From assembly GCA_025451845.1 (NCBI GenBank), contig JANWJS010000028.1, positions 92,189-156,188 of the forward strand: 64,000 bases of DNA, read 5' to 3'. The stretch comes from Steroidobacteraceae bacterium. GTDB lineage: Bacteria > Pseudomonadota > Gammaproteobacteria > Steroidobacterales > Steroidobacteraceae. Below are positions 1 to 64,000 of this stretch, piece after piece (positions within the stretch are counted from its first letter, which is position 1; each line of letters starts with the position of its first letter). The position numbers and the translations under genes were made by a program. The notes under the pieces were generated by a model. The model saw only the letters and a list, made by a program, of their open reading frames with translations. It searched no databases and was not told where the DNA came from.

Positions 1-306
1 GAGAGCCTGGGGGCTCATGAGCTCCTCGGTGAATGGGTGCGAGAGAAGCTGCACTACTACCCCACCGTCACGCGCGAGCCGCACGCCAACCGCGGGCGCC
101 TCACGACCCTGATCGAGTCCGGACGTCTGTCCTACGACTTGGGACTTCCACCGCTCGACCCGGGGAGCGACCGCGTGATGGTCTGCGGCAGCCCGGCGAT
201 GCTCACGGACACCTGCACGTTGCTCGATGGACGCGGCTTCGAGATTTCGCCGGGAATCGGTGAGCCCGGCGACTACGTGATCGAGCGGGCTTTCGTCTCG
301 CGCTGA
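1..306 (+). CDS. fpr: ferredoxin--NADP+ reductase, C-terminal part (5' end outside window)
   Basis: The reading frame is open from base 1 and ends at 306, so only about the last 101 residues are present. It shows the NADP-binding half of a bacterial Fpr-type flavoprotein: the segment KLHYYPTVTREP, then DRVMVCGSPAM, which is the conserved CGSP/CGxPxM nicotinamide-binding turn, and a C-terminal ERAFVSR like the family's aromatic tail. The enzyme exchanges electrons between NADPH and ferredoxin or flavodoxin in the cytoplasm. Family assignment is firm; the FAD-binding half cannot be seen. The next gene is convergent, with 78 bases between them. Confidence 0.9.
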   Translation, partial: ESLGAHELLGEWVREKLHYYPTVTREPHANRGRLTTLIESGRLSYDLGLPPLDPGSDRVMVCGSPAMLTDTCTLLDGRGFEISPGIGEPGDYVIERAFVSR

Positions 307-384
307 ATCCCACGTCCGCTCCGGGGGCTCAGTTGAGATCCCGGGAGAACATCAGCTTGACGACGCGATCGTCGGTGGCCGCCG

Positions 385-1674
385 TCATCCCGAAGCCGAG
401 CCCGCCAGCGAGGCGCCCACGCGCGCCGCCGCCAACCACAGGACCCCGCAGATCACTACGGCGCCGGGGACGATCATCACCGCAGCACCCAGCGTCGAGA
501 CATCGGACAGCTTGCCGATGACGTAAGGCGAGGGTACATCTCCGAGCAGATGGATCGCGAAGACGCTCAGCGCCACCGCGGAAGCGCGCTCCAGGGGATT
601 CACCAGGTTGACGATCGCGGTGTTGATCGGCCCGGTGGACATGAAGAGGAGCAGCTCCGCGGCGATGAGTGACGGATAGAAAACCGCGGGCGCACCGGCG
701 GAGAGCGCAAGCCATACGGCCGGCACCGCGAGCAAGGCGGTCCAACCGGACAGCCACAGATACGCCTGGCGAGAGTATTTGAGCCAGTAGTCGCCGAGCC
801 AGCCACCCACGAACGTGCCGAGGAAACCGGTGATCACCACGATTGCACCGAATCCCGCGGAAGCCTGCTCGTCAGGGATACCACGCACCCGCTCGAGAAA
901 GGTAGGCATCCAGTACGCCAGGCCGCCGAGAGCAAACGTGTAGGCGGCGTAGCCGAGCACTGTGAGCAGATACACGCGCCCGCGCAGGAGGCGCAGGTAG
1001 ATCGACCATCCGTCAGTTTTTTGTGGCGCAAGCACTGCTTCATCTTCATCGTCCCGGACGCCGCGAGGGGGATCGGGAAGACGCAGAATCCAGGCTGCGA
1101 GAATCACGCCCGGCACCCCGGCAACATAGAATGCAGCGTGCCACCCGAAATGCTGGCGCACCACGCCTCCCACGATATAACCGAGCGCCGCGCCCACGGG
1201 GATGGCCATGTTGAAAATGGCGAAAGCACGCCCGCGCGTGCGCTTCCCGAAGAAGTCCGCGAGCAGCGAAGGCGCGATGGTCGCATACGCGGCCTCTCCG
1301 ATGCCGACCACGGCGCGCGCGCAGAGCAGCTGCACGTAGCTGCGCGCGAGTCCCGAGAGGCCGGTGGCAAGGCTCCAAACGAAGACGCCGATCGCGATCG
1401 GCTTCGGCCGCGAGCCCCGATCGCCCCTGCGCCCAAATAGCGGCGCCGTGAGCATGTAGACGATGAGAAAGCCGCTCATCAGCGAGCCGAGCTCGGAGTC
1501 GCTGAGGTGCATCGGCGCGCGCTTCAAGTCCGGCAGCACCGCCGAGACCACGTAGCGGTCGAGGTAGTTGAGCAGATTGATGCCGGCCAGGATGCTGAGC
1601 GCCAGCATCCCGGTGCGCTTGCCGTGCTCCCGGCCGCTGTCTTGCGGCTCGGCGACCGCGTCGGGCGGTGGCAT
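385..1674 (-). CDS. MFS transporter, spinster-like
   Basis: A 429-residue membrane protein with about 12 hydrophobic segments. The N-terminal LNYLDRYVVSAVLPDLK and the GRRGDRGSRPKP loop between TM2 and TM3 are typical of the spinster-like branch of the major facilitator superfamily, which moves organic acids or lipophilic compounds across the inner membrane. The substrate cannot be read from sequence. It starts 10 bases after the stop of the LytTR regulator gene, so kinase, regulator and transporter look like one transcript. The ATG at 1674 precedes a short polar tail before TM1. Confidence 0.85.
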   Translation of the reverse strand: MPPPDAVAEPQDSGREHGKRTGMLALSILAGINLLNYLDRYVVSAVLPDLKRAPMHLSDSELGSLMSGFLIVYMLTAPLFGRRGDRGSRPKPIAIGVFVWSLATGLSGLARSYVQLLCARAVVGIGEAAYATIAPSLLADFFGKRTRGRAFAIFNMAIPVGAALGYIVGGVVRQHFGWHAAFYVAGVPGVILAAWILRLPDPPRGVRDDEDEAVLAPQKTDGWSIYLRLLRGRVYLLTVLGYAAYTFALGGLAYWMPTFLERVRGIPDEQASAGFGAIVVITGFLGTFVGGWLGDYWLKYSRQAYLWLSGWTALLAVPAVWLALSAGAPAVFYPSLIAAELLLFMSTGPINTAIVNLVNPLERASAVALSVFAIHLLGDVPSPYVIGKLSDVSTLGAAVMIVPGAVVICGVLWLAAARVGASLAGSASG

Positions 1675-1684
1675 GGGTCTACCC

Positions 1685-2470
1685 TCAGCAGGCCCGGACT
1701 TTCAATCGCTCGAGGTGCTGGCGCACCATGTCGCGAAAGCCCTCGCTGCTCGTCACGGTGGCGCCCCCCGCGAGTACCAGGATGAAATCGCCCCGCGGCG
1801 TGCGGCTCACCTCCCGCACATGGTTCATGTTCACGAGACACGAGCGGCTGATACGCAACATGGGCTGGGACTGTAGTGTCTTTTCCGCCTGTTGCAAAGT
1901 GCTGCGCGCCTGAAACGTGTCGCCCCCGACGATCAGCTTGACGTAGTTGCGGTCCGCCTCGGCGAGCTCGATCTGCGCCACATCGAGCATGTGCATGCGG
2001 CTGCCACACTCCGCGAGGACCCGCGGCCTGACGTCCACGGTCGTTGCCCCCCGCTCGATGCGCGCCAGCACTGCGGCGAGTGCCTCCTGGCGCTGCGCCG
2101 CGGTTTCCGCCTCCCGCCGGCGCCGCACCCGCTCGAGCGTGCGACGAAAGCGATCGTCGTCGAACGGCTTCAGGAGGTAATCCACCGCGCTGATGTCGAA
2201 TGCGTCGAGGGCATATTGGTCGTAAGCGGTGACGAATACGATGAGCGGCAGGGCTGCTGGATCGAGCGAACGCGCAAGCGATATACCGTCGAGCAAATCC
2301 ATCTGGATGTCGAGGAACAGCAGGTGCGGCGGCTTCGCCCGGATGGCCTCGAGAGCGGCACGGCTGTCGCCATACTCGCCGACCACGTTGAGATCGGACT
2401 CGCGTGCGCAACACTCCCGCAACGTGCGCCGGCCCGCGAGCTCGTCGTCCACGATCATCACATCGAGCAT
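1685..2470 (-). CDS. LytTR-family response regulator
   Basis: A 261-residue two-domain regulator. The receiver (about 1-120) carries the acidic pair D8-D9, phospho-acceptor D54 in LFLDIQMD, T81 and K101 in the LLKPFDD turn, so it should be phosphorylatable. The C-terminal half (about 155-261) is a LytTR DNA-binding domain with the end motif SRSCLVNMNHVREV followed by FILVLAGGATVTSSEGFRD. The ATG at 2470 overlaps the kinase stop by one base (TGATG), which implies translational coupling. The track start at 2473 is the TTG just before it. It probably controls this operon or the adjacent exporter. Confidence 0.9.
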   Translation of the reverse strand: MLDVMIVDDELAGRRTLRECCARESDLNVVGEYGDSRAALEAIRAKPPHLLFLDIQMDLLDGISLARSLDPAALPLIVFVTAYDQYALDAFDISAVDYLLKPFDDDRFRRTLERVRRRREAETAAQRQEALAAVLARIERGATTVDVRPRVLAECGSRMHMLDVAQIELAEADRNYVKLIVGGDTFQARSTLQQAEKTLQSQPMLRISRSCLVNMNHVREVSRTPRGDFILVLAGGATVTSSEGFRDMVRQHLERLKVRAC

Positions 2471-3648
2471 CAAAGTGGCTCCGCCGACACCGCAGGTCCG
2501 ACCGCCTCTCCTGCAGCGGGAGCGGTCTCGAGTACCTCGGTGAGTAGCGGCAGGCGGATCTCAGCGATCCACTCCCCGTCCGCTTCGGGCTCCGAGCGCA
2601 AAGCGGCCCGCTCGCTGAATTGAATGGCTAGCCGGTCGCGCACGTTCCTGAGTCCTATCCCCCCCTCGCGAGCGGGACGCTCCGCGGCCACGGTGTTGGT
2701 GACTCGAAGAATCAGCTCGCCACGCTCGCCCGTGGCCGACACGCGCACGATGACCGGCCCCTGGTGACCCGCCAACCCATGCACGACGGCGTTCTCGACG
2801 AGCGGCTGTAGGATGAGACTCGGCACCCATGCCGGCGGCAGTGCTGCGGGCTGCGGAACCTCGATGGCGAGCCGGTCCGTGAAGCGCCGCTGCTGCAGCT
2901 CGAGGTACAGACGCACGAACTGCATTTCGTCGGCGAGACGGGAATATTCCCGCTCACCCGCATTGAGCAGGCGGCGCAGCAGGTCGCCGAGCTGCACGAT
3001 CATCGTGCGCGCGGTCGCCGGGTCCCAATCGATCTGCCCGCGGATGGTGTGCAGCAGGTTGAAGAGAGAATGCGGCGAGAGCTGCATACGCAGAGCTGCC
3101 AGATGCGCGGCCGCGAGCGCCCGCTCCAATGCCGCGGCACGGATCTGCGAGTCACGGAAGCGGCGGTAGAAGTCGAACCCGCTCAGCAGGGCGAGGGCAA
3201 ACCCGTAAGTCAGAAGGAACGTGGTGGCGCTCGCCAGCCAGACGGGCAGCTCCGCGCCCGGCATTTGGTGCATGACTCCGGAGGCGCTCGCCCAACTCTC
3301 TTGATAGTGGGCATGGCGCGACGAAGCGTTCATCAGCCATTCCCCCAGCCAGAGCGCGGGCGACGCGGCTGCCGCGAATGCGCCACCTATCAGCAACTGC
3401 AGCGGCAGGCAGCCGCTGAGCCGCTGCCAACCGATGCGCAGCGAACCCCAGACGCCGGCAAGGAGCAAGGGATAAAGGAAAAGATGCTGCAGCAGACGCG
3501 CCTCCCAGCCTGCAAAGACGTCCGGCATGTCAATCGCGCTCAGGCTCTCCTGCATGCTGTGCGCGTAGATCACATTGGAGGCGGCGACGTACGCCCAGAA
3601 AGCCGTGACGATCACAAGGGGCGGACGGACGCGCGGAGTCATGCACAT
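2470..3648 (-). CDS. LytS/YehU-type sensor histidine kinase
   Basis: A 392-residue integral membrane kinase. Hydrophobic stretches lie at about 10-30, 52-72, 82-105 and 137-157, followed by the His_kinase (PF06580-type) region LRMQLSPHSLFNLLH with phospho-acceptor H193. This corresponds to the usual NPHFLFN, with NP changed to SP and the first F to S. The ATPase domain has PLVENAVVHGL and GGIGLRNVRDRL. It phosphorylates the LytTR regulator encoded directly downstream. There is no recognisable periplasmic ligand domain, so the signal is unknown. An alternative ATG lies two codons in; neither has a clear ribosome-binding site. Confidence 0.9.
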   Translation of the reverse strand: MCMTPRVRPPLVIVTAFWAYVAASNVIYAHSMQESLSAIDMPDVFAGWEARLLQHLFLYPLLLAGVWGSLRIGWQRLSGCLPLQLLIGGAFAAAASPALWLGEWLMNASSRHAHYQESWASASGVMHQMPGAELPVWLASATTFLLTYGFALALLSGFDFYRRFRDSQIRAAALERALAAAHLAALRMQLSPHSLFNLLHTIRGQIDWDPATARTMIVQLGDLLRRLLNAGEREYSRLADEMQFVRLYLELQQRRFTDRLAIEVPQPAALPPAWVPSLILQPLVENAVVHGLAGHQGPVIVRVSATGERGELILRVTNTVAAERPAREGGIGLRNVRDRLAIQFSERAALRSEPEADGEWIAEIRLPLLTEVLETAPAAGEAVGPAVSAEPL

Positions 3649-3954
3649 AGATTACGCGAAGATGGCGCAAATCGGAGTGCGCGCCAGCGATACGGCGCAT
3701 TTTCAGGGACGATTCCGCCGGTGGCAGGGACGAGTCCGTTGAGTTGACTACGCATGGCGGCCCGGTGTCCGGCCTTGGGTCACCCCCGGTCTGGCCTCTC
3801 GCAACGCCCCGCACTCACGAGAAGTGACGGACCCGTGGTCGGCGGGGACGAATACGTGGCCGGACGGCTTACGCGGCGTTTAAACCGAGTGTCTCATATG
3901 CACGTCCAAGTGAAATGTAGTCGCTCGAACAAACTTCTGACAGGAGACACCGCC
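3649..3954. other. divergent intergenic region
   Basis: About 300 bases between the divergently transcribed kinase operon and the UrcA gene. It should hold promoters in both directions. ORFs listed here by the track are not convincing: they lack ribosome-binding sites and have poor composition. No strong repeat or operator was seen. Confidence 0.4.
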
Positions 3955-4329
3955 ATGAGCCGCCTCGCACAGTCCGTGATCGCCCGCCCGCGCGCCCTCG
4001 CCGCCGCTTTCGCCGCCCTGGGCATGCTCGCGACGGCAGCGGTGCTCGCATCGCCCGTCGTACCGGCCAGCCAGCCATCGGCTGACGAGTTGCAGACGAA
4101 CGTTTACTACGACCGGCGCGATCTCTCGACCGAGCGAAGGACTCGCGCGCTCTACCGGCGCATCGTGAGCGCCGCGCAGGAGGTATGTCCGGGATCCGAC
4201 TCGCTATCGCCGAGGGTGGTTGGCGCGAGCCAGGAATGCCAGCGGCAGGCGATTGCGCGGGCCGTCGGACAGATTGGCAACGCCCGCCTCGCGGCGATCG
4301 ATGCGAGGGCAACTTCGTGGCGCGGTTAA
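3955..4329 (+). CDS. UrcA family exported protein
   Basis: A 124-residue protein with a positively charged N-terminus and hydrophobic core (ALAAAFAALGMLATAAVLAS), i.e. a Sec signal peptide, then a short mature domain. The mature domain has the UrcA-family pattern VYYDRRDLSTERRTRALYRRIVSAAQEVCP and a second cysteine in ASQECQRQA, probably forming a disulfide. The family is widespread in some proteobacteria and has no assigned function. The ATG at 3955 is chosen over the upstream track start because AGGAG lies 8 bases before it and the signal peptide begins there. A clear terminator follows. Confidence 0.85.
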   Translation: MSRLAQSVIARPRALAAAFAALGMLATAAVLASPVVPASQPSADELQTNVYYDRRDLSTERRTRALYRRIVSAAQEVCPGSDSLSPRVVGASQECQRQAIARAVGQIGNARLAAIDARATSWRG

Positions 4330-4352
4330 ACGGTTCGTGAGCTGCCACGCAC

Positions 4353-4384
4353 CCCGCCGTCTGGCGAGACGGCGGGGGCTTTCT
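4353..4384 (+). terminator. rho-independent terminator after the UrcA gene
   Basis: A perfect 10-bp stem (CCCGCCGTCT / AGACGGCGGG) with a GGCG tetraloop, followed by GGCTTTCT. It lies 23 bases after the UrcA stop codon. Confidence 0.75.
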
Positions 4385-4403
4385 GTCCCTGGCGCGGAGC
4401 TTC

Positions 4404-4622
4404 TCACCGAGCCGGCGCCGGCCGATCGGGCGGCTCGCCGCGGTCGCACTTGCGGCAGTCGAGCGCCGTGCCGAGCATGCTGCCGCGCCCTTCTCTCGTC
4501 GTAACCCAGGGACGGCTGACCCACGGAGGGTTGTGGCGCACGTGCTGATTGTGTCCGCAGTCGAGCTCGGCCACCCACTGCTGCTCGCCATCGCGGTGAT
4601 AACCGGTGATTGTGCGTTTCAT
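4404..4622 (-). CDS. DUF3565 family protein
   Basis: A 72-residue protein beginning [20 protein letters not shown]. The track's longer N-terminus is not family-like. It contains [22 protein letters not shown] and a C-terminal [10 protein letters not shown], the signature of DUF3565, a small Cys/His-rich family of unknown function that probably binds zinc through the DCGH and CRKC groups. It is divergent from the QueD gene with only 22 bases between start codons, so each promoter must lie inside the other gene. Confidence 0.85.
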
Positions 4623-4644
4623 GGGCTTTGGTACATTGCCACGG

Positions 4645-5022
4645 ATGGAGATCTTCAAGGAATTCCGTATCGAGGCGGCACACCGGCTGCCCAACGTGCC
4701 ACCGGACCACAAGTGCGCGCGCCTTCATGGACACTCCTTTCGGGTGGGCGTGCACATCACGGGCGCGCTCGATCCGCACCTCGGCTGGGTATGTGATTTC
4801 GCCGCACTCTCGGCTGGCTTCGCGCCGCTGCACGAGGCGCTCGACCATCGCTATCTCAACGAGATTCCCGGGCTCGAGAACCCGACCAGTGAGCGCCTCG
4901 CGATATGGCTCTGGGAGCGCCTCTCGCCCCGCCTGCCTGGCTTGAGCCGGATCGTCATCCATGAGACCTGCACCAGCGGTTGCGAGTATCGGGGACTGGA
5001 AGCGCCGCCGTCCTCCCCCTGA
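4645..5022 (+). CDS. queD: 6-carboxy-5,6,7,8-tetrahydropterin synthase (QueD/PTPS family)
   Basis: A 125-residue protein starting [16 protein letters not shown]. The zinc-binding histidines are visible in EAAHRLPNV and in the pair of HGHSFRV, the catalytic-type cysteine in [10 protein letters not shown], and the family glutamate in [11 protein letters not shown]. QueD makes the pterin-type intermediate of queuosine/7-deazaguanine biosynthesis from dihydroneopterin triphosphate. No other queuosine genes are in the window. The ATG at 4645 fits the family N-terminus; the track's GTG at 4606 would overlap the start of the divergent DUF3565 gene. Confidence 0.9.
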
Positions 5023-5082
5023 CCTCGTGCTAGGCTTGGCCGCCGCCGCAGAGACAGCAAGAGACGGCGGCAGGAGGGGTCC

Positions 5083-5688
5083 ATGAGCACGCGTGCGCGC
5101 ACCGCCTCACTGCCGGCTTGCGCCTGGGCGGCTCCGCTGGTCTGCCTGGGCATGGCCGTCGCGGGCACGGCGGCAGCACGAGACTGCGACGGCGTCTCCT
5201 TCCCGGAGCAGATCCAGGTGCACGGCGAAACGCTGACGCTCAACGGCCTGGGCCTGCGCAAGGCAACTATCTTCGGGATCAAGGTTTACGTGGGCGCGCT
5301 CTATGTGCCGCACCGGACTGCCGATGCCGCGGCCATCCTCAGCTCGCAGCAACCGGCGGAGGTCGAGCTGCGGTTCGTCTTCCACGTGACGGCCGGTCAG
5401 TTGCGCGACGCCTGGCAGGAGGGGTTCGAAAAGAGCGCGGCGGGCGAGCTGCCGCGACTGCAGAGCCGTATCGCGCAGCTCAATGGCTGGATGAAAAGCG
5501 TTGGATCCGGCCAGAGCATGACGTTTCTGCGCATTCCGGGTGTGGGCATCCAGTATTCCGTCGACGGCGCCGTGCAGGGCATCATTTCGGGGGACGACTT
5601 CGCCCGGGCATTCCTCGCGATCTGGCTCGGCCCCGCGCCTCCTAATCCGGAGCTGCGCGCCGGGCTTCTGGGCGGCGAATGCAGGTGA
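5083..5688 (+). CDS. chalcone isomerase-like exported protein
   Basis: A 201-residue protein with a signal peptide (to about residue 32, ending AGTAAAR). The mature part has the bacterial chalcone-isomerase-like fold signatures GLGLRKATIFGIKVYVGALYVP and the C-terminal GDDFARAFLAIWLG. Bacterial members are periplasmic and not shown to isomerise chalcones, so the fold is confident and the function unknown. It stands alone; the next gene is convergent and 24 bases away. Confidence 0.8.
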   Translation: MSTRARTASLPACAWAAPLVCLGMAVAGTAAARDCDGVSFPEQIQVHGETLTLNGLGLRKATIFGIKVYVGALYVPHRTADAAAILSSQQPAEVELRFVFHVTAGQLRDAWQEGFEKSAAGELPRLQSRIAQLNGWMKSVGSGQSMTFLRIPGVGIQYSVDGAVQGIISGDDFARAFLAIWLGPAPPNPELRAGLLGGECR

Positions 5689-5712
5689 GCCCCGGTGACC
5701 GCGGTCTACGGA

Positions 5713-7359
5713 TCAGGTCGTCAGTGCCGCGCAGAGATGCACGCCCGCCAACTCCACTATTCTCAGGATCACGAGTCCGCCGGCTATCACGAGATAACCT
5801 CGCAGCGCGAGCATCGACCAGCGCGCGAGCGGCCTGATGCGCGCAGGTCCCAGCGTGCTCAGCGCCGGCATGCGCCACGCATCCCGCAGCCGCGAGTCGA
5901 TGCGCCAGGACGGTGAGCGCAGGGTCTTGAGGAAACGCGGCAGCGCGGCAACGAGCCCGATTGCCGAGCCGCCGCCGAGGATCGCGAGCATGGCGGCCGC
6001 GCCGAGCCCCGGGAAGAGCACCGCGGCGGTCAGAATCACCGAGAGCAGCAGCAGCACTCCGATCACCACGCCCGTGAACAGATTGAGCCAGGGCCCGTTC
6101 ACCCAGGGGCCGAGCACCTCCTCGTCGTTACAGAGGAGCAGCAGAAACACCGTCGCGCTGGGCAGCAGGACACCGGCGAGCGTCTGCACCGCGTTGGTCA
6201 GCAGGCCGAGAGGGGTGCCCGGCGTCAGCACGAGTGCTGCCGCAAGGGCGATCAGTCCGCCGTACACGACATAGAAGGTCTTGGCCTCCTTCGGCCGATT
6301 GTGCAGCGAATGCCTGAGCGAGAGCACATCGCCGACCGCATAGGCCGTGGACAGGGAGACCGACATGGCGCCGATCACGCTGGCATCGATCAAGGCGACC
6401 GCGAAGCACACGCCCGCCGCGTGGCCGACATACTTGCCCAGACCTGCCGCCACCGCGCCCGCGTCCCGGAAGGCGCCGAACTCCGCGTGCCCGGCGAAGG
6501 TCGCGGCCGTGAAGCCGACCATGGCCACCGCCCCAAGCACCACCAGAGCGATGCCGAGGCACAGGTCGATCCGCTCGTAGCGCATGAAGCGCGGAGTGAT
6601 CCGCTTATCGATGACATAGCTCTGCTGGAAGAAGAGCTGCCAGGGCGCGACCGTCGTACCGACGATGGCGATGATGAGCAGCATGATCTCGCTCAGCCTA
6701 CCCTGCGGCAGCTGCGGCACGATGAAATCGTGCGCCAGTTGCGCCATCGGCGGATGGACCCAGATGAGCACCGGAACCAGCAGGAGGCTGCCTAGCACGA
6801 GGAGCAGGGAGAACCGCTCGAAGCGGCGGAAATCGCCCGTGCCGGCGGCGGCAATGACGACCGCAGCGGCGGCCAGCACCCCGAGCGGACGCGACACACC
6901 GAGATAGGAGAGCGCCAGGCTGATGCCGATGAACTCCGTCACGATCGTGAGGGCGTTGAGAATGAACAGATCGATGACGCTGAAGGCGCCCCAGAACTTG
7001 CCGTAACGCTTCAGAATGAGGCGCGCATGGCCGACGCGCGTCACCGCGCCCAGGCGCAGCACCATCTCCTGGTTCACATACAGAACGGGTACGAGCAGAA
7101 GCAGCGTCCACAGTAGCGTGGTGCCATAGTTCTGTCCCGCCTGTGCGTACGTCCCGAAGGCGCCGGCGTCGTTATCACCCACCATGACGATGAGGCCCGG
7201 ACCCAAGATGGCGAGCAACGTCCGTAGCCGTGCCGCCCAGCCGCCGCGTGGGCCGACATCGTGGCGCCGAATGGTGCCGAAGGCGCCGTGGATGTCGCCG
7301 GCGTGGGCCTCCTCCAGCGCGGCATCGGCCACCGCAGTGAAAGCATCAGAATAAGACAT
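5713..7359 (-). CDS. Nramp-family divalent metal transporter with a non-canonical metal site
   Basis: A 548-residue integral membrane protein with at least 11 hydrophobic segments and the Nramp (SLC11) layout. The TM1 metal motif is GDNDAG (residues 61-66) where manganese/iron transporters have DPGN, and the TM6 site reads TTVAPW (235-240) where they have an MPH motif. Loss of the coordinating Asn and of the soft Met ligand recalls the Nramp-related magnesium transporters, so a hard-cation substrate such as Mg2+ is plausible but inferred. The ATG at 7359 is preferred because GAGG lies 8 bases upstream; the ATG at 7365 is only 2 bases from it. It is preceded by a structured leader with a small ORF. 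Confidence 0.85.
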   Translation of the reverse strand: MSYSDAFTAVADAALEEAHAGDIHGAFGTIRRHDVGPRGGWAARLRTLLAILGPGLIVMVGDNDAGAFGTYAQAGQNYGTTLLWTLLLLVPVLYVNQEMVLRLGAVTRVGHARLILKRYGKFWGAFSVIDLFILNALTIVTEFIGISLALSYLGVSRPLGVLAAAAVVIAAAGTGDFRRFERFSLLLVLGSLLLVPVLIWVHPPMAQLAHDFIVPQLPQGRLSEIMLLIIAIVGTTVAPWQLFFQQSYVIDKRITPRFMRYERIDLCLGIALVVLGAVAMVGFTAATFAGHAEFGAFRDAGAVAAGLGKYVGHAAGVCFAVALIDASVIGAMSVSLSTAYAVGDVLSLRHSLHNRPKEAKTFYVVYGGLIALAAALVLTPGTPLGLLTNAVQTLAGVLLPSATVFLLLLCNDEEVLGPWVNGPWLNLFTGVVIGVLLLLSVILTAAVLFPGLGAAAMLAILGGGSAIGLVAALPRFLKTLRSPSWRIDSRLRDAWRMPALSTLGPARIRPLARWSMLALRGYLVIAGGLVILRIVELAGVHLCAALTT

Positions 7360-7371
7360 GGGCATATCCTC

Positions 7372-7423
7372 AAAAAAACTCGTCGCGATGAGGCGTCGCC
7401 AACCCTTAAGGCAGCGTGCGACG
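7372..7423 (-). promoter_or_regulatory. possible attenuator: competing stems ending in a U7 tract
   Basis: On the minus strand one CGTCGC element (7423-7418) can pair with either of two downstream GCGACG copies, at 7399-7394 or 7386-7381. The distal pairing ends two bases before seven consecutive Ts (7378-7372), directly upstream of the transporter ribosome-binding site GAGG. This is the architecture of a terminator with a competing alternative stem. The loop of the distal stem is long (about 31 bases), so termination efficiency is uncertain. Confidence 0.4.
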
Positions 7424-7522
7424 CGCGCCGTGTCGAGAGCCCTTCATGGAGATGCGGGGAAGCCGGCTTCGGCTCCCGTGCCGTCGCGACCTTAGTCGTC
7501 GTACGGCATGCACCGCCCCGCG

Positions 7523-7555
7523 TCAGATGGCGAGACGGTGAGGAGGCGGGTTCAT
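7523..7555 (-). CDS. putative leader peptide MNPPPHRLAI upstream of the Nramp gene
   Basis: A ten-codon ORF, ATG at 7555 and TGA at 7525-7523, in the leader of the transporter gene. It encodes three consecutive prolines at codons 3-5, a known ribosome-slowing sequence. A weak AGGG lies about 10 bases upstream of the ATG. The codons after the prolines (CGT CTC GCC) contain GTCTCGCC, one arm of a stem with upstream GGCGAGAC. A ribosome paused on the prolines would cover that arm. Proline-codon leader ORFs control the Mg2+ transporter genes mgtA and mgtCB of Salmonella; the parallel here is inference. Confidence 0.5.
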   Translation of the reverse strand: MNPPPHRLAI

Positions 7556-7594
7556 AGGACCGCGACCCTGTGACGTCTCGCCGTCAGACGGCGA
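7529..7594 (-). promoter_or_regulatory. mutually exclusive hairpins in the Nramp leader
   Basis: A perfect hairpin, CGCCGT-CTG-ACGGCG read on the minus strand (7593-7579), overlaps GGCGAGAC (7582-7575), which can instead pair with GTCTCGCC (7536-7529) inside the leader ORF. Both cannot form at once. The 13-mer CGTCAGAYGGCGA also occurs twice as a direct repeat (forward 7521-7533 and 7582-7594, one mismatch). With the downstream competing stems this looks like a conformational RNA switch. Confidence 0.45.
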
Positions 7595-7759
7595 CGAAGC
7601 GGCTACTAGGGCTTGGGTCCATAGAGTTCTTGGGTGGCTGAGCTGGGCGCGGATTCTTTTGGCTCGAGGCTCGAAAGTCAAGAGGCATGTTGATTGAAAG
7701 CCCAAGTCCCATAGACCCCTGCTGCACGAGATTGCCCAGCCCGTCCCGCGCGATGTGGG

Positions 7760-10306
7760 TCAGCTCAAATCGGGCGGCGCAGGTGTTGGCTTCGGCGGCG
7801 GCTCGCTCGCCGGCGGGCTCGCGGCAGCATGCCGGGCGCTGGCGCGCTCCGCCTCTTGCGGGGTTGGCGGCAGCTCGTGCGTAGCGACCGAGGCCAGATT
7901 GACGACCGTGGGATCGTCGCGCAGCTTCACGAAGAGCTGCCCGTCTTTCGGATGCGGAACGGGTAGCGCATAGCCGGGGAAACCGTCCGGGACCTGCACG
8001 GCATGATCGAAGTGCGGATCGGTGGCGATCGAGTCGACCAGAAAGAGGCCGCTGCCGGAGAGCTTGCATGCGAGGTCTGGGGTAGCGGGACAGACGAGCT
8101 CACGCAGCTTCGGCAGGCGAACCAGCGTTGCCAGCGGCTGCCAGTCGCCCGTGACGCCGCCAGCCACCACCCGAAACTGCAGGGGTCCGAAGGCTGAGGG
8201 CCCGAAAGCCTGCGCCGGATCGAGCGTTGCAATCGCGACGTTGCGCGTCTCCAGCGTGATGCCGCCGTTGGCGAGGCTGAGCGTGGTCGAGTACGAGCCG
8301 TCCGCGGTCGCTATCTCAATCATCTCATCGCGGCCGAAAGCGGCCGGCGATTTCGCGCGGACGGAGAACGTGAGCCGCGCCCGCTGGGGCAGCTCGTCAT
8401 CGTTCACCAGCTGAATGTGACTGCCGCTGTTCGCCGGCGAGGGCTGCACGCTCTTGCCGATGAGGACGACACTCGGGCGAGGCGCGGCGACCAGAGCCTC
8501 GAGATCGAGAACCCTGCCATCCTTCAACCTGACTTTGGCCAGCCCGGGATCGCCCGGCTTCAGTGCCGCCGCCGCCGTCACGTCCTGCGCGCTCAAAGTG
8601 AGCTGGTCGGCGCCCTGGCTGCCGCTCGCGAGCGCGCCCGGAACGAACGCCACGCCGGCCAAGGCAAGCCCCGCCACCTCATCCAGCCGGCTGCCGACGA
8701 GCACTCCCTGACTGTCGCCCGCGTGCAAAGTGAAGCTGTCGAGATGGGCCGCCTCCGCAAAGGCTCGCAGCGGCACGGGTTGCGGCGAGCGCGCCCCGAA
8801 CTGTTGGACCAGAAGAGTCAGCTGCCCGGGCTGCGCGGTCTGCAGCGGCAGCTTCACCTCCACTTCGTTGGGGCGTTCCTGCCTCCATTGCGCCTCGAGC
8901 TCCTTGCCGGCGGGATCGCGCACCATGACACGGTCGATGCAGCTCACGCTGCTCGCCTCGAGGTGGATGGTGTCCTCCCGCCCGACGATCGCCGCGCTCT
9001 CATCAGCGGCCAGCTGCCAGGCCTCCTCGTGGGCATTGACCAGCTGGAAGGTGGGCCCCGAAAAGGGCTCGAAGCCCCAATACCCCGTCAGCGCGCCGTG
9101 GACGGTGTTACCGAGACTCGCGGCTCCCACGCCGGAGGTATCGACCACGAATCCGCCCTGCTCCGCGTCGGCGGTGGCGGGCAGGTCTATCGTCTTGCCG
9201 TCGCTACCCGTCAGGCTGAGGTGCATGTCGTGCGCGTAGCCTGTGGAGAATACGAGCGGCGCGCCCTCCACCGGCAGGACCAGCGAGCTCTTGCGCGCGC
9301 AATAGATCTCCTTGGGATCGACCGCATGCAGCGGCGGCGGCTGCGGCGCCTCGACGGCCGGCAGCGCGGTCACGAGCACCGACTTCGGATCGTGAAAGGA
9401 CGGCGGGGCGTTGAGGGTCAGCGCCAGCACCTCGCCGCGCTGCGTCGCCAGCGCGGGAATGTATTGGTAGCGGGCGCTGGCGAAGGAGGCGAAGATCCGC
9501 GCGATGTCGAGCACGGATGCGATATAGGGACTGTAGTAGCCGTAGCTCAGCTGCGGCGTGTAGCTCGCTTCCATGGCCAGATCGCTCTCCGGTCCGGTCG
9601 TCAGCGCCTCGACGATCGAGGTGCTGTGGCCATCATTGAGGATGAGCGACTCCTGTCCCTGCATCAGGCAGGAAGCCTGCAGCTCCGCAATGCGATCGAG
9701 GCAGGACGCTTTCACCTTGATGGAGAGGCTCCGGCCAAGGAGCGGCGCCACTTCTTTCAATCTGCCGGGCGCGCGCCCATCGAGGGAGTGGACGGCTCGC
9801 AGGTAGCTCGCGAGCCGCGAGCTGTCGAGAGTGGCCTGGTTGAGGTCCTGGGAGGTACGCACGAAGGCGCCGGGTTGGCCTTGCACGGCGCCGATCAGTG
9901 TCCGCAGGTCGCCGCGCGATTTCGGAGCGAGGAAGAGGAGCACCTGCGCCGCGCCCTGGGGCACGGTGAGATCGAGTCCGTCCTGCGCGCAATCCTGCTG
10001 CCAGGTCCCGCAGGCGTGAAACCAGCTGCGCGGGGGCGGATTGGTGGCACCGCGCAGGAAGCCGATGACCAGCAGGTAACGCTGCGACTGCGACGCCGGC
10101 AGATCGGCGCGCACCCGCAGGCGATCGCCGGCGGCGAGATTTGGCACTTCGGCAACCGGCAGCGTCTCGTGTCCGCGGGTGACGGTCACCTGCAGATCGG
10201 GTCCCGCGAGATCGAACGGCGCCACGGCCGCGTGCGTGGGCAGCCCTGCCAGCGGGGACAACAGGGCGGCTAGCGTCGTGAGAGGAAGCAGTCGCATCCT
10301 TGCCAT
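7760..10306 (-). CDS. large exported protein of unknown function
   Basis: An 848-residue protein with a signal peptide (RLLPLTTLAALLSPLAGLPTHAA, cleaved near residue 27) and otherwise no membrane segment. It is predicted periplasmic or secreted. It has scattered beta-rich, PDZ- or Ig-like stretches (e.g. QLTLLVQQFGARSPQPVPL and KVRLKDGRVLDLEALV) and several cysteines in close pairs (HACGTWQQDC; CLDRIAELQASC), suggesting disulfides. It ends in a low-complexity proline-rich tail (SEPPPKPTPAPPDLS). I do not recognise a family. It lies 33 bases after the MFS gene stop on the same strand, so the two may be cotranscribed. Confidence 0.75.
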   Translation of the reverse strand: MARMRLLPLTTLAALLSPLAGLPTHAAVAPFDLAGPDLQVTVTRGHETLPVAEVPNLAAGDRLRVRADLPASQSQRYLLVIGFLRGATNPPPRSWFHACGTWQQDCAQDGLDLTVPQGAAQVLLFLAPKSRGDLRTLIGAVQGQPGAFVRTSQDLNQATLDSSRLASYLRAVHSLDGRAPGRLKEVAPLLGRSLSIKVKASCLDRIAELQASCLMQGQESLILNDGHSTSIVEALTTGPESDLAMEASYTPQLSYGYYSPYIASVLDIARIFASFASARYQYIPALATQRGEVLALTLNAPPSFHDPKSVLVTALPAVEAPQPPPLHAVDPKEIYCARKSSLVLPVEGAPLVFSTGYAHDMHLSLTGSDGKTIDLPATADAEQGGFVVDTSGVGAASLGNTVHGALTGYWGFEPFSGPTFQLVNAHEEAWQLAADESAAIVGREDTIHLEASSVSCIDRVMVRDPAGKELEAQWRQERPNEVEVKLPLQTAQPGQLTLLVQQFGARSPQPVPLRAFAEAAHLDSFTLHAGDSQGVLVGSRLDEVAGLALAGVAFVPGALASGSQGADQLTLSAQDVTAAAALKPGDPGLAKVRLKDGRVLDLEALVAAPRPSVVLIGKSVQPSPANSGSHIQLVNDDELPQRARLTFSVRAKSPAAFGRDEMIEIATADGSYSTTLSLANGGITLETRNVAIATLDPAQAFGPSAFGPLQFRVVAGGVTGDWQPLATLVRLPKLRELVCPATPDLACKLSGSGLFLVDSIATDPHFDHAVQVPDGFPGYALPVPHPKDGQLFVKLRDDPTVVNLASVATHELPPTPQEAERASARHAAASPPASEPPPKPTPAPPDLS

Positions 10307-10339
10307 TTTACGGCCGCAGGCGACGGTACGGGGCGGCGT

Positions 10340-11563
10340 TCATCGTTCGGAACCCCTTCGAGCCGTCATCGGCACTCGTCCGCCATCATAGCCCAGGCCC
10401 TGCCCGCGCATGGTGGCGGCGACCCACAGCCAGAGACTGGCGATGGCGGCCGCAAACAGGAAGACAGCGGCCGTGCCGGCCGCTTGGTGCACCCAGCCGC
10501 CGATGACCCCACCGGCGAAGATGCCGAGGAACTGTGAGCTGGAGTAGATGCCCGTCGCCGTGCCGGTGGATCCCGCCGGCGCAGTCCTGGTGACGAGCGA
10601 CGGAAGGCTTGCCTCCATGACGTTGAAGCCGGCAAAAAAGAGCACGAGTCCCGCAAGCAGGAGATACGGGTCCTGCCCGCCCAGCGCCAGCATGAGCTGG
10701 CTTACCGCGAGTGCCGCGACCGCCCCGACCAACACGGTCTTCATCCGCCGGTAGCGCTCCGCCACCAGGATGGCCGGCACCATCACGGCAACCGATACCA
10801 ACAGCACCGGCAGATACACCCGCCATTGATCGCGGCCGCTCATCGCCAAGGTGCCGTGCAGCAGCGCCGGCACCACCAGGAAGCTCGCCGTGAGCATGGC
10901 ATGCAGCGCGAAGATGCCGAAATTGAGACGCAGCAGCTCCGGGTTGCGCAGGCTCGCGCCGATCAGCGCCGGGACCGTCTCCGCCTCGGGCTGCACGTGC
11001 GGACGCGGTGCCACGGGCACGACCAGAAGCGTGATCGCGATGCCGGCGAGCGCGAGCGCCACCATCAGCCAGAAGATACCGGCGACCCCGACCCACCCCG
11101 CGATGGCGGGCCCGGTCACGATGGCTACCAGAAAGGAGAAACCGATGGTTATCCCGACGAGCGCCATGGCCTGGGTGCGATTGTTCTCCGCGGTGAGATC
11201 GGCGACGAGCGCCAGGACCACCGACCCTATGGCGCCCGCGCCCTGCAGCAGTCGCCCGCCGATCATCCCATCGATGGTGCTCGCGTGCGCCGCGACCGCG
11301 CTGCCGATCCCGAAGAGGATGAGGCCCACGACGATCATCGTCTTGCGCCCGATTCGATCGGAGAGCGCCCCGAAGGGAATCTGCAACGCGCCCTGACTCA
11401 GGCCATAGATGCCGAGCGCGACGCCGATCTTGTAGGGAGTCGCGCCGGCCAGGTGGCGGGCGAAGGCGGCGAATACGGGGTACACCATGAACAGACCCAG
11501 CATTCGCACGGAGAACACCGCCGCGAGGGATGAGGCGGCGCGCAGCTCATGCTTTTCCATCAT
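10340..11563 (-). CDS. MFS transporter, YajR-like
   Basis: A 407-residue transporter with 12 predicted TM segments. The loop GALSDRIGRKTMIVVGL is the MFS motif A, and GRLLQGAGAIGSVVLALVADLTAENNRTQAMALVG is characteristic of YajR-like drug:H+ antiporter family members. Substrate unknown. YajR proteins usually carry a C-terminal ferredoxin-like domain, which is absent here, as the protein ends about 20 residues after TM12. The start MMEKHELRAASS at 11563 is chosen; the track's 40 extra residues are low-complexity and arginine-rich. The adjacent DUF190 gene is divergent. Confidence 0.8.
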   Translation of the reverse strand: MMEKHELRAASSLAAVFSVRMLGLFMVYPVFAAFARHLAGATPYKIGVALGIYGLSQGALQIPFGALSDRIGRKTMIVVGLILFGIGSAVAAHASTIDGMIGGRLLQGAGAIGSVVLALVADLTAENNRTQAMALVGITIGFSFLVAIVTGPAIAGWVGVAGIFWLMVALALAGIAITLLVVPVAPRPHVQPEAETVPALIGASLRNPELLRLNFGIFALHAMLTASFLVVPALLHGTLAMSGRDQWRVYLPVLLVSVAVMVPAILVAERYRRMKTVLVGAVAALAVSQLMLALGGQDPYLLLAGLVLFFAGFNVMEASLPSLVTRTAPAGSTGTATGIYSSSQFLGIFAGGVIGGWVHQAAGTAAVFLFAAAIASLWLWVAATMRGQGLGYDGGRVPMTARRGSER

Positions 11564-11681
11564 CGCCCGCGAGCTTACTGGGTCGGCCGCGGATTGGCCA
11601 CGCGGTCGCGGTGGCCGACATCGTTGCCGGCCGCCGCCGGCGCGCTTAGACTGGATCTGGGCGCAGCGGAGTCGATCGACC

Positions 11682-12047
11682 ATGCAAGGCTCACTCTTCC
11701 GTTTCTACGTGCACGAGGGGCATCGGCACCATGGCCGGCCGGTCTGGGAGTGGTTGCTCGAAGAAGGCAACAAGCTCGGCATCCGCGGCGGCTCCGCCTT
11801 CAAGGCGATGGCCGGCTTCGGGCGGCACCACCTGCTGCACGAGGCGCGCTTCTTCGAGCTCGCCGGCACGCTCACCGTCGAGGTGGAGTTCATCGTCACG
11901 ACCGAAGAGGCGCAGGAGCTGCTCGAGCTGCTGCAGCGGGAGCAAGTCCGCCTCTTTTACGCCCATACGCCCGCTTCCTTCGGCGTGATCAACCCCGACG
12001 TCACCGACCCGCCTTCGGTCGCGGACCTTCGCGAGTCACCCGGATAG
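11682..12047 (+). CDS. DUF190 family protein (PII-like fold)
   Basis: A 121-residue cytoplasmic protein starting MQGSLFRFYVHEGHRHHGRPVWEWLLEEGNKLGIRGGSAFKAMAGFG. The run from LRFYV-like strand to GIRGGSAF..AGFG is the DUF190 signature, a small family related to the PII signalling fold and often found next to fluoride exporters or ion channels; no such exporter is adjacent here. The ATG at 11682 is chosen over the track's upstream start because the family begins at this point. Confidence 0.8.
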   Translation: MQGSLFRFYVHEGHRHHGRPVWEWLLEEGNKLGIRGGSAFKAMAGFGRHHLLHEARFFELAGTLTVEVEFIVTTEEAQELLELLQREQVRLFYAHTPASFGVINPDVTDPPSVADLRESPG

Positions 12048-12079
12048 TCAGGCGCAGCGCGCTCGGCCCCGGTTGCAGC

Positions 12080-12919
12080 ATGCTGCAAGGCAAAACCGTC
12101 GTCATCACCGGCGCAACCTCTGGAATCGGCGCCGTGGCCGCGCGACGCCTTGCCGAGCAGGGTGCGCGCATGGTAATCGTCGCGCGCGATCGCCATCGCG
12201 CCGACGAGACATTGCGAACCTTGCGCGCCGCGAATCCCGCGGCAATGCACACCGCCTTCTACGCCGACCTCTCCTGCCTGCGCGAGATGAAACGCGTCGC
12301 CACGGAGATCGCCGCCGCGGAACCGAAGATCCACGTGCTGATGAACAACGCCGGCCTCATTGCCGCGAGCAATGAGCAGACCGAGGACGGCCTCGAGTTG
12401 ATGTTCGCGACCAACCACCTGTCGTACTACGTGCTCACCCAGCTCCTGCTCGAGCGCCTGCGTGCGGCCGGCGACGCCCGCATCGTCTCGACAGCATCGC
12501 AAGCGCATCGGCGCGCCACGCTGGACTTTGACCGCCTGCAGTCGCAGAAGGGCATGGCGGGTTACGGCACGACCAAGCTCTGCAACATCCTGTTCACGCG
12601 CGAGCTCGCGCTGCGTATTGCCGGGACCGGCGTCACGGCCAACTGCCTGCACCCCGGATTCGTCGCAACCCGCTTCGGTGACAACACCCGCGGAACGATG
12701 CGGGCGGGCCTCGCGGTGGCCAAGCGATTCTTCGCCCTCTCGCCGGAAGAGGGCGCGAAAACCATGGTGTACCTCGCAAGCTCCGCGGATGTCGCCGGCC
12801 GCAGCGGCGGTTACTACGACCGATGCGCTCCGGCCGAGCCGTCCCGCGAAGCGCGGAATGATGCAGACGCGAAGCGGTTGTGGGAGCTGTCGGCGAAGAT
12901 TGCCGGAATCGCGGGTTAG
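12080..12919 (+). CDS. short-chain dehydrogenase/reductase (retinol dehydrogenase-like)
   Basis: A 279-residue NAD(P)-dependent oxidoreductase. The cofactor motif TGATSGIG is at residues 9-16, NNAG follows the central strand, and the catalytic Tyr-Lys pair is in GYGTTKLCN. The overall pattern (EDGLELMFATNHLSYYVLTQLLL, CLHPGFVATRFG) resembles retinol-dehydrogenase-like SDRs that act on lipophilic alcohols or aldehydes; the real substrate is unknown. It starts 32 bases after the DUF190 gene on the same strand. The track's longer N-terminus is the DUF190 gene read out of frame. Confidence 0.85.
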   Translation: MLQGKTVVITGATSGIGAVAARRLAEQGARMVIVARDRHRADETLRTLRAANPAAMHTAFYADLSCLREMKRVATEIAAAEPKIHVLMNNAGLIAASNEQTEDGLELMFATNHLSYYVLTQLLLERLRAAGDARIVSTASQAHRRATLDFDRLQSQKGMAGYGTTKLCNILFTRELALRIAGTGVTANCLHPGFVATRFGDNTRGTMRAGLAVAKRFFALSPEEGAKTMVYLASSADVAGRSGGYYDRCAPAEPSREARNDADAKRLWELSAKIAGIAG

Positions 12920-13000
12920 GTCACATGTTGAGGATGGCAGGGCCGCCCTGAGTCTGTGATATCTTCGCGCCGGGCAGTGATGCCCAGAGGGAGGCGCACA

Positions 13001-14365
13001 GTGAACAGAACGACGAAGATCGCGCTCGCCATCGGTGGCGTCATCGTATTGTCATATCCCGGCATTGCCTGGGTAACGGGCATGGCGATCGAGAGCCGCA
13101 TGCAACACAGCGAGCAGCAGGCGCTCGATCAGGTGCCGTATCTGACGCTGGTGAAGCGTGAGTACCACCGGGGCGTGTACCGCTCCACCGAGATCGCCAC
13201 CTACGGGTTTCACCTGCCCGTGCCTGGGGGCGTTAAAACGGCCGCCGCCCTCCCCTCCTCGGCCACGTTCACGGTAGTAAACAACATACGGCACGGACCG
13301 TTCCCCGCGGGGCATGCGGGTGCACTCGCCGTCGTCGTTTCCACGCTCGTCGTGCCCGCTCCGGTGGAAAAAACATTGTCCGGCGTCCTCGGCACGCGGC
13401 CCGTCCTGCAGGCTCATACGACCGTAAGCCTCTTCGGCGGAGCGGCCACCGCTCTGACGAGCCCCGCCTTCCGCCTGGTGCTGGCCGACGGCTCCGCCCT
13501 TGCATGGGCAGGGCTGACGGGCACCATCCGGACCGCCCGTAATCAAGCCGGCTGGACCGGTCAGTTGAGCGCACCGCGGCTCGTCTTCCAGGGCGCACGA
13601 GGCATGGTCGAGTTCGCGGGCCTGGAGTATTCCGGCTCCAACGCACGGGCGTTCGGCGGTCTCTATCTCGGCACCGGTACGTTGACCATCGAGCGGCTGG
13701 GCGCCAGCAGTCCACGTCCGGATGAAGGCTTCTCCGTGCAGCGCCTCTCGGTGACCAGCACCTCGAAACCTGACGGCGAATTCTTCGACGAGCGCACCGA
13801 CCTCACGGCGGATGCCGCAACTTTCGCCGCCGTGAAGGTGAAGAACATCGCCTATTCGGTGAGTTTCGAGCACCTCGACGGACCGTCATTCGCGTCACTG
13901 TTGCAGGCGCTTCGCAGTGGAGCGCACGAGGCGGTCGCCAACCCGGTCCAGGGTCAGACCACCACCCGGAACGCCTTGCGCCAATATGGCGCCAACCTGT
14001 TGTTGCACGATCCGGTGCTCGACATCCCGCGGGCCGGCTTCACCATGCCCGAAGGGAGTTTCCTCCTGTCGGCGAAGATCCGCGCGCGAGGGCTCGCTTC
14101 GGCCGACCTGCAGTGGCCGGCAGCCTTCATGGCGCTGAAGACCCATGCGGAGGTCACCGCAGACCTGCGGGTCGACAACGGGCTGGTGCAGAAGTTTCTG
14201 ACGATGGGCGGCTCGAACCCCAGGTTCGCCACCCAACTCACCTCCTTCGAGCAGCAAGGCTATCTGACGGCTGGAGCGAGCGCGGTCACGACGCACATTG
14301 ACTACTCGGGGGGGCGGCTCACCCTGAACGGCCATGCCTTCCCGCCGGCCGCGCCGGCCGACTGA
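13001..14365 (+). CDS. DUF945 (YdgA-like) family protein
   Basis: A 454-residue protein with one N-terminal membrane anchor (KIALAIGGVIVLSYPGIAWVTG) and a long periplasmic region rich in beta strands. The segment VTGMAIESRMQHSEQQALDQVPYLTLVKREYHRGVYRSTEIATY is the DUF945 signature seen in Escherichia coli YdgA. The function of the family is not established; an envelope role is likely. The GTG at 13001 is chosen because a strong AGGGAGG site lies about 6 bases upstream. Its end is convergent with the TAXI gene, 7 bases apart. Confidence 0.8.
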   Translation: MNRTTKIALAIGGVIVLSYPGIAWVTGMAIESRMQHSEQQALDQVPYLTLVKREYHRGVYRSTEIATYGFHLPVPGGVKTAAALPSSATFTVVNNIRHGPFPAGHAGALAVVVSTLVVPAPVEKTLSGVLGTRPVLQAHTTVSLFGGAATALTSPAFRLVLADGSALAWAGLTGTIRTARNQAGWTGQLSAPRLVFQGARGMVEFAGLEYSGSNARAFGGLYLGTGTLTIERLGASSPRPDEGFSVQRLSVTSTSKPDGEFFDERTDLTADAATFAAVKVKNIAYSVSFEHLDGPSFASLLQALRSGAHEAVANPVQGQTTTRNALRQYGANLLLHDPVLDIPRAGFTMPEGSFLLSAKIRARGLASADLQWPAAFMALKTHAEVTADLRVDNGLVQKFLTMGGSNPRFATQLTSFEQQGYLTAGASAVTTHIDYSGGRLTLNGHAFPPAAPAD

Positions 14366-14372
14366 AGGCGGC

Positions 14373-15788
14373 TCAGATCCCGGCGGCTTGTGTCTGCGGT
14401 GTTGGGCGCGACGCCGCCCGGCTGAGAGTTTTCCGCACGAACTCCATGTGCTCGCGCAGCTGATAGATCTGCTCGGCGTGTGATCCGGGAATCTTGCGCA
14501 GAATGACCGAGCGCTCGATCTCCTCCAGCCGCTCGCTGAGCGCCTCGCGCCGCTCCGGGGTCAGCTCGCCCAGCGCTTCGCGCTCCAATGCCATCAGCTC
14601 CCCGTAGCGGCGGTGAATACGGGCATCCACGCGCCAGCGATAGAGGTTTGGCAGGAAGCGTAATCCGGGGATCAGGATGATGATGATGGGCACGAGCACT
14701 GCCGCGATGCGGGTCACCAGGCTCGCCCACCGGAAAGACAGGTAACGGTAAGCGAAACTGCCGTTGCCGGACTTGTAGTAGCGCGCGGCTTCCGGATCCA
14801 ATGGGTAGTCGTAGGTATAGGTGCTCGGGAACTGGTGCAGGGACTGCAGCAGGGTGGCGTGGCCGTGCACGGCCTGGGCCGCTTCGAGCAGCAGGTCGCA
14901 GAGCGCCGGGTGCAGGTCCGAGTGCGCGATCAGCTCGACCGCCGGGGCCAGCATGGCAAGCGGCTTCGCCGGCAGATTGGCGCCGAGGTCGAATGTGCCT
15001 TGCGGAATCCGCAGCTCGTGGAGGTAGGGAAATCTCCTCGTATAGGCATCGGCCTGGGGGAAATTGAACATGCGGATGCCGCGGGTATGCAGCAGGGCAC
15101 GGATCGTCGCGGTCGGCGCGGAATCGCCGGTGAGGAAGATCGCATCCACTCGTTTGTCGAGTAGCGCCTGGTACGCGGCCTCGCCTTCGATGTCGAGGAG
15201 TTGACTCGGACCCTTCGCGTCGATCCCGTTGGCATCGAGCAGTGCGAGTGCGAGGAGCCGCGTTCCGCTCCCTGGGTTGCCGATCGCAATGCGTTCGCCC
15301 TTCAGCTGCGACAGCAGGGCAATCGGCCTCCGCGCACGATAGAAGACAGTGAGCGGCTGATAGAACATACTGCCGAGGGACACGAGGTCATTGCTGCTGT
15401 TTCCCCGTCGCGCCGTTGCCGTAATACCCGCCTGCACCAGCGCGATGTCGACAGGGGAATGCCGCGCAGTCAGCCGATCGAGATTCTGCAAGGAGCCTGC
15501 CGACGGGACAATTTTGAGCTCGATGCCTTTCTCCGCGAGGAAGGCGCGGTACTTTTCGGCGTCTGCCTCAAACGAGCTGCCCTTGGGTCCGCCGCTCATG
15601 GTGAGGGTGTGTGGCGGCAGCGGGCGCACGAAATGCAGCGCCAGCCAGATGGCGGCAGCGCTCGCGGCCAGAATCGGCCCGAGCGTGTGGATGAGGTCCC
15701 ACCAGGAAATGGTCGTGATCTTGAGCGGCAGACGCAGCTTGGGGCCGTGGCGGCGGGGAGCGTTGCCCAATTCAGGAGTCGATTCCAT
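14373..15788 (-). CDS. TAXI-family solute-binding protein anchored by two membrane segments
   Basis: A 471-residue protein. A TM segment at about 35-52 precedes the TAXI (TRAP-associated extracytoplasmic immunogenic) binding domain: TMSGGPKGSSFEADAEKYRAFL, VDIALVQAGI, GSMFYQPLTVFYR and ERIAIGNPGSGTRLLALALL. A second TM near 345-365 (IAAVLVPIIIILIPGL) is followed by a charged C-terminal helix. Ordinary TAXI proteins are free periplasmic receptors for DctQM-type permeases; no permease gene is nearby. It could be a membrane-bound sensor or an orphan receptor. The start MESTPELG at 15788 is preferred to the track's upstream start. Confidence 0.8.
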   Translation of the reverse strand: MESTPELGNAPRRHGPKLRLPLKITTISWWDLIHTLGPILAASAAAIWLALHFVRPLPPHTLTMSGGPKGSSFEADAEKYRAFLAEKGIELKIVPSAGSLQNLDRLTARHSPVDIALVQAGITATARRGNSSNDLVSLGSMFYQPLTVFYRARRPIALLSQLKGERIAIGNPGSGTRLLALALLDANGIDAKGPSQLLDIEGEAAYQALLDKRVDAIFLTGDSAPTATIRALLHTRGIRMFNFPQADAYTRRFPYLHELRIPQGTFDLGANLPAKPLAMLAPAVELIAHSDLHPALCDLLLEAAQAVHGHATLLQSLHQFPSTYTYDYPLDPEAARYYKSGNGSFAYRYLSFRWASLVTRIAAVLVPIIIILIPGLRFLPNLYRWRVDARIHRRYGELMALEREALGELTPERREALSERLEEIERSVILRKIPGSHAEQIYQLREHMEFVRKTLSRAASRPTPQTQAAGI

Positions 15789-15857
15789 GGCGGGAGCGAG
15801 TCTAGCACCGCTACCGCATCCGTCCGAACGGCGCTGACACACCTCGACGGCTACTCT

Positions 15858-16571
15858 TCACCCCCGGCCGCAGACACGCACCAGTGCCCCCGTAACCGCT
15901 GCGGCCTGATCCGATGCGAGAAACGCTATTACTGCCGCGATGGCCTCGGGCTGCACCCAGCTCGAAAAGTCCGCGTTCGGCATGTCGACTCGATTCCGCG
16001 GCGTATCGATGACGCCCGGCAGCACGGCATTGACGGTGATTCCGCGGTCCTTCAGCTCCTCAGCCAGGCTCTCCGTGAGCTTATGGACACCGGCCTTGGA
16101 GGCCGCGTAGGCCCCCATGCCAGCGCCTGCCTGCCGCGCCGCGGCTCCCGAGCCCACATTGATGATACGGCCGGCCGGGCTCGCGAGCAGCTGCGGCAGC
16201 GCCGCCTTGGTGCTCACGACGGCAGTCCTGACGTTGCTGGCAAACATCTCGTCCCAACCTTCGAGACCGCCGCGCTCCACGGTCTGCCAGCGGAAACCGC
16301 CGGCAACGTTGACGAGGACATCGATCGAACCAAGCGCCCCCCGCACCGTTTCCATTGCGGTCCGTACGCCGGGGGCCTGCGTCAGGTCGACCCCACCCAA
16401 CAGGCAGTGCGGCGCCGGAAATTCCGCCGCAACCGGTGCCGGCGGCTGCCCGCGGCCCAGGAGGGCCACCCCCGCGCCCTGCTCGCGGAAGGTACGGGCG
16501 ACTGCGATTCCGAGACTGCCGAACGCGCCCGTCACGACTACGGAGCGCCGGCGGGTAAAGCTCGAGGCCAT
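15858..16571 (-). CDS. SDR family oxidoreductase
   Basis: A 237-residue classical short-chain dehydrogenase. The cofactor motif is TGAFGSLG, the NNAG position reads VNVAGG, the catalytic serine lies in INVGSGAAARQ and the Tyr/Lys pair in AYAASKAG. It resembles 3-oxoacyl-ACP/CoA reductase-type SDRs; substrate unknown. It lies 63 bases downstream of the LysR gene on the same strand and may belong to the same transcript and metabolic block as the dehydrogenase mmsA. Confidence 0.85.
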   Translation of the reverse strand: MASSFTRRRSVVVTGAFGSLGIAVARTFREQGAGVALLGRGQPPAPVAAEFPAPHCLLGGVDLTQAPGVRTAMETVRGALGSIDVLVNVAGGFRWQTVERGGLEGWDEMFASNVRTAVVSTKAALPQLLASPAGRIINVGSGAAARQAGAGMGAYAASKAGVHKLTESLAEELKDRGITVNAVLPGVIDTPRNRVDMPNADFSSWVQPEAIAAVIAFLASDQAAAVTGALVRVCGRG

Positions 16572-16634
16572 GGTGCGTCACTCCAGCCAGGCAGACGGGA
16601 ATCGGATGATATCCCTCAGACTGCGCATGCGCCT

Positions 16635-17582
16635 TTATAGCGGCGGACTGAAGCCGCGTGAGAGGACCTCGCGCAGATGATCGATGACGCACTGTACGGC
16701 GCGCGGCGTCCGCGGTGACCACGGCCGGATGGCCTGGAGGCGCTCGCCGAAGAATCCGACCGGACGCCATTGCGGCAGTACTGGCACGAGCGGGAGCGAT
16801 TCCGCGCCGCTCCAGGCGCTGAAATCGGGCAGCATGCCAACCCCCATCCCGGCTGCCGCGGCCTCGCGCAGCACCTCGCTGTTATTGGCCCGCAGCGGTC
16901 CCCTCACCGGCACGCTGACCCGCTCAGCCGCTTTGGCGCGCCGTTCGCGCCGCTCGAAGGACCAGCTGGGCGCGCCGCCGTCGCGCAGATAAAGGAGACA
17001 GTCATGCCGCGCAAGATCGCCCGGATGCTGCGGGGTCCCGCGCCGGGCGAGGTACTCGGGGCTCGCGAGCAGCAGCGAGCGCGTCTCGCACAACACGGTC
17101 GCCACGTGGGAGTCGGGGACGCGGCTCGCATGCCGCACCGCCACATCGAATCCCTCCTGAGTCAGGTTGACGAACCGGTCGTTGAGATCGAGCTCGAGCC
17201 GCAGCTCCGGGTAGCGTTGCAGCAGCTGCGGAATCGCAGGCGCGATGTGCTGGCGTCCCAACGCCACTGGCGCCGTGAGGCGCACCAGCCCGCGCGGCGC
17301 ACCGGCGAGATCCCTGACTCCAGCGATGCCTTGCTCGATGTGCGCGAATGAGGCTCGTGTCTCCTCCACCAGCTGTTGTCCCGCCGGTGTCAGCGTGATG
17401 GATCGCGTGGTGCGGCGCACCAGCGGTACACCCAGCGCTCGCTCCAGGCCCTTCAGGCGGACGCTGACGGAAGACTTGGCGATCCCGAGACGGCGCGCAG
17501 TCTGTGTGAGACTGCGCGTTTCGGCGATCACGGTCAGCATGTGCAGGTCGGGCAGTGCCGCCTCAAAATCCCGCGTGCTCAT
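16635..17582 (-). CDS. LysR family transcriptional regulator
   Basis: A 315-residue regulator with an N-terminal winged helix-turn-helix (about 10-70; SLTQTARRLGIAKSSVSVRLKGLERALGVPLVRRTTRSITLT) and a LysR substrate-binding domain (GLVRLTAPVALGRQHIAPAIP, then GFDVAVRHASRVPDSHV). It is of the subgroup with the RLTAP motif. It is divergent from mmsA, with a perfect palindrome in the 114-base gap, the standard LysR arrangement. It probably controls mmsA and itself in response to an acyl or semialdehyde metabolite. Confidence 0.9.
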   Translation of the reverse strand: MSTRDFEAALPDLHMLTVIAETRSLTQTARRLGIAKSSVSVRLKGLERALGVPLVRRTTRSITLTPAGQQLVEETRASFAHIEQGIAGVRDLAGAPRGLVRLTAPVALGRQHIAPAIPQLLQRYPELRLELDLNDRFVNLTQEGFDVAVRHASRVPDSHVATVLCETRSLLLASPEYLARRGTPQHPGDLARHDCLLYLRDGGAPSWSFERRERRAKAAERVSVPVRGPLRANNSEVLREAAAAGMGVGMLPDFSAWSGAESLPLVPVLPQWRPVGFFGERLQAIRPWSPRTPRAVQCVIDHLREVLSRGFSPPL

Positions 17583-17600
17583 CGCTTTCTGCGCCTCGAT

Positions 17601-17618
17601 TGTTCAATTTATTGAACA
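17601..17618. promoter_or_regulatory. probable LysR operator palindrome
   Basis: A perfect inverted repeat, TGTTCAAT-TT-ATTGAACA, lies between lysR and mmsA. It contains the T-N11-A spacing typical of LysR boxes (TTCAATTTATTGAA). Its AT content stands out against the GC-rich surroundings. Confidence 0.65.
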
Positions 17619-17696
17619 TTGTAATCGCCTGGTGGTGGTTCTCAAGCGAGTGGGGTGCTCCTAGACTGTGCGCAGGCTCCCCCTCGGATCTTCGCC

Positions 17697-19226
17697 ATGG
17701 CAACCGCACCCCTTCTCCTCGAGGCCTCTACCCGCTCACTGGTCGGCCATTGGATCGGCGGGCAACCCGTGCCGCCCGACGCCGCCCGCGCCCAGGACGT
17801 TTTCAATCCGGCGACCGGTACGGTCGCGCGCCGCGTAGCTCTGGCAGATGCCGCCACCGTGGACCGGGCAGTCGCCAGCGCGGCGGCCGCTTGGCCGGCA
17901 TGGGCGGATACTCCCCCCATCCGCCGGGCCCGTGTGCTCGGCCGGTTTCTCGGACTGCTGAATGAGCATCGCGACGAGATCGCCAAGCTCATCACCGCGG
18001 AGCATGGGAAGGTGCTCTCCGACGCCCAGGGCGAGGTCATGCGCGGGATCGACGTCGTGGAATTCGCCTGCGGGATTCCCCAGCTCCTGAAGGGAGATTT
18101 CACCGACCAGGTCTCGACCGGCATGGACAACTGGACACTGCGACAGCCTCTCGGGGTCGTCGCAGGCATCACCCCCTTCAACTTCCCCTGCATGGTCCCC
18201 TGTTGGATGTTTCCCATCGCCATCGCCGCTGGCAACACGTTCGTGCTCAAGCCGAGCGAGCGTGATCCATCCGCTTCGCTCGTCATGGCGGACCTTTTCA
18301 AGCGGGCTGGGCTGCCCGATGGTGTTTTTAACGTCGTGCAAGGCGACAAAGTCGCGGTCGATGCGTTGCTCGAGCACCCGGAGGTCCGCGCGCTCAGCTT
18401 CGTCGGCTCCACCCCGATCGCACGCCGCCTCTACGCGCGCGGCGCGGAGCTCGGTAAACGTGTCCAGGCGCTCGGCGGTGCAAAGAACCACCTGGTCGTC
18501 ATGCCGGACGCTGACCTGGACCAGGCGGTCGATGGGTTGATCGGTGCAGCCTACGGCTCGGCCGGCGAACGGTGCATGGCGATCAGCGTTGCCGTGCTGG
18601 TGGGTGATATCGCAGACCGGATCGTCCCGAGGCTCGCGCAGCGAGCCCAGGCGTTGCGTATTGGAAACGGCATGGACGCGGGCGTGGAAATGGGTCCTGT
18701 CGTGACCCGCCAAGCGCTCGAGCGTATCTCCAGCTACATCGATGCGGGCGTGCGCGAAGGGGCGCAGCTGGTGACTGACGGCCGCTCGCTGAAGGTACCT
18801 GGATACGACGGCGGCTTCTTTCTCGGGGGCACCCTTTTCGATCATGTCAGGCCCGACATGACCCTTTACAAAGACGAGATCTTCGGACCCGTGCTGAGCT
18901 GCGTGCGCGTGAAAGATTTCGGCGAGGCCCTTCGCCTGGTCAACTCCCACCAGCTCGCCAACGGCGTCGCCTGTTACACGCGCGATGGCGGAGTGGCTCG
19001 TGAATTCACCAGGCGCATCGAGGTGGGCATGGTTGGCATCAATGTCCCCATCCCCGTCCCGATGGCCTGGCATGGCTTCGGCGGTTGGAAGAACAGCCTG
19101 TTCGGTGACATGCACGCCTACGGCGAGGAAGGGGTCCGATTCTACACGCGGCAGAAATCGGTCATGCAGCGTTGGCCGGCGAGCGCGCACGAGGGCACGG
19201 AGTTCGCCATGCCGACCGCGCGCTGA
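17697..19226 (+). CDS. mmsA: CoA-acylating methylmalonate-semialdehyde dehydrogenase
   Basis: A 509-residue aldehyde dehydrogenase. Family-specific features are [37 protein letters not shown], the catalytic C293 in SAGERCMA, and N at the position of the usual general-base glutamate ([11 protein letters not shown]), which marks the CoA-acylating branch. It converts (methyl)malonate semialdehyde plus CoA and NAD+ to propionyl- or acetyl-CoA in valine, inositol or beta-alanine breakdown. It starts at ATG 17697; upstream codons are not conserved. Neighbouring MaoC and CitE-like genes suggest a linked acyl-CoA route. Confidence 0.9.
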
Positions 19227-19248
19227 GAGGGACTGCGGCGCCGGAACG

Positions 19249-19701
19249 CTATGAGGGTTTCCGCTTGATCAAGGCGGATCGCACGCACTGGCAGACGACC
19301 TCGTCCCTTTGATTGATCGCCCGGTGCTGAAAAGTGACGATCCCCGCGGTGGGGCGTGAGCGGCTCTCTCTCAGGCTCACCACCTCGGTTTCGGCGCGGA
19401 GGGTGTCGCCGATGAACACCGGCTTCGGCATTACCACCTTGTCGTAGCCGAGGTTGGCCACGAGGGTACCCACCGTCGTGTCACTAACGCTGAGGCCGAT
19501 CATCAGCGCAAAGGTGAACGTGCCGTTGACCAGTATTTGCCCGAACTCGCTCGCCTTCGCCGTCTCGAGATCGATGTGTAGCGGCTGGGCGTTGTGCGTC
19601 ATCGTCGAGAATAGGAGATTGTCGGTCTCCGTCACGGTTCGCCGGATCTCATGAGCGATCCGGTCACCTACCTGCCAATCATCGAACCAGCGGCCGGCCA
19701 T
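19249..19701 (-). CDS. MaoC-like hydratase
   Basis: A 150-residue hot-dog-fold protein. The hydratase-2 motif appears as [27 protein letters not shown], with the Asp/His type active site in [16 protein letters not shown], plus [13 protein letters not shown] and [15 protein letters not shown]. The sequence resembles mesaconyl-CoA/2-methylfumaryl-CoA hydratase-type MaoC proteins, which hydrate branched enoyl-CoA thioesters. Its ATG follows directly on the stop codon of the CitE-like lyase gene, so the two are cotranscribed and likely act in sequence. Confidence 0.85.
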
Positions 19702-20610
19702 TCAATCCCCCTTTTTCGCGCATGCGCGGGCGGCGGTCCTGAGCAGGGCTTGCGCGCGCACCAGGTGTGGGCGATCGAGCATCGCTCCCTTGTGACCGAG
19801 AGTGCCGACGCCCGGATTGGCTGCGAAGAGGTCGACGATTTCCTGCGCCGCCTGTAACTCCTCGATGCTCGGCATGAAAGCCTGGTTGATGACCTCCACC
19901 TGCGCCGGGTGAATCGCGAGCATGCCGCGAAACCCGGCGCGGCGCGCCTCTTGCGCGCGCCGGTGAAGACCGGCCTCATCCCGGAAATCGCCGTGGATCG
20001 TCTCGACGGCGGCGACACCCGCCGCCGCAGCACCGAGGAGACAGAAGCTGCGCGCCATCTCGAACAGGAACACGTAACTTCCATCCGCGTTGCGATTATC
20101 GGTCGCGCCTACGGCAGCCGCCAGATCTTCAGCGCCCCACGTCAAGGCGGCCAAACGCGGCGCACCGGCGTATGTGCCGGTCGTGAACATGCTTTGCGCC
20201 GTCTCCGTCACGAGGGCGATCACTGCAGTCGCGCCCTGCTCGATGCCGGCTGCGGCCTCCAGGTCCGACAAGAAGTGATCGAGCCGCTCGACATCCGCCC
20301 CGCGGCGTGACTTTGGCAGCATGATGCCGCCAGGACGGCTCGGTATCACTGCCGCGAGATCCGCCAGCGCATGCGGCCCCTGCAGCGGGTTGATCCGCAC
20401 CCAGAGGCGCGAGCGGTCTACGGGCTGGGCGGCCAAGAACGCGGCTATCTGGTCCCGGGCCCTGGGCTTTTCCGCCTCGGCCACGGCGTCCTCGAGATCG
20501 AAAATGACGACATCCGCAGGGCCCCCGACCGCTTTCTCCATCTTCCGCTCGCTGTCGCCGGGAGCGAAGAGCCAGGAGCGGGCATTGAAGCCGTCTGTGA
20601 GGGCAGCCAT
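19702..20610 (-). CDS. HpcH/HpaI (CitE-like) CoA ester lyase
   Basis: A 302-residue TIM-barrel lyase. N-terminal RSWLFAPGDSERKMEKA, the metal/CoA region VIFDLEDAVAEAEKPRAR, WVRINPLQ, MLPKSR, ALVTETAQSMF and AIHPAQVEVINQAF are standard for the citrate lyase beta-like family (malyl-CoA, beta-methylmalyl-CoA or citramalyl-CoA lyases). With the adjacent MaoC hydratase it would give a hydratase-lyase pair for mesaconyl/methylmalyl-type CoA esters; the exact substrate is inferred. Catalytic acidic residues look intact. Confidence 0.85.
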   Translation of the reverse strand: MAALTDGFNARSWLFAPGDSERKMEKAVGGPADVVIFDLEDAVAEAEKPRARDQIAAFLAAQPVDRSRLWVRINPLQGPHALADLAAVIPSRPGGIMLPKSRRGADVERLDHFLSDLEAAAGIEQGATAVIALVTETAQSMFTTGTYAGAPRLAALTWGAEDLAAAVGATDNRNADGSYVFLFEMARSFCLLGAAAAGVAAVETIHGDFRDEAGLHRRAQEARRAGFRGMLAIHPAQVEVINQAFMPSIEELQAAQEIVDLFAANPGVGTLGHKGAMLDRPHLVRAQALLRTAARACAKKGD

Positions 20611-20639
20611 GCCGCGGATATTACCAGGAAGCGCGCAAA

Positions 20640-20668
20640 CCTCCGGCCTCGAGCCGCGAGGCCGGAGG
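20640..20668. repeat. perfect 12-bp hairpin in a divergent intergenic region
   Basis: CCTCCGGCCTCG and its exact complement are separated by the five bases AGCCG. It lies 30 bases upstream of the CitE-like start and about 170 bases upstream of the zinc-ribbon gene, where no transcript should be ending. It could be a 5' leader structure or operator. No T tract follows on either strand. Confidence 0.5.
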
Positions 20669-20841
20669 GTCGTGGAACGTCAGCGTGACGAGGCGTGGGG
20701 CTTGCGGGATCCGGACAGCATGTCGCCGAGGGCGAACGTGGCGCCAGCGCCGGCACTCGATTCGACTCCTGCCGGGTTCTAAGATACATTCTTGCGGTGA
20801 GAACGGAGAAACAAGAGCAAGAGTCTCACGAGGTTGGACGG

Positions 20842-21528
20842 ATGAACGCCAACGGAACTCAAACACCGCAGTTCGCCACCGCCGAGTACGCGGCCAACAT
20901 CCCGGCCGGCAACTGCGCCACCTGTAAGAAGCCGATCAGCGGCGCCTATTTCAAGATCAAGGGGGCACCGATCTGTGCGGCCTGCACGGAGAGGATCCGA
21001 GCGCAAATCCCTCGGGACTCGCATGGGGCATTCGTCCGCGCGCTCGTCTTCGGCATAGGAGGCGCATCGATCGGATTCGCGTTGTATGTCGCCTTCGCCC
21101 TGGCCACGGGCCTCATCATCGGCTACGTCTCCCTGGCAGTCGGCTACATCGTCGGCAAGGCGATGCACGTGGGCTCGCGCGGCATAGGCGGGCGCCGCTA
21201 CCAGGTGGCGGCGGTGTTGCTTACGTATTTTGCCGTGTCGCTCTCCGCGGTCCCCATTGCAATTGATCAGAGCCGGGCGCATCACACTCAGGAGCAATCG
21301 GCCGCGGCAGCCATGCAGCCTGTCGCCCCCGTCAATGTCGGCAAGGCCATAGCCATGCTGGCACTGGTCGGCATCGCTTCACCGATTCTCGATCTCCAGG
21401 ACCCGGTGCACGGTCTCATCGGACTCGTGATTCTGTTCGCGGGCCTGCGCTTCGCCTGGCAATTCACGGCGGCACGAACCGTCAACATCTCCGGGCCTTA
21501 TACCGCGGCGTCCGCAGGGGCCACGTGA
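20842..21528 (+). CDS. zinc-ribbon membrane protein of unknown function
   Basis: A 228-residue protein. Residues about 22-50 contain a four-cysteine zinc knuckle (NCATCKKPI, then ICAACTERI), followed by about four hydrophobic segments (FVRALVFGIGGASIGFALYVAFAL; GLIIGYVSLAVGYIVGKA; VAAVLLTYFAVSLSAVPIAI; then two near the C-terminus). I do not recognise a named family. The start MNANGTQ at 20842 has a weak GAGG about 12 bases upstream. The next gene begins 12 bases after its stop and in the same reading frame, and also starts with a zinc ribbon, so the two probably work together. Confidence 0.7.
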   Translation: MNANGTQTPQFATAEYAANIPAGNCATCKKPISGAYFKIKGAPICAACTERIRAQIPRDSHGAFVRALVFGIGGASIGFALYVAFALATGLIIGYVSLAVGYIVGKAMHVGSRGIGGRRYQVAAVLLTYFAVSLSAVPIAIDQSRAHHTQEQSAAAAMQPVAPVNVGKAIAMLALVGIASPILDLQDPVHGLIGLVILFAGLRFAWQFTAARTVNISGPYTAASAGAT

Positions 21529-21540
21529 CGTGGGCAAAAG

Positions 21541-22536
21541 TTGGCTGCCCTAGCCGCGCCGGATAACTGCGCTCGCTGCGGCGCGGCGCTCGCACCCGGC
21601 AGTCTGGCTTGCCCCCGATGTCAGGCGTTGGCGCATGGCTCCAAACTCGAGGAGCTCGCCGCCAGCGCGCGCAGGCACGAGCAGAGCCGGAACCCCGTCG
21701 CTGCGCAGGCTGACTGGCAGGCGGCACTCGAGCTTCTCCCCGCGGATTCTTCGCAGGCGGCGTGGGTGCGCGCCAGGCTGGCAGAGCTGCCGCCGGACAC
21801 CGCCAAATCCGGGAAAAGCGACGCGCCTGCCTGGACACGCAAGCTGGGACCGTTCGCTCCGATTGCGGTACTTGCACTCAAAGGAAAGTTCTTCCTCTCG
21901 CTGCTGAAAGCCCCCTTTCTGCTGAGTTTCGTGGCCTTCGCCGGCCTCTATTGGGGGCTCTATGGGGCCAGGTTCGGTGTCGGACTCGCCATCCTCATCC
22001 TGGTACATGAATTCGGGCACTTCCTCGAGCTGCGAAGGCGCGGGCTTGCTGCCAATCTTCCGATGTTCATTCCCGGATTCGGCGCCTATGTGCGGTGGAC
22101 TGCGGCAGGGGTCACCTCGGACACACGCGCGCTCGTGGGTCTCGCCGGGCCTCTCGCCGGGGCCGTTGGTGCGGCCTTCTGCGCACTGATGTGGCTACGG
22201 ACCGGGGAGCGCGTGTGGATGGCGCTCGCCAGCTTCTCGGCCTTCATCAATCTCATGAACTTGATTCCCGTCTGGCGGCTCGACGGCGGCCAGGCCATCG
22301 TGGCCGTCACTCGTACGGGGCGCATCGCCATCGCCCTGGCGTCGGTCCTTCTCGCCGCCTATTTCTCGCAGCCCCTGGTACTCCTCGTGGCGGGCGGCGC
22401 AGTCTTTCGCGCGTTCGGCAATGAGCCCGCGGCCGATACATCGCGCAGCTACGGCCTAACCATTTACTTCATCGCGCTGCTTGCCGTCCTGACCTACCTG
22501 TCATCGCTGGCACGGCTCGGTGCACCTGCGCTCTGA
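21541..22536 (+). CDS. site-2 protease (M50)-like membrane metalloprotease with N-terminal zinc ribbon
   Basis: A 331-residue protein. An N-terminal ribbon (NCARCGAALAPGSLACPRC) and a short TPR-like helical linker (about 35-85) precede membrane segments with the M50 zinc motif HEFGH and the second ligand motif NLIPVWRLDGG. It should be an intramembrane zinc metallopeptidase or an inactive relative; both catalytic motifs look complete. The first usable codon after the previous stop is TTG at 21541 with no strong ribosome-binding site, so translation is probably coupled to the upstream gene. No substrate is evident. Confidence 0.75.
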   Translation: MAALAAPDNCARCGAALAPGSLACPRCQALAHGSKLEELAASARRHEQSRNPVAAQADWQAALELLPADSSQAAWVRARLAELPPDTAKSGKSDAPAWTRKLGPFAPIAVLALKGKFFLSLLKAPFLLSFVAFAGLYWGLYGARFGVGLAILILVHEFGHFLELRRRGLAANLPMFIPGFGAYVRWTAAGVTSDTRALVGLAGPLAGAVGAAFCALMWLRTGERVWMALASFSAFINLMNLIPVWRLDGGQAIVAVTRTGRIAIALASVLLAAYFSQPLVLLVAGGAVFRAFGNEPAADTSRSYGLTIYFIALLAVLTYLSSLARLGAPAL

Positions 22537-22591
22537 GAGCTGTCGCCGACCTTGAAGTTCGCCGACAACCTCCCCATACGGGCTGGTGCGC

Positions 22592-23407
22592 ATGCAGCTA
22601 CCCTCTCTTCGCGACTTCCTCTCAGGGCACCGCAGGCTTTTCGTCCTGACCGGGGCCGGCTGCAGCACCGATTCGGGTATCCCGGACTATCGCGACGCGA
22701 ATGGCAGCTGGAAACGCTCGCCGCCGATCGGGTTCCAGGCCTTCATGAGCAGCGCGGCGGTGCGCCAACGCTACTGGGCACGGAGCTTGGTTGGCTGGCG
22801 CCGGTTCCGTCAGGCAGAACCCAACGGAGCGCACGAGGCTCTGGCGAAACTCGAGCAGCAGGGTCGTCTGAAAGCGCTCGTCACGCAGAACGTCGATGGG
22901 CTGCATCAGGCTGCGGGCAGCACGCAGGTGATAGACCTGCATGGGCGGCTCGACCGGGTCCGATGCATGGACTGCGAAAGCTTGGTGTCCCGCGAGGATT
23001 TGCAGGCTGAGCTGCTGCGCCGCAATTCCGCGTGGTCCAAGTTGGAAGGACAACCGGCCCCGGATGGCGACACCGACCTCGAAGGACTGCCATTCGGCAA
23101 GTTCGACGTCCCCTCTTGCTCGCGCTGCGGCGGCGTCTTGAAACCCGACGTCGTATTCTTTGGCGAGAGCGTCCCGCGCGCCCGCGTCGAATCGGCGACA
23201 CGGCAGCTGGAGCACGCCGACGCCGTGCTGGTCGTCGGCTCTTCTCTGATGTTGTATTCCGGTTATCGATTCGTGCATGCGGCTGCGCAGTCGGGCAAAC
23301 CGATCGCTGCGGTCAATCTCGGCCGCACACGCGCCGACGAGTTTTTGACTCTGAAGGTGGCCGAGCCCTGCGCTCACGCGCTGGCCGATCTGTGGGGCCG
23401 GGAATGA
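22592..23407 (+). CDS. NAD-dependent protein deacylase (sirtuin, SIRT4-like class)
   Basis: About 271 residues. The NAD-binding motif is GAGCSTDSGIPDYRDANGSWK, followed by TQNVDGLHQAAG, the catalytic histidine in DLHGRLD, zinc cysteines in CMDCES and CSRCGG, and KPDVVFFGESVP. These features define a class II sirtuin related to mitochondrial SIRT4, with NAD-dependent lysine deacylase or ADP-ribosyltransferase activity in the cytoplasm. GTG (22586) and ATG (22592) starts are two codons apart; ATG is taken. It ends 1 base from the convergent GGDEF-EAL gene. Confidence 0.9.
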   Translation: MQLPSLRDFLSGHRRLFVLTGAGCSTDSGIPDYRDANGSWKRSPPIGFQAFMSSAAVRQRYWARSLVGWRRFRQAEPNGAHEALAKLEQQGRLKALVTQNVDGLHQAAGSTQVIDLHGRLDRVRCMDCESLVSREDLQAELLRRNSAWSKLEGQPAPDGDTDLEGLPFGKFDVPSCSRCGGVLKPDVVFFGESVPRARVESATRQLEHADAVLVVGSSLMLYSGYRFVHAAAQSGKPIAAVNLGRTRADEFLTLKVAEPCAHALADLWGRE

Positions 23408-23408
23408 A

Positions 23409-25616
23409 CTAGCCTGCCAGACCTTCGCCCTGAGCCGGTGGCTCGTCCGCGGGCGAAGATGACGCCAAGGCCGCACGCTCGACCAATAGCCGGTCCTTGA
23501 ACCAGAGCGCCAAGTCCTGAGCGGACAACGGTCGCGAGAGGTAATAGCCTTGCGCCTCGTCGCACCCGAGCAGCACCAGTTGCGCCAGGGTCGCCTCCGT
23601 TTCCACGCCCTCGGCAACGACTTTCAATCCCAGGTTGTGCGCCAGCTCGATGGTCGAGCGCACGATGATCTCATCGCCGGTATTCGATGCGAGCCCGCGT
23701 ACGAAGGACTGATCGATCTTGATTTCGCGCACGGGCAGCGCGCGCAGATAGGCCAGCGAGGCGTATCCGGTGCCGTAGTCATCGATCGACAGATGAACGC
23801 CCATGCGTCTGAGCTTTTCCAGTGCTTTGCGCGCCTGCGACACGTTGTCTATTACCGCACTCTCCGTGATTTCCAGGCACAGGCACCCCGGTGCGATTCC
23901 GTGCCGGTGCAACTGCGCGGCGACGAATCCCGCGAATCCGCCAACCTCTAGATCGCGTACCGAGACATTGACGCTGAGAGGCAGGATCAGACCCGCCTCG
24001 CGCCACGCGGCGTGCTGGGCGCACGCGTGTTCTATTACCCACCGCGTCAGCCGCACGACGAATCCGGTCTGCTCGGCAAAGGGAATGAATTCGGCAGGAG
24101 CGATCATTCCGCGCTCAGGGTGTCGCCAGCGCAGGAGCGCTTCGGCGGAAATGCAGCGGCCGCTCTTCAGGTCGAGCTTGGGCTGAAATGCCAGCTCGAA
24201 TTGCTCCCGCTCGAGCGCCGTGACGAGCTCGGAGAGCAGCGACAGGCCTTGTTCCGACTTCGCCTGCGAGCGGCTCTTGAAAACCGTTACGGCGGAGCCT
24301 GTCTTCTTGCCCTCAGGCAGCGCGGGGTCCGTGCGCGAAAGCAGTGCTTCGTCAGCGTCCGGCGGCGGATCTCCCTGTCGGCGCGACTTGCGGTCGTACA
24401 TCGCGCGATCGGCAATCGCATAGAGACGATCAGCGTCGTCAGCTTCGTCCGGATATAACGAGAAGCCGATACTGGCGCGAATGGCCAGATGCCGGCCCAG
24501 AATCACGATCCCGGCGTCGAGCGAGCGCCGCAAATCCTGGGCCGCGGCGTGGGCAGCGTCACGATCGGGGACATCGCTGAGAACGACTGCGTATTCGTCC
24601 CCGCCCAGGCGGGCCAGGGCATCCTCCTGATTCAGCTGTGTGCGAAATTGCCGCGCCGCCCAGCGCAGTACCTCATCGCCGGCCGCATGGCCCAGCGTAT
24701 CGTTGATCTCCTTGAAGCCGTCCAGATCGATCACCACGAGGGCCACCAGAGCCCCTATGGCCTTCGCTCGCTCCATGGCCTCGTGTAGCCGGCGCCCGAG
24801 CATGCGCCGATTGGGCAGGCCAGTCAGCTCATCGTGCAAAGAGGCGTATTCCGCCTTCGATAACTGCTCTTCGAGCAGTGTGAATGTCATGCCGGTGGCG
24901 ACCAGAAACTTGGGCAGGTTCCATACCTCGGCATCCACGTGGGCATTCGGCCACAACACGGCCATCAGGTCGCTGACGGGAAAGACGAATGCCCAAGCGA
25001 CGAAGCTGATGGTGGTGAAGCGGATGCTCGCTGATGGACGGGGCGCGGTCATGCGATAGAACGCCGCGACCGCGAGATAGTGCCACGTCAGCATCCAGCT
25101 CACCGCCTCGTCCGGTTGGTGCAAGGTCAGCAGGACCCCCTGCACCGAGTAAGCGCATAGTACGAGCGAGATGCGCCAGCGCAGGCTGGGTTGCTCGGTC
25201 GCGCCGCGCCAGACCCACATCATCCCCAGAGTCGAGGCCGTTCCCAGGACGGTCAACGCCGCATAGAGCCAGGGCGCTTCGATTCCGTAAGTGATGCAGG
25301 TCAGCAGCGCGACGTCCGGCAGCGCGCTGAATACCACAATCGACAGGTTGCGCCAGTGGATGTCGAGCTGTTCGTTGCTCGCCCAAGTGAAGGCCTGCGC
25401 GATGATGACCAACATCGCGACGGCGACGGAATAGGCGCTGTTCGCGCTGCCGGGGGTGTTCTGTGCCACGAACAGCGCGACGATGTGGATGAGCAGCAGT
25501 CCCCATCCGACCAGCCAAAAGTTGAGCCGGTGTTGCCCGGTACGCCGCGACAACGTCCAGAAGACCGCGATCAAGCCGCCGATTGCGGCAAAGTCTGGTA
25601 GGACCGAGTAATTCAC
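23409..25616 (-). CDS. membrane-bound GGDEF-EAL cyclic-di-GMP protein
   Basis: A 735-residue protein. The first 230 residues form about seven hydrophobic segments, a membrane sensor of unknown ligand. Then comes a GGDEF domain (DELTGLPNRRMLGRRL; active-site GGDEY at about 340) and an EAL domain (EALLRW, NVSVRDLE, EITESAVI, DDYGTGYASL, KIDQSFV, EGVET, QGYYLSRP). Residues needed for diguanylate cyclase and for phosphodiesterase activity both look present, so net activity cannot be told from sequence. The I-site RxxD is not obvious. It is probably transcribed alone from the 230-base gap upstream. Confidence 0.9.
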   Translation of the reverse strand: MNYSVLPDFAAIGGLIAVFWTLSRRTGQHRLNFWLVGWGLLLIHIVALFVAQNTPGSANSAYSVAVAMLVIIAQAFTWASNEQLDIHWRNLSIVVFSALPDVALLTCITYGIEAPWLYAALTVLGTASTLGMMWVWRGATEQPSLRWRISLVLCAYSVQGVLLTLHQPDEAVSWMLTWHYLAVAAFYRMTAPRPSASIRFTTISFVAWAFVFPVSDLMAVLWPNAHVDAEVWNLPKFLVATGMTFTLLEEQLSKAEYASLHDELTGLPNRRMLGRRLHEAMERAKAIGALVALVVIDLDGFKEINDTLGHAAGDEVLRWAARQFRTQLNQEDALARLGGDEYAVVLSDVPDRDAAHAAAQDLRRSLDAGIVILGRHLAIRASIGFSLYPDEADDADRLYAIADRAMYDRKSRRQGDPPPDADEALLSRTDPALPEGKKTGSAVTVFKSRSQAKSEQGLSLLSELVTALEREQFELAFQPKLDLKSGRCISAEALLRWRHPERGMIAPAEFIPFAEQTGFVVRLTRWVIEHACAQHAAWREAGLILPLSVNVSVRDLEVGGFAGFVAAQLHRHGIAPGCLCLEITESAVIDNVSQARKALEKLRRMGVHLSIDDYGTGYASLAYLRALPVREIKIDQSFVRGLASNTGDEIIVRSTIELAHNLGLKVVAEGVETEATLAQLVLLGCDEAQGYYLSRPLSAQDLALWFKDRLLVERAALASSSPADEPPAQGEGLAG

Positions 25617-25846
25617 GCCGTCTTCGGAAACCCGCCTCGGAATGCCCCCGAGTCACGATACCCGCAACCCTGTAGCGCAGTAGCGACACACGACACGGTG
25701 CGCTTCGATCCTGCGAAAACTGTGAAGCGCGTCTCGGATCGCCGGCAGCCGGCTTTCTGCGCGCGATGGCGTGCTGCTCGATCACCGGCAGCAGGGAGGG
25801 CAATCACCAGCCCTGGGCCGCGTGGGGCAGAGGCTCTAACGAGCTC

Positions 25847-27358
25847 TCACTGCCGGGCACGCAGCGGCAGTCCGAGCAGTGCCCGCCGCCGCAGCCAGAG
25901 ACTCGGACGGTATCGGTCCGACCCGGTGACCTCCTGCATCTGCCGCAGCATGTCATAAACCCGCTGCGGCCCGAGCCATTCACCCCACTCGAAGGGTCCG
26001 CGCGGGTAGTTCTGCGCGAGACGCATCGCGATATCGATGTCTTCCGGCGTACCGATTTCCATCTGCGCGACCTCGCATGCGAGATTGACGATCAGGGCGA
26101 GAATCCGTGGCGCCACGAAAGCGGGGGAATCCTTGATCACCGCCACCGCAAGACCCGTCCCGCGCAAGAAGGCCGCGAGCTTCCGTGCTGCCTCATCACC
26201 GCCCACGGGAGCCATCAGCGTCAGAAACCGCTTCTCCGCTCCCATGAAGTCCACCGCGACTACTCGCGACGGATCGAGCCGGAGCCTCGCCGCGCTGCTC
26301 GCCGCGTCCTCGCCCACGGGATTCACGAGAATGACTTCGGCCTGATCCGCGGCGACGAGCCGCACGCCATGCTCGGCCAGCAGCCCAAACTCCCGTGCCT
26401 GCGCGGGCACCCAGGCCGACACGGGAGGCGCCGCGGCGGGAGCCGCGCTCGGAATGTCAGCATCGGCGGGAGGGGAGGCAGCCTTCCCTTCGCCATAATC
26501 GTGAAATCCGCGTCCACTCTTGCGTCCGAGCTGGCCCGCCATGAAGAGCGACTCGTGCAGCACCGTGGTCTTGAGGCGCGGATCGTGTTGGAAACCCTCA
26601 TACACGATGCGCGTGGCCGGGAAGTTGATGTCGATGCCGGTGAGGTCCATCAGCTCGAAGGGACCCATGCGAAAGCCCGCCGCCTCGCGCATGATCCGGT
26701 CGATCGTCGCCACCGAAGCGACGCCCTCGTGCTGGATGTGCAACGCCTCGGTCAGGTAGGCGCGCCCGAGCAGATTCACGAGGAAACCCGGGACGTCCCG
26801 CACCCGTACCGCAGTCTTGCCCAGCCGCTGCGCGAGCTCGAGCGCCCGCTGCATGGTGCCTTCGGAGGTGTCGGCCGCGCGAATGACCTCCACGAGCCGC
26901 ATGAGCGGCACCGGATTGAAGAAATGCAGTCCACAGACACGCCCGCGCAAGCGACACACCCGCGCGATCGCGGCGACGGGGAGCGATGAGGTGTTGGTGG
27001 CGAGCACGGTGTCCGCCGGCACGATGTCCTCGAGCGCCGCGAACAGCCGCTGCTTGGGCTCGAGCTGCTCGACAATGGCTTCGATCACGATTTGCGCCGG
27101 CGCCAGCTCTTGCAGGCGCTCCGCCAGCGTGAGCCGCCGATCGGCGTCCGCGGCCGCAGCGGCCGTGACCTGCCCTTTCTCCGCCAGCCGGGCGATCCGC
27201 GCATGCACTTCGCCGCGCGCCTTGGCGAGCGCAGCACCGTTCGCATCGTGCAGAATGACGTTGAGGCCGGCAGTCAGGGCCGACTGTGCGATACCGGCAC
27301 CCATCGCGCCGGCGCCGACGACGCCTATGGTGTCGAGTGGCTGCGAGTGGTCTGACAT
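25847..27358 (-). CDS. 3-hydroxyacyl-CoA dehydrogenase (PaaH-like, two C-terminal repeats)
   Basis: A 503-residue NAD-dependent dehydrogenase. The Rossmann motif GVVGAGAMGAGIAQ is at about 12-25, the catalytic segment is HFFNPVPLMRLVEVI, and PGFLVNLLGRAYLTEAL and PFELMDLTGID mark the first C-terminal domain. A second C-terminal copy (DSPAFVAPRILALIVNLACEVAQ ... GPFEWGEWLG) gives the PaaH-type length. It oxidises 3-hydroxyacyl-CoA to 3-ketoacyl-CoA, as in phenylacetate or fatty acid catabolism. Its ATG follows directly on the enoyl-CoA hydratase stop, so the two steps are coupled. Confidence 0.9.
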   Translation of the reverse strand: MSDHSQPLDTIGVVGAGAMGAGIAQSALTAGLNVILHDANGAALAKARGEVHARIARLAEKGQVTAAAAADADRRLTLAERLQELAPAQIVIEAIVEQLEPKQRLFAALEDIVPADTVLATNTSSLPVAAIARVCRLRGRVCGLHFFNPVPLMRLVEVIRAADTSEGTMQRALELAQRLGKTAVRVRDVPGFLVNLLGRAYLTEALHIQHEGVASVATIDRIMREAAGFRMGPFELMDLTGIDINFPATRIVYEGFQHDPRLKTTVLHESLFMAGQLGRKSGRGFHDYGEGKAASPPADADIPSAAPAAAPPVSAWVPAQAREFGLLAEHGVRLVAADQAEVILVNPVGEDAASSAARLRLDPSRVVAVDFMGAEKRFLTLMAPVGGDEAARKLAAFLRGTGLAVAVIKDSPAFVAPRILALIVNLACEVAQMEIGTPEDIDIAMRLAQNYPRGPFEWGEWLGPQRVYDMLRQMQEVTGSDRYRPSLWLRRRALLGLPLRARQ

Positions 27359-28129
27359 CTAACGCCCCTTGAACTCCGGCTTGCGCTTCTCGAGGAAGGC
27401 CCGCATGCCTTCGGTGCGGTCTTCGGTGGCGAACAGCTTCTGAAAGCTCTCGCCTTCGAGGGCCAGAGCGGCCTCGAGCGCCAGGTCCGCGCCGACGAGC
27501 ACCGCCTCCTTGATGGCCGCCACGGCGAGAGGCGGCAGCGCCGCAATGCGGCGCGCGATCTCGAGAGCATGCGGGAGGACCTGGCCGTCAGGCACCACCT
27601 CCGACACGAGACCCAACCGCAAGGCATCGGCCGCACTCAACAACTCGCCCGTGAGAACCCAACGCATGGTGGCGAACTTGCCGGCGGCGCGCACGAAGCG
27701 CTGCGTGCCGCCCGCTCCCGGCATGATGCCCAGCTTGACTTCGGGTTGGCCGAATTTCGCGCCCTCCCCCGCGATGATGATGTCGCAGTGCAGCGCGAGC
27801 TCACAGCCGCCACCGAGGGCGAACCCGCTCACCGCGGCGATGATCGGGCGACGATAGCGCTCGATCGCCGCCCATGCGGCCCGCGCCTTCGCGAACGCCT
27901 CATCGGTGGGAGCGCGCGCGGCAAGCTCCGCCACATCGGCGCCCGCTGCGAATGCCTTTTCGTCACCGGTAACAACGACGCATCTAACAGCGTCATCCGA
28001 GGCCAGCTCGGTAAAGTGCGCAGCCAGGCTCTCGCGCACCGCCATGTCGAGCGCGTTCAGGCGCTCCGGCCGGTTGAGGCGCAGTAGCGCGATCCCCGCC
28101 GCCGGCCGCTCGAGCAGAACCACTGCCAT
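27359..28129 (-). CDS. enoyl-CoA hydratase/isomerase (PaaF-like)
   Basis: A 256-residue crotonase-fold protein. It shows LNRPERLNALD, the first oxyanion-hole segment KAFAAGADVAELA, the second GFALGGGCELALHCD, and the catalytic-type glutamates in GQPEVKLGIMPGAGGTQRFVR. It hydrates 2-enoyl-CoA to 3-hydroxyacyl-CoA, supplying the substrate for the dehydrogenase encoded directly downstream. It lies 9 bases after the EVE-domain gene in the same four-gene transcript. Confidence 0.9.
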   Translation of the reverse strand: MAVVLLERPAAGIALLRLNRPERLNALDMAVRESLAAHFTELASDDAVRCVVVTGDEKAFAAGADVAELAARAPTDEAFAKARAAWAAIERYRRPIIAAVSGFALGGGCELALHCDIIIAGEGAKFGQPEVKLGIMPGAGGTQRFVRAAGKFATMRWVLTGELLSAADALRLGLVSEVVPDGQVLPHALEIARRIAALPPLAVAAIKEAVLVGADLALEAALALEGESFQKLFATEDRTEGMRAFLEKRKPEFKGR

Positions 28130-28138
28130 GCCGCCTCG

Positions 28139-28525
28139 CTACTCGCCCGTCATATAGCGATACTGCGCTTCGCTGAGCGGGACGACGCTCAAGCGGCCCT
28201 GGCGCACGAGCGGCGAGTCCGCAAAGAGCTTGCTCGTTTTGATGGTTGCGAGCGGCACCGCTTTGGGCAACGGCTTGCCGGCTTTGAGTTTCACCTTGGG
28301 CTCCTTCGCATCCGAGCCTTGCAGCGAAACCACACTCGCCATGCCCACAGCGCACTTCACGTCCCCGGTCTCATAAATCACGAGCCTATCGCCCGGACTC
28401 ATGCCGCGCAGATTCTTGAGCGCCGTCGGATTCGAGACTCCATCCCAAACGGTCTCCTTGTCGCGCGCCAGATCGGCGAACGAATACTCCGAGGGCTCCG
28501 TCTTCAGCAGGTAATGACTCGTCAC
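28139..28525 (-). CDS. EVE domain-containing protein
   Basis: A 128-residue single-domain PUA-like protein: HYLLKTEPSEYSFADLARD, TVWDGVSNPTALKNLRGMSPGDRLVIYETGD, VVGMASVV-type strand, ending LSEAQYRYMTGE. EVE domains bind modified bases in nucleic acid. GTG at 28525 is chosen because the family starts a few residues before the first aromatic strand and GGAGG precedes it by 4 bases. The alternative ATG at 28543 overlaps the upstream stop as TGATG and would add six residues. It sits among catabolic genes, with no evident functional link. Confidence 0.85.
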   Translation of the reverse strand: MTSHYLLKTEPSEYSFADLARDKETVWDGVSNPTALKNLRGMSPGDRLVIYETGDVKCAVGMASVVSLQGSDAKEPKVKLKAGKPLPKAVPLATIKTSKLFADSPLVRQGRLSVVPLSEAQYRYMTGE

Positions 28526-28542
28526 GTTACCTCCACAGTGCA

Positions 28543-29256
28543 TCAGCCGGAACGTTTCAGGAACTCCACCATGCTTTTGGTGACCGCGGCAGGCTGCTCG
28601 AGCGTCGAAAAATGGCCCGAGTCCCGGATCACGCTCACGCGCGCGCCCGCGATGCCGCTTGCAATTTCCTCCGCCCGCTCCGGAGGTGTCAGCAGGTCGC
28701 TGTCGCCCACCATCACGAGCGTCGGGCAGCGGATGGCGCCCAATCCGGGCCGCGAGTCCGGCCGGCCCATGATCGCCGTTTGCTGGTTGATGAATCCTTC
28801 GGCGCCGACTTCCTGGACCATGGCGCGCCAGATGCGGCGCAGCGACTCGTCGCCCCAGCGGCGCGCGTGCACCAGTCTCGGGAAGAGCGTGTCCGCGACC
28901 TCTCCGAGCCGGCCGCTGCGCGCCAGCTCGATCTGTGAGCGCCGCCCCTCGCTCTGCTCCGGCGCATCGGGTCGCGCACTGGTGTCGAGCAGAACCAGGC
29001 TGGCGACCCGCTCCGGCGCCTGGCGCAGGATCTCGAAGCACACGTAGCCGCCCATCGAGAGACCCGCAAGGGCAAACTGCGACGGAGCGCCCGCGAGAAT
29101 GCGCCGCGCGATGGCACCCATGCTGTCGTCCCGCGTGTGCGTCGCCACGGTCACGGGACCCAACCGCCACAGCTCCGGAATCTGCTCCGCATAGAGGCGC
29201 GGCGAGGCCAGCAGGCCCGGAATCAGGATGGTGGGCATCAAGGGCGGTTCGGCCAT
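28543..29256 (-). CDS. alpha/beta hydrolase
   Basis: A 237-residue hydrolase. The nucleophile elbow is GLSMGG, the acid is probably in MVGDSDLLTPPE and the histidine in IRDSGHFSTLEQP, so a complete Ser-Asp-His triad is visible. The oxyanion region reads LIPGLLASPRLY, where most relatives have HG. It is the first gene of a minus-strand set with EVE, enoyl-CoA hydratase and 3-hydroxyacyl-CoA dehydrogenase, where a thioesterase or lactone-hydrolase role is possible. The specific substrate is unknown. Confidence 0.85.
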   Translation of the reverse strand: MAEPPLMPTILIPGLLASPRLYAEQIPELWRLGPVTVATHTRDDSMGAIARRILAGAPSQFALAGLSMGGYVCFEILRQAPERVASLVLLDTSARPDAPEQSEGRRSQIELARSGRLGEVADTLFPRLVHARRWGDESLRRIWRAMVQEVGAEGFINQQTAIMGRPDSRPGLGAIRCPTLVMVGDSDLLTPPERAEEIASGIAGARVSVIRDSGHFSTLEQPAAVTKSMVEFLKRSG

Positions 29257-29385
29257 GATCTTTCTTTGAGCTGACGAAGGCGCATTCTACCCGCGACTGA
29301 CCGCCAGCGGGCCGGGCCGGGTAGCCCCCCGCGACGGGTCGATGGCAGGTTAAGATGACGCCAGATGATGACGCGGAGGGCTCCA

Positions 29386-30597
29386 ATGGGATCGGATCGG
29401 CTGGCTGCTTTTTGCCTGAGCTTCCTCGCCCTCGGAATCTCGTCCCTGGCCGCCGCGCAGACTGCGCCGCCGTCGTCCGCAAGCAGCGGCGCGGGACTCC
29501 CCGCGCCCACCGCTTTCCCGCGTTCCGGGACCTTCCCCACGACGGAATCCGTGACTCTGCTCGACTCCAACCCTGCGGTGAGCATTCACTACACGCTCGA
29601 CGGCAGCGTGCCCACAGCAGCCAGTCCGGTCGTCGATCGGTGGCGGCTCCTCTTCATTGCCGGCCTCTACGATGGCAACCGCGGGCTGAAGACCCACTAC
29701 ACCATTCGCGCAATCGCCATGGAGAAGGGGCACCCGCCGAGCGCGGTCAGCCGCTTCGACTACCTGATCGACCGCCGCGACCGCACCGCCTACGTCTCGC
29801 AGGAGATCCTGCCCGGCGTGCGCATGATCCGCGACTCCGATAACGACAAGATGTTCCTGCTCCAAGGCACGAAGAAATTCGCACTCATCGATTCCGGCAT
29901 GGGGCGGGGCGATCTCGCGGCGTATGTCGCAAAATTAAGCGCCGGACGCCCGCTCCTGGTGATCTTCACGCACAACCATGGCGATCACATCGGCCAGGCC
30001 GATCAGTTCGCGCGCAGGAGCATGGAGTACATCGGCGCCGAGGACCGGGATGGGCTGGCTCGGCTTCTGCGGACCCGGGACATCTCCCCGACAGTGATCG
30101 CAAAGCACGTCGTGTCGGTGCACGGCGGCGATCGCATCGACATAGGCGACCGCGCGCTCGCGATCTATGCGGTTCCGGGCCATACCCCGGGCTCGATCGT
30201 GATCTTCGATCCGAAAACCGCGGTGCTCTTCTCGGGAGATGCCTTCGGCAGCAACTCCCCGACCATCCCCGACGCCGCCTGGATGCAGTTCGATCCGAAT
30301 CCGCTCGATGGATACCTGAGGGAGATCAAGCGCGTCCAGGCACAGCTCGGCGACCGGATGAAATACATCCTTACCGGCCACAACGATCACCCCCTGATCG
30401 GCCAGGCTTACCTCAATAACCTCGAGCGCGCCGTGCAGCTTCTCCTAGACCGCGGCGATGCGGCCCTCGTGCCCTCCTACCGCCCGCCCGGCCTCTTCCA
30501 GGTCATCATTGGCGACAGGATGCACGACCCCAACTGGGTCGCGGTCAACGTCCACCGCGAGCACTACCTCAGTGCGCCGCCAACTGTTCCGCGATGA
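29386..30597 (+). CDS. exported metallo-beta-lactamase-fold hydrolase with N-terminal chitobiase-like domain
   Basis: A 403-residue protein. A signal peptide (MGSDRLAAFCLSFLALGISSLAAAQ) is followed by a beta-sandwich stretch with IHYTLDGSVPTAASPVVD, typical of chitobiase/fn3-like modules, and then a metallo-beta-lactamase domain with THNHGDHIGQ, the downstream GHTPGSIVI, the bridging aspartate in FSGDAFGSN and TGHNDHP. The metal site looks complete, so it is probably an active periplasmic hydrolase of unknown substrate. ATG at 29386 is chosen since GGAGGG lies 5 bases upstream. Its 3' end overlaps the convergent neighbour by 29 bases. Confidence 0.8.
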   Translation: MGSDRLAAFCLSFLALGISSLAAAQTAPPSSASSGAGLPAPTAFPRSGTFPTTESVTLLDSNPAVSIHYTLDGSVPTAASPVVDRWRLLFIAGLYDGNRGLKTHYTIRAIAMEKGHPPSAVSRFDYLIDRRDRTAYVSQEILPGVRMIRDSDNDKMFLLQGTKKFALIDSGMGRGDLAAYVAKLSAGRPLLVIFTHNHGDHIGQADQFARRSMEYIGAEDRDGLARLLRTRDISPTVIAKHVVSVHGGDRIDIGDRALAIYAVPGHTPGSIVIFDPKTAVLFSGDAFGSNSPTIPDAAWMQFDPNPLDGYLREIKRVQAQLGDRMKYILTGHNDHPLIGQAYLNNLERAVQLLLDRGDAALVPSYRPPGLFQVIIGDRMHDPNWVAVNVHREHYLSAPPTVPR

Positions 30598-31387
30598 CGG
30601 CCTGTTTCTCCGCCCGCATGTGCTCGTGATCCTTCGCATCGCTCCACGACTTCCAGGCGGGGTCGGCGCTCAGCTCCCTGCGAGTCTGCTCGATCACTGA
30701 TTCGCGGTTCGACAAGGCGTTGAAGTCCTTGTATTCGAGCACCAACAGGGACTGCACGGGCTCGTCGGGATAGAAGCGATTCACGTAGATCCCGTAGCTT
30801 GAAATGTTGCCGTGTCTCATCCAGCCCTCCGTCTCCGGCACGATGTAGCCCTGGGCATATTGCAGATAGCGCTCGAGAGGCGTCGGTGAGAACACATACG
30901 GTATGACGAGGAACACCGCGGAGTTGCCACCACTTTGCAGGGAGTGAGAGCGCTGAACGACATCCATCAAGTACTCCGAGATGGGCGCGAAGAGGTGCAG
31001 CTCGCGCGCCGTCAGCCCGCCGGGCGAAGTGCGCTCGATGTTCCTCCATCCCTCAATGCCAGCGAAATCCCGGAAAGTCAGTACCGCGAGGAGGTCCCAC
31101 GCCTTGGCGTCCACGAAGGAGTTGCACAGCAGCTGATATCCGGCAATCGTTCCGTCGCGCCGCCACCCCTCCAGCCGCGGCACCAGGTCTTGCAGGACTT
31201 CCGATCGCAGCAGAGGCCGGTTGCCAATGCTGCTGCGGTACGCGATGACGACAGCGCTGCGCGGCTGCGGCGCAGCGAATGTCCGGGCCGGCACAGCGGC
31301 CAGCGTCGGCATTGCATGCCACATACCGAGAATCACCCCCGCGCAAGCAAGCATGCGGCCCGCGCCCGCCGCCCATTTCTCTAGCAC
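30569..31387 (-). CDS. exported protein with an internal duplication (ABM-like barrel repeats)
   Basis: A 272-residue protein with a signal peptide or anchor (MLACAGVILGMWHAMPTLAA). Two repeats are visible: VIAYRSSIGNRPLL..VPRLEGWRRDGTIAGYQLLCNSFV...LLAVLTFRDFAGIEGW (about 47-115) and FLVIPYVFSPTPLE..VPETEGWMRHGNISSYGIYVNRFY...SLLVLEYKDFNALSNR (about 158-228). The strand-helix layout suggests a fused dimeric alpha/beta barrel. I do not recognise a named family; function unknown. The final 29 bases overlap the end of the convergent hydrolase gene. Confidence 0.7.
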   Translation of the reverse strand: MLEKWAAGAGRMLACAGVILGMWHAMPTLAAVPARTFAAPQPRSAVVIAYRSSIGNRPLLRSEVLQDLVPRLEGWRRDGTIAGYQLLCNSFVDAKAWDLLAVLTFRDFAGIEGWRNIERTSPGGLTARELHLFAPISEYLMDVVQRSHSLQSGGNSAVFLVIPYVFSPTPLERYLQYAQGYIVPETEGWMRHGNISSYGIYVNRFYPDEPVQSLLVLEYKDFNALSNRESVIEQTRRELSADPAWKSWSDAKDHEHMRAEKQAVIAEQLAAH

Positions 31388-31526
31388 CGCACCACCTCGA
31401 GCTGCCTTGCTGACTGAGAGCGGAACATTCTACCCGACGCATCGGCGCCGTCCTTGACGCGGCAGGGCCGCCCGCTCTACCGTAATCTGGCCACAGCGCG
31501 CCGAGCACCTGCCCCGGAGGCTTCGA

Positions 31527-31994
31527 ATGTCGAGCCGCCCCCCGTTACCGCCCTTCACTGCCGAGACGGCCGCACAAAAGGCGCGCGGCGCCGAGGACGC
31601 CTGGAATACTCGCGAGCCCGAGCGCGTCGCCCTCGCCTACACGGAGGACAGCCGCTGGCGCAACCGCGCGGAATTCATCAACGGCCGCGCCGAGATCGTC
31701 GCTTTCCTGCAGCGCAAGTGGGCGCGCGAGCTCGACTATCGGCTGATCAAGGAGGTCTGGGCCTTCACCTCCCATCGCATCGCGGTCCGCTTCGCGTACG
31801 AGTGGCACGACGACAGCGGCTCGTGGTTTCGCTCGTTCGGCAATGAGAACTGGGAGTTCGACGAGCGCGGGCTCATGCGCAAGCGTCACGCGAGCATCAA
31901 CGACATGCCGATTACCGAGGCACAGCGCAAGTACCGCTGGCCGCTCGGCCGGCGCCCGGATGACCATCCCGGCTTGAGCGATCTCGGCCTCTGA
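31527..31994 (+). CDS. DUF1348 family protein (NTF2/SnoaL-like)
   Basis: A 155-residue protein. The stretch [59 protein letters not shown], followed by [33 protein letters not shown], is the DUF1348 signature, a single-domain cone-shaped NTF2-like fold. Function unknown; members are often annotated as nuclear transport factor 2 family. GGAGG lies 6 bases before the ATG. Confidence 0.85.
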
Positions 31995-32019
31995 ATACGA
32001 TCGCGTCAGCCCCGGCTGA

Positions 32020-32598
32020 TCAGTGGCCGCCCTGAACCAGGAGACCGGCGTCACTCAGCGCCACCGCGAGGCCCGCCTCGATTTCGGTCGCCTGCGCTCG
32101 GGCGATGCGCTGCAGGTGCAATGTCGGGCCGGCCAGAACTTCGAGGCCACGCTTGAGCACGCTGCCGGATGCGCGGATGCCCGCCTTGTGCTGATCGAAT
32201 CGCTGCGCGGGCGTGTACTGGCTCATGCCCACATACACGCCGTAGGGACCGCCCTTCCGCTCACGATAGTCGAGCAGTACGAGATACAGATTCGACCGTC
32301 CCTTGCGCGCCGCACCGAAACCGGCGGCGATCTCGTAGACGATCGGCAGCCACTCGACGTAGGTCATCGGCAGCCATTCGGGGATCGAGCTCGCGGCGCT
32401 CTTCCAGAGCCGATCGAGAGCCCCGTCGATGTCGACGCCGAGCTCCACACGCATCCAGAGCTCGTGGATGCAGTGCGCCCCCGCCAACCCGTCGCCCTTC
32501 GCCATCGCGGCCTCGAGGCGCTGGCGAAGATCGCGGCCCGCCAGAGCACGGAGAGGGCGGCCAGCGGGCGGTGCCTGCGTCCAGTCGGACCGAGTCAA
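32020..32598 (-). CDS. GIY-YIG-like domain protein (possible)
   Basis: A 192-residue protein. The C-terminal half reads NLYLVLLDYRERKGGPYGVYVGMSQYTPAQRFDQHKAGIRAS, resembling a GIY-YIG nuclease core with a GIY-like strand, the YVG element, an arginine and histidine on the following helix, and a candidate catalytic glutamate in ATEIEAGLA. The N-terminal half is helical and unassigned. Whether it cuts DNA is doubtful. The start overlaps the upstream LysE gene stop by four bases (ATGA), so the two are coupled. Confidence 0.6.
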   Translation of the reverse strand: MTRSDWTQAPPAGRPLRALAGRDLRQRLEAAMAKGDGLAGAHCIHELWMRVELGVDIDGALDRLWKSAASSIPEWLPMTYVEWLPIVYEIAAGFGAARKGRSNLYLVLLDYRERKGGPYGVYVGMSQYTPAQRFDQHKAGIRASGSVLKRGLEVLAGPTLHLQRIARAQATEIEAGLAVALSDAGLLVQGGH

Positions 32599-33233
32599 CT
32601 ACCCCGCCGGACCGCGAGCAGACCACAGCCGACCCCGATCAACAGCCCCCCGGAAATGCGCCCCTGCAAGCGGCGCCTGCCGGGAGTCACGAACCAACCC
32701 CGGGCGCGCGAGGCCAGCAGCGCGTAACCGCTGTCCGAGATCAAGGCCATCACGATCATCGTCGCGCTCATCAGGAGAAGCTGCGGCCCGGCCGGCAGGT
32801 GCGGATCCAGGAACTGCGGCAGAAAGGCAATGTAGAAGAGGATCGCCTTGGGGTTGGTGATCGCGATCAGAAATCCCTGCAGAACAATTGTGCGGCTGGG
32901 ACTTGGCGCCCTCGGCATGTTCGCCGCTTCCTCTGTCGTCTCTTGCGTCCCGGGACCCCGCCAGGCCTTGATTCCCAGCCAAATCAGATAAGCCGCGCCG
33001 ACCCAGCGTACGATCTCGAAGACCTCGCTCAGCCATGCGAAGAAAGTGACGAGCCCGACCGCTGTAGCGCCAAGCAGGATGGCATTGCCGAGGCTCGCTC
33101 CCGCCACCGTCGCGAAGCCTACCCGCCTGCCGTGGCGCAACGAATTGGCGACTACGAGCGTAACGATCGGTCCCGGTAGCACGACGAGGAGTGCCACTGC
33201 CAGGCAGAAGGCGGCGAAAAGATGAGGGTTCAT
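32595..33233 (-). CDS. LysE/RhtB family amino-acid exporter
   Basis: A 212-residue inner-membrane protein with six hydrophobic segments. It has LPGPIVTLVVANSLRHGRRVGFATVAGASLGNAILL, typical of the LysE/RhtB superfamily, and the central GFLIAITNPKAILFYIAFLPQF motif. It exports amino acids or small derivatives. The start MNPHLFAAF at 33233 fits the family. It is the first gene of a two-gene transcript with the GIY-YIG-like protein. Confidence 0.85.
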   Translation of the reverse strand: MNPHLFAAFCLAVALLVVLPGPIVTLVVANSLRHGRRVGFATVAGASLGNAILLGATAVGLVTFFAWLSEVFEIVRWVGAAYLIWLGIKAWRGPGTQETTEEAANMPRAPSPSRTIVLQGFLIAITNPKAILFYIAFLPQFLDPHLPAGPQLLLMSATMIVMALISDSGYALLASRARGWFVTPGRRRLQGRISGGLLIGVGCGLLAVRRGS

Positions 33234-33317
33234 ACAGAAGCGGCTCACCGTCGTGGGTGCGGTTGACCTCCAGCATGCTCCACGCTGGCGCCCGCTGCAA
33301 CGGCGCCATGCCTTCGG

Positions 33318-33983
33318 TCACAAAGGTACTCTCGCCCGCTGATAGTCCATCAGGGACGTGGGGATCCCAATACCCGCCGTGAGGCGCGGATCGGCAATGG
33401 GAGCCTGTGCCTCCAATCGGACCGGCAGCACGCCAGCCCAATAGGGAAGATCGTAATCGCCCTCATCGTCGAGTGGCGGCCCCGTACGCACCTTGGCGGA
33501 GGCCTCCTCGATGGATACGCAGAGTACCGAGGTTGCCTTCAGCTCTTGAGTGCTCGCTTCTCGAGTCTGCGCGCTTCGTCCCGCCAGGACGTGATCCACC
33601 AGTGCGCTGAAGGCGCGGCGCTTCTCCGCCTCGTCCTTCACTTCTCTGGCGCCGCCCAGAATCACCACGGAGCGGTAGTTCATCGAATGGTGAAACGCGG
33701 ACCGCGCGAGCACGAGACCGTCGATGAGAGTAACGGTGACACAGATCGGCGCGGCACGCCGCAGCGTCCTCAGCATGCGGCCGCCGACAGAGCCGTGGAT
33801 ATACAGGCGATCGTCAATGCGCGCATGCGTGGTCGGCAGTACAAACGGCTGGCCATCGACCGCGAATCCGACGTGACAGATAAGTGCCTCGTCCAAGATG
33901 GCGTTGACGATCGATCGGTCATACGCGCCGCGATCAGGACGGCGGATAAGCGTCGTGCGCTGCGTCGGAGCGATCGTATTCAC
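33318..33983 (-). CDS. pyridoxamine 5'-phosphate oxidase family (split-barrel flavin/heme) protein
   Basis: A 221-residue protein. The split-barrel signature is visible in AILDEALICHVGFAVDGQPFVLPTTHARIDDRLYIHGSVGGRMLRTL, then VTVTLIDGLVLARSAFHHSMNYRSVVILGGAREV. This subgroup of FMN-binding-like proteins is often annotated as a nitroimidazole-resistance or pyridoxamine-oxidase-related protein. Cofactor and substrate are unknown. The GTG at 33983 is preferred because GAGGAAGAG lies just upstream; the track's longer start adds non-conserved residues. Confidence 0.8.
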   Translation of the reverse strand: MNTIAPTQRTTLIRRPDRGAYDRSIVNAILDEALICHVGFAVDGQPFVLPTTHARIDDRLYIHGSVGGRMLRTLRRAAPICVTVTLIDGLVLARSAFHHSMNYRSVVILGGAREVKDEAEKRRAFSALVDHVLAGRSAQTREASTQELKATSVLCVSIEEASAKVRTGPPLDDEGDYDLPYWAGVLPVRLEAQAPIADPRLTAGIGIPTSLMDYQRARVPL

Positions 33984-34155
33984 GGCTCTTCCTCGATGGG
34001 GCGTGGATGTAAGCCTGCACCCAGCTTGGCCCATCGAAAAGATCCAGTTTCGCGAAAACGACCAGGCCAGTTTACGGGCCGGCGGGGATTCGTTCCCGGG
34101 CGCGCACCGGAATCACAAATCGATGCATTCGTACTTTCTCGCTGCCCGTCCGGTG

Positions 34156-35187
34156 TCAATGCGATTTACTGGCCGACATTTCGTTGTTTTCGAGTCGCTC
34201 GGTCGCACGTATGAAGCCGAGTACGCCCTCGTACAGCGACACCCGATTTCGCTCCAGGTGCATCACATGCGTCCCGTCATCGATACACAGCCGCCACTTG
34301 AGCGGGCTGGAGGTGAACGCTGCGAGGAACGCTGCGGCAGTGGGCAGATTCGCCCACACGTCGTATTTTCCATAGACCATCAGGATCGGAGCCGTTAGTC
34401 GACTGGGTGAGTATGGATAGACGCCGGCATTCACCGCTTCGAAGTCGGCGACCGGCCCGTCCGGAATGCGAATCTCCCCAGGAGGGTCGCCGGGTATATG
34501 AGGAGCGGATGCCTCGAACTCCCCGGCCCACCTGCGGGTGACGGCGGGCTCCAGCAGCACGAGGCCTCTCGGCAGGACGTCCGAGAAATAAAGCTGCCGC
34601 AGGCGCTCTTGGGCAGTCAGGCTGAACCAGCCCACATGCTCCGATTCCGGCTGCGGGCCTGGCATGGGCAAGACGGGGCCAAACAGCGTAAGTGAGCTCA
34701 ACGCGCCGGCAGGGGTCGCGGCAAAGTCCGCGGCCGGGATCGTTCCCCAGGAATGAGCGATCACATCTACCTCCCTGATGCCGCGGCTGTCGCGCATGTA
34801 CGTGACAGCCACGCCTATTTCCCGGGCGGCCTCCGGTACGCGCAGCAGCGGCAGATGGGCGGCGGCCGGCTCGGCCATTGCCTGCGGGCGGCTCGATGCG
34901 CCGAATCCCAGAAAATCCAGGCCGCAGGCTAAGAAACCGTTCTTCGCCATGAACTCCATCCAGGAGTCGCCCGGCTTGAACTCAAAACCTGCCGCCAGCA
35001 TGGTAGGAAAGCTCGAGCCATGAATGAAGAGCACGCCCTTGTCGGTGGCCTTCTCCGGCTTCGCGCAGTGCAGCGCGAGGTGCTGCGCCGATCCCGGCGA
35101 GAGCGGCAGGTTGATCGTCTTCACCCCGGACCTATAATTGCCCGAGGTGGCCAGCAGCGCCATGCCGAGTGCCAGTATCATTATCAT
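34156..35187 (-). CDS. alpha/beta hydrolase with N-terminal membrane anchor or signal
   Basis: About 343 residues. A hydrophobic N-terminus (IMILALGMALLATSG) suggests export or anchoring. The fold shows GVLFIHGSSFPTML (oxyanion strand), the nucleophile elbow AHSWGTIP, the acid in VYGKYDVWANLP and the histidine in DDGTHVMHLERN, so the triad is complete. Substrate unknown. The second ATG (35181) has better spacing from AGGA than the first. It is divergent from an ArsR-type regulator that may control it. Confidence 0.8.
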   Translation of the reverse strand: MIMILALGMALLATSGNYRSGVKTINLPLSPGSAQHLALHCAKPEKATDKGVLFIHGSSFPTMLAAGFEFKPGDSWMEFMAKNGFLACGLDFLGFGASSRPQAMAEPAAAHLPLLRVPEAAREIGVAVTYMRDSRGIREVDVIAHSWGTIPAADFAATPAGALSSLTLFGPVLPMPGPQPESEHVGWFSLTAQERLRQLYFSDVLPRGLVLLEPAVTRRWAGEFEASAPHIPGDPPGEIRIPDGPVADFEAVNAGVYPYSPSRLTAPILMVYGKYDVWANLPTAAAFLAAFTSSPLKWRLCIDDGTHVMHLERNRVSLYEGVLGFIRATERLENNEMSASKSH

Positions 35188-35256
35188 TCCTAACGAGGTG
35201 GAGCGGCGATCGCCGGCGAGCGGGATTATCGTGGGTCACTGACCGGGCGTGTTTCC

Positions 35257-35943
35257 ATGGACATTGAAGTATCGAATCGAGAAACCCTCGCAGATACTGC
35301 ATCTCTCCTGAGCGATTCCTCGCGTGTCAAGATATTGCTGGCGCTTCTCGACGGGCGCGCATACACGGCAACCGAGCTCGCCCGGTCCGCGAACATCAGC
35401 CCGCAGGCGGCGAGCTTTCATCTGAAGCGGCTCGTTTCAGCCGGTCTCCTCAGTTGCGTCAGCAGGGGGAGATTCCGCTATTTCAAACTGGCGGGCCCGC
35501 ACGTTGCCGAGCTTCTGGAAGGCCTGCTGGCAGTCGACCAGGTCGTCAATCGCGCCAACCCGCGATCGACCTGTCCGCCGTCCCTGCACGATGCGCGGGC
35601 TTGCTACAACCACCTTGCCGGCCGGGCAGGCGTGCATTTGTATCGGGGATTGTTGCACAAGGGCTGGCTCGTATTCGAAGGCTCGAAATTGGTTCCCACG
35701 GCCGCGGCCGCAGACCTGCTTGACGAGCTCGCCCTCTCGAAGCGCCTGCCGTCTCTCTCAGGCAAGCCGTGCCTGGATTGGTCGGAGCGCGAGTTCCACA
35801 TCGCGGGTGAGCTCGGTGTCTTGCTCCTGAATTCGATGCTCGAGTCGCGCTGGTTTCTGCGGGGGAACGGCCGATCGCTCACCTTGACTGAAAAGGGCCG
35901 CAGGCGATTCGCGACTTACGCTCTGTATCCCTGGACACGCTGA
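35257..35943 (+). CDS. ArsR-family transcriptional regulator
   Basis: A 228-residue regulator. The N-terminal winged helix (about 10-90) has LLSDSSRVKILLALLDGRAYTATELARSANISPQAASFHLKRLVSAGLLSCVSRGRFRYFKL, the ArsR/HTH_5 pattern. The longer C-terminal half (ACYNHLAGRAGVHLYRGLLHKGWL ... YALYPWTR) belongs to the subgroup with an added winged helix-like dimer domain. No classical metal-binding ELCVC motif is present, so it is not an arsenic sensor. The 69-base gap to the divergent hydrolase is the probable operator. Confidence 0.85.
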   Translation: MDIEVSNRETLADTASLLSDSSRVKILLALLDGRAYTATELARSANISPQAASFHLKRLVSAGLLSCVSRGRFRYFKLAGPHVAELLEGLLAVDQVVNRANPRSTCPPSLHDARACYNHLAGRAGVHLYRGLLHKGWLVFEGSKLVPTAAAADLLDELALSKRLPSLSGKPCLDWSEREFHIAGELGVLLLNSMLESRWFLRGNGRSLTLTEKGRRRFATYALYPWTR

Positions 35944-36019
35944 GGCGCAGCGGCGAGCGCCCTCCATAACCGCCGACCTGGCCAATCTTGACTCAGCACG
36001 CGCGTTCAGGCACCTTTCG

Positions 36020-36190
36020 CCGGCGCGACAAGTTCCCCTCGCAGGGGATTAAAACGGGAACTCGGGTAAAAGCCCGGGCTGCCCCCGCAACTGTACGCGG
36101 TGTGCCACGCATCGAAGACCACTGGATGAGAATCCGGGAAGGTGATGCGCGGACGCTAGCCGCAAGCCAGGAGACCTGCTTGTCGCGGTC
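36020..36190 (+). promoter_or_regulatory. cobalamin riboswitch
   Basis: The class I adenosylcobalamin aptamer is recognisable throughout: TTCCCC..GGGGATTAAAACGGGAA, CGGGTAAAAGCCCGGGCTGCC, CCCCGCAACTGTA, the ATCCGGGAAGG segment, and the B12 box GCCAGGAGACCTGC at 36166-36179. It lies 160 bases upstream of the TonB receptor gene. The distal part of the leader (36190-36349) would be the expression platform. Confidence 0.92.
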
Positions 36191-36310
36191 GCCCAATCGA
36201 GCAGCCGGGGTGTGCTGCGCGAGCGGACCAACCGAGTGGCGACACGGACCGCGTGGCAGGACGTGGTGACCGGTCGCGCTTGCAAGAGCTGAATAGACCG
36301 GCGACCTCCC

Positions 36311-36332
36311 GCGCGATCCGCCCGGATTGCGC
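36311..36332 (+). promoter_or_regulatory. hairpin in the riboswitch expression platform
   Basis: GCGCGATCC and GGATTGCGC pair over nine positions (one G-T) around the loop GCCC. It sits 5 bases before the GGGAG ribosome-binding site (36338-36342) of the receptor gene, so it could take part in translational control. No T tract follows, which argues against transcription termination. Confidence 0.4.
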
Positions 36333-36349
36333 AACTTGGGAGCTCTGCC

Positions 36350-38299
36350 TTGAAACGACGAATCGCCCTGCCGCCGGCGGCCATCCCGCTCATCCTCTTC
36401 GCAACCCAAGCCGCGGCGCATGCGACCGCCGACAGTGGCGGTACCTCACTCGACGAAGTCGTTGTGGTTGCAAACCGTGCGCCCGCCCCGCTATCGCAAG
36501 TCGGCAACTCGGTCACGGTACTCGATGATCAGGCCATCGAGGAAAGTCAGGCAATCATCACCTCGGATCTCCTCGCGCAGACGCCCGGAATAACGGTCGC
36601 GCGCACCGGCGGAGTCGGGCAGCCAACGTCGGTATTCATCCGCGGCGCAGAAGGCGATCAAACAGTGCTCGTCATCGATGGCGTGAAGATGACAGACCCA
36701 TCATTAACCGGTGGGGGCTTCGACTTCGAGAATCTGTTGATCGGCGACACTTCGCGCATCGAGATCCTGCGCGGTGCCCAGTCGACCCTCTACGGCAGCG
36801 ATGCCATCGGTGGTGTCATCAACGTCGTCACCGCCGACCCGGCTCGGAAGTCAGAAGGCGGTGCGAGCCTTGAGGGAGGATCGCACGGCACCGGTTATGG
36901 CACCGTGCACCTCGGCGGCTTGTCGGACGCACTCACGTGGCGCGTCGCCGGCAGCTACTACGGTTCCAGCGGAATCCCGTGCTTCGATCGGTACCTCGGC
37001 GGCCGGCGTGATTGCGCGAGCCAGATCGGCGATGGCGCCGGCCAGCTCCGCTATCAGTTCACCCCCGATGTGCAGCTGGACTTGCGCGGGTACATCGTCT
37101 CATCGCGCACCGATTTCGACGGTTATGACACTCCTACCTTCACCTTCGGTGATGACAGCGAATATGGCAAGACGCAGCATGGCATCGGGTACGCGGGACT
37201 CACCTTGTGGTCGCCGGATCATTCTCTCTCCAACCGACTCTCGGTTCAGTATACCGGCTCCGAGACCCGTGAATTCGATCCGAACGCTCCCGCGAATTAC
37301 GGCGATCCCACGACCGAGACCTTTTACGGGTTCGGGCGCAATGTTCGCGAAGAATATCAGGGCACCTGGAAATTCTCCGATGCCGGGCAGGTCGTCTTCG
37401 GCGCCCAGAACGAGCACTCTACGATAAATACCGTGAGCCCCTTCTCGCCGTTCATCGGCGCGGGCGTAGTCATCGACAGCGGCTACGTGCAGGCGCGGTA
37501 CGAGGTTCTGCAAGGACTCACGCTCACGGCCGGCACCCGTTACGATCATCATGACGTCTACGGCGGACATAGTACCGGCCAGCTTGCGGCCGCGTGGGTT
37601 CTGCCCGATCAGAACACCGTCCTGCGAGCGAGCTTTGGGCAAGGGTTCAAGGCGCCCTCCCTGTACCAACTCTACAGCAACTACGGCAATCGCGCGCTGC
37701 AGCCTGAAACGGCAAACAGTTGGGATGCCGGCATCGAGCAGCACATGCTGCAGGGGCACCTGGTCTCTTCCGCCACCTATTTTCAACGCAGCAGCCGCGA
37801 TCTCATCAGCTTCTTCGACTGCTTCACCCCGAGCCCATTGTGCGCGACCGAGCCCTTCGGCTACTACGCCAACATCGCGCGCTCCTTCGCGCGCGGGGTA
37901 GAGCTCACGGCCTCACTCGAGGCGACCGACCGCCTTTCGTTCACGGCCAATTACACCTGGATGACTGCCGAGGATCGCTCGGCGGGGTCGTCGGCCTACG
38001 GAAACGCGCTGCCTCGCCGGCCCGGGGAGACCGGCAACGCAACGTTGCGCTACGTCTGGCCCTGGCGGCTCGACACGGACCTCGCGCTGCGCTATTCCGG
38101 TCCAAGCTTCGACGACGCGGCAAATAGGATCAGGCTCGCAGGCTATGTGCTGCTGGATTTCCGGACATCCCTGCCCATCAGCGATCATCTGCAGATCTAC
38201 GCCCGCGCGGAGAACCTGACCGACCGCCACTACGAGCTGGCGTATCAGTATGGAACCCCGGGGCGCTCGGCTTACATCGGGGCACGTGCCACCTTCTAG
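36350..38299 (+). CDS. btuB: TonB-dependent cobalamin receptor, BtuB-like
   Basis: A 649-residue outer-membrane receptor. A signal peptide (to about A27) precedes a TonB box-like DEVVVVA, the plug domain (LLAQTPGITVARTGGVGQPTSVFIRGAEGDQTVLVIDGVKMTDP; RIEILRGAQSTLYGSDAIGGVINVVT) and a 22-stranded barrel ending in aromatic F649. The cobalamin riboswitch upstream makes vitamin B12 or a corrinoid the likely ligand. TTG at 36350 is the start, with GGGAG 7 bases upstream. No BtuCDF or cobalamin synthesis genes are in the window. Confidence 0.9.
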   Translation: MKRRIALPPAAIPLILFATQAAAHATADSGGTSLDEVVVVANRAPAPLSQVGNSVTVLDDQAIEESQAIITSDLLAQTPGITVARTGGVGQPTSVFIRGAEGDQTVLVIDGVKMTDPSLTGGGFDFENLLIGDTSRIEILRGAQSTLYGSDAIGGVINVVTADPARKSEGGASLEGGSHGTGYGTVHLGGLSDALTWRVAGSYYGSSGIPCFDRYLGGRRDCASQIGDGAGQLRYQFTPDVQLDLRGYIVSSRTDFDGYDTPTFTFGDDSEYGKTQHGIGYAGLTLWSPDHSLSNRLSVQYTGSETREFDPNAPANYGDPTTETFYGFGRNVREEYQGTWKFSDAGQVVFGAQNEHSTINTVSPFSPFIGAGVVIDSGYVQARYEVLQGLTLTAGTRYDHHDVYGGHSTGQLAAAWVLPDQNTVLRASFGQGFKAPSLYQLYSNYGNRALQPETANSWDAGIEQHMLQGHLVSSATYFQRSSRDLISFFDCFTPSPLCATEPFGYYANIARSFARGVELTASLEATDRLSFTANYTWMTAEDRSAGSSAYGNALPRRPGETGNATLRYVWPWRLDTDLALRYSGPSFDDAANRIRLAGYVLLDFRTSLPISDHLQIYARAENLTDRHYELAYQYGTPGRSAYIGARATF

Positions 38300-38662
38300 C
38301 GCCCGCGCTTGATTCGGTCGGGCGTTGTCCTTCGCCAGCGCACCAAAGATCTTCGTAGCGCCCCCCCGGCAGGCGGATGAAGGCGCGCCACGGGACATCA
38401 GCGCTCGCTGAGGATGCTGCGCCAAATAGTAAGCCCTTGATTTGATTTAGTTTCAAATCGTCAGGGCCGCCTCCCTGTTTCGCTTACCCCGCATGCGCCG
38501 TTGCGCAAATGAGAGGTCGATGGAAGACTTTGCAGGGCAAACCCGCGTAGTATTGCGCAGCGATAGCGGTACCCAAGCCCCGTTGCTGCAGTGCCGCATC
38601 GCCGCGACGGGCCCAGTTCCGACGCTTTAAATAAATAGGATTTCGAGTCGGTCGGGGGTCTA
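38300..38662. other. intergenic region with an AT-rich inverted repeat
   Basis: About 360 bases without a convincing gene. At 38439-38459 GATTTGA and TCAAATC pair around TTTAGTT, and outer GCCCT / AGGGC (38433-38467) can extend the stem. It has no T tract and is 130 bases beyond the btuB stop, so it is not an obvious terminator. Further on, TTTAAATAAATAGGA near 38629-38642 is an AT-rich patch likely to be part of the desaturase promoter. Confidence 0.4.
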
Positions 38663-39781
38663 GTGGGGTCGAATGAATGCTTGAGGCGCCAAAAGTGCGC
38701 CATGGTCGCGCGCTACGCAAAGTCACGAGACGCCAAAGGATTCACGCAAGTCTTCACGACCCTGGCTCCCTTGGCGCTTCTCTGGTGGACCGCCGTCCGG
38801 CTCGCCGGCGCATCGCCCTGGCTCGCCGCGATTCCATTGCCGTTCATCATCCTATTCACGGTGCGCGGCTTTGGCCTCATGCACGAATGCGGCCATGGCA
38901 GCTTGTTTCGGAATGCTCGTGCAAATCGCGGAGTCGGATTCCTCTTCGGCGTCATTTCGGGGATGCCACAGTATGTATGGTCACAGCATCACAACTACCA
39001 TCATGCGCACAACGGCAATTGGGACAAATACCGGGGACCCTACGCAACGCTGTCCATTGATGAGTACTCTGCGCTGACAAGCGGACGGCAGCGCTTCTAC
39101 CGGTTCAAGTGCAGCGTCCTGGCCGCCCCGCTCGCGGGCTTCATCTATCTGATTGCCACCCCGCGCTTCACCTGGCTGAAAGGCAGTGTTGGCCTGCTCA
39201 TCCATATTGCCAGGCGGAAGAGGTCGCACCCCGGCATGTCCCTGCAGGCCCACGCTGCGACGTATCGAACGCGCTACTGGAAAACGGCTCGCGAGTACCG
39301 GCACATGCTGTGGAATAACCTCGTGCTCCTGAGCCTCTGGGTGTTGATGAGCTACGCATGCGGAATATTCACATTCTTCTGCATCTATGTGCTCAGCGTA
39401 TCCATCGCGGGCGGCGCGGGAATCGTGTTGTTCACCGTGCAGCACAACTTCAATTACTCTTATGCCAGCGATGACGAACACTGGGACCAGGATACTGGAG
39501 CGATCGAAGGCACGAGCTATCTGGTACTGCCGCGCTGGCTGAACTGGTTCACGGTCAATATCGGCTATCATCACATCCATCACCTGTCGGCGAGCATCCC
39601 AAATTACTGCCTGGCTGAGTGCCACGATGAATATCAGCACGTGTTCCCGAGCGTGACCCGCCTGCGGTTGTGCGAGGTGCTCGGCGCGTTGAAATGCATT
39701 TTGTGGGACAAGCATGCGCAACGAATCATCTCGGTGGCGGAGTACCAGCGGCGACCGTGCGATGTCGTCGCTCGAGCCTGA
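38663..39781 (+). CDS. membrane fatty acid desaturase
   Basis: A 372-residue membrane di-iron enzyme. Three histidine boxes are visible: HECGH (74-78), HHNYHH (109-114) and HHIHH near residue 305, with hydrophobic pairs between them. It introduces a double bond into an acyl chain of membrane lipid or acyl carrier, using O2. GTG at 38663 has GGGGG 4 bases upstream; ATG at 38702 is an alternative giving 359 residues. It appears to be transcribed alone. Confidence 0.85.
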   Translation: MGSNECLRRQKCAMVARYAKSRDAKGFTQVFTTLAPLALLWWTAVRLAGASPWLAAIPLPFIILFTVRGFGLMHECGHGSLFRNARANRGVGFLFGVISGMPQYVWSQHHNYHHAHNGNWDKYRGPYATLSIDEYSALTSGRQRFYRFKCSVLAAPLAGFIYLIATPRFTWLKGSVGLLIHIARRKRSHPGMSLQAHAATYRTRYWKTAREYRHMLWNNLVLLSLWVLMSYACGIFTFFCIYVLSVSIAGGAGIVLFTVQHNFNYSYASDDEHWDQDTGAIEGTSYLVLPRWLNWFTVNIGYHHIHHLSASIPNYCLAECHDEYQHVFPSVTRLRLCEVLGALKCILWDKHAQRIISVAEYQRRPCDVVARA

Positions 39782-40012
39782 GCGAACGGCCGGATTGCGC
39801 TCTGATACGCGGTGACCTAGAGGTTACACAGCGGGCACATTGGCGCTGATATGCGGGCCAAGCTTGCGAAAGGCGCGCGAAGCCCTCGCCGTAGATGTAG
39901 AGTGGGCGCAATCGCTCTCCGCCGGTAGCGTCTGCCCACGCAGAATGCGACCGCGAACGGGTATGGGACCTTGCCCACGCCTGCGCGGACGGGCTCAACT
40001 CAGGCAAATCAT

Positions 40013-40396
40013 ATGTCTTCGAACCCTTGGAGTCCCAGCTCGCATCTGGCACCGGCGGCCGATCATTCCGATCCGACGGCGGGCTACCCCGCGCGGATCG
40101 TTCGCGAGCAGGCTGAGGAAGCCGAGCGCGCGCAGCGAGAACGAATCGAACAGTCGTGTGAACTCAACACTCCCGCGACGCGAATCCGTGCTTGGGAAAG
40201 ACTGCATCGCCTGACGCTGCCGCGCGGATCGGCACACTCGGTGCTCAGTGTGGTGGCCGAAGCTACGCACCTCACTCTCGAGGAGGTGCGTGAGGAGCAG
40301 CGGCGACGTTTGGAGCCTGCCCCCCTGCCGAAGCTGAGCGATTCGCCGGCGACCACGACGCCAACTGAGGAATCCGGCAACGCTCGCAACACATGA
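40013..40396 (+). CDS. small charged protein of unknown function
   Basis: A 127-residue ORF starting MSSNPWSPSS. The middle is predicted helical and highly charged (EQAEEAERAQRERIEQSCEL ... VVAEATHLTLEEVREEQRRRLE), with low-complexity termini. No family recognised, no signal peptide or membrane segment. Supported mainly by codon pattern, absence of a better ORF and position at the head of a series of small plus-strand genes. The ribosome-binding site is weak. Confidence 0.5.
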   Translation: MSSNPWSPSSHLAPAADHSDPTAGYPARIVREQAEEAERAQRERIEQSCELNTPATRIRAWERLHRLTLPRGSAHSVLSVVAEATHLTLEEVREEQRRRLEPAPLPKLSDSPATTTPTEESGNARNT

Positions 40397-40548
40397 GGCG
40401 TTCGGCCGTCAGGGTGAGCCTGGTGTGCGGAGTCTTCCGGGTGAGCGCCCAAGAGCGCTGAGGCAATTCTCAGCCCACCCCGCAGATGGACGGCGAGCGG
40501 TTTGACCGCGCCGGAACGCATCTTCCCGATCCTGACAGAGGAAACTTC

Positions 40549-40722
40549 GTGCCCAGACAAAACTACCGCCAAGTCAAGAAGCAGAAGGAGCAGAGCAGGA
40601 AGGCGCGCCAGCTCGAGAAACAGCAGCGCCGGACGGCTCGCCCGAATACCGGAGAGATCGAGACGCCGTTACAGGATCCGCCCGCTAACCCGAGCGATCC
40701 GACAGTGAGCCGCGGAACATGA
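40549..40722 (+). CDS. short basic protein (lysine/arginine/glutamine-rich)
   Basis: A 57-residue protein from GTG at 40549, with AGAGG 8 bases upstream. The sequence VPRQNYRQVKKQKEQSRKARQLEKQQRRTARP resembles short conserved proteobacterial proteins of the PRQNYRQAKKQRE type that have no known function; the charge suggests nucleic-acid contact. The track's start at 40486 has no comparable ribosome-binding site. Its stop overlaps the next start as ATGA. Confidence 0.6.
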   Translation: MPRQNYRQVKKQKEQSRKARQLEKQQRRTARPNTGEIETPLQDPPANPSDPTVSRGT

Positions 40723-41123
40723 GGCTTGGCCAAGCCCGCGGCGCCGCTACGCGTCAAGGTCGCTTCTCACAGCTGCATCGCGACCGAGAGGCCGCGCCTA
40801 AGCTGCGCACGATGTTCCCGGTGGTCGAGCAGCTCCGCTTTGAGCTGAGTTTCGAGGGCGGCGGCGCGGCTACCCCGGTACCTCAATCACACTTTCTGCA
40901 CCCTCCGGCCCGCGCGTACTTTACTTTCCCCTGTCCGTATAGCGACTGCGACGGCCGGTTCGAGCTCACCGCGGCCGTACACGCGGCAGTGGAGGATCCG
41001 GCGCATCGGATCGAAGGCGTACTGGAGTGCGCCGGCTCCCGTGTGAGCGACTTCAGGTCGAAGCCGCATTGTCAGTTACGCCTCTGCTTTACGCTCACGG
41101 CGGTGTGTTCGCCTGCCCATTAA
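40719..41123 (+). CDS. small cysteine-containing protein of unknown function
   Basis: A 134-residue protein translationally coupled (ATGA) to the preceding short basic protein. The conserved-looking core runs from FPVVEQLRFELSFEGG through HFLHPPARAYFTFPCPYSDCDGRFELTAAV to LECAGSRVSDFRSKPHCQLRLCFTLTAV, with five cysteines and several histidines that could bind a metal. I believe this core occurs elsewhere as an unnamed family but cannot name it. The first 30 residues may not be translated, as ATG at 40812 is an alternative. Confidence 0.6.
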   Translation: MRLGQARGAATRQGRFSQLHRDREAAPKLRTMFPVVEQLRFELSFEGGGAATPVPQSHFLHPPARAYFTFPCPYSDCDGRFELTAAVHAAVEDPAHRIEGVLECAGSRVSDFRSKPHCQLRLCFTLTAVCSPAH

Positions 41124-41134
41124 CGGACACTCCA

Positions 41135-41590
41135 ATGAGCGAGTATGAGTTCACGGTTTCTCTGCGCATTCGCCATCCGGCAATAGACCCGGACACGATC
41201 ACCGCCATGCTCGGCATCGAGCCGCAGCACGCCTGGCGAGCGGGCCAACCGCGCGTCGATCCGGCGGGCACGGAGCTCGGCGGCGCGCATCACGACAGCT
41301 ACTGGATGGGAAGGCTGATGGACGAGCCGCAGCTTTCCTCCGATAGCGCCTCGGTGGAAGGGATGATCTTGAAGACCCTCAGTCAGCTGCGGCGCTCCCA
41401 GTCCTTCCTCGAGCAGCTGAACGCGGGGGGAGGGGTCGCAGAGCTGCTCGTGAGTCTCTATGCGCGCGAGGACTTCCGGCTCGAGCTTCCGTCGGACTCC
41501 CTGACATTGCTGGGCCGACTACATCTGGCGATCGCCTTGGACGTTCATCCCCATTCACCGCTCGAGGCGCCCGTGTCGAGAGCGAACTGA
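41135..41590 (+). CDS. DUF4279 family protein
   Basis: A 151-residue protein starting MSEYEFTVSLRIRHPAIDPDTITAMLGIEPQHAWRAGQPR, which with the later EQLNAGGGVAELLVSLYARE and SLTLLGRLHLAIALDVHP matches DUF4279. These are small cytoplasmic proteins of unknown role, some of them found as immunity-like proteins. No partner toxin is visible here. The ATG at 41135 is chosen because the conserved start lies there. Confidence 0.75.
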   Translation: MSEYEFTVSLRIRHPAIDPDTITAMLGIEPQHAWRAGQPRVDPAGTELGGAHHDSYWMGRLMDEPQLSSDSASVEGMILKTLSQLRRSQSFLEQLNAGGGVAELLVSLYAREDFRLELPSDSLTLLGRLHLAIALDVHPHSPLEAPVSRAN

Positions 41591-41627
41591 GGCGGGCACC
41601 GCTCGACACGCCACGGACCTCATTAGC

Positions 41628-41972
41628 ATGGGCGAGACCAGAATCACCTCCGCGCAAGCGCTTGTCGCTGATGCCAGCGCCATCATGCGGCTGCTGGACG
41701 AAGTGCCGGATGCCGGCGAGATCTGCCTGGAGCTGTCCAAGCCGTACTTCACACGCCGCTGGCGGCACTCGGACCTGCGCAGCTTCTGGATCGCCAGCGA
41801 CGGCACGACGGCCGTGTGCCACACCCTTACGGGCCTCGAGCTCGATGAAGTGATTGCCCTCTGGCTCAGCTTCGACGATTACCGGCGGCAGCCCGGATTC
41901 AGGCTGTCGGCGAGCTCGCTGGGCAATATCATTGAGACGGAGCTAGGCCTGACAGTCGGGCTCGACGAGTGA
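41628..41972 (+). CDS. small protein of unknown function
   Basis: A 114-residue protein, MGETRITSAQALVADASAIMRLLDEVPDAGEICLELSKPYFTRRWRHSDLRSFWIAS..., globular in composition, without signal, membrane or metal motifs. I recognise no family. It follows the DUF4279 gene by 37 bases on the same strand and is the last gene before the tRNA-like fragment. Confidence 0.6.
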   Translation: MGETRITSAQALVADASAIMRLLDEVPDAGEICLELSKPYFTRRWRHSDLRSFWIASDGTTAVCHTLTGLELDEVIALWLSFDDYRRQPGFRLSASSLGNIIETELGLTVGLDE

Positions 41973-42005
41973 TCACGTACCTTTCGGGCCCTGAAGGGCG
42001 AATGA

Positions 42006-42039
42006 GGATCGAACCCTCGGCCCTCGCCTTGCGAACGCG
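42006..42039 (-). repeat. partial tRNA-Ala copy (34 bp, 31 matches to 45121-45154)
   Basis: On the minus strand this segment carries the anticodon loop TTCGCAA and the T-loop TTCGATC of tRNA-Ala(CGC) with only three differences from the intact gene 3.1 kb away. Outside it the acceptor and D-arm sequences do not match and no cloverleaf forms, so it is not a functional tRNA. Such fragments are commonly left by integrases that use tRNA genes. Both copies are in the same orientation. Confidence 0.6.
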
Positions 42040-42090
42040 TTTCGGCTGACCCTCCGCCACCATGCCGCTCGTGCGGGCACGGGTGTCGCT

Positions 42091-42678
42091 CTATCTCGTC
42101 TGCAAGATGATGTCGCTGGGCGAAGTGATGAGGATGCAAATGCAGCCGGTCTCGCTCCACACGCGTTCATCGGCTGTGCCCAGCTCTCGCCGATTGTAAT
42201 CCCCGGGGTAGAGCTTGCGGTCTTCTATCCAAAGCTCGCCGTCCAGGAGGAAGAGTTCCTCCACGCCCGCATGGCGGTGCGGCGGATACGCAGTGCCCGG
42301 AGCGAGGCGCACCAGCATGGTGACCCCGTCTCGCTCGGTGTCGGTTGCAAGTAGCTTACAAGAGATGCCGGCTGCGGCGCATTCCCATTCAGGCTCCTGC
42401 CACGGATGGCTCATGAGTACTGCCGGGTCCTCGGTCTCTTCACCGATGCGACGCTGGAGATGACTCCACATCGACTCCGATGGCCGCAGGATGTCCGTGG
42501 GCCACGCGATAAAGGAATCGACGACCGGACGCAGTGACTGCAGCTCTCGCTGACATTCGGCACAGTCTGAGAGGTGGGCTTCCAGGCGGCGTGTCTCCTC
42601 CGATGGAAGGGCATGCAGCACGTAAACAGGCAGCAGCTCGGCCTGCGCGCACCGACTTTGCTCAGAGCCCACGCTCAT
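42091..42678 (-). CDS. ChrR-like anti-sigma factor with C-terminal cupin domain
   Basis: A 195-residue protein. The N-terminal zinc anti-sigma motif is HLSDCAECQREL (HxxxCxxC), and the C-terminal cupin has YPPHRHAGVEELFLLDGELWIEDRKLYPGDY with the metal-binding HxH...E pattern. This two-domain plan is that of ChrR, which holds RpoE-type ECF sigma factors inactive until singlet oxygen or peroxides are sensed. Its ATG overlaps the sigma factor stop (ATGA). The stimulus here is inferred from ChrR. Confidence 0.85.
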   Translation of the reverse strand: MSVGSEQSRCAQAELLPVYVLHALPSEETRRLEAHLSDCAECQRELQSLRPVVDSFIAWPTDILRPSESMWSHLQRRIGEETEDPAVLMSHPWQEPEWECAAAGISCKLLATDTERDGVTMLVRLAPGTAYPPHRHAGVEELFLLDGELWIEDRKLYPGDYNRRELGTADERVWSETGCICILITSPSDIILQTR

Positions 42679-43337
42679 AGTTGCCCGTTCTTCATGCTGA
42701 TGGCCTGGCGTAGCTTCTCCAGACCCGAGCGAATGCGTGTCTTGACGGTACCGAGCGGCTGATTCAGTCGCGCAGCAACTTCGGGGTAGCTCAGCTCGAG
42801 AAAAAAGGCGGTCTCGATCGCCTCGCGCTCGCCCGCAGTGAGGGTGTCCAGGCATGCCCGGAGCGCCTGCCGCCGCTGGACGGACTCGATCGCCTCAGCG
42901 GTGCTGTCGATGTCGTCTGCCCGCCATGCTTCGTCCACCGCGACAGGGGCGGTGCGCTTCTTTCGATGGTCGTGCCGCAGTCGGTCGATGGCTCTCGATC
43001 GTGCCTGGTTCATGATCCATCCCAGGACCGGTCCGGCGGCCGGGTCGTACTTGGCTGCGCGAGTCCAGACCGCATGGAAGGTGTCCATGGTCAGTTCCTC
43101 GGCGGACCGGCGATCGTCGAGAAGTCGGGCCAGGAAGGTAAAGACGAGGCGATGCGTCCTCTCATATAGCGCCCGCAGCGCGCGCTGATCCCCGGCCGCA
43201 ATCGCGCGAACGAGCGCCACCCACGCGTCCTCTGGCACGCGCGACCGGGTAGGGTCCGCATAAAGTAAGGCAGCCAGCGTTCCGGGTACTGGATCAGCCC
43301 AGCTCTCCTTCGTTTGTTTTTGTTTTGCTGAGCTCAC
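42675..43337 (-). CDS. ECF-type RNA polymerase sigma factor
   Basis: A 220-residue sigma factor from GTG 43337. Region 2 is AGDQRALRALYERTHRLVFTFLARLLDDRRSAEELTMDTFHAVWTRAAKYDP and region 4 is LRACLDTLTAGEREAIETAFFLELSYPEVAARLNQPLGTVKTRIRSGLEKLRQ, giving an ECF sigma of the type paired with ChrR-like anti-sigma factors. The extended track start at 43397 lies deeper inside the upstream gene; even GTG 43337 overlaps it by 44 bases. It is probably cotranscribed with the Cys/His protein upstream and the anti-sigma gene downstream. Confidence 0.85.
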   Translation of the reverse strand: MSSAKQKQTKESWADPVPGTLAALLYADPTRSRVPEDAWVALVRAIAAGDQRALRALYERTHRLVFTFLARLLDDRRSAEELTMDTFHAVWTRAAKYDPAAGPVLGWIMNQARSRAIDRLRHDHRKKRTAPVAVDEAWRADDIDSTAEAIESVQRRQALRACLDTLTAGEREAIETAFFLELSYPEVAARLNQPLGTVKTRIRSGLEKLRQAISMKNGQL

Positions 43338-43644
43338 GTCCCGCCATAATGTGGCTATCGTTTGCCCGAGGCAAGGAATTATCGGTCGACTCCGCATTCC
43401 GGCGCTCGAGTTCCCATGCGGCGAAGCACCTGACGTGGACGTGGTAATTCCCCGCGCCGGGGTCCTCTCTCGAGGAAAATTGAAGCTCGAATTCCATCTC
43501 CTCGCCTCTGATAGTCATGCCGCACAGAGCGCACGATGACCCGCCGCCCGGTCCTCCCCACATTCGTTCCGGGCGGCTCTCCGGCAAGCTGCCGGTCTTC
43601 ATCACCTTGCGAGCCAGGGTACGCAGCACGCGCTCATCACTCAT
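43294..43644 (-). CDS. small Cys/His protein, paralogue of the divergent 43815 gene
   Basis: A 116-residue protein starting MSDERVLRTLARKVM. A metal-binding-like core reads SCALCGMTIRGEEMEFELQ then YHVHVRCFAAWELER, i.e. CxxC followed by HxxC-F-x-A-W. The same pattern occurs in the divergent gene at 43815 (CQVCDRQI ... FHLPCYRAWQFE), so the two are paralogues. Function unknown; a zinc-ribbon-like structure is likely. It lies upstream of the ECF sigma gene with a 44-base overlap, so a link to that regulon is plausible. Confidence 0.65.
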   Translation of the reverse strand: MSDERVLRTLARKVMKTGSLPESRPERMWGGPGGGSSCALCGMTIRGEEMEFELQFSSREDPGAGNYHVHVRCFAAWELERRNAESTDNSLPRANDSHIMAGRELSKTKTNEGELG

Positions 43645-43697
43645 CTTTGTTGTTCCTTCGCCTCGGATTGCGGACTCGGGCCACGTATAAAACGACA

Positions 43698-43787
43698 AAT
43701 CCATCCGGGTGGATTGGAACCTGCCGGTGGCGCACGAGCGGCGCCACCTCAGCTCAGGCGACGGTGACGCTCTCAGAAAGCGTCATC
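43698..43787. promoter_or_regulatory. three consecutive inverted repeats between divergent paralogues
   Basis: The 170-base gap holds AATCCA/TGGATT (43698-43715), GGTGGCGC/GCGCCACC (43726-43748) and GGTGACGCT/AGCGTCATC (43763-43787, one G-T), each a near-perfect stem with a 6-7 base loop. Three such palindromes in 90 bases suggest operator sites or structured leaders controlling both directions. Confidence 0.5.
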
Positions 43788-43814
43788 GCTTTCGATTCGC
43801 ACCGCAGGCTACCT

Positions 43815-44135
43815 ATGCCTTACGGTTCGCGTGTATCTGATGCTAGCCTTCGCAGGCGCGCCGCGACCCGGATTAGCGATGAACGGCTACCGGTAATTCT
43901 TCCGGCTTTCATTCATCCGCAGCATGGCGCGGGTGAACTGTGCCAGGTGTGCGACCGGCAAATCGACCGGTACCGCATCGAATACCAAGTGACGGATCCC
44001 CGAGATCGCTACGGGTTGTCATTTCACCTCCCGTGTTACAGAGCCTGGCAGTTCGAGTGTAGATGTTTGTTAGTGCACACTCGCAGCAGCACTGCCAGGT
44101 CAACTACTCGACATCGGAGCAGCCGCCCTTGGTAA
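43815..44135 (+). CDS. small Cys/His protein, paralogue of the divergent 43294-43644 gene
   Basis: A 106-residue protein starting MPYGSRVSDASLRRR. The core LCQVCDRQIDRYRIEYQVTDPRDRYGLSFHLPCYRAWQFECR contains CxxC and HxxC elements with the same Y/F-x-A-W-x-x-E ending as its divergent neighbour. The C-terminal 20 residues are low complexity (STARSTTRHRSSRPW) and may have drifted. Function unknown. The track's upstream 93 codons are intergenic and not conserved-looking. Confidence 0.6.
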   Translation: MPYGSRVSDASLRRRAATRISDERLPVILPAFIHPQHGAGELCQVCDRQIDRYRIEYQVTDPRDRYGLSFHLPCYRAWQFECRCLLVHTRSSTARSTTRHRSSRPW

Positions 44136-44458
44136 TGCGTCGCCCATCAGGGCAACGTTCGCGCCAGTCGATCGCTCGTTCGGGTCCCGCTCAGGCACGC
44201 CGTTAGACGACCGCGTGGAGAACATCAACGATTCCCGTCCCTCCCCTCCAGACCTGACGGCCCGAAACCCAGAGGCGTTGCGAAGCGATCTTCGGTCGGG
44301 CCCTGCACAACGCGTGACGCGGACGCCGTTTGCCGCGTACGCGAGGTACACCTCGGAGAGCCACGCACGATGCACGTCGGATCGCGCCATTCTCCTTCGA
44401 CGACAACTCTCATAAGAAAGTCAAATCTTCCACGACGGCTCATTCCAGAGCTACTAGA
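44136..44458. other. intergenic stretch without a supported gene
   Basis: About 320 bases. Overlapping track ORFs on both strands (44100-44390, 44203-44406, 44215-44415) are compositionally poor and have no ribosome-binding sites or recognisable motifs. It should contain the promoter of the Uma2 gene; the AT-rich CATAAGAAAGTCAAATC near 44411-44428 is a candidate region. Confidence 0.35.
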
Positions 44459-45040
44459 ATGGGGTTCATGCGACAGCGTGACATGCAACACCATACGTAT
44501 GCGGACTACCTCACCTGGTCTGTCACCTATGGGAATGAGGTCATAGACGGCATCGCCTATGTTAGAGATCCGCCTGCACCATCTCGACTGCACCAAGAAG
44601 TCGTCGGTGAGCTCCATCGCCAGATCGCGAATTCGCTTCAGGACAGGCACCCCCGTGTCTACGCCGCGCCCTTCGACATCCGCTTACCGAAGCACGGCGG
44701 CGCCGACGATCAAATCGACACTGTAATACAGCCCGATGTCATTATCGTCTGCGAGCTGCATAAGCTCGACGACCGCGGCATGCGTGGCGCACCCGACTGG
44801 GTCGCAGAAGTCCTCTCGCCCTCTACCGCCACTTACGACCGAACCACCAAACTGCGTGTGTTCGAACGTGCCGGTGTTCCGGAGGTCTGGCTGATAGATC
44901 CGACCGATCGTACCGTCACGATCTATCGAATCGCAGCCGGCCAGTACAGGCCACCGGTAGTGCTTGAGCTAAGGGGTCAAACGGCCCTAACCGCCGTTCC
45001 TGGCGTCAGCATTGATTGGGATCACCTGCTGGCAATGTAA
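44459..45040 (+). CDS. Uma2 family (DUF820) restriction-endonuclease-like protein
   Basis: A 193-residue protein. The Uma2 fold is indicated by YADYLTWSVTYGNEVIDGIAYV, HQEVVGELHRQIAN, QPDVIIVCE (the PD-type acidic position), DWVAEVLSPSTATYDRTTKLRVFERAGVPEVWLIDPTDRTV (the ExK-type core). Uma2 proteins are PD-(D/E)XK-like and widespread in mobile and cyanobacterial genomes, and their role is not settled. Start codons at 44459 and 44468 are both possible. Confidence 0.8.
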   Translation: MGFMRQRDMQHHTYADYLTWSVTYGNEVIDGIAYVRDPPAPSRLHQEVVGELHRQIANSLQDRHPRVYAAPFDIRLPKHGGADDQIDTVIQPDVIIVCELHKLDDRGMRGAPDWVAEVLSPSTATYDRTTKLRVFERAGVPEVWLIDPTDRTVTIYRIAAGQYRPPVVLELRGQTALTAVPGVSIDWDHLLAM

Positions 45041-45105
45041 GCCGACGAGATTCGACCGATCCCGCACGCGGCTCGACGGAAGTGGTCGGAACGACCGGGA
45101 ATAGG

Positions 45106-45181
<76 letters not shown>

Positions 45182-45393
45182 CACGCAAGGCGCGCGATTC
45201 TAGCACCCAAGGCCAGCCCGTCCAATCACGATGGCTTGGCGGGCTCTGCGCCTGAGGCCGCCGCCAAGTCCCAATTCCCTGCCCCAGAACGATACACGGC
45301 GCCTCCCCGCTGCCCCATTCCCCGAACGGCTTCACCCGCCACCCCACCCGGCAGCTATGATGGTCCGGGAGCCAAGCCATTCTGGAGAGGCCC

Positions 45394-45873
45394 ATGCTGG
45401 CAATCGGCGCGCGGGCACCCGAGTTCACCTTGCCGGATGCGGACGGCCAGACGACCTCGCTCAGTAATCTGCTGCGGGACGGCCCGCTCGTCCTTTACTT
45501 CTATCCCGCCGATTTCACGCCGGGCTGCACGCGTGAGGCCTGCCATATCCGCAACCTGCATGGGGAAGCGCAGGCGGCGGGCCTCAGAGTTGCGGGCGTC
45601 AGCCCGCAAAGCCCCGAGAGCCATCGCGCCTTTCGCGACAAGCACAAGCTCCCCTTCATCCTCTTGGCCGACACTGACCGCTTCGTCATCAAGATGTATG
45701 GCGTGCAGGGACCGCTGGGATTCGGGGTACGCCGCGCGACCTTCCTCATCGATCAGGCCAGGCACATCCTGGATGCCGTCGTGGCAGATTTTCGCATCGG
45801 CGAGCACGCGGCATTCGTACGCAAGGCGATTGCGCTGAGCGCACATTCCGGGCGGGCGAAGCGCGCTCAATAG
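45394..45873 (+). CDS. peroxiredoxin, BCP/AhpC-TSA type
   Basis: A 159-residue thiol peroxidase. The peroxidatic site is PADFTPGCTREACHIRN (P-x3-T-x2-C), with a second cysteine five residues on (TREAC), as in atypical 2-Cys BCP proteins. The arginine of the active site is present in GVRRATFLID. It reduces hydroperoxides using thioredoxin or similar donors in the cytoplasm. It is transcribed alone, with the tRNA divergent upstream and a possible bidirectional terminator downstream. Confidence 0.9.
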   Translation: MLAIGARAPEFTLPDADGQTTSLSNLLRDGPLVLYFYPADFTPGCTREACHIRNLHGEAQAAGLRVAGVSPQSPESHRAFRDKHKLPFILLADTDRFVIKMYGVQGPLGFGVRRATFLIDQARHILDAVVADFRIGEHAAFVRKAIALSAHSGRAKRAQ

Positions 45874-45970
45874 TTGCCCATCGAGCGGCTGTCGACCCCG
45901 AAAACAAGGAAGCGCCAAAACTTCCACTCTCAGGCTCAAGGAAGTGCTCCGCCGCCGCAGGCAGCGGGCC

Positions 45971-45999
45971 CTCGGGCAAAAAACCGCTTTTTTCGCGAG
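45971..45999. terminator. possible bidirectional terminator
   Basis: An imperfect inverted repeat, CTCGGGCAAAAAA and TTTTTTCGCGAG around CCGC, lies between the convergent peroxiredoxin and phosphatase-like genes. It gives a U-run on either transcript. One bulge weakens the lower stem. Confidence 0.4.
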
Positions 46000-46036
46000 G
46001 CGCGCTGACCGGGCAGGAACCCGGATCCGGCACCTC

Positions 46037-46588
46037 TTAATAGGCGATCCGCAGCACGCTCGCAGGACCGTACCTCGGGACCGTGACCACCCAGACGGCG
46101 CGCTGCCCCTCAGGAGCTTTCACCTCTTGTCCGCTCAGCACCTGGATGAGGTCGGGGATGGTTGCGTCAGGGCAGACGACCAGGACGTTGTCGCCCCCGT
46201 GCTCGCCCATGATCTGCTCTGCGATTCCATTCGCATCGGCGCTGCTGAGAGTCGCCGGCTGCTTGCCGAGGGATTGCGCCAGCGGCGCGGCCGTCTGCTT
46301 CGCCGCACGGCTAGGGCTAACGTAGATCACTGCTAGGCCGTCGGGCCCATTGGCCGCCGCGAACTGCTGGGCGAGCTGCTGCGCCTGCTGCTCACCTGCG
46401 GCCGAGAGCGGCGGATCGTCGATCGTGCCCAGCTCCTCGCTCGCCGGCGGGACGATGACCACGATGGTGTTATCGGCCGACTCGTGCAGGCCGAGCCCCA
46501 CGCCGAGAACAGCCAGCCCCGCCAGCAGGATCAGCCAGACAGGGGTGAGAAAAGGGCGGCGGCGGCGGGTGATGGCGGGGGGGCCCAT
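46037..46588 (-). CDS. membrane-anchored histidine-phosphatase-like pseudoenzyme
   Basis: A 183-residue protein with one N-terminal TM segment (FLTPVWLILLAGLAVLGVGLGL) and a histidine phosphatase fold: PPLSAAGEQQAQQLAQQF, YVSPSRAAKQTAAPLAQSLG, DNVLVVCPDATIPDLIQVLSG. Every catalytic position is changed: the RHG/RHA site after the first strand reads VIVPPASEE, the RTRQT arginine region reads SRAAKQT, and the late GH reads CP. It therefore cannot work as a phosphatase by the known mechanism and may bind a ligand or partner. ATG 46588 is chosen by fold; no good ribosome-binding site is visible. Confidence 0.7.
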   Translation of the reverse strand: MGPPAITRRRRPFLTPVWLILLAGLAVLGVGLGLHESADNTIVVIVPPASEELGTIDDPPLSAAGEQQAQQLAQQFAAANGPDGLAVIYVSPSRAAKQTAAPLAQSLGKQPATLSSADANGIAEQIMGEHGGDNVLVVCPDATIPDLIQVLSGQEVKAPEGQRAVWVVTVPRYGPASVLRIAY

Positions 46589-46814
46589 GGCAGAGAGGAT
46601 TCCGGTGAGGCGCGGATGCTGAGGCTTGCATATGGTAGCGACGTGGCAGGCTCCAGGGGAAACGTGCTTGCCGTCACATTTGCCGGGCAGGCGAGGCATC
46701 CAGGACCGCCTCCCCCTCCCCCGGACCCTGCCGTTGCGCCAGGCTCCACAGTTTTCGCCCCGCGCAATTCTGTAACATCCCTGTCCGGTGAGGGGAGTGC
46801 CCTCGGGGGGTCAA

Positions 46815-47852
46815 ATGCGCACAGGTGGGCAGACCACCGTCATAAAGCGAGTCCTGGAGCGTCGCGCACAGCAGCCTTCGGCGATTCAGGAAGACACCAC
46901 GGCCACGATCGCAGTCATGCTACGCGTGCTGCCGCCGCCGCGCGCGCTCGTCGCGATCGCTGATGCCGGGATCCTCAAGGACTTCGTCAGACGCATTCCG
47001 CCCGACATGCTCGAAGTCGAGACGGCCACCAATGAGTCTGAGGCGCTCGTCAGCCTGGTAACGGAATTTCGCTCCGTGGTCGTGACGGACAGCACCGAGC
47101 TCATCCGCAGGGTGCGGTCGCAGCAGTCCGCGCGCGCGCCCTACATCGTTTTCGTCCCCCCGCTCGACGAGTCCCGCGAGCGCGAGGCGGGTCTCGAGGC
47201 CGGCGCAGACGACTGCGTGGGCCGGCGTGCCTCGGATCGTGAGGTGTGTGCGCGACTCGGCGCGGCGCGGCGCATCGCAGAGCTCGAATCCGTTCTGCGC
47301 ATCGCGCTCGTAGAGAATCGCAAGCTTTCGACGACGGACGATCTAACACGCGTCGCAAGCCGACGGTTCTTCAGCAAGAATTTTCCCCGTGAAGTGGATC
47401 GTGCGGCTCGCTACGGCAGGCCGCTGTCGCTAATCCTCTGCGACATCGATTATTTCAAGAACGCCAATGACACGCTGGGCCACGCCGGCGGGGATGAGAT
47501 CCTGCGGCAATTCGGCACGCGGTTGCAGGAGTCTTTGCGCCGCGGCGTCGACTGGGTCGCGCGCATCGGCGGCGAAGAATTCGCGGTGGTGCTGCCCGAA
47601 ACACCATACGATCATGCGTTGGATGTCGCACGCAAGCTGCGGGCGGGTGTTGCCAACAGGTCTTTCAAGGTGAATGGCCGAGACGTCGAGGTCACTGCGA
47701 GCTTCGGACTATGCGGGCTCGATCGCGTGCCGGTCGGCGAGCGCAAGCTCGCGGAGCAACTGCTCAAAGTAGCCGACGCCGCGCTCTATCGCAGCAAGAA
47801 CTCCGGCCGCAATCGCGTCACCGCCACGATGCTGCCTGCGCGCTCACGCTGA
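46815..47852 (+). CDS. diguanylate cyclase with degenerate N-terminal receiver-like domain
   Basis: A 345-residue protein. The N-terminal part (about 35-150) has the receiver-like alternation (RALVAIADAGILKDFV ... VVVTDSTEL ... YIVFVPPLDESREREAGLEAGADDCVGRR), with an aspartate in VVTDST but without the acidic pair at the first strand and without the conserved lysine. The C-terminal GGDEF domain is complete: DDLTRVASRRFF, CDIDYFKNANDTLGHAGGDEIL and the signature GGEEF. It should make cyclic di-GMP. ATG 46815 follows a GGGGGG run. Confidence 0.85.
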   Translation: MRTGGQTTVIKRVLERRAQQPSAIQEDTTATIAVMLRVLPPPRALVAIADAGILKDFVRRIPPDMLEVETATNESEALVSLVTEFRSVVVTDSTELIRRVRSQQSARAPYIVFVPPLDESREREAGLEAGADDCVGRRASDREVCARLGAARRIAELESVLRIALVENRKLSTTDDLTRVASRRFFSKNFPREVDRAARYGRPLSLILCDIDYFKNANDTLGHAGGDEILRQFGTRLQESLRRGVDWVARIGGEEFAVVLPETPYDHALDVARKLRAGVANRSFKVNGRDVEVTASFGLCGLDRVPVGERKLAEQLLKVADAALYRSKNSGRNRVTATMLPARSR

Positions 47853-48037
47853 GCGCCACGACCTGATCAATCGTTGTCCATGCTGACGCAAGCCCTTGCT
47901 GCGGCAACGGCTTTGCGCCGGCTGTGCCGCGGTGTGCACAGGGTTATTCACAAAATCTGTGGATAAAATCACGGCTGGCAAGCGCGCGGGCATTGTGTGA
48001 GACTGGCCGCCCTTTCGCCACCCACTCGCGATTCTGC

Positions 48038-48523
48038 ATGGGGAACACTGCCAGCGAAAAGTGGTCCGCCGGCGCACGACCCTCCCGGGCGAGCGAAGAC
48101 GTGGGCGCTTCCGCGTCTGGTGCACTTCCCGAAGCATCGGCAGCGGGAGAGCCAGCGGAGCCCCTGGAGCGCGCGCGGCTGCAGGCGGAGGTCGCCCGGC
48201 AGCGCGTGCGGATCGCCAAAGAAGAGCTCAAGCGCGCCCGCAAGGGAGTGAAAGAGGCCAAACGCGAGGCCAGGCGGGCCCGAAAGCAGGCCGACGCCGC
48301 CCGCAAGGTGTGGAAGAAAGCACGCAAGGCACACCGCGCCAGTTCCCCTGCCGAAGCTTCGGCCGGCAAGCGGGCCGCGCGAACGCAAGCCGTGAAAGGC
48401 CCTGCCCGTGGGGGCAAGCGCAAGCACGCGCGTCGCGGAGCAGCCCGCAAAGCATCCAAGACCGAAGCGCCCCGTAGCCAGCCGGCCGGTAGCGCTGCCG
48501 CCACCCCTTCAAGCGAGACCTGA
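48038..48523 (+). CDS. basic Lys/Arg/Ala-rich coiled-coil protein
   Basis: A 161-residue protein. After a small-residue N-terminus, residues about 45-105 form an uninterrupted basic helix (RLQAEVARQRVRIAKEELKRARKGVKEAKREARRARKQADAARK), likely a coiled coil, followed by a lysine/alanine-rich tail that resembles histone H1-like proteins. It may bind nucleic acid; no family is certain. MGNTASEK at 48038 is taken as start. The next gene begins 3 bases after its stop. Confidence 0.55.
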   Translation: MGNTASEKWSAGARPSRASEDVGASASGALPEASAAGEPAEPLERARLQAEVARQRVRIAKEELKRARKGVKEAKREARRARKQADAARKVWKKARKAHRASSPAEASAGKRAARTQAVKGPARGGKRKHARRGAARKASKTEAPRSQPAGSAAATPSSET

Positions 48524-48526
48524 GGC

Positions 48527-49093
48527 ATGCAAGAACAGTCCGCCTACCAGATGACGCCTCCTCCGGCGGGAGAGCCGGGGCGCTCCACGCGCCCTTCCAG
48601 CTCGCGGATGCTCGCGAGTTATCTTTCGGATATTGAGCTGCTCCTCGAAGAGCAGCGTTGGGAGCAAGCGCTGCGCGAGGCATTCGATCTGCCCCAGATC
48701 GCCGCCGCATTGAGCGACCCGCGCATGCGAGTCTCCGTCGACCGCGTGCAGGCCTGGTGCGAGCAATGGGTGAAGCACGGTGAGGAAGAACGAGCGGCTG
48801 ATCCGCGTATCGGCCGGATCAATCAGCTCGTCTGCGAGCGCGCTGAGCGCGCAAGTCTCGCGAATGAGTCGGTACCCGCCCTGGCGTTGCGGCGCCTGCG
48901 GCTGCATCGGTTGCAACGCACCCGCCAACGCGGCTTCAAGGCAGGCTCGCTGGCGCTGTTGGGTCCGGAAGCTGCGGATACAGCGCAAATCTGCACGAGC
49001 CTCGCCGACGCCGCTCGCCGCTGGTACGCGCAGAGCGCTTGTCACGACTCGGTCGTGCAGGCTAATCTGGCGCGGCTCGCCGTGCTGCGTTAG
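48527..49093 (+). CDS. helical protein of unknown function
   Basis: A 188-residue cytoplasmic protein, predicted mostly alpha-helical: SRMLASYLSDIELLLEEQRWEQALREAFDLPQIAAALSDPRMRVS, then RINQLVCERAERASLANESVPALALRRLRLHRLQR. No membrane segment, signal or catalytic motif is visible and no family is recognised. It starts 3 bases after the basic coiled-coil gene, so both are one transcript. It ends 9 bases before the convergent mechanosensitive channel. Confidence 0.6.
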   Translation: MQEQSAYQMTPPPAGEPGRSTRPSSSRMLASYLSDIELLLEEQRWEQALREAFDLPQIAAALSDPRMRVSVDRVQAWCEQWVKHGEEERAADPRIGRINQLVCERAERASLANESVPALALRRLRLHRLQRTRQRGFKAGSLALLGPEAADTAQICTSLADAARRWYAQSACHDSVVQANLARLAVLR

Positions 49094-49101
49094 TTCTCGG
49101 G

Positions 49102-51186
49102 TCAGGTCTCCGACGACTTCAACACCATGGCTCCCGAGGCGACGAGCTTCATCTGCTCATCGCCCTCCAATGCCTTGCGCAACGCCTCGATCATCTGCTG
49201 GTCGATGCGGGCCGATTTCTCCGGCACGACCGGATAGCGCACCGCGCACTCCAGGCCATTGTCCGTCAGCCGCACTCGAACCTCCGGCACCGGGGCTGAC
49301 GTCTCGAATTCGATGAACCGCTGCGCGAGGTCATGCTGGCGCTGGATGGCCGCGCGGTACGTGTCGTACACCTTGTTGGCGGCGGACTGCAGCCCGCTGT
49401 AGGCCTTTTCGATGTTCGCCGTGGCGACAATCGTCAACGTCACGCTGTGCCAGAGATACTCCGCGCCGGGGATCTGCTTGAAGAGCGCCGTCGGCTGAAA
49501 AAGCACGGCATTGGAAAGCACCACCAGCCGGCCGGTCGAATGCAGGTCGGGGCCGGAGAGCTCCATGAGATAAATCCTGAGCAAGGAGATGTCGACCACA
49601 CGTCCCGTCACTCCGGAGATCGTGACGCGATCTCCGACCCGGACGCCATACCGCCCGATGAAAAAGAAGTACGCCACGATCGCCAGGATCACGTTCTGCA
49701 GCGCGACTGCGACTCCCGCCGTGACGAACCCCGCGTAGGTGGCGACCGAGCCGAACTGCGACACCAGACTGAAAGTCACCACCAGCGTGAGGGCGGCAGC
49801 GATGATGACGCGCCGCAGCACCACGAATGGCCGACGCCGCCTGGCATCCGGTAAATAGCGATAGATCGCTCGTTTCCAGATCGCCGACACGATGAGGACC
49901 GCGACGACCCAGCCGAGAAGTATGCCGAGGCGCAGGCCGATGTAGCTGGCGACGGCCGATTCCTGTGCGGCCAAGGCGTGGTTCCAATCCTCGAGTGTGG
50001 TTTGCGCGTCACTCAGGGTCAGCGCCTGCTCGCCGAGCGGCAGGATCACACCCGAGAGCTCCCGCAGCTGACCTGTAGCGGCCTCGATCACTTGTTGCTG
50101 CGCGCCGAGCTGCACTGTGTTGCCGGCGGTAATGGAGGCAAGTCCGCCCCCCACGAGCTGGCGCACGGTGACGAGGAGCCGCGAGCGCTTATCGGTGAGC
50201 TCGTTCTCGAGGCCAGTCGTGTCCTCGATGGCCGCCTCGAGCTGCACCCGATAGCCATGTAACGTGAACCACTGCCCGATGAGGGTCACGATACCGGCCG
50301 ACTGCGGTTGGAAGTTGACTGGCGCGGTCTTCGAGGCTGCGGGTGCTGAGCTCGTGTGGCCCGCCGATGAGGGCGCCGCCGCTTTCGACGACTGCGGCGC
50401 AGTGGCTGCGCCCTCCGGCCCCTCGCCCGATGCGAGCTCTGGAATCGACTTCTGATACGCCGCAAGTTGCGCTCGCAGACCTTTGGGTGGCTTACCCTGC
50501 CCGGCGATGGCGTTTTCCTGGAAATGGCGGAGCTGGTCGACATTGGACTGGATCTGCTGCACGAGCTGCAGCGCGGCCACGATGCCTGCGCGCTGCGCCG
50601 CAAGAGCGGCGCGCGCCTTGGCACCTCTCGTCCGCCGTAGCTGACCATCGACCTGCGCCATCTCCGATCTGAGCGTCGCCGCCCGCGAGGCAAGATTCAC
50701 CGCAGCCCGCTCGAGCTGCACGCCGGGGGTCGGCGCCGTCGATTGCGCCGAGGCGGCACCGCCGCCCGGGACCTTCGCGTTCTGTTTCTGCGCGCTGGCC
50801 TGAGCCTCACGGCCGAGAATGTCCTCGGCAGCCTTGCCGAATTCGAACGCCAGGTGGACCGCCGTGAGGGCCTGCTCCTGCAGCTCACTGCGGGCCAGCG
50901 GGTCCACTCCGGGAAGGTTGATCTGCTCCACCCCGGCCAAATCGCGGTACCAGTCGACGCTGTGGCGGACGTGCGCCAGTACGTCGGTCGCCGGGAGCGG
51001 CAGCAATGAGCTTGGCTTTGCCGGCGCAGGCTGCGAGGGACTGGCGCCCGTGGCTTTCGCCTGGCCAAGCGCCGGCGGGTGCGGCGTCGCCTGCGGTACT
51101 GCGGCGATGAGTGTGCATGGCAGTACGAGTGCTAGGGCGATCCCGGCGGCGAGCCAGGCTCGCCTCGTCATGGAGGTCGAGCTCAT
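49102..51186 (-). CDS. MscS-family mechanosensitive channel with long N-terminal periplasmic region
   Basis: A 694-residue protein. A signal peptide is followed by a ~350-residue periplasmic part with coiled-coil-like helices (e.g. ASRAATLRSEMAQVDGQLRRT). Membrane segments near 395-520 lead to the MscS pore/vestibule region: GFVTAGVAVALQNVILAIVAYFFFIGRYGVRVGDRVTISGVTGRVVDISLLRIYLMEL. It is a large MscK/MscM-like architecture protecting against osmotic downshock. The AGGGGG site is almost abutting the first ATG; a second ATG lies five codons in. Confidence 0.85.
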   Translation of the reverse strand: MSSTSMTRRAWLAAGIALALVLPCTLIAAVPQATPHPPALGQAKATGASPSQPAPAKPSSLLPLPATDVLAHVRHSVDWYRDLAGVEQINLPGVDPLARSELQEQALTAVHLAFEFGKAAEDILGREAQASAQKQNAKVPGGGAASAQSTAPTPGVQLERAAVNLASRAATLRSEMAQVDGQLRRTRGAKARAALAAQRAGIVAALQLVQQIQSNVDQLRHFQENAIAGQGKPPKGLRAQLAAYQKSIPELASGEGPEGAATAPQSSKAAAPSSAGHTSSAPAASKTAPVNFQPQSAGIVTLIGQWFTLHGYRVQLEAAIEDTTGLENELTDKRSRLLVTVRQLVGGGLASITAGNTVQLGAQQQVIEAATGQLRELSGVILPLGEQALTLSDAQTTLEDWNHALAAQESAVASYIGLRLGILLGWVVAVLIVSAIWKRAIYRYLPDARRRRPFVVLRRVIIAAALTLVVTFSLVSQFGSVATYAGFVTAGVAVALQNVILAIVAYFFFIGRYGVRVGDRVTISGVTGRVVDISLLRIYLMELSGPDLHSTGRLVVLSNAVLFQPTALFKQIPGAEYLWHSVTLTIVATANIEKAYSGLQSAANKVYDTYRAAIQRQHDLAQRFIEFETSAPVPEVRVRLTDNGLECAVRYPVVPEKSARIDQQMIEALRKALEGDEQMKLVASGAMVLKSSET

Positions 51187-51190
51187 CCCC

Positions 51191-51490
51191 CTAGAATACG
51201 GAAGTCGCGGCGTAGAAGTCCTGCCAGGATCCGCCTATGGCCCGTCTGGCGGCGCCGGCGTGGCCGCTGCCGCGAGAGTTACGCGGCACCCCGGGGGTTG
51301 CCGCTTCGATCTTGAGGTCGAGGCCATGGAGGCGCGCCACCTCCATCCGGCTGAGAAGCAAGACGTGGGCGAGCGCCTTGCAATGCTCGCGCGCAACCTC
51401 ACATACGGCCAGAATATCGTCGGCGCGAGCCCCAGCCCGGTCGCTGCATGGCGTTCGCACGCCGAGGGGCAAGTGCGATTCGATACTCAT
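51191..51490 (-). CDS. possible small protein upstream of the MscS gene
   Basis: A 99-residue ORF starting MSIESHLPLGVRTPCSDRAGARADDILAVCEVAREHCKALAHVLLLSRMEVARLHGLDLKIEAA..., with several cysteines and histidines in its first half. It fills most of the 440-base gap, ends 4 bases before the channel ATG and has a plausible helical core. No family is recognised and the C-terminus is low complexity, so it may be chance. Confidence 0.3.
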   Translation of the reverse strand: MSIESHLPLGVRTPCSDRAGARADDILAVCEVAREHCKALAHVLLLSRMEVARLHGLDLKIEAATPGVPRNSRGSGHAGAARRAIGGSWQDFYAATSVF

Positions 51491-51627
51491 GGCGGCGGAC
51501 TCCAGGCGGAGGAATTCCATCGCCCGATCGGGTTTCAGCTCTGCGATCGCGGAGGACGCTCGGCATTCGCTGCAGATCGGGAGTGCCGCCCCGGAGGGAG
51601 ACTCACCGCGGTAGTATAGGAGTCACG

Positions 51628-53058
51628 ATGAGCGGATATATTGACCTGAAGCTGTACATCGACGGCGAGTGGATCGGCACGGAGAAGCGCCGGACGCACC
51701 GCGTCGTCAATCCCGCGACCGGCGGATCTCTGGGCGAGTTGCCACTCGCCGATAACGCCGACCTGGAGCGCGCTCTCGCAGCCACGGAACGCGCGTTCCG
51801 GCAGTGGAAGCGCTCCACGTCCGAGGAGCGCTCCAAAGTCCTCAAGGGGGCGGCGCAGCTCATCCGGGAGCGTGTCGAGCACATTGCCCATGTGGCCACT
51901 CTGGAGGAAGGCAAGCCGCTGCGCGAGACCCGCGCGGAGACGCTCGCCGCCGCCAACCTCTTCGAGTTCTTCGGCGAGGAATGCCGCAGGGCTTACGGCA
52001 GAGTACTGGTGCGCCCCACCGGTACGCGCTCTCTGGTGGTCAAGGAGCCCATCGGCCCCGTTGCCGCTTTCGCGCCCTGGAACTTTCCCGTCATCAATCC
52101 GGCTCGCAAGCTCGCGGCGCCCATCGCAGCCGGCTGCTCGGTGATCCTGAAGCCCGCCGAAGAGTCTCCGGCCTCGGCAATCGAGCTGGTGCGCGCCCTG
52201 GTCGATGCCGGTCTGCCCGCGGGCGTGGCGCAGCTCGTCTTCGGGGTCCCGGACGAGGTGTCACGGCATCTTCTCGCTTCGCCGATCGTGCGCAAGCTGT
52301 CATTCACTGGCTCGACCGCCGTCGGAAAGCATCTGCTTGCGCTGGCGGCAGCCACCGTGAAGCGCACCACGATGGAGCTGGGCGGTCATGCGCCCGTCGT
52401 CGTCTTCGACGACGCGGACCTCGACCGCACGATCGAGCTGCTGGCCAGCGCGAAGTTTCGCAACGCCGGCCAGGTGTGCGTCTCGCCGACGCGCTTCTAC
52501 GTGCAGCAAGGTATCTACGACCGCTTCGTCACCGCCTTCACCCAACGGACTCGCAAAGTCGAGGTCGGAGACGGGCTCGTCGAGCGCCATCACATGGGCC
52601 CCATGGCGAACCCGCGCCGTCCGCAGGCCATGGAGGCGCTGATCGGCGATGCGGTGAGCCGCGGCGCGGCCCTGCGCGCCGGCGGCGAGCGCCACGGCAA
52701 GGAGGGTTTCTTCTATCAGCCGACCGTGCTGTCGGATGTGCCAGCGGGCTCGCGGATCATGACCGAGGAGCCGTTCGGTCCCGTGGCGGTCATCGCGCCG
52801 TTCGCCACGTTCGATGAGGCCGTCGAGCAAGCCAACCGCCTGCCCTACGGACTGGCCGCGTACGCCTTCACGGAATCCGGCAAGCGCGCCATGCTGATCG
52901 GCGACGCCCTGGAGGCAGGGATGGTCGGGATCAACTCCGTTGCGATGGCAGCTGCGGACGCGCCGTTTGGCGGCGTGAAGGAAAGCGGTCACGGGTCAGA
53001 GGACGGATTAGAAGGCCTGGAAGACTGTCTGGTGACGAAGGCCATTCATCAAGCCTGA
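51628..53058 (+). CDS. NAD(P)-dependent aldehyde dehydrogenase (succinate-semialdehyde dehydrogenase-like)
   Basis: A 476-residue enzyme. It shows AAFAPWNFPVINPARKLAAPIAAGCSVILKPAEESP, general base E250 in MELGGHAPVVVF and nucleophile C284 in NAGQVCVSPTRFYV, with GVKESGHGSEDGLEGLEDCLVTK at the C-terminus typical of GabD-like enzymes. It oxidises an aldehyde to the acid; succinate semialdehyde is likely but not proven. TAGGAG sits 5 bases before the ATG. No partner transaminase is adjacent. Confidence 0.9.
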   Translation: MSGYIDLKLYIDGEWIGTEKRRTHRVVNPATGGSLGELPLADNADLERALAATERAFRQWKRSTSEERSKVLKGAAQLIRERVEHIAHVATLEEGKPLRETRAETLAAANLFEFFGEECRRAYGRVLVRPTGTRSLVVKEPIGPVAAFAPWNFPVINPARKLAAPIAAGCSVILKPAEESPASAIELVRALVDAGLPAGVAQLVFGVPDEVSRHLLASPIVRKLSFTGSTAVGKHLLALAAATVKRTTMELGGHAPVVVFDDADLDRTIELLASAKFRNAGQVCVSPTRFYVQQGIYDRFVTAFTQRTRKVEVGDGLVERHHMGPMANPRRPQAMEALIGDAVSRGAALRAGGERHGKEGFFYQPTVLSDVPAGSRIMTEEPFGPVAVIAPFATFDEAVEQANRLPYGLAAYAFTESGKRAMLIGDALEAGMVGINSVAMAAADAPFGGVKESGHGSEDGLEGLEDCLVTKAIHQA

Positions 53059-53238
53059 TTCGTTGCGGAACGATTGCCTGCACCTCGCTCCTCTCGGCGG
53101 TGTCGTGCACCATGGCGCAGCCGCGTCCCGCTCGAATTGCCCGGTAAAGCGCGGCGTCGCGGCGATGCCTGACTTCCAAGTTGGCTGCTCGCTAGCCTAG
53201 CGCGGATGGGCCAGCGGCAGGCGATGTCCCTGTCCCGG

Positions 53239-53658
53239 TCAAAGCCTCGGGGTCCGTGTCGTGGCGTGATCGTGCTCATAAGCACGCTGACACACCGCGC
53301 AACGATTCGCTGTCGCATAGGCTTCGAGGCGCTCACGCTCGATCGGCTGACCACAGCTGACGCAGACACCGTACGTGCCTAGCGCTATGCGCCGCAGCGC
53401 GCGCTCCACAGCTCGGATTTCCTCCACGTCACGCGTGACCTGCGCGAGATTGACATCGACCAGCAGGTCAGCGAGAGACTGGTCCTCGAGATCGCTGACG
53501 CGGCCGGCAATATCGGCATAGCCTTCGTTGTCGGTACCTGTGAGCGCCTGACGCGTCTCGTCCCGCAACACGCACCATCTCTCCCGCAGCTTGTGCTCGA
53601 AACGGGAGTACTCGCTGGGCCTGCCGGCTCGACCGGGATCGTGTGTTTGCGATGCCAT
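53239..53658 (-). CDS. DksA/TraR-type zinc finger protein
   Basis: A 139-residue protein. A helical N-terminal region (SRFEHKLRERWCVLRDETRQAL ... EDQSLADLLVDVNLAQVTRDVEEIRAVERALRRI) leads into a C4 zinc finger, YGVCVSCGQPIERERLEAYATANRCAVCQ, as in DksA/TraR proteins that enter the RNA polymerase secondary channel or act as general zinc-finger proteins. The coiled-coil tip lacks an obvious DksA-type DxxDxA motif, so stringent-response activity is uncertain. Confidence 0.8.
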   Translation of the reverse strand: MASQTHDPGRAGRPSEYSRFEHKLRERWCVLRDETRQALTGTDNEGYADIAGRVSDLEDQSLADLLVDVNLAQVTRDVEEIRAVERALRRIALGTYGVCVSCGQPIERERLEAYATANRCAVCQRAYEHDHATTRTPRL

Positions 53659-53856
53659 GGCCGGTTGCAGCAACCGCGATGCCCGCTACAGGCAGCGCGG
53701 GGCGCGCGATTTGCGGCGGGTATTCCGTTCCGGAGGCGCTTCGGCGGCCGCACCCACGGAGTCTATCGGATCCAAGGGTCGCAGGGCATAAGTCCCGTTT
53801 GCGCCAGCGGTAAACCGCTGGGGAGCTCACCTGGAGGCGCGTGGTACCATGCGCGG

Positions 53857-54735
53857 ATGCCTTTGCTCGTGACGGTCCTGCGCTACCTGCTTCCGTGGCA
53901 GTTCTCCCCGACCATCTTCATCACCTTTGCGATTACCATCGCGCTTTACGTGCGAGGAATGATGGCACTGGGGCGCGGCAACGATCGCGTTCGTTTCTGG
54001 CGGGCATTCACCTTCTTTCTTGGCGTCGCGCTCAGCTATGCGATGCTGCAGACCTATGTCGACTATCTGTCGGCGCACATGTTCTGGATCCATAGGTTCC
54101 AGCATCTCATCCTGCATCACATCGCTCCGGTGCTCATCGTCCTCGCGGAATCTGGCCGCGTCCTGCGTGCCGGTGTTCCTGCCAGGGTGCGGCAGATGCG
54201 CGTACCCGCGCGGATTCGCAGTCCGATTCAGCTCTTCTTCCGCTCGATTCAGCATCCTCTCATGGCACCGACCCTGTTCGTCGGTCTGATTTTTTTCTGG
54301 TTGACGCCGTCCATCCATTTCACGGCGATGATAGACACGCGCCGCTACGACCTGATGAACTGGAGCATGCTCGCGGACGGCCTCCTCTTCTGGTGGCTCA
54401 TGCTCGCGCCGCGCCAGGTTCAGGGAAGCGCGTCCGTCGGCTACGGCACGCGCCTCGTCATTCTCGCGCTCGTCGCCATTCCACAGCTCCTGCTCGGCGC
54501 TTACATCACCCTCCACGACACCAGCTTGTACGACATCTATGCGATCTGCGGCCGCGCCTGGGCCGTCGATCCGCTCTATGACCAGCAGATTGGCGGCCTC
54601 CTGACCTGGATCCCGGCTGCGATGATGTCCCTCGTCGGCATCCTGGTCGTTCTGCATCACATCCTGCACGATCCCGAGGCGACTACGCCGCGCAGACGTC
54701 TCGCGCGCTCCGTGCAGCCTGCTAGCAGCGGATGA
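53857..54735 (+). CDS. ctaG: cytochrome c oxidase assembly factor CtaG (caa3 type)
   Basis: A 292-residue inner-membrane protein with about seven TM segments. HMFWIHRFQHLILHHIAPVLIVL, QHPLMAPTLFVGLIFFWLTPSIHF and GAYITLHDTSLYDIYAICGRAW are typical of the caa3_CtaG family, which helps deliver copper to the CuA/CuB sites of cytochrome c oxidase. The SCO1 gene follows 16 bases later, a common pairing. The ATG at 53857 starts the conserved protein; the long track extension upstream is not coding. Confidence 0.85.
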   Translation: MPLLVTVLRYLLPWQFSPTIFITFAITIALYVRGMMALGRGNDRVRFWRAFTFFLGVALSYAMLQTYVDYLSAHMFWIHRFQHLILHHIAPVLIVLAESGRVLRAGVPARVRQMRVPARIRSPIQLFFRSIQHPLMAPTLFVGLIFFWLTPSIHFTAMIDTRRYDLMNWSMLADGLLFWWLMLAPRQVQGSASVGYGTRLVILALVAIPQLLLGAYITLHDTSLYDIYAICGRAWAVDPLYDQQIGGLLTWIPAAMMSLVGILVVLHHILHDPEATTPRRRLARSVQPASSG

Positions 54736-54751
54736 GTCAGGAGACCTCGGC

Positions 54752-55372
54752 GTGACACCAATCCCTCGCGGCGTAGCGCGGCGCCGGCGGGCCGCCTTGT
54801 CAGTGGCGGCTCTCATTCTCAGCGCCGCGCTCGCAGCCTGCGCGGGCAGCGGTCCGCCGTACACTCTGAAGAACATCACCGGCCTGGTGCAACCGCTCGA
54901 TTTCCACCTGACCAACCAGGACAATCAGGTGGTGACGGCCGGCGATTACCGGCACGACCTGGTGCTGCTCTACTTCGGCTATACGGAGTGTCCCGACGAG
55001 TGCCCGACGACGCTCACGACCCTCGCCAATGCCCTGCGTACCTTGGGGCCCGAGGCCTCACAGGTGAGGGTGCTCTTCGTCAGCGTCGATCCCCAGCGCG
55101 ATACGACGGCCGTGCTCAAACACTACGTCAATCACTTTGGCCCGGAGTTCGTCGGGCTGCGGCCCGACGAGGCAGAGCTGACCGACCTCAGCAAGCGCTA
55201 CCGCATCGCGTATCACTACGAGAAGCCGGACCCATACGGCAATTACGAGGTTGACCACAGCAACGCGGTTTTCATCTTCGATCGCGACGGGCGCGCGCGA
55301 CTGCTGGCGTTGTCGGACAACACGGCGCTGCAGGTCGCCTCGGATCTGCGGCGGCTTCTCACGAGCGGCTGA
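54752..55372 (+). CDS. SCO1/SenC-family copper chaperone lipoprotein
   Basis: A 206-residue protein. The lipobox LAAC gives a lipid-anchored periplasmic protein. The thioredoxin-like fold has the copper-binding YTECPDECP (CxxxC) and the distal histidine in EVDHSNAVFIFD, plus LFVSVDPQRDT. It supplies copper to cytochrome c oxidase together with CtaG. GTG at 54752 is preceded by AGGAG. All three copper ligands are present. Confidence 0.9.
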   Translation: MTPIPRGVARRRRAALSVAALILSAALAACAGSGPPYTLKNITGLVQPLDFHLTNQDNQVVTAGDYRHDLVLLYFGYTECPDECPTTLTTLANALRTLGPEASQVRVLFVSVDPQRDTTAVLKHYVNHFGPEFVGLRPDEAELTDLSKRYRIAYHYEKPDPYGNYEVDHSNAVFIFDRDGRARLLALSDNTALQVASDLRRLLTSG

Positions 55373-55385
55373 GAGAGCGACTCCG

Positions 55386-55871
55386 ATGCGATTCCTCGCC
55401 GCCGGGGCGGCGCTCCTGCTCCTTGGGCTCGCGCCGGCACTGCCCGTATCCGCGGCGGTGCCCATGCGGGCCGGCGCCCCCCAGCTCGCCTCCCCGGTGG
55501 GACTGTGGGAGCCTCTCGACCGCTCCGGCAAGTCGCTCGGCCTGATCCGCATCTTCGAAGTCAAAGGCCTCTATTACGGTCGCATCGAGCCGAGCTCCCC
55601 GACGGATGATCGCGCTGCACGCTGCACGCTGTGCAAGGACGAGCGCCACAACCAACCGATCATCGGGCTCGTGCTGATGCGACACCTGCGGCTGGAGAAC
55701 GGGGAGTATGTCGGCGGGGACATCCTCGACCCCGACAACGGACACCTCTACGGCTGCACTCTGCGGCTGACGGACGGCGGCCGCCGCCTGATCATGCGCG
55801 GCTTCGTCGGGATCTCGCTGCTCGGGCAATCGCAGACCTGGCGGCGCGTGGCAGACGCGGGATCGCGCTGA
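55386..55871 (+). CDS. DUF2147 family exported protein
   Basis: A 161-residue protein with a signal peptide (MRFLAAGAALLLLGLAPALPVSAA) and the DUF2147 pattern: GLWEPLDRSGKSLGLIRIFEVKGLYYGRIE, CTLCKDERHNQPIIGLVLMRHL, GGDILDPDNGHLYGCTLRLTDGGRRLIMRGFVGISLLGQSQTWRR. It is a small periplasmic beta-barrel-like domain of unknown function. It starts 13 bases after the SCO1 gene and probably shares its transcript. A second family member lies at 62330. Confidence 0.8.
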   Translation: MRFLAAGAALLLLGLAPALPVSAAVPMRAGAPQLASPVGLWEPLDRSGKSLGLIRIFEVKGLYYGRIEPSSPTDDRAARCTLCKDERHNQPIIGLVLMRHLRLENGEYVGGDILDPDNGHLYGCTLRLTDGGRRLIMRGFVGISLLGQSQTWRRVADAGSR

Positions 55872-55890
55872 GCGCCCTTTGCACACCGCC

Positions 55891-55923
55891 GCACTGATCC
55901 GGGCAGGATGCCCGGATCAGTGC
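55891..55923. terminator. strong bidirectional hairpin between DUF2147 and transaldolase genes
   Basis: A perfect 15-bp inverted repeat, GCACTGATCCGGGCA and its complement around GGA. It lies 19 bases after the DUF2147 stop and 6 bases before the convergent transaldolase stop. There is no long T tract, but position and stability support termination in both directions. Confidence 0.65.
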
Positions 55924-55929
55924 TTCAAA

Positions 55930-57024
55930 CTACCGCGCGCCGGCGGCCTTCTTCAGCTCCGTCGCCTTCGAGCCTATGACACCCATGAGACTGTCCCAGG
56001 AAGTGACGAAGGCATCCGCCCCGTCCCTCTGCAGCTTGGCGGCGAGGGCGGCGAGGTCCACACCCGCCTTGGTAAATTCCGCAAGGACTTTCTCGCTGTC
56101 GCCACCGCCGGTGGCGACCGCATCGCCCACCTTGCCGTGATCGGCAAACGCCTTCAGGGTGTTTTCCGGCATGGTGTTGATCGTATACGGAGCAATCAGT
56201 CCCTCGACATAGAGCACGTCCGGCGCCTTCGGGTCCTTCGTGCCGGTGCTCGCGAAGAGCAGGCGCTGGGACCTCGCCCCGGCGTTGAGCACCCGCAGCC
56301 AGCGCGGCGACGCCAGCAGCTCGCAATAGGCTGCATAGGCGCTGCGTCCAACTGCCAGTCCAAGCGTGTTGCGCAGCGCCGCGGGTACCTTGTCAGCCGT
56401 GGCGACATCCCAGCGGCTGAGGAAGATGGAAGCCACCGAGGCGACATTGGGATTCAAGCCCGCGGCGATGCGCCGCTCGACTCCCCGCAGCCAGGCTTCC
56501 GCCGCGTCCACGTACTGGCTCGCGGAGAAAAGCAGCGTCACATTGATCGGTACGCCCGCGAAGATGGCGGACTCGATCGCAGGCAATCCCTCCTGGGTGC
56601 CCGGTATCTTGATGTAGAGGTTGGGACGCGCCGCCCGCGCATGGAGGTCCCGCGCCTCGGCGAGCGTGGAGTGGGTGTCGTAGGCCAGGCGAGGCGAGAC
56701 CTCGAGCGAGACCCAGCCGTCGACGCCGGCGGTGCGCTCATGCACGGGCCGGAAGAGATCGGCCGCGCGCGTCAGGTCCTCGCGCGCGAGCTCGAAGAAG
56801 AGCTTCTCATCCGCGAGACCCGACTGCGCGAGCTTGCGGATGTCCTCATCGTAGGCCGAACCGTGCTTCATCGCATGATCGAAGATCGTCGGGTTCGAGG
56901 TGAGACCGGTGACGGTCAGCTCCTCGATGTAGCGCTTCAGGGTGCCGCTCGTCAGCAACTCGCGCGTGATGTTGTCCAACCAGATGCTCTGGCCTGCACG
57001 ATTGAGCTCTAATGTCGAATGCAT
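55930..57024 (-). CDS. tal: transaldolase
   Basis: A 364-residue TIM-barrel enzyme. SIWLDNITRELL, VTGLTSNPTIFDHAMK, the Schiff-base lysine in NLYIKIPGTQEGLPAIESAIFAGVPINVTLLFS and ASIFLSRWDV are typical of the longer TalB/Tal subfamily (about 360 residues). It transfers a dihydroxyacetone unit in the pentose phosphate pathway. Its ATG lies 10 bases after the stop of the phosphoglucomutase gene, so the two sugar-phosphate enzymes form an operon. Confidence 0.92.
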   Translation of the reverse strand: MHSTLELNRAGQSIWLDNITRELLTSGTLKRYIEELTVTGLTSNPTIFDHAMKHGSAYDEDIRKLAQSGLADEKLFFELAREDLTRAADLFRPVHERTAGVDGWVSLEVSPRLAYDTHSTLAEARDLHARAARPNLYIKIPGTQEGLPAIESAIFAGVPINVTLLFSASQYVDAAEAWLRGVERRIAAGLNPNVASVASIFLSRWDVATADKVPAALRNTLGLAVGRSAYAAYCELLASPRWLRVLNAGARSQRLLFASTGTKDPKAPDVLYVEGLIAPYTINTMPENTLKAFADHGKVGDAVATGGGDSEKVLAEFTKAGVDLAALAAKLQRDGADAFVTSWDSLMGVIGSKATELKKAAGAR

Positions 57025-57034
57025 CTCTCACTCC

Positions 57035-58681
57035 TCAGTCCGATTTCAGCGCGTCGCCGACGATCCGCTGCGCCTCGGCCACTAGGGTCGCCAGGTGGCT
57101 CTCGCTGCGGAAGCTTTCGGCGTAAATCTTGTACAAACTCTCGGTCCCCGAGGGCCGGGCGGCGAACCAGCCGCTCGCGGCGACGATCTTCAGGCCGCCG
57201 ATCGCGGCGCCGTTGCCCGGCGCGCGGGTCAGCTTGCTGGTGATCGGCTCGCCGGCCAGCGTAGCGGCGCGCACGGATTGCGGTGACAGGCTGGCGATGC
57301 GCGCCTTCTCCTCCGGCGTCGCGGGCGCATCGATCCGCGTATACCAGGGCGTGCCGAATTGCGCCGTCAGCTCGCAATAGTGCTCGCCCGGATCCTTGCC
57401 GGTGCACGCGGTGATCTCCGCCGCGAGCAAGCCCATGATGAGGCCATCCTTGTCAGTGGTCCAGACCGTGCCGTCGCGGCGCAGGAAGCTGGCGCCAGCG
57501 CTCTCTTCCCCCCCGAAGCAAATGGAGCCGTCGAGCAATCCCGGCGCAAACCATTTGAATCCGACCGGCACTTCCCGCAACGGCCGCCCGAGGCGCGCGA
57601 CCACCCGGTCGATCAGGCCGCTCGAGACGAGCGTCTTGCCCACCGCCGCGGCGGGATTCCAACCTGGACGATGGCTGAGCAGATAGCGGATTGCCACGGC
57701 GAGATAGTGGTTGGGATTGAGAAGGCCTGCCGACGGGGTGACGATGCCGTGCCGATCGGCGTCCGTGTCGTTGGCGAAGGCGACGCGGTAGCGGTCCTTG
57801 AGCTGCAGCAAGCCCGCCATGGCATACGGGCTCGAGCAGTCCATGCGGATCTTGCCGTCATGGTCAACCGTCATGAATGAGAAGGTCGGATCGACGTTGG
57901 GATTGACGACGTCAAGATCCAGGCCGTATTTCCTGTTGATGGGCTCCCAGTAGTGCACCGCGGCGCCGCCCAACGGATCGACGCCTATGCTCAACCGCGC
58001 CCCGCGGATGGCATCCATGTCGATGACGTTGGCCAGATCGTCGACGTAGGGTGCGACGAAATCCTCCTGGTGCGTCGTTGCCGCCCGGAACGCTGCCTCC
58101 GCCGGGACGCGGCGCACGCCAGCATTGCCTTCGCGCAGCAACGCGTTAGCGCGGTTTTGTATCCAACCTGTGACGTCGCCGTCGGCGGGCCCACCGTTGG
58201 GCGGGTTGTACTTGAAGCCGCCGTCATCCGGCGGATTGTGTGACGGGGTCACGACGATGCCGTCGGCGAGGCGCTGCGTCCGGCCGCGGTTGTGCGCCAA
58301 AATGGCTCGCGACACCGCCGGTGTGGGCGTGACTCCATCAGCGGGCTGGATGACCGTCTCGACGCCGTTGGCGGCGAGCACCTCGAGCGCCGCGCGCTGG
58401 GCCGGACCGGAGACCGCATGGGTGTCACGGCCCATGTAGAGCGGCCCGCTGATGCCCTGCCCCTTGCGGTAGTCGCAGATCCCCTGGGTGATGGCCAGGA
58501 TGTGGGCCTCATTGAAGGACCCCTTGAGCGGGGAGCCGCGATGGCCGCTCGTGCCGAAGGCGACGAGCTGCGCGGCATCCGCCGGATCGGGCCTGCGGCT
58601 GTAGAACTCACTCTCGAGCCGCGCCGGATCGATCAGCAACGCCTGCGGCGCCGGCTTGCCTGCGAGGGGGGAAAGCGCCAC
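57035..58681 (-). CDS. pgm: phosphoglucomutase (alpha-D-glucose phosphate specific)
   Basis: A 548-residue enzyme starting [33 protein letters not shown]. It has [22 protein letters not shown], the phosphoserine loop [20 protein letters not shown], the metal loop NDTDADRHG, the sugar-binding [10 protein letters not shown] and the phosphate-binding [13 protein letters not shown]. It interconverts glucose 1- and 6-phosphate for glycogen and envelope sugar synthesis. GTG at 58681 has GGAGG 7 bases upstream; the track's 89-residue extension is not family-like. Tal follows in the same transcript. Confidence 0.92.
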
Positions 58682-58877
58682 GGTCGGACCTCCAAGACGA
58701 GGCCGGAATCGCCCCCGCGATCCAGGCCGCGCCACATTGCCACCATCTGAGGGCAGCATTATCGAGGCTCGCGGCCATCCGTTCCAGAGCGCCGAGCGCC
58801 CCGAAACGTCAGGAATCGGCCGGACGATGGGATACGCCTTCGCCGGAGCCGGGGCGTTCCGGTAGACTGCCGCGCCC

Positions 58878-59675
58878 ATGAAACTGTACTCGTGGAACGT
58901 GAACGGCATTCGCGCAGTCGTCAAAAAAGGTGTTTTCCAGAGCTTCATGAAAGCTCACCGGCCCGATGTGCTGTGTCTGCAGGAGACCAAGGCCGAGCGC
59001 GGCCAGATCGAGATCGACCTGCCGGGCTATCACGAGTATTGGCATTCCGCGGTCAAGAAGGGCTATTCCGGCACGGCAATCTTTTCCAAAGAGGAGCCCC
59101 TCACGGTGACCCATGGCTTTCCGAAGACCTTCGCCAAGCGCTTCCGCTTTGCCGATGAGCTCGAGCGCGACAGCAGCGAGGAAGGCCGCCTCATCACTGC
59201 CGAATTCCCCCAGCTTTACGCCGTCACCGTCTACACGCCCAACACCAAGGACGATCTCAGCCGGTTGGCGCTGCGGCACAAGCATTGGGATCCCGCGTTC
59301 CTCGCCTACGTGAAGCAGCTCGAGAAGAAGAAGCCCGTGGTCTTCTGCGGCGATCTCAACGTCGCGCATACCGAGCTCGACCTGGCCAACCCCAAACCCA
59401 ACCGCGGCAAGAAGGGCTTCACCGAAGAAGAGCGCGCGGGCTTTCAGAGCTTCATCGACGCCGGCTTCGTCGACACGCTGCGCCTCTTCAAGCAGGGCAA
59501 TGGCCATTACAGCTGGTGGAGCAACTTCTCCAACGCGCGGGCGCGCAACGTCGGATGGAGAATCGATTACTTTCTCGTGTCGGCGGCCCTACGCAAGTCG
59601 GTCAAAGCGGCCGAGATTCACGCCGACGTCATGGGGAGCGATCACTGTCCGGTCAGTGTAACACTGGCGCTGTAA
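58878..59675 (+). CDS. xth: exodeoxyribonuclease III
   Basis: A 265-residue Mg-dependent AP endonuclease/exonuclease. Motifs are WNVNGIRA, metal ligand E36 in [58 protein letters not shown] and the catalytic SDHCPV. It cuts at abasic sites in base-excision repair. It is divergent from pgm with a 196-base shared promoter region. Length and motifs are normal. Confidence 0.92.
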
Positions 59676-59714
59676 CCCACGCTCGGCACCCCGCTCTCGG
59701 GCCCTCCCCGCGAG

Positions 59715-61346
59715 TCAGAAAATTCCGGGTTTGCCGCCGCTCGCGATGAAGGCTCTCATGGCCTCGAGCTTACCCGGAGGCAGCACCGGCCGCGGCTCGA
59801 GCGTTGCCGCCAGCACCATGACCTCGGGATCGCTCGGCCCCACTACCGGCCAGGCTGGAAGGCCTGCACCGTTGGGATTACCGGACTTCACGAAATCGAC
59901 CCAGTAGCGCATCAGGCGCGCCGAAAGCGCCTCATCGACCGCCGTGGGGTGGCGCTCCGGAGCCGCATCGAGCGTACCGAAGACGTACGGCAGCTCGGAG
60001 GAATGAAACATCCCCCAGCGGCTCGATTGCGGGCCGGGCTCCAGGTGATCGAAGAGGTACAGGTAAGCCGGACCGCGCGCGTGGGCGTTCCAGACACGGC
60101 CCCACAAGTAGAGGGCTGCGAGCCCGAGGTCGCGGTGCAACTGCCGCGCCGAGTGCGCCCGCTCGGCGGGGTTGCCCGCGGGATAGAGGCCCGCGAACCG
60201 CGATGCCAGGGCGCCGAAGCTCTTCGCGAGAAGCGCCTTCCAGGCGCCCTGACTCATGGAATTCACGAGCGGTCCTTCCGAGAAGGCGGTGGCCTCATCG
60301 GCATCGATCCCGGCGAGTATGGGGACGTCGGCGAACGCGCCCGGAGTGAGGAGTGTCTCGGGCGCGGCCGGGAGCAGTACGCCATCGGCGATAGGCACGA
60401 GCAGAGGGACCTGCTTGTCGGCCAGCGCGCCGGCCGTCAGCTCCCTCGGTGTCAGCGCGCGAAGTGCCGCCAACGAGTCGGTACGCTTCGATCGGGCAAG
60501 CGTTGCGCCGGCTTTCTCAGCCTCTGCCAGCGAGGGTACCGGCTCCGAGTCCGCCAATCCGCTCTGCACGATGGCGCGCTGGAACAGCCCCGTGGCGAGC
60601 GGCGAGACGATCAGGTCGTGCACGGCCATCGCGCCCGCCGACTGGCCGCCGACGGTAATGGCATTCGGATCGCCTCCGAAGGCGGCAATGTTACGATGCA
60701 CCCATTGCAATGCCGCGATCATGTCCTGCAGCCCATAATTGCCGGGAGGCTCGTGCTCACGGGCAGCTTGCGCGGCGAGCGCCGGCGTGACGAAGAAGCC
60801 GAACAAACCCACGCGGTAGTTGATGGTGACCACCACGATCCCTTGTGTGGCGAATCTCGCGCCGTTGTAGAGATCAACCGATCCCGAGCCCGAAACGAAG
60901 CCGCCGCCCGGAATCCACACCAGCACCGGCATCCGGTGCCGCGGGTCCGGGGCCGGCGTCCAGATGTTGAGATAGAGGCAGTCCTCGCTGGCCCGCCCCT
61001 GGGGGGCGTATTCGTGTGTCCAAGGACCCGAACCCGAGGGGGTGATCACCTGCCAACAGTTTGCGGCGAATCGCTTGGCCGGACGGATGCCCTGCCAGTA
61101 GGGTGCGGGCTGCGGCGCCCGCCAACGGTTGCGTCCGATAGGCGGCGCCGCGTAGGGAATGCCCAGATAGGCATTGGCCGCGCCCTGCTCGATACCGGCC
61201 AGCGAGCCCTGCAGGATGCGGACCACGGGCGCTGTTTGCGCCGCGTGGCAAGGTGCCATGAGCAACAAAGAAGCGGACAGCGCAGCCGCTGCCACGACGC
61301 CGGCCCTGCCCGCGCCGGCGGCACCACCACTCAGTCGTCGCGCCAT
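59715..61346 (-). CDS. exported type-B carboxylesterase
   Basis: A 543-residue protein with a signal peptide (AAAALSASLLLMAPCHAA). Type-B esterase motifs: AYLGIPYAAPPIGRNRW, SEDCLYLNIWTP, the oxyanion strand WIPGGGFVSGSG, the nucleophile GGQSAGAMAVHDL, acid glutamate near DADEATAF, and the histidine in GMFHSSELPYVFG. A complete hydrolase acting outside the cytoplasm on carboxylic esters. The adjacent solute-binding-like gene is divergent. Confidence 0.85.
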   Translation of the reverse strand: MARRLSGGAAGAGRAGVVAAAALSASLLLMAPCHAAQTAPVVRILQGSLAGIEQGAANAYLGIPYAAPPIGRNRWRAPQPAPYWQGIRPAKRFAANCWQVITPSGSGPWTHEYAPQGRASEDCLYLNIWTPAPDPRHRMPVLVWIPGGGFVSGSGSVDLYNGARFATQGIVVVTINYRVGLFGFFVTPALAAQAAREHEPPGNYGLQDMIAALQWVHRNIAAFGGDPNAITVGGQSAGAMAVHDLIVSPLATGLFQRAIVQSGLADSEPVPSLAEAEKAGATLARSKRTDSLAALRALTPRELTAGALADKQVPLLVPIADGVLLPAAPETLLTPGAFADVPILAGIDADEATAFSEGPLVNSMSQGAWKALLAKSFGALASRFAGLYPAGNPAERAHSARQLHRDLGLAALYLWGRVWNAHARGPAYLYLFDHLEPGPQSSRWGMFHSSELPYVFGTLDAAPERHPTAVDEALSARLMRYWVDFVKSGNPNGAGLPAWPVVGPSDPEVMVLAATLEPRPVLPPGKLEAMRAFIASGGKPGIF

Positions 61347-61543
61347 GGATTCCCCTCACAGCAGAATGACTGCGCGGCGGAGTATAGCGGACATGGGACC
61401 GCTCCCATGCGCCTTGCACGCGCTCTACTGGAAAGCTTCATCTGATCCCTGCATGATCCGATGACGACCCTGGCCTGCCGGCCCTCTCGGGGGGCTGGAA
61501 GGGCTACTGCCACTGATGCATTGCGAACCCGACCGCACACCCG

Positions 61544-62266
61544 ATGTCCACTGAATCCATTCTCGCCTCTCTGGCGCCGAGCGGAACGCTGCGCGCCACG
61601 ATCAACGTGGGCAATCCGATCCTGGCGGCCGTCGAGAAGACCACCGGCGCGCCGCGCGGCGTATCGGTCGACATCGCGCGTGAGCTGGCGCAGCGTCTCG
61701 GCGCACCGTTGGAATGCGTCGTCGTAGCGGCCGCCGCAAAGTCAGTGGAGACGGTCGCGAGCGGGCGGGCCGACGTTGGCTTCTTCGCGGTCGACCCCGT
61801 GCGCGGCGCCGACATTGCCTTCACTGAGCCCTACGTCACGATCGAAGGATGCTTCCTCGTCCGGAGGGACAGCCCGATCAGGGACTACAGTCAGGTCGAC
61901 GCGCCCGATACGCGCGTCGCGGCCGGTGCCGGCAGTGCCTACGATCTCTTCCTGACGCGCGAGCTGCAGCGCGCCACGATCATCCGCGTTCCAACCTCCC
62001 CCGCGGTCGTCGACGCGTTCGTCGAGCAGGGGCTCGAGGTTGCCGCGGGAGTCAAGCAGCAACTCGAAGCCGACGCAGCGCGTCACGGCGGCCTGAGACT
62101 GATCGAGGAGCCCTTCATGGTCATCCGGCAGGCGATGGGCATCGCCAAGGCTCGGGGCGATTTGGCGGCGCAATACTTGCGGGCCTTCATCGCTGACTTG
62201 AAGGCTTCAGGGTTCGTGCGCGAGGCACTGGCGCGGCATGGCATCAAGGGCGCCACGCCCGGCTGA
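61544..62266 (+). CDS. amino-acid-type solute-binding domain protein lacking a signal peptide
   Basis: A 240-residue SBP_bac_3-like protein: GTLRATINVGNPILAAVE, GVSVDIARELAQRLGAPLECVVV, VGFFAVDPVRGADIAFTEPYVTIEGCFLVRRDSPI. Periplasmic binding proteins of this family carry an N-terminal signal, but here the start MSTESILASLAPSG leads directly into the domain, and no ABC permease genes are nearby. It is either cytosolic and binds a small ligand for another purpose, or its true start has been missed. The upstream 197 bases contain no in-frame signal-like sequence that I can see. Confidence 0.75.
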   Translation: MSTESILASLAPSGTLRATINVGNPILAAVEKTTGAPRGVSVDIARELAQRLGAPLECVVVAAAAKSVETVASGRADVGFFAVDPVRGADIAFTEPYVTIEGCFLVRRDSPIRDYSQVDAPDTRVAAGAGSAYDLFLTRELQRATIIRVPTSPAVVDAFVEQGLEVAAGVKQQLEADAARHGGLRLIEEPFMVIRQAMGIAKARGDLAAQYLRAFIADLKASGFVREALARHGIKGATPG

Positions 62267-62329
62267 GCGCAAACCGAAAGCGTCCCGGACGGAACTCACG
62301 GCCAGATTCAGTGAAAGCACGCGAGCTAT

Positions 62330-62779
62330 ATGCGCGCCCCGACCCGACGCCATTCCCCATTCCTCCTATGCGTATGCATGGCCCTCGCAGTGGCCAGCGC
62401 ATACACACAGACTCCGACCGTCCTGGGCTATTGGCGCGAGCCGGGGGGCTCCATCATCCGCGTCGCCCCGTGCCCCCAGCAGCTATGCGTGGAAATCGCC
62501 AAGCTGCCGGCGGGAAAGCACGGGACGACTGACTCGCACAATCCCGACCCCAAGCTGCGCAACCGTCCGCTCTGCGGATTGTGGGTCGGCGCGGGTTTCA
62601 TCGCGATCGACCCGCAGCACGCCCGCGAAGGGCATCTTTACGATCCGAGGAGCGGACGCACCTATAGCGGCGAGATGACCGCCGAAGGGAATCTCCTGCA
62701 CCTGCGCGGCTATGTAGGTTTGCGGATATTCGGACGAACCGAGACCTGGGTGCGCGCCGCCCCGCCGCCGCCCTGTTGA
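62330..62779 (+). CDS. DUF2147 family exported protein (second copy)
   Basis: A 149-residue protein with a signal peptide (FLLCVCMALAVASAYTQT). The DUF2147 core reads VLGYWREPGGSIIRVAPCPQQLCVEIAKLPAG, LCGLWVGAGFIAIDP, GHLYDPRSGRTYSGEMTAEGNLLHLRGYVGLRIFGRTETWVR. It is a distant relative of the 55386-55871 protein, sharing the GYVG..I/LFG...TW ending. Function unknown. It follows the solute-binding-like gene by 63 bases. Confidence 0.8.
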   Translation: MRAPTRRHSPFLLCVCMALAVASAYTQTPTVLGYWREPGGSIIRVAPCPQQLCVEIAKLPAGKHGTTDSHNPDPKLRNRPLCGLWVGAGFIAIDPQHAREGHLYDPRSGRTYSGEMTAEGNLLHLRGYVGLRIFGRTETWVRAAPPPPC

Positions 62780-62798
62780 TGGAGCAGCGCGCCCCGGC

Positions 62799-63047
62799 TC
62801 AGGGCTGCAGCGGCAACATCCTCCGCAGCCGGGGATTGCGCAGCCAGAGTCCGCCCCAGACAAACACGGCGAAGACTATCGCGAAGCCGATGTCGAACAT
62901 CGGGGCGTGAATGCGCACCTTCGAGGCGATCGCGCCGCCGAGGTATCCGGTCAGCAGCACCGCACCCAGAAGCGACGTGCGCGGAAACAGATAGAACGCG
63001 GTGCAGATCAGCGGGACGGCGCGCTTTCGACAGTCAGTCTTCGCAGC
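62799..63047 (-). pseudogene. remnant of a DoxX-like membrane protein gene
   Basis: Read on the minus strand, the frame ending at the TGA of 62801-62799 encodes VPLICTAFYLFPRTSLLGAVLLTGYLGGAIASKVRIHAPMF and LWLRNPRLRRMLPLQP, the C-terminal half of DoxX-like proteins. Upstream, the frame runs straight into the TAG stop (63050-63048) of the HDOD gene with no start codon before the first membrane segment, so the N-terminal half is missing. It is absent from the ORF track. A deletion joining it to the HDOD gene end is the simplest explanation. Confidence 0.6.
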
Positions 63048-64000
63048 CTACGCGGCGCCGCGTCGCAAGCTGCGTTGCGCAAGGCCGGGGGCCTCGAACA
63101 TGGGCCGACGCTTTGCGGCGCTCGCCGGGCCGGCCGCCGCCGCTCTGGGGTCCTCATGCGGCCGCAGGAGCCGCTTCAGCATCGACTCGAGGTGCGCGGG
63201 TGACAGTCCGGACGGCGGCAGCGAGATCCTGAGGCTCGCTTCGTCGATGAGGGTATTGCCGTGCAGCACGGCCAACGCACCGGCGCGGCGGCCGAAGCCA
63301 AGCGAACGCCCGAGCGCCGTTGCCGGCTCCGAGGCAACCATCTGCTCCTCGATCGCGGCGAGCATTTCCTCCGACAGCCGCCACTCGGCGCCGATGTGCC
63401 AGGCGAAGGCCGCTGCGCGCGAGTCGAGTATGGCAGCGACCACCAGAGGATCGACTCCCTGGCGCCCGGGTGCAGGTGCGCAATGCTCGAGCACCGCGCG
63501 AAAGAGGACGATCTCCGCGAGACCGTAGATGAGCGTCAGGAGCTCGGCCGCAAACGCATTCGCCCGCTCCACCAGAGCAGCGTGAGGAATGGCTGCGTGA
63601 GCAGACCGTACCGCGTGCTCCCAGACGATTTCCGGGAACCGTGAAGCCCCCCCGGCGCCGGGAACCTGGAAGATGGGCTGCATCAGAGCCGCCGCCATGA
63701 CCGAGCGCAGCCCGTCGCTCCCGAGAATCACCATGGCCCTCTCGATGGTCTCGATGGGCTGTTGGGTGACTCGGTAATACGAACTGTTCGCTACCCGCAG
63801 AAGATTACCGACCAGCGCCGGATCTTGCGCGACGATGGGCACCAGCCGCCGCACCGAGACGTGCTCGTCGTTGATGGCGCGGATCAGCTCCGGGAGAAGA
63901 TTCGGACGCCGCGGGAAATACTGTTTCTGGCTGGCGGGATCGCCGATGGCCGCCAGGGCGGCCGCCACGATGCGGTCGTGCGCGGGATCCTGCAAGCCAG
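63048..64000 (-). CDS. HDOD domain protein (5' end outside window)
   Basis: At least 315 residues, and the frame stays open to the window edge; TTG at 63995 need not be the start. An HDOD domain (about 30-230) is indicated by LLPELIRAINDEHVSVRRLVPIVAQDPALVGNLLRVANSSYYR and IETIERAMVILGSDGLRSVMAAALMQPIF. HDOD proteins resemble HD phosphohydrolases without the catalytic HD and take part in signalling, often with c-di-GMP. The C-terminus (HEDPRAAAAGPASAAKRRP...) is low complexity, and its stop abuts the DoxX remnant. Confidence 0.8.
   Translation of the reverse strand, partial: GLQDPAHDRIVAAALAAIGDPASQKQYFPRRPNLLPELIRAINDEHVSVRRLVPIVAQDPALVGNLLRVANSSYYRVTQQPIETIERAMVILGSDGLRSVMAAALMQPIFQVPGAGGASRFPEIVWEHAVRSAHAAIPHAALVERANAFAAELLTLIYGLAEIVLFRAVLEHCAPAPGRQGVDPLVVAAILDSRAAAFAWHIGAEWRLSEEMLAAIEEQMVASEPATALGRSLGFGRRAGALAVLHGNTLIDEASLRISLPPSGLSPAHLESMLKRLLRPHEDPRAAAAGPASAAKRRPMFEAPGLAQRSLRRGAA

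Follow-up and report, generated by a model that had tools for sequence, protein, structure and literature searches.

The window analysed here, a 64,000-nucleotide stretch of Steroidobacteraceae DNA, carries an Nramp-family transporter gene preceded by a leader with a short conserved ORF, a promoter and a set of overlapping RNA pairings (Table 1). The host assembly is 4.4 Mb, and the named genomes closest to it are metagenome bins of Gammaproteobacteria. Nramp proteins are classically Mn2+ or Fe2+ carriers. Among solved structures, the product of this gene matched EleNRMT (7qia) at E=1e-47, as compared to ~1e-12 for MntH chains. Its binding-site residues are DxxA-TxxA; the TxxA fits the NRMT signature DxxG-TxxA/T (PMC8806188), while the DxxA of helix 1 differs from DxxG. 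By sequence the transporter is NRMT-like with one binding-site difference, and Mg2+ transport is predicted. Mg2+ is likely to be the transported ion rather than Mn2+, because orthologues bear a Mg2+-responsive M-box and the best structural relative transports Mg2+. A class-wide protein search found a close orthologue in only 2 of 369 sampled genomes; the gene is therefore patchy in its distribution, and the comparison of leaders rests on loci taken from genome contigs.

Table 1. Features of the transporter gene and its leader (window coordinates).
Feature	Position	Strand	Observation
Nramp-family transporter gene, NRMT kind, 550 aa	5713..7365	-	PF01566 E=2e-79; EleNRMT is the closest structure
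CGTCGC/GCGACG copies and U7 tract, proposed attenuator	7366..7430	-	Not conserved
Hairpin 3:4, CACCGTCTCGC with GCGGGGCGGTG	7511..7540	-	94% of cells paired, 19 sequences
ORF MNPPPHRLAI of the sequence-only reading	7523..7555	-	Found in the window only; probably not a gene
Alternative pairing 2:3, GGCGAGACG (7582-7574) with CGTCTCGCC (7537-7529)	7529..7582	-	The longer pairing of the sequence-only reading
Hairpin 1:2 across the leader-ORF stop codon, TCGCCG/CGGCGA	7578..7594	-	Contains the previously noted hairpin 7579-7593
Conserved leader ORF MDPSPSSRFVAV, acidic/proline N-terminus	7584..7622	-	Same start, stop and length (12 codons) in 15/15 distinct same-genus leaders
Sigma-70-like promoter TTGACT-17-AAGAAT, conserved	7653..7681	-	9-11/12 matches in 15/15 leaders

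The ORF encoding MDPSPSSRFVAV overlaps hairpin 1:2 and extends beyond the region of the sequence-only reading (7366-7605), which had overlooked it. Across the 15 distinct leaders of the genus the consensus peptide is MDP[SG]P[ST]SR[FC][IVF]A[VADE], with DPxP at residues 2-5 (DPSP or DPGP throughout the genus). The distance from the end of the -10 box to the ORF start is near-constant in these leaders, at 29-31 nt, and MDPSPSSRFVAV is therefore expected to come first among the ORFs of the transcript. Its ribosome-binding site is weak (CCCAAGAACTCT). Nucleotide conservation across the ORF is strong, and the codon changes seen among the genus leaders are by themselves no proof of coding. When the leader DNA pattern was searched in the genomes of the genus it occurred in 14 places, 13 of which were the Nramp leader and one an unrelated sequence (G022). 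Taken together, sequence comparison makes a conserved leader ORF ahead of the Nramp gene well supported, and this ORF is presumably translated. As in leaders of the MgtL/MgtQ type, a short ORF with an acidic residue and proline or a similar residue in its first codons stands before a transporter gene, here of the NRMT type with predicted Mg2+ transport.

The complete leader has a better fold than its dinucleotide-shuffled versions (z = -3.0). Hairpin 1:2 is built from the last codons of MDPSPSSRFVAV, its stop codon and the bases just 3'; the hairpin noticed in the sequence-only reading is thus present and conserved in the genus, as a stop-codon hairpin. Among the 15 leaders 100% of its cells are paired, including one compensatory C-G to U-A change. 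Pairing 2:3 shares arms with hairpins 1:2 and 3:4 and, as had been claimed, excludes the stop-codon hairpin in the window. The claim carries over to the relatives only in part, where 81% of cells are paired, two pairs have changed on both sides, others are broken, and the pairing is disrupted in about half of the genus. Predicted folding puts 2:3 and 3:4 near balance in the window (p23 0.60, p34 0.40) and only there; 2:3 is appreciable only in the sub-branch of the window. For most of the genus its predicted share is negligible, and where the pairing is broken a stalled ribosome does not change this prediction. In 8 of the 14 genus leaders examined, the transporter ribosome-binding site is predicted to pair with an element 61-87 nt 5' of the gene start with a probability of at least 0.77; no such pairing is predicted in the window leader, and its rut-like C-rich stretch is unremarkable, leaving a Rho site there unsupported. 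Support for alternative folds within the genus of the window is mixed.

The sequence-only reading had proposed that ribosomes pause on the PPP codons of a different ORF, MNPPPHRLAI, which starts at 7555, 67 bases 3' of the start of MDPSPSSRFVAV at 7622, and that pausing, perhaps under low Mg2+ or low proline/EF-P activity, frees the upstream hairpin and shifts a distal CGTCGC/GCGACG attenuator. The window does contain this ORF together with the hairpin and the alternative stem, with folds close to balance. However, an ATG is missing at that position in the 14 other same-genus leaders and MNPPPHRLAI has no SD before it; as an ORF confined to the window among 15 distinct leaders it was rejected, and pausing on PPP is left unsupported. 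The conserved ORF MDPSPSSRFVAV has no PP run on which a PPP/EF-P or tRNA-Pro attenuator could act. The single CGTCGC element said to pair with two GCGACG copies was a selection, since the leader holds two CGTCGC (7596, 7423) and three GCGACG (7487, 7399, 7386), with a chance expectation of ~0.22-0.25 per 280 nt. The U7 tract does lie before the transporter ribosome-binding site, and the distal repeats around it align poorly among same-genus leaders. A scan for intrinsic terminators in the leader found none, with 0.3 expected. We regard this mechanism as scarcely credible. The broader idea, that an Nramp gene has a leader peptide like those of mgtA/mgtCB, gains support, from a different ORF and a different motif.

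Alternative pairing is clearer in other lineages. In six leaders from Pseudomonas, Aquitalea and Paludibacterium, a set that includes two close relatives, codons 8-12 of the leader ORF pair with a downstream segment; 91% of cells are paired and 4 of the 11 pairs have changed on both sides. The covariation score of this pairing was reached by 0 of 500 shuffles, and slid versions of the pairing showed no changes on both sides. The helix arms in Pseudomonas are GGTCACAC/GTGTGACC. After the downstream arm, three leaders (L039, L060 and L065) continue with a complement to the transporter ribosome-binding site, such as CCTCCAAA with TTTGGAGG in L060 and CTTCCCC with GGGGAAG in L039. A stretch of C over G is also strong in the Pseudomonas and Chromobacteriaceae leaders. 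In these two groups the covariation gives good support to alternative RNA folds coupled to ORF translation.

We searched the leader for known regulatory RNAs and found no Rfam family at its gathering threshold. A known riboswitch was rejected, as Magnesium-II, at 12.7 bits against a gathering score of 40, was the sole match to a Mg2+ riboswitch, and two microRNA families gave weak sub-threshold matches. Elsewhere in the window there is a cobalamin riboswitch (RF00174, 36013-36197, + strand, 115 bits). M-box control of Nramp-related Mg2+ transporters (NrmT) is already known (PMC4072509). We found the M-box (RF00380) in six actinobacterial orthologues (L081, L090, L097, L098, L106, L133) and none in the window, its leader or any proteobacterial locus scanned. 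Streptomyces-type orthologues (L082, L090, L097, L101, L107) also have a short ORF with a strong SD, MDCSCSSPGH..., which sits 3' of the M-box in L090 and L097; in these two loci the M-box and the ORF may act jointly.

Many Proteobacteria have short ORFs resembling MDPSPSSRFVAV ahead of the same transporter. We defined a motif of [DE][PS]x[PS] and kin within the first 8 residues of an ORF of 8-45 aa with an ATG and an SD. Since the motif was written after viewing the data, the counts in the first 75 loci are not blind: it occurred in 26 of 75 distant Nramp loci, as compared to none of 75 for the reverse strand and an average of 0.3 over 100 shuffles, and was missing from 49. Among 14 plasmid loci fetched later, some of which are closely related to members of the first set and three of which share one Pandoraea/Burkholderia leader, 10 had the motif (0/14 on the reverse strand). 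None of 16 Nramp paralogues had it. A further locus (L125 in G066) gave no usable leader from the part read. The leader ORFs begin MDPYPSS in Aquitalea, MDPWPSI in Paludibacterium, MDPSSSR in Pseudomonas, MEPGPSS or MESGPST in Burkholderiales, MDSPSRP in Ralstonia, MPDPEPC or MPDSDSY in Paraburkholderia, MNDSDSC in Burkholderia and MDEGPSC in Bradyrhizobium. These look-alike sequences suggest that sensing of low Mg2+ through a faltering ribosome may be widespread ahead of this transporter.

Motif density is 0.41 per kb in upstream regions versus 0.008 per kb elsewhere, where seven matches fell in 903 kb of the same loci. One of the seven lies before a second Nramp copy (L064), those in L047 and its near-twin L051 lie ~1 kb ahead of the Nramp gene or operon, and those in L036, L049, L066 and L067, the near-twin, lie ahead of OprB-type porin genes; L051 and L067 were placed by likeness only. 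A separate short ORF of the acidic/Ser kind stands upstream of the OprB-type porin genes close to Nramp (L049 270, L066 329, L036 5180), for example MDSCSSRSSIAH and MPEPPSCC.... Perhaps the porins and the Nramp transporter form a joint Mg2+ regulon.

Other elements were observed near the distant loci. In Burkholderia and relatives the interval from the acidic leader ORF to Nramp contains another conserved short ORF, of ~45-50 aa (MNFGLLLSNLPHVTESR...), at about -250 from the Nramp start (L083, L094, L104, L109), and similar ORFs occur in L063, L064, L086, L087, L091, L096 and L100. A gene annotated as a hisE-type phosphoribosyl-ATP diphosphatase is directly 5' of Nramp in Methylobacterium (L126, 621-1106), and a comparably placed ORF in Bradyrhizobium (L047, 1668) resembles a hisE-type gene. 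Rhizobiales-2 RNA (RF01723) is found 5' of Nramp in Bradyrhizobium at L047 469-554 and at L072 948-1029, the latter near threshold.

Codon usage in the leader ORFs is unusual. Within the first 8 codons, AGT encodes 56 of 94 serines as compared to 63 of 1087 in the Nramp genes, and CCT encodes 31 of 84 prolines as compared to 46 of 983, counts that are inflated by shared ancestry. The over-use of AGT and CCT suggests a constraint on the early codons in addition to that from the peptide. This codon constancy, the conservation of hairpins 1:2 and 3:4 and the strong nucleotide conservation over the ORF would fit a metal sensor made of RNA alone, a riboswitch to which the ORF is incidental. Distant lineages, however, keep the peptide logic near an SD with different DNA (DPSP, EPGP, DPEP, DSDS), and the Rfam searches described above also argue against a riboswitch, making this explanation unlikely.

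The signal for the peptide could instead be charged tRNA-Pro or tRNA-Ser, or a transition metal, for example Mn2+, as the richness of the motif in proline and serine and the classical Mn2+/Fe2+ substrates of the family might indicate. There is a precedent in mgtP, which senses charged tRNA-Pro (PMC8092293). Most of the motifs nevertheless contain an acidic residue, Ser and Pro interchange within them, and Mg2+ riboswitches occur on orthologues, so that we consider a tRNA or transition-metal signal improbable. Conservation by itself does not demonstrate sensing, and a constitutive short ORF might, for example, keep the leader open or couple translation. Such a role is very unlikely given that the acidic/Pro/Ser N-terminus recurs among unrelated leaders within a single transporter clade and is absent from the paralogues.

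The reading toward which we lean, with moderate confidence and by analogy to enteric leaders, is that MDPSPSSRFVAV is a leader peptide of the MgtL/MgtQ type and that low Mg2+ makes its translation falter, switching on the Nramp-related Mg2+ transporter. Starting from the ORF, promoter and hairpins revealed by comparison, we infer that MDPSPSSRFVAV is translated and responds to Mg2+, and in which direction and by what readout the switch works. At ample Mg2+ the ribosome would reach the MDPSPSSRFVAV stop codon, open hairpin 1:2 and cover segment 2, allowing hairpin 3:4 to form and keeping the transporter low. At low Mg2+ the acidic/proline N-terminus would make the ribosome unstable or slow, as with MgtL and MgtQ; faltering in the first codons would let the leader RNA refold, and transporter expression would rise. 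Candidate readouts are Rho-dependent termination and masking of the transporter ribosome-binding site.

The mgtP and mgtM leaders of mgtCB are, like MDPSPSSRFVAV, short ORFs ahead of Mg2+ genes. They differ in sensing charged tRNA-Pro and ATP, and the conserved ORF described here is free of proline runs. In MgtL, ribosomes are lost on EPDP at low Mg2+ through ribosome destabilisation (PMC11282234). The leader described here resembles that of mgtA in Salmonella and E. coli in having a short ORF before a Mg2+ transporter gene, overlapping RNA hairpins, and acidic and proline residues at positions 2-5 (EPDP in MgtL, DPSP here). It differs in that the gene encodes an Nramp-related transporter and not a P-type ATPase, in the peptide past residue 5 and in lineage, and the Rho-dependent readout known for MgtL is here a candidate. 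MgtQ depends on Asp2 and Glu5, with stems 1:2, 3:4 and 2:3, and also acts by ribosome destabilisation (PMC8092293). The likeness to MgtQ, of mgtC-mgtB in Salmonella, lies in acidic codons near the start, in a choice between 1:2 plus 3:4 and 2:3 with segment 1 inside the ORF, and in a complement of the transporter ribosome-binding site in relatives of the window. Unlike MgtQ, which is encoded in an intergenic region, the ORF here is in a 5' leader, hairpin 3:4 does not contain the ribosome-binding site, and pairing 2:3 is weak in most of the genus. As for M-box genes (RF00380, NrmT), the same transporter group is under Mg2+ control, with the M-box on several actinobacterial orthologues; the proteobacterial loci differ in having a leader ORF in the M-box position. 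In agreement with the sequence-only reading, our search of a library of open-access papers turned up no earlier description of such a leader for an Nramp gene.

Mg2+-sensing leader peptides in the cited literature are limited to enteric bacteria and their mgt genes. A wider reading, which we hold evenly between acceptance and doubt, is that a large group of Proteobacteria outside the Enterobacterales uses low-Mg2+ leader peptides, in the M-box position, to control Nramp-related Mg2+ transporters and adjacent OprB-type porins. The peptides would share a logic in spite of their varied sequences: the first codons would specify an acidic residue plus Pro/Ser, often using AGT and CCT. If this is true, translation abortion would be a general Mg2+ sensor that replaces the M-box in Proteobacteria on the same transporter clade, and the natural variants (DPSP, EPGP, DPEP, DSDS, DPSSS) would be a ready set from which to learn which nascent chains cause ribosomes to fail at low Mg2+.
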